From Hyphochytrium catenoides (lineage: Eukaryota; Sar; Hyphochytriomycetes; Hyphochytriales; Hyphochytriaceae), in NCBI GenBank assembly GCA_900088475.1, contig FLMG01000941.1, positions 55,914-88,214 on the forward strand: 32,301 nucleotides of DNA, in the 5' to 3' direction. Under the pieces are notes generated by a model, which was given only the letters and a program-made list of their open reading frames with translations, did not search any database and was not told the origin of the DNA. Position 1 is the stretch's first letter. The number at the start of each line of letters is the position of its first letter. This document shows positions 1 through 32,301 of the stretch, in pieces. A program made the translations under genes and the position numbers.

Positions 1-455
1 AAACTTGCTTCCTCCCATACAGGCTTGCTCCATCCTTCACTGTCAACTGCTCTGTCGTCTCAGTGCCTCCATCTCACGTTTCCCTGCCTTTCTTCCTCTT
101 TCAATAAGACCCCAGACCAAAGTCGCACCTCCGTACACCTCATTCTCTTACGTTGAGCTCGGGTCAACCAGTTGGCAGCCAGAAGCTCTTAGTGCAGCCG
201 GGACACTAGGGCAGCAAGCAGCACTCACACAATTCGTTGCTTTGGAGCAATCGACACTGGTCCACGGTTCTTGCAGTGGTCCACGGTTGCACTTGCAGGC
301 TCTACTCCTTGCCTGCTTTGCCAGCGAAAGAGGGTGTTGAAGACTTTGCTCTCTTTATACCTTTCCTGTCTGTGTGTATGGGCCAGCAGGATAGATTATA
401 ACAGCAACATATGCTTCGGTACAGAGGCTCCGGGTAGAGGATTGTGAGAAGAAAG
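1..455. other. upstream region, no gene recognised
   Basis: Pyrimidine-rich stretch upstream of the channel gene. A 111-codon open frame (5-340, + strand) and a long antisense frame (302-1114) cross it, but neither resembles a known family and both look compositional. It may hold the promoter and 5' untranslated region of the gene starting at 456, or the end of a gene lying outside the window. No clear promoter motif was found. Confidence 0.5.
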
Positions 456-3400
456 ATGACCAAGGGCGGCCAAAAGAAGGAGAGAGAGAACGGACATAAT
501 AAAGCTGTAGCGTCCTCCTCCTGGAACTCCAACAGCAACAAACGACCAAACCAGGATGGCGCTGCCCCAAGCGCAAGCGCAGGGACAGGTGGAGCTTTGC
601 CGTTATCAGAACAGCAAGAAAAGCCAAAGCCTCGGCCTTCTTCGCCTCGCTCTTCTTCTCCCCCTGTCCACACCAATGGACTTGGCAAGCCTCCTGGGGA
701 GAGGAAAGGAAGGAGGGAACCAATAATGCGACAGGATTCACTCAGGACGAAACTGAGGAAATTGGCAATGGAGGAAGACTTTCCAGCCTCCGACGGCTTG
801 GACTCTAGCACAATCCTCTCACCGAAGATCAAGGACTGCACGATGGGTGATGGCTCTTCAGGCGTCTCTTCTCCTCCTCCCGCTCTCAAAGCAGGTGTGA
901 TTAGCTCTCCTTCTCGCACTTGGTTTATCATCGTTGCTTGACCCATCTTTCGGTCCTCCTCTTCCTTAGTTGCTAACGCTAGTTTCCTTGCTTCGAGTGG
1001 ACAAGCGTGCACACTCCCGTCTGGTGTTGCTCTACTTCGATTTTGCCGCGTTATCACCTCCATCCCATTTTCTTGCCTTGCTGGAAGCTTAGTACGCCCT
1101 CCTCTTATCCCCAAGATAGACTGATCGTCTCCTTTCGCTCTAGAGTTGTACAGCTTCGCCTCTTTCTCACTCCTTTCAACTTCTTGCTATAGGAAGTAAG
1201 GATCATACTTCTTTCTCTGTGAGGAAGAGAAAGCTCTTGAAGGCCGCAAAGGATATGAAGGAGATGGAGGCCACTAGCCCAGCGGCAACAGTCCCAACAT
1301 CTAAGGGTTCGCCAAGTGTCTCTCCGGGCCGCAAGGTGGACCGCTCTGCAAGCAAAAGTCCTTCTAGATTCGTGGAGGTTGCATCGTCGGTGGTGGCGAG
1401 CCGAAAAGGTTACTTCTTGCATCTCTTCTCATCTATTCTCTGGCCGTCTTTATCTTTACGGTTTACTACGTCACCTCTTGGCCCTCTTTGGTCTCTATAT
1501 CCTTTATCTCTGTACTATCGTTAGTCTCCCTTCTCTCTCGCGGCTCAAGAACCCTGCAGCTGTCTGTACACTTATTGCACTGTCGCTGTTCATAGTCGCT
1601 CTCGGGGTCTGCTTCTCATCTTCCCACTGTGTAGACTTGGGTGTACTTCTCTTAGGTTAACGCGTTTCACTGTCCTTTCTTCTTAAACGACTTGTTCAGA
1701 AACCTATGCTGCAGGGTGTTTAGCCTCGTTTGCTATATTCTCCTTGTCAAGTCATCTATCGCTTCCTTGGTCTAGGCCACACATCCTCTTTTCTATTGTC
1801 ATAGTGGGCCTCATATCTACCATAACCTTGGGCCTCATATCTCCTGACAATCGTCTTTTAAATCGCGTTGCTGTTTAGCTGCTCAGAAGTTCAAGTCAAG
1901 CTGGGTCAACCCTGCGGCTTCGCATCCCACAGACTGGTCGGTGGTGGGTGGGATCCACTTGAAGAAGAAGAAACTGAGTCTGCAGCAATTCTTTTCAGAG
2001 TATAGAAAGATGAAGAGAGATGACTTCTACCAGGAGTTGGTTGTCTACATCGTCGTCATCTACCTTATGATGTCTATGTTTTGGTGGCTACCTATGCACC
2101 AGGTTTGTTTAGCTTCTCCTAATCGCGCGACTACTGCGCATCACTCGTTGCTCAATAACTCTTCCTGGGACGACTGGACGCATGCCCTCATCGCTCCCTT
2201 CTCTTTTATGGGGCTTCGTAATCGGGGTCAATGTACGTACTTTGCCTAATTTTAACCGTATCCTTCTGGCACCCTCCGTCCATCGCAGAGTTATGAGCAA
2301 TCAGATGTCTTGAAAAGCTTCATTTGCAAGGAGGGAACGGAGGTCTGTTCCTTCGATACTGTGAACGACATATATGGCTTTCTTCGGCATATGGAGGAGA
2401 ACATCTGCGACGACTCAGACAGTGATGCCAATCTCCGGCGATGGTACCGGGTTGGGACGATGCAGGTAGGCGCAGAGGATTAGAGTGAGAGTAGAAAGAA
2501 GAAGAAAGAGGAAAAAGTCTAGAAGTGCCCCTTCTCCTCCATTTACGAAATATATGCTTTCCGGGCGCCTCCCTTACCATCTCAGCTCGTGGCTTCGTAT
2601 TGTTCTGCTATGGGTAAACACTGGTCCTCATTAAGCCCTCCATCTCTCTTCCTCTGCCTCTCCCTTTTTTTTTCTTTAGCTACGTCAAGTTCGAGTTCAA
2701 CGCTCTAACTGTCGGATAGCTGGTGCAGTAGAGTATCCGTGTTATCCGCAGTATAGCCCTGAGATAGAAGAGAGAGCAGCGATAGTAGGCAAGACGTCAG
2801 GGAAGAATTACACCTGGAGAGATGGCTTTGGAGAGTTGGAAACCACCACGCAAGTGCGCTTCCTCTCTGTGATTAACTATCTGCAAGCGGATGACGCCGT
2901 GCCAGACACTTTTGGACGTGGTAGGGAGTCTTCTGCCTACAGTCTCCCGAGACAAATCCCTAAAGCTAGTCTGCCCATTCTCGGTCTTGGGTCCAGTCTT
3001 TGTCTAGAACCTACGGCTCGTCCAACTCATTTCATTCTCCCATTCCGGTGCCTACATTAGCTCTTTTTCGCCCTGACGCTTCTACCTCTCTTTCAAAAAA
3101 ACAGGCGGCTTCTCCTCTTATCTATGTTCGAACTCGTCTCCCTCTGTCAGTGAGCTGGAGGAAGACCAGTGGATCAATCTTGGCACTCGTGTCGTGTCCT
3201 TGGATTTTACACTCGTGAACCCTACGACCGAAATGTTTACCGTGGGGAGGCATATATTTGCCATCTCTCCATCGGGACATATAAATCATAAGCTGCAGGT
3301 ACGGAAAGACAAATTATCTGTCTGGATCGCTGTTATTGGCTGCCGACAGCGTATATACAAGACCTTCTCTCTCTCGGCTACCAAGAGAGAAGGCGCAAAA

Positions 3401-4088
3401 CTTCTTCCTCTGCTAAGACGCTGGTCTTTACTTCACTTAACCTTTCATCTTTACCGCCTTTTCTTTCTCTTAATGCTCACGTGATCTTCCTTTCCTTGTT
3501 GATGGTAGACTACAACGATGAGGCTCGTCTCCACCTGGCTTGACGGACATCAGCAGAAGGCAGACCGTTATGTGTTCGCTCTATGGATCTTTCTCTCGCT
3601 TCAGCTACTTCTCACGTGTCTGAGAGAGAGCAAGAATATCAGAAAGATGGGGCTCTCTCCTTATTTGTCCTCAGACTTTTGGAATGTGTTTGAGATGATC
3701 CAGATGACTCTCCTAGCACAGCTCCTCTTCTCTGTGTACTCTTTCTACGCGCTCTCTTCTCAGCTCATAGATGGTCTGGGGCTTCTTTTGAAGACTTCCA
3801 ATGGATACGTTGATATGTACCCTGTCATGGACTCTTTTTTGCAGGTAAAGTTGCATTGCCAGAGAGGAATAGATATTGCCCTTAGTCTGCCTTCAGACCT
3901 GCATGATAGCTTCGTTTTTGTTGTCTCTCCTCCTTTCCCTTAGACTCATCCAGCTATCTTGGAAGACTAAAAGCACTGCTATCTTTTCGACCTTTCTCTC
4001 TTCTCTCCTTTTTCAATCTTTCTTTGTCGAATCTGTTGTCTCCGCTTTACCCCTCTGTCGCCCCCTCTCTCCCCCATTTCTCGCTCTT

Positions 4089-4123
<35 letters not shown>

Positions 4124-7100
4124 GTCTTTCTCTCTCACACACACAAACACGCACCCGCACCCCGCACTTCATGCGGCCTCATGTGTCGCTTCAGTTGGCG
4201 GATTTGGCGGCTGTCAACGCCTTGCTCGGCTTGCTCAAAGTCTTTCGCTTCCTCCGTATGAACACGACCCTCAACCTCCTTTGGGCATCTCTGGGGATGG
4301 CTCTCAAAGATCTGGCAGGGTTTATGGTCATCTTCTCCCTTATATTCTGCGCCTACGCGGCTATGGGATGCCTGGCTTTTGGCTTCTACCTTGCAGAGTT
4401 CCACGACTTCAGAAGCTCCTTCTCTACCTGCTTTCAGATGTTAGCTGGTGATTTTGATTATGAGAAGCTTCTGGAGGCAAACCCGAGACTAGCTCCGATA
4501 TTCTTTGGAAGCTTCGTAGTGCTCTGCCTGCAGATTCTGGTGAGCTGCAAGAGATAGAAATGGGTGGAGTGCGTCAGTAGCGGCTTGAGCGGAACACACA
4601 GCAACAGAAAGAAAGAGAGGAGGTGCAAGCGGGAAAAAGGAGTGGAGAATAAGGAGACAGACAAGAGGAAGAACTTCCCTCTGATTCCTCTTTGTCTATG
4701 CTATTTCCTTCTAGAATGCTCGTCTGCGGGCTGTGCCGGGTTGGTTTTATGGTGTTGTCGTGTTCTCTGACATAATCCGTTTCATGTCCTATCCAGGTGA
4801 ACATGTTTGTGGCAATTCTTTCCGAGTTCTATGAAAAGAGCAGGGATGAGGCTCAGAACCTGAAGGATGTGGACGTGGAGTACGACGTCTATAAGCGTAT
4901 CTCAGAGTTCCTCCTCTCTCTCTCACCCACGGTGGTCCTTACTGAGCCCTTGCAGCTCAGTCCTGGGGAGATCGTGCGCCTTATCTCCACCAATCTTATG
5001 GACAAAGAGGTCAAGCGCCAGAGGGCAAAGAAGAGGTTCAGGGGCGCTGTGTGGAGAGTCCTGGCACTCCTGAGGTTAGCGTCCTTTCATTTTTTCTGAC
5101 TTTCCCCTCATCTTTCCGCCCTCTCACTTATTCTTTGTCTCTCTCCTTTTCCTTGTATGAGCATTCACTATCTTTTTGAAAATATAATGTCACTCATTCT
5201 TCTCTTGCATTGACTTATCTCTGCCTGCTCAAGAGCTGCTCACCCGTCCGCTGGCTGTGCTAAAGTTATCCCTTAATGCTTGTCCCTTTCTGGCCGGGCT
5301 TCGTTCCTTTTCAAGCTTTCGAGCAATGACCGCGGACCCTGGGTTCGCGTTCAAACTTATGATGGCTAACTGCTTGCATTTTGCCAACAGGTTTGGCGTC
5401 AAGTTTGATCGCCGCCTGATCACTGACCAGCATCGGGAGACGAGCTATGATCCGAGCGATAAGGAGTTGGCGACTCACATTCCTCTCTCAGATAATTTTG
5501 ACCATCGCACCATCAAGGAGATGCTGCCTGCCGGGATCACTATCAAGCTAAAGGGAGACTCGCTCATTGGAGACGACATTACTTTGAAGGTTGTAAGGCA
5601 CAGCGCCTTGTCCACAGAGTGCAAAGGTACGCCAGCGAGAATACTTGAGAGAAACCCATGGCGGAAAGGAGTCAAGAGTTGCTGAGGCACGTAGAAGTGG
5701 AGAGATTCACGCACTCAACCTACGTTTAAGTGCATGAAGCTGACAGAGGGAATAGTGTTGACAGCTCATACCTTTCGTTACATGCTTTGTGTCTTGATAT
5801 GCTTTCGTTCCCCATTTTGCCTCTTATGAGGTGGACGTTCGGCCTTATCCCTCTGTATGGCCCTTGTATGAGCCTACGTATGTCGCTGCTGACTCCTGCT
5901 CACTTTCTTCTCCATTGTCTTTCTTGCAGTTATGGACTCCGTCTATCCCGGGATCGAGAGTCTTGAACTCGTAGGAGGAGAAAGGTTGATCATTCCCTCA
6001 ACTCTCTTCTGTCTTCACCTCCTCCGCACGGCGTTCAAGGTCCTCTTACACTTTATTGGGAAGGCGTTCTCCTGGCGCCACCCTATGGACCACCAGTTGG
6101 TAGACGAGTATCTGCTGTATAGATTGCTTCAAAGCGCTCAACACGAGGGATGCGAATCTCTCCGGTTTGATGAACTGCATAGAAGGCTGGACATGATCGT
6201 GAGGAAGGATAGGAGTCGAGCCACTATATCTGCGGGAGAAGTTAACAAGGAGACAGCGCTGGTAATGTACCGCTTCAGACGGTGTCTGATTGACATGCCC
6301 AGCAGAGAGAAAGAAGGCCACAACTACAGGCCAAAGCCTCTCGATACCTCTTCAGTGGATCTTGGATCCTTGGAGTTTTTAGCAGATCTTCTATCGGAGA
6401 ATTGTCACGAGCTTTGGTCGCTCGAGAGAATCAAGCAAGGGTGGAGATATGGCCCTGAGAGAGATGACAAAAAGAAGCTGCATCCCAATCTGATCCCTTT
6501 CCATGTTCTTCCTGAGGAAGAGAAAGAGTATGATCGTCGCACATCTGTGGAAAGCATCAAGACTATCCTGATGCTGCAGTTCCAGATCCAGCGAGTCTCC
6601 ACAGCCACGCTTAAGACGAAGGGATTGCCAACGTTTGACACCGTGAGAAAGCTCACTTCTTCCTCAGAAGGGGATGATGGTAAGGTAGCAGGCGTTTAGG
6701 GTCTTAGCTCTTTCGTGCCTTATGTATGTGGTGGTTGCCCTTGCTTCCAAGGCCTCTATAGTGCTTGATCCACTCTTTATCTCTACCACCTGTTTCCCTC
6801 TTGATATGGTTTCCTCGTGGCTCTCTTCGTGTCTCCTCTCTCTTTGCTAACCCACTCTCTCTGTCATGTGCCCTGACTTTCTTTCTGCTCATGACCCACG
6901 TGTTCCTACTAGCCAATACCGAGATCGATTCGATCAACGGTACCAAGTACCGTCCTCGTCCCATAGAGACCGACCAGATTGACTTGCCTAAACGGTTGGT
7001 AGCTCTCGCAGATCTTATAGCTGAGAACGCGCATGAGGTCTGGTCTAAAGGAAGGATGGAGGAGGGCTGGACCTACGGGCCCGATAGAGATGACAAGGCC

Positions 7101-7235
7101 AAGAAACACCCTTGTCTAGTGCCCTACGTGTTCCTTACTGAGCACGAGAAAGAGTATGACCTCAACACTGCGATGGGAACACTGAAGATGCTTCTGGCGA
7201 TGGGCTTTCAGATCACCGACAAGACGGGTGGATAG
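456..7235 (+). CDS. polycystin-2 (TRPP)-like cation channel with two C-terminal RyR domains
   Basis: Predicted six-helix cation channel of the polycystin/TRPP family, 1252 residues, in a cellular membrane. Exons: 456-894, 1193-1408, 1879-2102, 2289-2465, 2680-2920, 3105-3298, 3509-3844, 4195-4539, 4797-5074, 5391-5626, 5930-6679, 6913-7235; all introns are GT-AG and all phases match. The start is the first ATG of the open frame. Order: basic, Ser/Pro-rich N-terminus (1-235); first membrane helix in exon 3; extracellular polycystin domain in exons 3-6, including LRQVRVQRSNC and WINLGTRVVSLDFTLVN; further helices in exons 7-8; pore region with FQMLAGDFDY (exon 8); last helix running into NMFVAILSEFYEKS (exon 9). 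After a linker come two RyR-type domains at about 1028-1115 and 1157-1248, each with the HxxWxxxRxxxGWxYGPxRDD and HPxLxPxxxL pattern. RyR domains normally sit in ryanodine receptors, so the join is unusual. Retaining the last intron would end translation at 6699 with one RyR copy. The N-terminal two exons are the least certain. Confidence 0.9.
4081..4150 (+). repeat. CT then CA dinucleotide tract in channel intron 7
   Basis: A CT run broken twice by GTCTTT passes directly into a short ACAC run, about 45 bases before the exon 8 acceptor at 4193-4194. It lies on the sense strand of the channel gene, where it extends the polypyrimidine tract of the intron. Confidence 0.85.
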
Positions 7236-7886
7236 GTAACACCAGTCAATGAGAAGGAGAGAAGACGTTGACTCCTTCTTCTAAGACCAAAGCAGACGTC
7301 TTTTGAGAAGACAAGTACTATCATAGAGCTTTAACTTAAGGATGATTTATACAATCTTTTCAGCATAGAGAACCACGGAAAGCATTGCGTGGAATGTCAC
7401 TAGTTAGAACGGAAAGCGGTAGGTGACGACTGCTTCTAATGGTTTCGACAGAGAGTCAGAGGGAGATGAGCACTCTATGGCTAGAAAGAGAAGTATGCTT
7501 TTGTGGATGTGTACAGCGATGAAGGTGAGCAGCCAGCAAGAGAGAGAAGGCGAGAAGGTTTTAGCTGCCGATAGAGGCCGTGTAGGGCCCAGTAACTCTA
7601 TCAAGGCCAAAAGACGGAAAGGAAAGAGGTCTTGGCTCTCCAGCTTTAAGAGGGGAGCCAAAAAGCTTGCGCTACGTAGTGGCTCTGCTGTTGACAACAG
7701 GATATAGTGGAAAGATAGGGCTCTGCGTTCCTACCGACGGTTAAGATGACAGATCATCCTGACTGCTGCTTCTGCGCAGCAGAATAAATAGAAATACGTA
7801 ACAAACGGTCGCCACTGAGCTCTCTCTTCCTCTCGACCTTCCTGTTCCTCCTTCTGTCCTTTGTCTCTTCGTTTCTATGGTTAAAA
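7236..7886. other. convergent spacer between channel and receptor-like genes
   Basis: This 651-base spacer lies between two gene 3' ends and should hold both 3' untranslated regions. An AATAAA hexamer occurs at 7783-7788 on the + strand. A 94-codon + frame (7423-7707) encodes a Lys/Arg-rich peptide of no recognised family and is more likely 3' untranslated sequence than a gene. Confidence 0.5.
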
Positions 7887-10800
7887 TCAAATCTTATCCA
7901 TCAGCTGCTCTGCAGCCCTGCCGATTAGCTCCGCTGTTGTTTGGATCGATCCTTTGAGCTCGTCGATGGATTCACCGTGTGCCGCTTCAGCGATGAGAGG
8001 GAAGGGCACCATATTCTTGTTGTTGTCTCTGCAAAGGGCACGAGTTAGTAGAGTATGGCAGACGGAGAGTATAACGAGCAGGTGAAAAGAAAGAGAGAGG
8101 AAGTCAGAGACAGAGAAACAGCAAGAGTGAGTTTACTCATAGAATGGACCTGTTGCAAGGACCAAAAACCTAAGAGCACCACATGCCACGAACGCATAAG
8201 CTCCGTGTAAGAGGAGAAAGCTGTGCACCTTCGCTGCTTCCTAGAAGTCTATCCAACCCATCTGTCTCTCCCCCTGTCGCCCTCTTTCTGTGTTCAGACC
8301 TACCTGTCTGGGGCCAGAAGTCCGTAGCGGTACCAGGGCCGAGAAGGGAGCCCATTCGGGAGAAGAAATTGCCTAATCACCAGAAAGGTCAGAGGGTCAA
8401 GTTCACCAGAAGTACGGCCGCAGAGAGCCATGCGTCAAGATTGTAGAACGTCTAAGAGAACTCCCCGCAGGAGTGAGCTTGACGAACGCGCGGGTGACGC
8501 GCTATGCAGTATGTCAAGAATCTAAAGAGGGAGAAAAGCTAGAAGCGAAAGCAGAGAACAGCGCCGCTAAAGTAATGAGCGATTCGGCTCAGGGAGTAAC
8601 GCAAGCGGTTGCTAGCGTGACGAAGCCTCTAGCAACAGTAAAAAAACGAAAGTACAGCGCACTAGTGGGGAGCCCGTAGGAAGAAAAAAGAGAAGGGGGG
8701 GATCTATAAGGGCACTTTTGGGTCTCACCTCTCTAGGGTCAAAATGCGATGATTAACGGCTCTCACAGCCCCAGAGAGGGCGACGGTCCCGTCCGTAGCA
8801 ATGGAAGCTCGCAACTCCTCGGCCCCCCGATGGAAGGAAGTGGCGGCATTCCGGAAAGACTCGATTGTCGCCAAGAGAGAGGAGAACGACGCATTAAGAG
8901 TCTCTTTCTCTTTCTCCCACTTATTATCCTTTTGTATGGCTGCCACGACTGCCTCAGCTTCTACCTTCAACTTATTCGCATATCTGGCAGCAGAAAGAAA
9001 CATTTGGCGGCAAGCAGAAGAGGGAGACAGAACATGAGGGCTGAAGAAAGCAAACAAATGAAGCAATAGTAGTGCGAACTCTGAGTCCTATCAGAGCTCA
9101 GGGAGTTTTGTGGCTATGAGGAGCTGAGTTACGCCTGGGGAAAGCCTCTTGGATAGCTGGTAGTTGTTCCCTCAACCCTCGTCACTTCCATTTGTGGCCC
9201 TTCGCCTACTTTATTTTGTCTCCTTACCTAAAGAAGCCGAACGGCAGCAAGGGGTTGTCCGCTAGAGAGATCACTATGTGCCCAAGGAGTTCCGTCGCTC
9301 GCTTGTGATACTCCAGACCATGATTATCAGAGAACTGAAGCACCCACGCTCTGTTATCCTGAACTGAGGCACTGACCCCAAAATATCCGCCTTCAAAGCC
9401 TAAGTCAAGCGATGGAACAGCAGAGTGCGAGAGAAGCGGAGGGAAGGAGCCACGAGAGCCAATAGCGAGAATAGTAGCCTCTTCCTTCTTGGGACTGAAG
9501 GATGGCTTCGCCGCGGGGTTAGCATGCAGCCACACGTCATAGACCGAGGCCCCAGCTGCCATAGTATCCCCTATAAGTAGATTAGCAGTAACAATTAGAG
9601 AAATGAGTGACGAAAGACAGAAAGCTGAGGCAGTGGATTTATCCAACTGACTAGAGAGGTCAACTATCGGTCGCGATCTCGGTAGAATACAGGCATATCG
9701 ACTCCAGATCGCAATAGAAGAAAGAAGCAAGTCTATAGGCGGCCAGAAGTCAGGAGGAAAGCATTTTCCAGGCTACGGGTTCTTTACCTGGCGGGTCTTG
9801 TGCCGCCTGAGTTACCGGTGCTGACTTGACGCTTCTCCTGCCTTTATCATCCTTCTGGCCCTCTTTCGCTAATGTGCTCTGCGAGACGTTGGCCATAGGT
9901 TGCGGAACCAGCCTTGCAACCTCGTAGACGAGATCAACAAGGCTTTGTGAGACAGAGGCCTGTAACGGACCTTGCCCAGCCACCACTGTGTGGAGCCATG
10001 AGGGGAGGAAGAGAGAGAGAGAGACTAGTGAGGCCACAAAGACAGAGCTCTAAGATTAACTTGGACACAGAACCCACCCAGCACTAGAAAAGAAGCTAGA
10101 GGGAACTAACCATTAGTAAAACGTACAGACTATGTTATCCTCGCAGTACGGAAGTTATTCCGGCTTTTTACCTCTATCGACATTAATGTAGGCAACAGCT
10201 CTGCCTTCGAGTGCCACCTGATGCTTCTTAATCCATTCGGACTGGCCTAAAGCTCCATAAGCTCCCCCATCCCAAGAGGCCAGAAGAATTGTTCTCTTGG
10301 GAATCCAGCCGCCTGTTTTTATCCAAACAAAGAAGCATACCGGGCAAAGAAAGTCAGTAAAGGTCTGCATAGGTTACCGATACATAGGATTGATACATGT
10401 AGAAAGTGTGTTGCTCTAAGCAGAGGGTATGCCCAGCCCAACGATAATGACTCGGGTCCCAATAATGCCTAGAGAGAGCCTCAACCGCCAATAAGGTTAC
10501 CTTTCTTGAGCTTCCCAAATATCCTGGCCATCTCCAGCAGCACAGACGACCCACTCCCAGGGTCAGCGGCGCCCGACAGGGAGTCTCGCTGGTTACCTAT
10601 GATTACCACTTGGTCCGGATACCATTCCCCAGGAATCTTCGCGATAACGTTCCGGATCTTCTTCACCTAATTCCACGATAAGGCACTATTTGGAGTGCAC
10701 CGAGGGATAACACTTGCCGAGAGACATGGCAGCGGAGAAAGTCCTAGACTAGAAAGGGAAGGACCGACTGAAGCGACAGACATGAAAGAGGCAAGACTAA

Positions 10801-13730
10801 AGGAAGCTTTCTTTTTGTGATATCATAAACGTTGACAGAAGAGAAACACCGAGTGGCGTCGTGGATCTAGTGGCCTCATGCGTGCAATGACGGACATACC
10901 TCAAATGACACGCGATTGACAAGGTTCACCCTTCCGGGTCCCGGTCCGACATGGTACGTAAAATTGAACCCTCCTCTCCAGGCAGGATCCACCTCCTTTG
11001 CTTCCTTCCCTTCCAGCGATCGGAGCAACGGCTCTGCATCATGCTTTCACATTGCGCGCAAATTTGACACAGAAAAGTTAGAATATCTATTATTGAGAGG
11101 AAGGAGTAAGATAGCGTGAGTGAAAGAGAGAGCAGAGGATATATGCAGCTTAGGAGACAAGGTGGCAGGACTTCGATGGCATAAGGGCATCCTTCAAGAG
11201 GAAGATGAACTCTGTATGGTGATCACACAGAGGTACAATATCCCAACTAACGGGGACGGGAACTCAGCATGTGACATGAGAGTCTTGGAAATGTCAGGGA
11301 GGAGGAGGCTGAGTTGTATACAACTAAAGAGATAAGGCAGGCAGTCTTGAAAGAGAGAAAAATAGAGAGACAGAGAGAGAGATAAGCAATCGCATTGAAG
11401 AAACTGACATAATTTATCGGAATGCTGGGAATAGCCGGCAAAGCGAATCCCGTGCCAGTCTTTGTTCTATCTTTGGCGTCCTTGAGCTCCAACCTGTCAA
11501 GTTCAGTGAGTGGAATGATTGGATCGAGCCGCCTTCACACTCTTACCCTCTCTCCCTTCTAACCGTTCCTCCAGTTCTCTAAGCCCTCTGCTATCCCTCA
11601 CCCTTGTCTTCTAATCGAAAGGCATTGCCCGGTCGCCACGCGAAGAGGGTTAAGTATTTAGAAACCGCCTGCCCGCATTTTTGCTCCCCTGTCTGTTAAA
11701 CTTACCTTCCACCACTTGGAAGGGCACCTGAGGCGGGCCACAGTTTGGTCGGATCCGCCTGGCCCAAGAAGACACTTTCAGCCACAGCAGATAGAGAAGG
11801 ACGCCAGGGACCTTCCGGGAAGGTAACTCCCTTTGAGAAGCCGTCATCTAAGGGATCTGGATAAATGATGGCAGCCACAGCTCCGTACTCCTGAGCGAGA
11901 AGAACCTTGTTTGCCTGGAAAAATGTGGTTAAGAGCGGGACATTACGCTCTAAAACATAAACTAAGAGGGAGCCTAGCACATATAGTAATAAGAGCCTAG
12001 CACATATAGCAATAAAGCAAAGATAAGGCGATCAATAGCAGGTCACTGTCACGTGGACTAACGCACTTGGACCCACTATGAGAGCTGAGCGGCAAGGCTT
12101 GAGAGCGAAGAGGTAGAGGTCAACAGAGAAGAACTTTTGCCAGTTGTAACTTACCGCTGACGAGTCTCCGTTCCTCATGATGACGACTCTATCCTTGACA
12201 TCGACGTCAAGCTTTTTCAAGGCTTCAAAGTCTTCTCTCCTGCCATAATTAGCAAAAACGAGCTCCTTGTCCTTGACCTCTCCGTCCGCAGAATAGTAGT
12301 GAAAGGCTTGCTGCTTCTCTGTCTGCTTTCCGTCTCCTCCCTCAACAGGTTGCAAGAATTCCGCCCTGTACTTCTTCTGTTCAGGGGCAACGATCTGGAA
12401 GGAGAATTGGTGGCGAGAAAGGGCCGAGCAAAAAGAGAGGGAAACTTAGACGCAAGGTGACTCTCTCTTCTCTTTGCTGCTTCTTCTTTCCCTCGATATC
12501 TGCCATTAAGACATCCACACTCCCCAGATTTGCCAGAGGCTCATGCCTACCCCACAAAAGCGGAGCTGTCCCATTAGCTGGCCGGGCACCTTGGAGTTGC
12601 AGCTCCTCCTTCACCCTCCTTGTCCGTCCTTTCTCCGGGCTCAGTTGGAATGACGTCTTCTCTTTCGCATGGCATTGACCCATTTCTCTGCCAGCTTTTG
12701 TCTGATGCCGTGCTGCTTCTACAACCTTCCCTAGCCCCTGTGCTCACCTCCAGCTTCATCTCCTTCATTGAGTTCAGCATAACTTCATACTCTGCCACTT
12801 GCACCTGGTCTGGCTCAAAGCCAAACTCTAAGATTTTATCCCGAGTGTAAAGGGCTGCTTCCTCGTCTTGTGAACTACCCGCCAGCCTTGGAGCCGCGGT
12901 GTAGCGCAAGAAGTACTCCTTCAGCGTCTCTCCTGAGACCAAAGAAGCAAATGCTTGTCCGACGCTCTTCTGAGGACTGCAATAACGGTAAGTTAACTTG
13001 TTGCACCAGGACTCCGAAAGTGCACAATGGACAGAAGGCAAGAACCTTGCGTGGAACCTAGAGACGCAGAAGGTAGGATTCAAGGCATGCAAACACCAGC
13101 TTCCGGAGGAGCAGCTGGAGAAGTAAGGAGAACGATGGACTCGTGGATGGAGAAGAATGCTAGACACTGGCAGGCGGATCAGGTGTTCGAGGAAGGGGAA
13201 CAATGGACTCGAAAACAAGGAATCAGACAGGAGACGATTGTGAAGAGCTGAAGAAAAGATATCACGTAGTACAGCGCTTACTCTAAAGTGATAGTCTGTC
13301 CCTTGTGAGTCAGGAAGCGGCTGATTGCAATGCACCCGATTGCCACGCCCAGCACACAAAGGAAGATGACAAGGCCCACGCATTGACGAACTAGCAGATT
13401 TCTCCTCACAGCCCTTTGGTTGAGCGGCGTGTCACTTCGAACGTCGCTGTTGCTCCCAGAGCTAAACGTTGAGACAAGACGCCGACGAGAGGTGACGCCA
13501 ATAGGCAGCTGCGACTTGACTCCCTTAGCGTCAGGCTCTAGGGGTACACCCAGGTCTATTGTTTTCAGTGAGGAGCGGCCCTCTGGGGAAGTAGACAGAG
13601 ACTTGGCAAGCTTCGTCGATCCGCTAACCTTTAGATTTTCTGATGCTAGAGGAGTTGTCTCTGAAGAGATGCCTGCTTCTTGCTCTTCCAAGGCTGTCCG
13701 CGGCAGCGGCGGCTCACCTGGCTCCATCAT
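7887..13730 (-). CDS. catalytically degenerate glutamate carboxypeptidase II / transferrin receptor-like membrane protein
   Basis: Type II membrane protein, about 980 residues, of the M28B (PSMA/transferrin receptor) family. Exons: 13730-13282, 12976-12748, 12701-12462 (least certain), 12394-12155, 11914-11706, 11493-11409, 11043-10900, 10666-10501, 10312-10172, 9985-9788, 9570-9228, 8983-8729, 8372-8304, 8169-8137, 8028-7887. Phases match throughout. The start is the first ATG; the open frame upstream begins only with TTG. Order: cytosolic tail of about 115 residues; one membrane helix (about 117-141); PA domain in exons 4-5 (VFANYGRREDF, IIYPDPLDDG, PEGPWRP); M28 domain in exons 6-11 (VIIGNQRDS, AADPGSGSS, LASWDGGAYG, AYINVD); TfR dimerisation domain in exons 12-15 (NGLPSRPWYRYGLLAP). 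Compared with human PSMA, ligands His377, Glu425 and His553 are Gln558, Ala605 and Phe764, and the catalytic Glu424 is Gly604; Asp387 and Asp453 are kept (Asp567, Asp633). Peptidase activity is therefore unlikely; a receptor or scaffold role is inference. A Lys/Arg/Ser-rich insertion lies in exon 10. Confidence 0.9.
11970..12015. repeat. 23-bp tandem duplication in an intron
   Basis: Two adjacent 23-base copies (11970-11992 and 11993-12015) differ at one position. The unit begins GAGCCTAGCACATATAG. It lies in the intron between exons 4 and 5 of the receptor-like gene and looks like a simple recent duplication. Confidence 0.9.
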
Positions 13731-14434
13731 CTTTCCTTGAGCAGACCTAGGATCCTTCAATATGGCAACGTACCTACACCATCAATCAGCAGAGCTCCAT
13801 GTCAACGATGACAGCGCCAGTGCTCCCTTGACCCGCGTGCGGAGCTTTCCAAGGAGCAGTTTGCCTCTCCGCATCTCCGGTCTGAAGACGGTCTCTTTGG
13901 CATCTGGAAAGTGCATCACAAAAGCTTCGCCATCAAGTTTGCCCCAGAAAAGTTCTTCCTCCTCACATCTCCTCCAGGACCTACGTATCCTGTATAATAC
14001 AATCTGTTTTTCTGAACATATGATGTTTGACCCAACCTTATCAGGAAGAAGTGCAGTTTGAAGTTGATGTGAAGCTCGGATGTCAATCATCTTTGGAAAG
14101 TGAGGAAGAGCGATGATGCGGAAAAAGCTGAAGAGAGAGCTAATGCAAGACAGAGACAGAGCCGCAGATGCACGGAGAAGAGAGGACAGAGGAAGAGAAA
14201 GGACAGAGTGAGAGAGAAAGAGTGAGAAAGTGTATGTGAGGCGGAAAGAGAGCGAAAGAGAAACAGAAATAGGGAGAGTGAGAGAGACAGAGGAGAGAGA
14301 TGGCGAGGAGAGAGAGGAAAGGAAGTGAGCGGCACAGTCCCCAGGACATGTGGGCAGCACGATGCCACGAAGCAAGAGCTGGACAAGCTTCTCTATGCCT
14401 ACCATCCTGGATTGAAAGAGGTTTTATCATAAAG
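13731..14434. other. spacer upstream of the receptor-like gene, with GA-rich tract
   Basis: This 704-base spacer separates two minus-strand genes and should hold the promoter of the receptor-like gene and the 3' end of the transhydrogenase gene. Positions 14100-14330 are strongly purine-rich on the + strand, with interrupted GA runs. A minus-strand open frame crosses the spacer and is listed separately. Confidence 0.6.
13782..14405 (-). CDS. candidate small gene or upstream exons, unrecognised
   Basis: An open frame starts at an ATG in good context (A at -3, G at +4) at 14405-14403. Its middle part is low-complexity Leu/Ser translated from CT-rich DNA and may be an intron. The last 100 or so codons are more protein-like, with EEEELFWGKLDGEAF and MHFPDAKETVFRPEMRRGK, and end at a TGA 50 bases upstream of the receptor-like gene's first ATG. 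No family was recognised. It could be a short gene, an upstream exon of the neighbouring gene, or chance. No convincing splice pair was found. Confidence 0.3.
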   Translation of the reverse strand: MVGIEKLVQLLLRGIVLPTCPGDCAAHFLSSLSSPSLSSVSLTLPISVSLSLSFRLTYTFSLFLSHSVLSLPLSSLLRASAALSLSCISSLFSFFRIIALPHFPKMIDIRASHQLQTALLPDKVGSNIICSEKQIVLYRIRRSWRRCEEEELFWGKLDGEAFVMHFPDAKETVFRPEMRRGKLLLGKLRTRVKGALALSSLTWSSAD

Positions 14435-17400
14435 TTAAGCATTGACTTTTCCTAGCCCTGATATCGCTGCATTTCTATAGGCTTCGGCAAGGGTAGGATA
14501 GTTAAACACTGAGGAGCGAAGCAGCTCGATCGTCGCGTCCTGAGCCATCAAAGCCTGGCCGATGTGAATGATCTCGGTGGCGCCCTCGCCAATGCAATGT
14601 GCGCCTAAGAGCTATTTGCATAAAGGACAGTTAGCAAGAGTGATGAACGGACGGACACGAGACTCTCTCAAAAGAAGGCGCAAAGGATGCGGACATCAAC
14701 TTCATGGAGGTCTATGAGACGATAACCTACGAAAAGGTAGGCGCAGGTAGTGGTTGCGAGCGTGACAAAAACTTAGCGAGAGAAAAAGGAAATTTGCAAG
14801 TCAAACCTTCAGAGTTTTCCGGTCAAAAATCAGCTTCAAGAACCCGTCTGCGCCGCCCAACATCTGCCCTCTCGCCAGCTCACCGTATCGTGAAATGCCC
14901 ACCTGCGCCGGAACGGCCGTCCCAGATCAGACAGACAGAGAGAGAAAACGCGACAGTGTTGGCAGAAGAAGAGGGACGACAGAGCAAGGGGAAATGGTTC
15001 TACCGCCCGAGGAGTTGGGACAACAGCTGAGAATACATAGATTTACCCTCAATCGCAGAGAGGACTGGTCAAGAAGTAGGGAGAAGACGCGAGAAGTAGA
15101 ATGCAAAGAGCAGCGACAGGGCGGACGCACCTCATAATCTATTCCTTCCGCCGTGAGCTGTTCTTCAGACTTGCCAATCATAGATATCTCGGGGATGGTG
15201 TAGATTCCATAGGGGAAAATATTCTTCCGGAAGCTGTACTTGTCGTCACGCAGCTGTGGGGCACAGAGGAAGAAAGCTGCGATGAGCCAGGAAAGCACAG
15301 AAAGCAAGGCCCAGCCAGGGCGTGGATGGTTGACCACAGCAAACACGTAGAAATGGATCCTTTCTTCCATAATAGAGGTAGGAGAAGACAATCCTGGCCT
15401 AAAGATAAGTGGAAACCCTTGACAACAATGATCCAGAGACTTGGAAACGGTTAGGCCTACCTCGTCTGGGTTCCACATATGAACTGAAGCCAGCCGCCCC
15501 TGCTCCATAGACGTGGAGGCAAGAGCTGGATACCCTATGCAATCACCAGCCGCATAGCTGAAAGACAATAGTCCCCGAAGAGTCGCCACAAGGGAGGAAG
15601 AGCGGAACGAGAGAGAAGTGGCAGATTAGATTGAAGAGACTCACAGTGAGGACACTAGGCCCCATGGCATGCAGCATGCCAGAGGAAGAGACTAGCAAGG
15701 TCCTGCCGGTCCTGCCGAGGAAGCTCACGTAGCAGTGGAGAGAGATAATACTCAGGATCCCTAGTCGACTGAAAGAGAGAGGGCACGAGGTTACGGATAG
15801 CTCCTTACATCCAGGGCTTGGCAGTTTGATAGTTGTCATCCACAGAGATAAGTCCTCTCTTGTTTACTGTCAGTCCGACAGCCTCAAGATTCAGGGCGTC
15901 CGTGTTAGCCTGCCGCCCCACAGAGTAGAGAAGCCCAAAGCCGCTCAAGTGTTTACCGCTACTCAGCTGAACATCAACCACGCCGTTTGAAACCTAACCG
16001 CGATTATTCGGGAAGAAGGACGAGGGTGAGCAAGCCAGATAAGCTACACCGAAGAACCACACCGCTGACGAGCAGGCTAGACGTAGAGAGAACAAGAAAT
16101 TTGACAATAGGTTGAGGTTCCATTGACGTTATGCAGAGATTGTCAAATGGGTGGAATCGCCAGGAACAGGTGAAGGTCAGAGCAACTTGCTCTAGAGACC
16201 AGTCTAGAGAGTGAAGAAAAAAGTTAAGCAAAAGATAGTGAAAGTCTGTTCGAGAAGCATTCTTCCCTACCTTGGCGCTAACAACGTTCTCATTGAAGAG
16301 AAAACGAGCACCACGCGCTCTCATGGTTTGGGTAAGGAACTCCACCACCTCACGGTCAGCAAAGTCCAGGATCTTCATAATAAAAAGCATAGAATGGGTA
16401 TGTGAGAGCTGACGTTGACGAGCTACCCAACAGGGCACAGGGCAGAGAACACGGTCTATCATAGGGATGGTAAAGCACACCGGACGTGTCTTACAGATAG
16501 TCGCACCACCAAAGAGATGGGAGCCGAGCAAATGAAGGCAAGAGGAAAAGCGCTGCATGGCAGTATCCTTCGCAAGGCAAAGCACTTGCGGGAAGAATAA
16601 GTCATTCATCGATGGAGAGCGTGCCTACCGATTTTCTGGGGTCCACCACTGTAACCTTTGTCCCTGATATAATGTTAAACATGGAGGCGTACTCGATTCC
16701 AATGACTCCGGCACCCACGACTATCAAGTGCTTCGGTACTCTTTTGATCTTTCCAAAAAGAATCTAATGTACAGAAGACGCCGGAAGGAGGGAGCGAGAG
16801 AGTCCCGAGTGAATGTGAGAGACACAAAAGAGAGGTTCAACACGTGCCCTAGACAAACCAATACCAGCAGAGACCAGAGAGGAGGCGAGAGAAGATGCTA
16901 AGTGTATTGATTAACCTGATCAGAGTCGAATATATACTCTCCATCGAATTCAATGTCGTCCCGCCGCGCTGGCCGCGTACCCACAGCCACCAAATACTGT
17001 GCAGGAGAGGATCATTAGTCCAGAGCCAGACAAGTAGAGCCGGAAAGGAAAAACGACTGAGATCTGCAACCCACGTGGGAGATAAGTGAAAATCGGCAAC
17101 GAGAAGCCTTGAAACAGACCGATTAAGGGCCAGTAAAGAGAGTCAGGAGGCAGCAGAAAGAGTAAGGAATATGACCTTGTCTGCTGAAAGAATTCGCGTG
17201 ACGTTCGCCGACTGGATGTGCCTGTGAGCGTCGGCTGGCATGCGCCGCGTGCTCTGATTATCATCCTGTGCGCCACGTGAGAACAGTCTTTTACTCTGCT
17301 TTACTCCCCTCTCTCTCTCTCTTCTTCTCACTGCAGGCTCTCTCTCTCTCTCTCTCTCTCTCTCCCCGGGTCTCTGCCTGCAGTGTTTTCTTGACTTCAT

Positions 17401-19464
17401 GTCCCTTCGTGACATCGAAAGCTGATCTATTTAGTCACCAGCTATCTTACATAACTGCGACGAGCTCACTTCGCCCGTAATTCCTCCACTCTTTCTCTCT
17501 GCTTGCTTCTTCTATGGAACCCACTGGTCTGTCACTCCCACCAGACGTCCCGATTTACTTCCCACCTCAGCGTTCTTGCAGACTGCAATGGTTTGTACAT
17601 TCTCAATCGGAGGAAGAAACCGAGCAGTGCCGTAGACCATCTCTACTCCGTGCCTATGAGGAGGAGGAAGAGCATCAAAGAAATGAAAAGGAGAAGCTTA
17701 GCGGAAGGAGCCTGAAGAGTAAACGAGAGGGCTAGCACCCTCAAAACAAGCTGAGTTAGTTAAGGAGATAAGACCACAGGATGAAAGGGATTGACTCTAT
17801 GGTCAAGCAAGACAGAGACAGACTTGTGTTCAGGTTAAAAGGGGAGGTAGAAGAGGAGAGAGAAGAGAGGCATCCAGAGACAGATAGAGACAAGGGAAAG
17901 CGAAAGAAAGCGACAAGCATGCATGTAGAAAAGATAAACCAGAGTAGAAAGAGGGAGTTCGTGCGAGAGAGAGAGAGAGAGAGCCGGGAAGAGCAAGAGT
18001 GACTCGACATCGAGGGAAAGAAATATATGCAGAGAGAGAAAGCGAAAGAGTGGAAATGAGACAAAGAGAAACAGCCATGAAAGAGAGTGAGAGAGCGGTA
18101 GATAAAATACCTCCTCATCAGATTTCGCGTGTATTCTGTCTCATAGTTCTCTACTCTCTCCACGAAAGACATCAGCTTCTGGAAAGATCCGGCCTCCTTC
18201 TGCCAGGATGAGCGACCGCTGAAACCTATCAATGGCATGAAGTAGAGGCGTAGAGAGTGAGCATGGCAGAACGAGGAAGAGGGCAACGAACAAAGCTAAG
18301 AACAGGGCTTGAAGAGAAAGACACAAGGGCCGAGACAGAGAAGCATATTTGAGAGCAGAAGGAGAGAGAGAGAACAAAAAGCGAGAGATACAGAAAAAGA
18401 TAGGGGCCTGGGATGAATAGCATCTGAGGGACAAGGGGAGGACAAATGGCTTGCGGAGCGAACAACAAGAGGCAGATAGTAGTCCATCCAAAGACCGCAT
18501 ACCAAGGAAGAGACATCAAAGGAGAGCAGAGAGAGAGACAAACACAGAGAGAGAAAGAGAGAGACGGGGATTGACAAATGCAACGGTAAAAGACATTGCT
18601 CACCTTGATTTCGATAGCCTGTGAGATGTAACACGGCTTCTCTCAGTGTCTTCGATGGAACTGTTCCTGTGTGGACGCAGACTCCTCCCAGCATATCATT
18701 CTTATCAATCATGCACACCTAACAGGATAACAGAAAAGAGTAGAAGGATACCAGAGATGGAAGGGGAGAGGGAAGTGTGTGTGTGAGAGAGAGAAAGAGA
18801 GAGGAGAACATCGAAAGAGAGAAGGAGAGAGAGAGAGAAAAGAGGCGTTCATACCAAGAGTGTAGGGTGGGTTATCAGCAATGGAGGCCCAAGAAAGCGT
18901 GTTGACCCAAATGAAATAATAGCAGCTGAGAGGATTGGAGAAAGAGAGAGAGAGAGAAGAGGCAGAGAGATTGAAGGGACAGATGGATGAGGGAGAGGAG
19001 AGAAAAGAGGTACTTTGGGATATCGCTGGCAGACGCCTCACCTTCTTTCCTCTACGTGCCGAGTCTATGGCGCATTGCTGTGCAGCTGGGCCGCTGCCGA
19101 TGACCACCTGCAGAAGTAGGTGGATGTGGAAGCGACGACCACGAGGGGGAGAAAACTGTGAGACCCGGGCATAGCTCTGAGCTAAAACAAAAGTCCCAGG
19201 AGAGGAATAAGGAGGATCGTAACTGAGCGACACATAGACTTGATAGAGGAGACAGAGAGAGAGAAAGGAGAAAAAAGAAACACGCTTCTGCGCTCGGACA
19301 CTGCTGCCTCGGCTCCATACCAGGTCGAAGTGATCTCTGAACGGCCTCAAAGATGAACCTTTACGCAGCTTAGACTGCTTTTCTTCGCTTTGCACCGCCG
19401 TGCTGAAGAACTTCTGTTGCCCAGAGGGGCGGATCCGCCTGGTGATACGCGCCAACTGCATCAT
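14435..19464 (-). CDS. sthA: soluble pyridine nucleotide transhydrogenase-type flavoprotein, likely mitochondrial
   Basis: FAD- and NAD(P)-binding flavoprotein of the disulfide reductase fold, 537 residues, closest in motif pattern to soluble transhydrogenase, which transfers hydride between NADPH and NAD. Exons: 19464-19321, 19107-19042, 18718-18604, 18225-18111, 17653-17566, 17265-17176, 16996-16916, 16763-16629, 16372-16271, 15993-15809, 15557-15461, 15253-15131, 14902-14807, 14611-14435; GT-AG with consistent phases. The first ATG of the frame opens an Arg-rich leader containing QQKFFSTAV, typical of a mitochondrial presequence. Then come the FAD motif GSGPAA (52-57), [17 protein letters not shown] (81-97), the NAD(P) motif [10 protein letters not shown] (248-257), the second FAD motif [25 protein letters not shown], and [13 protein letters not shown] near the C-terminus. 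The second redox Cys is Thr89 (C84-V-H-T-G-T), as in bacterial SthA, and the HPT motif of dihydrolipoamide dehydrogenase is absent, so lipoamide dehydrogenase or glutathione reductase is unlikely. Confidence 0.92.
17311..17365 (+). repeat. CT dinucleotide tracts in a transhydrogenase intron
   Basis: Two CT runs separated by a short mixed segment lie in the intron between exons 5 and 6. The gene is on the minus strand, so the transcript carries GA here. Most other introns of this gene carry GA on the + strand, meaning CT in the transcript. Confidence 0.85.
17834..18104 (-). repeat. GA-rich tract (CT on the sense strand) in intron 4 of the transhydrogenase gene
   Basis: The interval is mostly purine on the + strand, with a clean GA run at about 17968-17982 and many interrupted ones. 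It sits between exon 4 (ending 18111) and exon 5 (starting 17653). It produces spurious Ser/Leu-rich frames on the minus strand and Arg/Glu-rich frames on the plus strand. Confidence 0.7.
18500..18970 (-). repeat. GA-rich tracts flanking exon 3 of the transhydrogenase gene
   Basis: Interrupted GA runs (18519-18564, 18782-18842, 18941-18960) lie in introns 2 and 3, on either side of the 115-base exon 3 at 18718-18604. On the sense strand they are CT tracts. Confidence 0.7.
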
Positions 19465-19760
19465 CTGTCTTCCTTGAGGGAGCGTCTCTCCCTTATAGCA
19501 ACTCTTTCTAAACCTTGTCTCCTTCCCAATTCGGGAGAGAGAAGCGGAGGACCCTGGCTCCAGGCAAGATTTTAGAGACCGGCGGCCCAAGGACGGAAGA
19601 GACGCACAAAGCACGTATGCCGCTGATGCTGCCAGTGACTCCCTTGAAGAATGATTGCCGCCCTTCTTCGGTTCTGGAGAAAGAAGTCTTTCCACTTTCA
19701 ACTTTTCTCGCTCTTCTCTCTATGTCGGATCCTCTCTCTAGCTCTCTCTCCCTGATCTCG

Positions 19761-19801
19761 ATCTCTTTCTCTCTCTCTCTCTCTCTCTCTTCCTGTCTCT
19801 T

Positions 19802-19876
<75 letters not shown>
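19761..19876 (+). repeat. long CT microsatellite
   Basis: Nearly continuous CT dinucleotides over about 115 bases, the longest microsatellite in the window, broken by a few TTCC or TTTC steps. It lies in the spacer between the two divergent genes, roughly 300-410 bases from the transhydrogenase start codon. Confidence 0.97.
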
Positions 19877-19878
<2 letters not shown>

Positions 19879-19962
19879 TCCCGTCTGGGAAAGAGTCTGG
19901 CGGGGAACACGCGATCTCTCTCTTTCTGTCCGTTGCTCCTGGGGGAATCTGAAATTACAATC

Positions 19963-20103
19963 ATGGTGAGAACCGCATTTGTATATGGAATATACATGGC
20001 TCTGACTGGAGGCATTCCGGATCAGCCTGGTTGGAGTGACTGGTTGGTTTCTGCTGGAAGAGGAAGAGACATCGGATCAGAACTCAGAACTCTTTCTTCC
20101 TCC

Positions 20104-20150
<47 letters not shown>

Positions 20151-20478
20151 TCTCTCTCTTTCTCTTCCTCTCTCTCTCTCTCTCCCCCTCCCCTCTCTCT
20201 CTCCTCCCCACGCACACTCACTCTCTCTTTCCGGTCTCCCTCTCACTCTCAACTCCCTCTCCTCCTTCCCCGTCTCTCTCTCTCTCTCCCTTCTATGTGT
20301 GTCTGCTGCTGATGTTTCAGGCGCCCATTCCGTGCCGCGATTGAGCAGAAAAAGACTGAAAAGAGGACAACAGGGTCACGACAGAGAACCAGAGACAGAC
20401 GAACCAGACCGCTGGTTTATAGATCGTTACAACCTAGCTAGCTCTCTCTTCCAAGAGAGAACTAGACAGAGATCGTAA
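19963..20478 (+). CDS. candidate short gene in the divergent spacer, unrecognised
   Basis: An ATG at 19963 in strong context (A at -3, G at +4) opens a frame beginning MVRTAFVYGIYMALTGG. It then runs into a CT microsatellite translated as Ser/Leu repeats and ends in a charged C-terminus. A real gene would have to remove the CT block as an intron: a plausible acceptor TTTCAG lies at 20325-20330, with possible donors at about 20028 or 20041. The amino-terminal 20 residues look like a small hydrophobic membrane segment. No family was recognised, and the frame could be fortuitous. Confidence 0.25.
20099..20190 (+). repeat. CT microsatellite with interruptions
   Basis: A second block of CT dinucleotides with occasional CCC and TTT steps, in the same divergent spacer. 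Looser CT-rich sequence continues to about 20290. Confidence 0.95.
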
Positions 20479-20540
20479 GCGTCCGCCGCACCTCGAACAG
20501 AAAGGAAACAGAGAGAAATTACTTTGACACTTCTGCAACG

Positions 20541-23232
20541 ATGTTTGGCACTGAACAAGGGACACGAGAGAACATCGTTCTTCTCGCTGAGACGGCCCCG
20601 CCCAGCTCGCCGATCTCTTTGAAACGCAAGAGGAGCCTGGACAGCGGGAGGGAGGAAGGTGGAGGAGAAGAGGGAGCAAGAGAAGAGAAGCACCCGCGTC
20701 AGACAGAAGAGGGAGCGAGACAGAATCCATCCGCTCGCCCTCCCTCTCTATGTCAGAGCTGCGAGAGAGAGGAGCCGAGATATCGCTGTCCCCGCTGCCA
20801 TTTCAAGAGCTGCTCACTTGCCTGCTGCAAGGCACATAAAGAGAAGGTGAGAGGCGGGAAGAGAGAGAGAGAGAGATCGCTACGAACCAACGGACGAACC
20901 TAGAGCAAGAACAGAGAGCGAGACAAAGGAGACGAAAGAAACATAGGAAAGTTTTGGGCGAAGGATATGGAACTAGAAGCAGAAGACTAGACAGAGGGAG
21001 AGAGAGAGAGAGAGAGAAGAGAAGAGAGGAGAGAGAGAAATCTAAGAAGAGAGAGAGGAAAATCAGAGAGAGAGAGAAATAGAGAGACAAAGGGCCGTAG
21101 GAGTAAGGACTCTCCATATAATCTATAGGGCCAACGGCAGAGAGAACACGGCCGGCGGGCGCAGGGAAGATACTGTTAAGAAGAAGAGAAGAAGGGAGAG
21201 AATGAAGCTTCAGATCTTAACACTTCTCCTGGACAGCTCTCGTGCTCGGGACGGCGCGACCGTACGAAGTATAAATCTCTGCAAGAGTTTACTGACGCAG
21301 ATCTCCACAGCGGTGAGCACCTTGCCCTGTCCCTCTTCTCTCATAAAAGAAAAAAAGATCTCTCTCTCTTTCTCTCTCTCTCTGTCTCTCTTTCATTCCT
21401 CTTCCCTTTGCGTCCCTCCTTTTATACTTTTAATAGCTTTGCCACAAGAGACAGGCCACAAGCGCTCAGTCCCGGCATATACCTCTTCCGTCTTGATTCC
21501 TTCTATAAACTTGGATATTCGTGCTCTCTCTCTCTCTCTCTCTCTCTGTTTTTCTCCTCTATCTCTATCCGTCAGCCTCTCTCTTTCCAATCTTTTGAGC
21601 GGCATTGTATTTACTTCCCTTTTCTCTTCTTCCCTTTTATGGATCACACAGACTATTTTTTCCTCGAAGAGGTCTCAAGAAGTGCTGACGGAGCAAAGCG
21701 AGAGATGACGCGGAAGCTTGGTCATGGAGGTCACAGAGGAGGAGGGAAAGGCAGGAGAGACTTGCAGGGCAACTTCTTAGTGCAGAAAGAAGAGAGAGAA
21801 AGTCGCAACCTGCCGGCACAGAACCTTTCTTCTTATCCTCCACACTTGCGGACACTCGTGCGCGAGGTAAGGAAAGAGAGGAATTGGTTCTTAAGATGTA
21901 CTCTGAGCTAGTTCTAGTTCCTGCTTGTCCAGCAAAACCTAATCTCGCTCTCGCTCTCTCTCCCACTCTCTTTCTTTCTCTCTCTCTCACGCTCTCGCTC
22001 TCCTTTTATTTTGGTTTCTTTCTATGTCTCTCTATATCTATCTCTTTCCCGCCGCCCTTGGTATCTCAATCCTTAGCCCCTACGTCTCATTCTTTCTCCT
22101 TTCTTTCTCCCTCCTTCCTTTCGCCATCTCTCTCTCTCTCTCTCGCTGACTCTCTCGCTGTAACAACCTGTGCTAATGACTCAATATAGGCGAAGAGACG
22201 GGGAATCCATCTGTATCTGATGCCAACCGGGATGAGCAAACGGAAAAGCAACTCGAGTCAATATAACAATAGACAGAAAGAGATCCTCTGGAGGATAGAG
22301 TGGAGCTTTTCCCTCTCTTCGCCTAAAGTTCAAATCTTCGAAGAGAGAGTCTCCGAGAAGATTCCACTGGAAGATCTCATTGCCAAGTATCTCGGACCCT
22401 CGAAAGACGGAGAGACCGAGAAGAATCAAGAGAGAACGTTGTGGAGAGCCCGGCTAGGCCTCGCTTACGCCGTAGACCCTCCTTCCTTGGTCTTCCTCTT
22501 TCAGAAGGAGTTTGTGCCTGGACAGGAGCGGCAGTTCTACCGGTTGAACGGCAAGCAGGTGAGACAATGAGGATATTTAGATGAGAAAGAAGGAAAAGCA
22601 GATGACGAAGAAAGTGCTAAGGTCGGCGATAGAACATGAGACAGACTGAAGGACGGGGCCGTGCATGACTATATACTTCAACAAGAGAATGAAAGACAAA
22701 GAGGAGAGAGAGAGAGGAAGAGACACAAGCGAGACAGAAAGAGAGAGAACGCAAAGAGAGAGGGATCTTGCGGCTCTAGGACAAAGCAGCCCCTCCCTTG
22801 GAACGGAAGATAAATTTTGTGCGAGAAAAGGCTGACGGGAGACTGATAGGGGAGAGAGCAGGGAGAAGACACTCAGCTCCATGGACTCAATGCTAACTTG
22901 TTTCTGCCTTTCAGGACCTAGCCAGCAATCTGTGTCGGAAGGCCGTCATTGAGTTCCCTACCATCCTTGTTGTGAGAGAGACTGACCTGTGCAACTATAA
23001 GATCGCCCCTGACATCATAGAAGAAGTGTCCTCTACTGATGTAGAGAGAGAGATAACAGAACCGCAGACGGCCGCAAGGCAAGAAGAGGAGAAAGACGTA
23101 GATGAACCATCGGCAGGCCCACTACGGCTAGAGGATGCAGAAGAAGAAGAGGAAGAAGATGAGCCGATGGACATCACTGACGTGGCAGCTGCGATAGAGA
23201 ACGCTATGCGAGTCGACGGACTGATAAGCTAA
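20541..23232 (+). CDS. BCD1: BCD1/ZNHIT6-like HIT zinc-finger protein (box C/D snoRNP assembly)
   Basis: Predicted nuclear assembly factor for box C/D snoRNPs, 427 residues. Exons: 20541-20846, 21237-21312, 21652-21866, 22190-22558, 22915-23232; GT-AG with matching phases (0, 1, 0, 0). An acidic and basic N-terminus leads into a zf-HIT domain at about 72-106: CQSCEREEPRYRCPRC, then CSLACCKAHKEK, completed across the first intron by LSCSGRRDRTKYKSL. The last Cys of the finger is therefore on exon 2, which supports the acceptor at 21235-21236. Next come FTDADLHSDYFFLEEV, a basic segment, and the conserved BCD1 core in exon 4 (AKRRGIHLYLMPTGMSKRK, ILWRIEWSF). Exon 5 has FPTILVV, then an acidic tail rich in Glu (about 385-412). 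Other HIT-finger families lack this core, so BCD1 is the best fit. CT tracts fill introns 2 and 3; intron 1 has GA. Confidence 0.9.
20997..21092 (+). repeat. GA-rich tract in BCD1 intron 1
   Basis: Interrupted GA runs in the first intron of the plus-strand BCD1 gene. The sense strand is purine-rich here, opposite to the CT bias of the gene's next two introns. Confidence 0.85.
21355..21548 (+). repeat. CT tracts in BCD1 intron 2
   Basis: Two CT runs (about 21358-21392 and 21522-21547) lie in the intron between exons 2 and 3. Unique sequence separates them. Confidence 0.85.
21942..22152 (+). repeat. CT-rich intron 3 of BCD1
   Basis: Most of this intron is pyrimidine-rich, with CT runs at 21944-21998 and 22123-22152. 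The acceptor AATATAG precedes exon 4 at 22190. Confidence 0.85.
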
Positions 23233-23626
23233 GGGTCACCAACACGACTGGTGTATCATAAGGAAGAGAAGACAAAGGCAATGGCTAGGGAGAAGAGGGA
23301 CACAAAAGGGAAAGAGGAAACCGAGCCCGCGATACCTTCCGAGAGATTTAGCACTGATGGCCAGTGTTGAGGCCTAAAGCAAGTAGGCCAAACCAGGCAC
23401 AGCAGGGCTTTTGAAGTACGGAAGGAAGAGAGAGGAGCGTATGAGAGATCGTGCAGCTACCCTCAGACATTATTAGTAGGGAAAGCACAACCCTGAGGAG
23501 CCTCTAAGTTGCCGAGATTCAGGGCCTGATGCGCTCTGAGGAATGGCTTTAGAAGTGTTTATTGAAAGTCTAAGCCTTCCTCATTTATCTTACCAGCTTC
23601 CCTACCCTTGGGCGCACTTACCATCT

Positions 23627-23654
23627 CCGTCTCCTGTCGCCTTTCAGGTGACAG
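23627..23654 (+). repeat. hairpin repeat copy 1
   Basis: Outer arms CCGTC and GACAG form four pairs with one C/A mismatch. Inside lies a T/T mismatch, then a CCTG/CAGG stem closing the loop TCGCCTTT. A CTTACCA element lies 9 bases upstream, and GGTGAAGAGG follows the 3' arm. The inner 18 bases are identical in all three copies. Confidence 0.85.
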
Positions 23655-23792
23655 CGCGATGGTGAAGAGGCCATCAGCCCCTCTCTTCTCTTGCGTTGTC
23701 TCCTTCCTTTGGAGAAGAGAGAGGGAGAAAGGATAATCTTCATTTGAATAAATGGTTCTACTATCTGCTCCTCCGATTCAACCTTACCACCT

Positions 23793-23820
23793 CCACCTCC
23801 TGTCGCCTTTCAGGTGGTGG
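23793..23820 (+). repeat. hairpin repeat copy 2
   Basis: Outer arms CCACC and GGTGG pair perfectly over five bases around the same 18-base core as copies 1 and 3. CTTACCA lies upstream and GTGATGAAG downstream (23825-23833). It starts 166 bases after copy 1. Confidence 0.88.
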
Positions 23821-23881
23821 CACTGTGATGAAGGGCCTGTCTCTCACTCTCTCTCTTTTTCTCTCTATGACACTTATCACG

Positions 23882-23911
23882 TCTGCCTCCTGTCGCCTTT
23901 CAGGTGGCAGA
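23882..23911 (+). repeat. hairpin repeat copy 3
   Basis: Outer arms TCTGCC and GGCAGA pair perfectly over six bases around the identical core. CTTATCA lies upstream and GTGATGAAA downstream (23915-23923). It starts about 90 bases after copy 2. Confidence 0.88.
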
Positions 23912-24039
23912 ATGGTGATGAAATGTAGCACCGCTCTTCCTCCTCCTTCTCCTGGACCCGTCGAGATCCTTCTCTTAAGTGAATTTCTGTCCCCTGACCC
24001 TCAGGGCTTTTGCAATATAAAAAAAAGCATTGTCTGTGT

Positions 24040-24055
24040 CCTAAACCTAACCTAA
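24040..24055 (+). repeat. short telomere-like run
   Basis: The run CCTAAACCTAACCTAA resembles two to three degenerate units of the CCCTAAA/CCCTAA telomere type. It is too short to show that this was ever a chromosome end. Confidence 0.4.
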
Positions 24056-24266
24056 TCTATAGCTTCCGCTCTGGTTGCACCGCCACTGTCGACGCGCTGC
24101 TTCCACATCCTATAAAAGCCTGTCTCGCTACATTTCTGCCTGACTCTCTGTTGGATGTCTCTCGGCTCTTACACAGTGACCGAGGAGAGTCCATATGCTT
24201 TCCCTCGCCTTGATAGTGCGAGAGTTTGTCCACTTCCTGGGAGACAGAGGGAGGCTAGGAGCAAGC

Positions 24267-26238
24267 TTACGCCGACGAGATGGTGTCGAGAGAGTAGCCT
24301 AGCAGCAGCATCTTCTGCAAGTAGGAATCCGGGATCAACTGAAGAGATGAAGCAATAACAGCGGGCAGACAGAGTCAAGATCAGCTGTTAGCACTTCATA
24401 CAGCTATGGACCCTTGAGCATAGGGAGATTGCATGGGAAGACGAAGAAAAATTCTAGAAGTGAGAAGGTAGCGAGCCTATAAAGCAAAAGAAAAGGAGAG
24501 ACGGTGAATGGAAAGAAAGGATGAAGAGAAGAGCAATAGCTGAGGCCAAACGCAGGAATCGAAGCGCAGCAAGCAATGTCATACCTTGTCTCTGGCTCCC
24601 AGCATCTGTTTATACGTGGATTTGATGGTGCCCTCAGCCACGTGAGAGGCCTCCGACACCTCCGCACAGGTTCTTTTCTGCTCTACGAGAGGGGGCAGAG
24701 GAAGAGAGAGAACTAGGTAGATCGCTGCCGCCGCCACGGTGTCCGGTGACTTTCCTGCGACTACATCGGAGGCTTTTGACGCCACATGCTCAGCTGCTTT
24801 CTGGATTTCAGGAGTGAGGCGCAACGAGGAGCAAAGCCGACTCTGCAAAGTAGAAAGAAGTAGAAGACGTTAGAAGACCAAATCATAGGGAAAGGGCAGA
24901 TTAAGGGCCTCAATAGCAAGCGAAAGTGAAGGGCAACAGAGGAGATGAGGAGAGAAGACAACATGTGAGAGCAGCACCGAGGACGTTCTGGGTAAAGCCA
25001 CGACGCTCTCTCTCAGCTTTGCTAGCAAGCACTTACCATGAAGTCAACCGACGATACCTGTTGCACAGGCACTTCTACGTGCTTAGAGAGGGAGAGAAAC
25101 TGCTTTCCAATCTCTCTCTTGGACACTCCTGACACGGCTGCAATTTCCTTTAGCGTTCGCGAGAGAGAGAGCTTCCTACCCGCAATGAACACGCAAGCAG
25201 CGAGCACTGCTTCCATATCCTTTGCCTTGAAGTTCATTTTTTCCGAAAGAGAGGAAAAGATCTCTATAGCCTCTCTTGCGACGGCGTCTGGCATGCTGAG
25301 ACGCTCCACCACGTGCTGGATAGTGCTGAAGTGCTTCATAAGCCCCAAGCGCCTCGATGACTGCAAGAGAACCATGAGATTCATGAAGGAGAGACTAAGA
25401 GGAAGAGGGGGCAAAAGGAGAACGAGAGCGAGAGAATAATAGATAGACATGGAGAGACGCGACGAAGTGACTCACCGTTGCTTTGTGATGGATCTTCCTC
25501 AGGCCCGAATCTGCCTTTGAGCTCTTTCCTGTCTGTGTCAGCCAGAGAATAGTGGAGATGCAACGCAGAGAGAGAGCGCGAGAGAAGGAAAAGAACGTCA
25601 AAGAGTGTTTAGAGAGAGGAGAGGGAAGACGTCAGCCTGTTGCTTTACCATCACAATACTCCCATTTCAGCTATTAGGGCTAGTCTCTCACGTCGCCGCC
25701 ATTGCCTACGTCATCCAGCCCTTACTACCCGCGTCTCTCTCTCATTTTCTCCTTCTTCTCTTCTCTGTCTCATGCTCTCCTCCTTATTGCTTACCTCTGC
25801 TATTTCAGTGCTCAGCGGATCAACCAGCAAATCCGCGTGCGAGGTCCATCCCACTCTGTGAAGCTCTTCCTTCTGATCATCGTTTGCGTAGGAGTTCCAT
25901 TCTCCCCGCTCATCGATCAAATGCGTTACGCAGACGAACCCGCATCCTCGGCAAACCACATCGCCCTGCCCAAAATCTACGAGCGGCAAAGAGAGAGAAA
26001 GGAGGGAGAGAGAAGGAGAGAGGGAGAGACCACGTTAAAAGGATATGGAGAAGACTCGACCAGTAAATAATAAGGAGCACTAGGATGGTGAGCCACCAGT
26101 CAAGAACATTGCTTCACCCCCTCTCAACAGCCTGATATCGCCTAGCGAGGGAGCAACGTCCAGCGTGAAAGAGAGGACCTCACATGCACCCCAGGCCTTA
26201 AGGTAAGCCCCACACTGAGGGAAAGATGAGAAGAAGAG

Positions 26239-26300
<62 letters not shown>

Positions 26301-26376
26301 GCTGCGTTTCAGGCATACCTGTGACGAGATCACGGCCATGACATTCTGGGCATCTATCAGGCGCGGCACTGACCAT
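24267..26376 (-). CDS. TFIIB: transcription initiation factor TFIIB
   Basis: General RNA polymerase II factor that bridges TBP-bound promoter DNA and the polymerase, in the nucleus. The model gives 316 residues, the usual TFIIB length. Exons: 26376-26319, 25976-25795, 25532-25476, 25360-25037, 24842-24585, 24338-24267; GT-AG with phases 1, 0, 0, 0, 0. The zinc ribbon is split by intron 1: CPEC at 9-12 and CRGC at 28-31. The B-reader region follows, with HLIDERGEWNSYANDD at about 37-52. Cyclin repeat 1 (about 100-207) has MEAVLAACVFIAGRK and EIAAVSGVSKREIGK; repeat 2 (208-293) has GKSPDTVAAAAIYLV and the helix SHVAEGTIKSTYKQML. The protein ends soon after LIPDSYLQ. There is no long C-terminal extension, so BRF is unlikely. 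Confidence 0.95.
26244..26295 (-). repeat. GA microsatellite in TFIIB intron 1
   Basis: An uninterrupted GA run of about 52 bases (26 units) just downstream of the intron 1 donor. On the sense strand it is CT. Confidence 0.97.
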
Positions 26377-27064
26377 CGAGCTCGGCCTTCCACTCCCCTG
26401 CTTCTCGCTCGGCTCCTCACTGTAAGTGGCTTATGACGGAGCCGATAATCTCATAATAACGCCGATGAACTAGCGGACTGGCCTTCGCCGCGCGTACGTC
26501 CTTTCCACGCTTGCCCTTCAATCAGCGTTTCTCTCTTCCCTTGCTGGGTTTGCTGATCAATGTATGTATATAAGGTGCCTTCCTTCTCTGGATGATAGTG
26601 CTTTAGCAGGTGATACGGGCGTTGATCTGAAGAGACACGCCTTGGTGAAGACTCTGTAGATGGCGGTGCCTTGGTTATTGGATTGAGGAGGATGAAGACG
26701 AGGAGCGAGAGAGAGCGAAGAGAGACACAGGGAGAGAGACAGAGAGAGAGAGATATAGAGGCAGAGAGATGAGGGGAGAGAGAGAGAAAGAGAGAGAGAG
26801 AGAAAAAATGAGAGAAAGAGAGAGAGAGAAAGAGAGAGACTTTGAGAGAAATCTGCATCAACTCGTTCTTCTTCCCCATAGTTAATAAGGATAGAGATGA
26901 GGCGAGATCAAGGAAGCGGGAGGAGTAGGAGGCGTGCGAGACAGAGCACGCTTGGATGTCTGTGTGGAGGGAGGGGAAGAAGCTTTTGAGGGCCAATCAG
27001 CACCGCCAAATCCGCGAAATTTATAGGAAACTTTCATCAGCCCCAGAACATTCGAATTATTCAT
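26377..27064. other. region upstream of TFIIB with GA tract and weak minus-strand frames
   Basis: It should include the TFIIB promoter. Interrupted GA runs fill 26704-26842. Two minus-strand frames flank the tract: one opens at 27064 with MNNSNVLGLMKVSYKFRGFG, and another (26996-26451) ends with a hydrophilic stretch including YHLLKHYHPEKEGT and TLYTYIDQQTQQGKRETLI. A short gene whose intron is the GA tract is possible, but no family was recognised and no unique splice pair stands out. Confidence 0.35.
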
Positions 27065-30000
27065 GTATACTCTCTCATTTCAATGGAAGAAAAATGTTTC
27101 AGTGACAAACCTACTCGATGAAACCTTTGTGGAAAGAATCAGCTCTGAGAATCTTACCGCCACAGTCACCGTCAGTTATTTGGCTTTAGTTCTTCAGAAC
27201 CACCAAAAACCTGCAAGCTTCATGCTGCTATTCTGCCGTCTGCAGTCTGCAGCTCTGCAGCTCAATAACTGCGCCTCAGTCGTCTCCATACCTTGTTAGA
27301 CAGACGTTGAGTCTGTTGCCAAGGGCTCGAGTTATCAGTGCCTTTAGCTGCTCGCCGCCCCACACTGCTCTCAGTCTTCTGCCCGTTCGACGGGGAGAAA
27401 ATATTTTCAGGTGTGCAGGCGGCTACTCCATCATATGTCTCCTGTAGCCTACTGAATGTAGAGAGAAGGTGTCTGCGTACAGCACCCTGTAGAGTACTCC
27501 TAGAGAACCAGACGGCTGTTGGCCCCTTAGTCTTACAAGATCGGACAAGTGTGCTTATTGACTGACTGTGCAAGGAGCGGTGAAGCAGGCTGCTGGAGTT
27601 AGGGTAAGTCACGCCTGCTGGTGGATGGCAGCATGGATGAGCTGACTTGCCTCTGCAGATGTGGAAGAACATCGTCTCCCGATGCAGCTCCACGGGACGC
27701 TATCTGGGCCAGACCCGGCTTCAGGCTAATTCAGGATGCAGCAGGGTCCAGCTGTTGACGACGTGCTCAGGCAAAAGGTCGGTATACCTGCTATATAATT
27801 GCGTCGCCTGGCGGTAGGCTTATGGCATGGATCTCGTCGTTTTGTAGTCAACAGCGGCTCCTCAGAAAGCAGCTGAAGCGCATCGCTACGGAAGACCGCT
27901 TGGTGAGGGAACGGCTTTTCACGCTCTATTGCTGTTTGCTGATGCACTGTCGCGTCCCGCTGTCAACCCCAAAACTTATAGGCGATGCAGCGGAGCTTGA
28001 CATCAGCTCTTTGTCTAAGGGGCTGTGAAGTGTTGATGGGACAATACAGCTCTCCGTCAAGCTTAATAGCTATGGACAGTGAAGACGACGATGGCGGATA
28101 AGCGAGCAGGACGAAGGGTATATTATGGCAATCAATCCCCATTAGCATCACTGCCGCTGGCAGTCAAGGCTAGTTGCTGCGTCCAAATTACTGCCCGATC
28201 TAGCTTGTGGGGGAATGGTGGACTTCCAGGTAGAAGTCGGCAGAACGAGAGAATGAAGGACCTATCGATACCATCGAAACCCCGACGATGGGGAGAGCAA
28301 GACAGTGGGAACACGATAAACGGGCCTTACATAGCGTTATGTTATCGCCTTCTAATGTATCTTTGTGCGGATGATGGAGTTAGATCTCTCCTTTTTACCA
28401 ATAATCCGTGCATCATGCCCTGATCTCTCTGAGGCGTAACGAAGGCTTGGAGTACTGGGAAGGGTTAGCGGTAGGTGACATCCTCTGTCCCTTATCACAT
28501 CCTCTCTCCCTGTATACTACTCTTGAGAGACAACAACTTCCGGAGACGGGGCGGCAGGGCGTCATACAAATGTCTGAAGACTTATCACACCATTTGCCGA
28601 GCAAAAACACAGCAAGGGGAGAAAGTGGGCCTGAGGCTGCCCCCGAAGAAAGCTGTGCGAGGTTTAGCGTCGAAGGTAGAAGTAGGTATGGGTGCACACT
28701 GGCGGACTTTTGTCTCACCGGCGTCGATTGGGCGGCCTGACCACAAGGTCTCCACAGGTGATAAGAAGCTCAGAAGTGGCATTATCTTTCCTGCTGATCA
28801 CTGGGCACGCAGGACAAGCATGTCAAATCTCTTTTGGGCAACTGCTTATACGGCGTTAGCGGTCACATGTCGGGAATCCTTTTCAGAATCTAAGATAATG
28901 AAAGTATAAGTTTCGTTCATTTGTAATGTCCTACGTCATATTCAAAATAACCTCTAGCCATCTCCAACCAGTGTCATTTTGCAGAGGTGTAGAGGTGAAG
29001 CGAAGATTATTGCCAAAGCTTCAGAATGCTCAATCTTTCTCGATTGTTAGACTGCCCAGAGAGCTTTCGGCAGGGCCAACCCTATCTGAATAATATAAAC
29101 CGGTAGAGACGGGACAGTAGATTCAAGGATCTTAACAAGTATGTGGAGATCCAGCGGGGGTCAGCGCGTTATACGCGGGGTCGCCAAGCAATTGAGCCGT
29201 CAAGCTGGAATGAAGCCTGGAGGCAGAATCCCGGGCACGTCCTTGGTGGGCCCATCCCGAAGGTAGACATAGCTTTTGACGTATCTTTTAATGACGTTGC
29301 TTCGCCCTGCTGATATCGCTTAAAACCCAGGAATAATCTGATCAAGGAGGAAATGCGGAGTCTGATGACGGCTAATCAACTGGTATTTGATTCTGTACCC
29401 ACAGGAATGCAGTGATTGGAGTCTCTAACCGACTTACCTCAGACGACACGACGCACACTCATATCGGCATTATGTATCAATGGCGCTGAAGTAGTAGCGG
29501 CCTCCTTACTGGGTGCTGACGATCCCACACTCCTAACCTGTGATGAGGAGGAGGACGATGGTGGTCGTCGAACGAGGTTCATGTTAGAGTTAGGAACTTA
29601 GCTACGAGCGGGAGAGGAGGAGGGCAGAACGGTCATAATGGAAGGAAGAGTGTGAGAGAGAGATGACCGCTTACTCCTCTCCCGAGATATATCTCAGCAT
29701 CGACTTATCTAGCCCTGGTTGGCCTGAGAAGCTGGTGACCATTAGGGGGAAGTTGGATCCCCAAAGAGACAGCTGGAGGAGGGGCGGGGAAAGTGAAGGG
29801 TGTACAGACAGAGCACTATAGGCGGCAACTGCCTCAGAGATTGGATTATTCAACATATTTGAGGCAACAGATGACTTCGTCAACTAGTCTACCTTAGGTG
29901 CCACGCCTGACCTTAAGCGTTGTAGGCTGCTTGGTGGGCGTGACCAGTCAGAAAGAGAGAGCCAGGATTATACCTAGAAAGCAAGAGAGCCGTGTAGCCA

Positions 30001-32269
30001 AGAGCGTATGACGTGGAGAAGGATAGTAGATGGTAGAAGGAAAGCCTTGAGGTTTATTCGTCGTCTTAGCGGTGCATGGTGGTGTATTAGCTGCGAACTT
30101 GAGCGAGATGACGCTGTGTTGTTCACCTTTCAGCTGCCCTTTCAGCGGGCGAACACAGGCTCAGTGAGAAGAGAGAACGGAGGATTGAGAGGAAGGCGTA
30201 GGGAAAGAAAGGAAGAAAGTTATCAGAGAAAGACGTAAGCGGCTGGCCATTCAAGAGACAGCACAGTCTCAGACAAGTCCTCAGCGCCAATTTGTTATCC
30301 AACCCTGCTACCGTGTCCGCTGCCAAGCGTTGTTCCTAGCTACGATGCATCCCCACCCTTGGAAAGACCATGAAGATGGAATGAGCTATCTGCTATGGCA
30401 AGCGCTATCTGACCTCTGCTTAATTGAAAGCATTGTCTCCCACCGAGAGCACTGTCTCTGTGAAGCTGGTGGAGTGGCCGGGAGCTTTCGCCCCACCTAC
30501 AGGGTAACTGGGAGGTATTCCAACCTCCATCTGTCAAGACAAATGTCCGAATATTGACTCTGAAGCCGCTCAGTCGAATAAACAGGAAGGTATAGGGACA
30601 ATTTCAAGTCGCTCTATATAAGGTTATTTATCTCCCTTTCTAGTGGCCGCATGATCATTACGGCATGATGTGGAGAGCCGGCCAGCCGAACAAGTGTCAC
30701 AATCTTGAGCACCGGATGTAAACGTTAGCGAGTTATGTCACGGCTCCTACTGATGAGAGGGGAGTGATGCAGAACCAGCCGCCGTCAAGGTCACACAGAG
30801 ATCTCAATAAAAGTCTTCAATTCACCACCAGCCATCACCACAACCTTATCACTAGTAGAAAGCTGCTCGCATGTTCCTGGGTAGCACTGGTACGTGTTAA
30901 AAATTGCATACGCCGCAGTTTCTACCCAGCTATGGCAGTTGCTGCGCTAGAAAGGAAGAGTGCTTTCGAATGTTTGCCGTGTTGTGGAGTTCGGCCCTAA
31001 GGAGGGCAATATTGTGGCGAACTCCAGGAGCTTGACACGTCTACCAGTGTCAATGGTCTGGTTTAGGTTGCGCATGACCCGGTCTTTGCCCTCGAGCAAA
31101 GTCATGGAAGGCATCACATCATGGCCGTCGGGGCCAGGGCCAGGTGGAGGACCCTTATGACCCGTCACAACGTTAAGTAAACCTTCGCACGAGAGATAGT
31201 TTTCGCTTTGCCATTCCTATACTTCGAGTCGTCTACGACCTTTTTTGGCCTTACTGATGAGGGCAGGGGCAGTACGATCGTCTCTGCTGAACTAGTGGAT
31301 CCAGCAGTCATCGGAGCAGAATAGGTACAGCGGTGCCAACAACCAAGAGTAGCCATAGCGGTGGTTCCTCCAAACAAACCTGTTCAACTTCGGGGAAAGA
31401 TCACCGCGATGCTGAAAGTGGTGGTCGTCATCTCTCATTCACGATGATGCAACACGTGACAGAGCCAGGAAGAAGTGGGTCCAAATCTGATAGATGATTA
31501 ATGCACAGAGGCCTGCGGAAGGCAGCAGGGAGTATTCGGGCTAAGGCGCTTGAGGCTTGGTGAGCGAGGGGGATAAGGATAAATGCTCTACTGAGTGATA
31601 ATGAGGATACAGTCCTACAAAGTGGCGAAGTGGTTCTAGTCTAGGATGATGCAGTCCTAAAGAAGAGATCAATGAGGTGGGTAAACAAGCGAAGAAGAAG
31701 AAGAAGTAGTGTGGGGCACTACTAATACCAAGGAGGAGAGAAGCAGTAGTAGGGGAGGTGATCTAGTCATCTTCTGTCTTGGTAAGCCATACATTAAACG
31801 TTGGAGTTGAAGACTGGTTGTTACTACTTAGGCCAGAAATAGAACAGAAGTGCACCCAGTAGTTATGTGACCTTCAGGAGGAGGAATCATCATCCAAAAG
31901 TAACAGGTGCAGGCACGAGCCCAAGACAGGGCTCCATCGCCAAAAGGTACAATCAACACCTCCACCCGAATGCTATCCACAAAAGAAGGGCAGACCAAAG
32001 AAGCCGAAGTAGGGCTCAGACTCTATCTGACGACAGAAAGAATGTCGCAGCCAGACCAGCAAACGAACAACAGAGCTGCAGATTTGCAGATTGAGATTCT
32101 GCGGAAGATCCAGATCTTTGATGAGCTCAACCTGTTCCATCACTTGGTGCGTTGTCGTTGTATCATGAGGTTTGTGGTATGGCTCATGTGTGTCCCTGGG
32201 GGAGATCTGAAGAGCAATGATTGGGTGATATTTGCTTCTTCGGAAGTGATTGATGGCTTTATTGTGAAT

Positions 32270-32271
<2 letters not shown>
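27065..32271. other. 5.2-kb stretch without recognised genes
   Basis: All open frames here are short (the longest is about 143 codons) and none shows a recognisable domain or a chain of phase-matched exons. The long CT/GA tracts common in the first 27 kb are absent until the last 30 bases. It could be intergenic DNA, a decayed mobile element, or a gene with very small exons. No terminal repeats, tRNA or rRNA were identified by eye. Confidence 0.5.
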
Positions 32272-32300
<29 letters not shown>

Positions 32301-32301
32301 G
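32272..32301 (-). repeat. GA microsatellite at window edge
   Basis: A clean GA run reaches the end of the window, so its full length cannot be seen. Confidence 0.95.

Follow-up and report, generated by a model that had tools for sequence, protein, structure and literature searches.

A polycystin-type pore and a pair of RyR domains lie close together on the + strand of a 32,301-nucleotide stretch of Hyphochytrium catenoides DNA (contig FLMG01000941.1, positions 55,914 to 88,214; hereafter the window), which raises the question of whether both belong to one channel protein and, if so, what such a tail might do.

Gene structure and domain content

The initial annotation placed the gene at 4195..7235. 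The spliced gene itself stood, but that extent was too short: 12 exons over 456..7235 (+ strand) are joined into a single frame of 1252 aa, all borders being GT-AG with matching phases, and the start codon at 456 is provisional. The junctions given there at 5074/5391, 5626/5930 and 6679/6913 proved to be GT-AG and in phase, and the beginning of exon 9 was corrected to 4797. The features of the gene are as follows:

456..894, + strand: exon 1, N-terminal region; GT donor, phase 1 out; start codon provisional
1193..1408, + strand: exon 2, N-terminal region; spliced model
1879..2102, + strand: exon 3, carrying the IHLKKKKL segment and the first of the hydrophobic helices; a similar segment is in the relatives' consensus
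2289..2465, + strand: exon 4, beginning of the polycystin (TOP) domain; Polycystin_dom at residues 324-503
2680..2920, + strand: exon 5, polycystin domain; Pfam on the whole model
3105..3298, + strand: exon 6, end of the polycystin domain; Polycystin_dom E 7.7e-10
3509..3844, + strand: exon 7, pre-pore transmembrane helices; PKD_channel from residue 520
4195..4539, + strand: exon 8, pore domain; PKD_channel 1.5e-24
4441..4452, + strand: LAGD, the candidate selectivity filter, of the B type AG(D/E) defined for PKDRR (PMC7399828, section 2.3)
4797..5074, + strand: exon 9, end of S6 and beginning of the cytosolic linker
5391..5626, + strand: exon 10, linker
5930..6679, + strand: exon 11, with linker sequence, the SLRFDEL module and RyR domain R1
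6151..6276, + strand: SLRFDEL module, common to glaucophyte-type proteins; 41 aligned columns in a profile comparison
6325..6591, + strand: RyR domain R1 (PF02026), E 5.7e-29, in exon 11
6913..7235, + strand: exon 12, RyR domain R2 and the stop codon
6948..7217, + strand: RyR domain R2 (PF02026), E 1e-34, in exon 12

A 294-aa open frame runs antisense to exon 1 (window 305-1186, minus strand).

A Pfam search of the 1252-aa model returned four families above their cut-offs: RyR in two stretches (212.7 bits, best at residues 1158-1247; cut-off 27.4), PKD_channel PF08016 (105.5 bits at 520-737; cut-off 22.4), Ion_trans (54.8 bits; cut-off 25) and Polycystin_dom (54.0 bits at 324-503; cut-off 23.6). 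The Polycystin (TOP) domain and the PKD channel, by which a TRPP/polycystin is recognized, are both present, and the two tandem RyR domains lie in a tail C-terminal of S6, as had been proposed. The exon-8 frame has polycystin-2 as its best PDB match (2.6e-18), and the frames containing the RyR domains match ryanodine receptors. The matched PKD2 chains, unlike the window protein, carry no RyR domains, and the filter of polycystin-2/PKD2L1 is LGD (per PMC7399828), compared with LAGD here. RIH, MIR and ITPR domains, which belong to the cytosolic body of RyR/IP3R, were not found in the model at E<=0.1, and the GGG(I/V)GD filter of the RyR/IP3R Ca2+-release channels is absent from the pore.

A single protein of the PKDRR family

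A homologue search with window residues 940-1252 as the query returned 119 proteins, 48 of which (P0001-P0047 and P0050) contain PF08016 and PF02026 together. Those whose names bear an organism come from oomycetes (Phytophthora, Pythium, Albugo, Saprolegnia, Aphanomyces and others), and the homologue alignment runs on across the junctions from exon 8 through exon 12. Because so many homologues carry both domains and the alignment spans these junctions, the halves are assigned to one protein, and the gene is, as judged from its sequence, a polycystin channel with a two-RyR tail in one frame.

This architecture has a name. Zheng, Mackrill and colleagues called proteins with a PKD channel and two RyR domains PKDRR (PMC4820453, PMC7399828), and the initial claim that polycystins are not known to carry such domains, and hence that the fusion is novel, fails against their publications. 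Two subfamilies have been described (PMC7399828), with the filters AG(D/E) in PKDRR B and LGA in PKDRR A, and the 2016 paper reports PKDRRs in all nine oomycete genomes that it treats (PMC4820453). Like oomycete PKDRR B, the window protein combines Polycystin and PKD channel domains, an AG(D/E) filter (LAGD), a tandem pair of RyR domains close to the C-terminus and a short end, the last RyR match closing at residue 1247 of 1252 and leaving 5 residues where fewer than 10 are expected. On these features the gene is a PKDRR-B, an added member of the published family. Its identity to P0001-P0047 is 45-64% over 39-100% of residues 940-1252, and it lies near the oomycetes in PKDRR trees. Rooting on three glaucophyte-type rows puts its branch ahead of P0002, P0003 and the named oomycetes, though not strongly (85/92); another tree groups it with P0002 and P0003 (96/94). 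We take the host, tentatively, for an oomycete or a stramenopile closely related to them.

The contrary reading, in which the splice model has mistakenly joined two neighbouring genes, a polycystin and an RyR-domain protein, could draw on the introns of 316, 303 and 233 bases that set exons 9 to 12 apart, and on a gene model built from genomic sequence. It has to contend with phases that all match, with both halves on a single protein in the 48 homologues, and with the PKDRR B of P. infestans, predicted from two exons (PMC7399828) compared with 12 in the window gene. We consider a false join highly improbable; with homologues that are single proteins, a break in the transcript between exons 9 and 11 is likewise unlikely.

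A second PKD channel with two RyR domains is encoded by an intron-rich locus on contig C69 (minus strand, about 4400-10400). It is perhaps a PKDRR A paralog, A-like at most, because its filter is LVGA compared with the published LGA (PMC7399828). A six-frame search of the 42.5-Mb assembly matched PKD_channel at the window and C69 loci only (3 from 8 candidates), a count of loci that is a lower bound.

Glaucophyte-type relatives and the number of fusions

One homologue with both halves, P0050, was outlying at 31% identity. When used as a query it gave seven matches including itself, five of which (P0050 and P0240-P0243) have PKD and RyR domains; two RyR stretches and a channel were confirmed by Pfam in P0240, P0242 and P0243. 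The record of P0240 carries taxid 38269, that of the glaucophyte Gloeochaete wittrockiana. A PKD-RyR relative is also recorded outside the published oomycete range; the literature searched gave no report of a PKDRR in a glaucophyte. The glaucophyte-type proteins share the domain order, a SLRFDEL-like module and two RyR domains with the window protein; they differ in their filters, IGG(D/N/T) or LGGG, in the absence of the RDD Arg from R2, and in a longer linker, largely unalignable with that of the oomycete type. Identity between the groups is about 26% (P0003 against four of P0050 and P0240-P0243).

Outside the channel and RyR domains, the two groups could be aligned only in the 41-column SLRFDEL module (hhalign probability 57% with P 1.1e-4, compared with 0.1% for the reversed control). 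Ahead of R1, the sequence motif R[FY]DE[LVIM] is present in 50 PKD-channel proteins, occurring in 44 of the 47 proteins P0001-P0047, in P0080 and in all five of the glaucophyte type, and is missing from all 72 RyR-domain proteins that lack a PKD channel (P0048-P0119 minus P0050 and P0080, plus P0244 and P0245). Together with the shared part order and the two RyR domains in both groups, the module and this distribution favour one fusion common to oomycete and glaucophyte-type proteins. Independent polycystin-RyR fusions in the two groups, which we regard as rather unlikely, would account for a linker that for the most part does not align and for an unresolved RyR-domain tree that joins neither the oomycete and glaucophyte R1 nor the two R2; on the number of fusions, that tree speaks neither for nor against a single event.

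Both PKDRR papers state that the family occurs in oomycetes only (PMC4820453, PMC7399828), and its members have been proposed as oomycete-only drug targets. The 'oomycete only' argument is weakened by the relative recorded from a glaucophyte.

Predicted fold and possible function of the tail

Structure prediction for the relatives P0003 and P0242 placed R1 and R2 in one clamshell like Repeat12 of ryanodine receptors, in a fold comparison where Repeat34 scores overlap those of Repeat12; the predicted channel part of P0003 matches PKD2. In these relatives the predicted fold of the tail resembles that of the nucleotide-binding region in ryanodine receptors. Counterparts of RyR W880, K884, R895 and W994 are kept, while the R1018 contact of Repeat12 has none in the PKDRR tail. 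Phage RyDEP (PMC13232231), a homodimer and not a channel, which binds 2'/3'cADPR or in one member cleaves it, shares with the tail the RyR-domain fold, HxxW, the HP His and a later Asp at the same spacing (34/34 in both repeats). The PKDRR tail may still have the His/Asp pair by which the phage protein cuts cADPR.

From these elements a working model can be proposed. In it, PKDRR-B is a cation channel of the TRPP type, probably a multimer as PKD2 is, with the tandem RyR unit at the end of its cytosolic tail; the two HxxW tryptophans of the putative clamshell would hold an adenine nucleotide between them (ATP/ADP, ADP-ribose or its cyclic forms), and closing of the clamshell would act via the SLRFDEL module and the linker to open or close the pore, which when open would let cations in at the cell surface. 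TRPM2, with its ADP-ribose-binding tail, offers an analogy in outline. We give this model a little under an even chance. The same channel might instead use its RyR pair for protein-protein contact, as an anchor or inter-subunit brace, and not as a ligand sensor; that role is put forward from RyR1 structures by the PKDRR authors (PMC4820453), and Repeat34 of RyRs, which shares this fold, is described in the PDB as a phosphorylation domain complexed with PKA. This second role seems to us possible but doubtful. As for the channel itself, a cell-surface, multimeric PKDRR protein is published for P. infestans only (PMC7399828): antibodies stained the cell surface, the band ran at 101 kDa compared with an expected 159, one antiserum of the three failed to give a strong signal, and the functional study turned up no stimulus.

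The Repeat12 match gives PKDRRs a concrete candidate ligand class and, if nucleotide binding is true, NAD-derived signals would be linked to a polycystin pore. It is the glaucophyte branch and this nucleotide hypothesis that go beyond routine PKDRR membership. The two combined, PKDRRs as polycystins gated by adenine nucleotide or (cyclic) ADP-ribose in the tail clamshell and descended from one ancient fusion kept in oomycete-like stramenopiles and glaucophytes, make a speculative proposal that is unlikely to hold in full. TIR-domain proteins could be a ligand source in this host, whose assembly has 11 TIR_2 (PF13676) matches over the cut-off.

Other observations

Among the TIR_2 matches (C296:18860-19207 and others), the best falls within an open frame of 663 aa that contains repeated segments. 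P0244 of Phytophthora citrophthora is named 'Ryanodine receptor 3', a name that looks wrong, the protein having by Pfam an RyR domain only and no channel. Elsewhere in the window, a Pyr_redox_dim match at 14930-15625 (minus strand) is below threshold (21.7 bits; cut-off 25.3). COX1 and COX2 are matched on contig C402 and again, at the same scores, on C1105, and the COX2 of C402 (1174-2496 of excerpt L014) has a long C-terminal extension, to 440 aa in total. The nearest named record to the host COX2 is Paralagenidium karlingii at 67%, other groups being at 62-65%.
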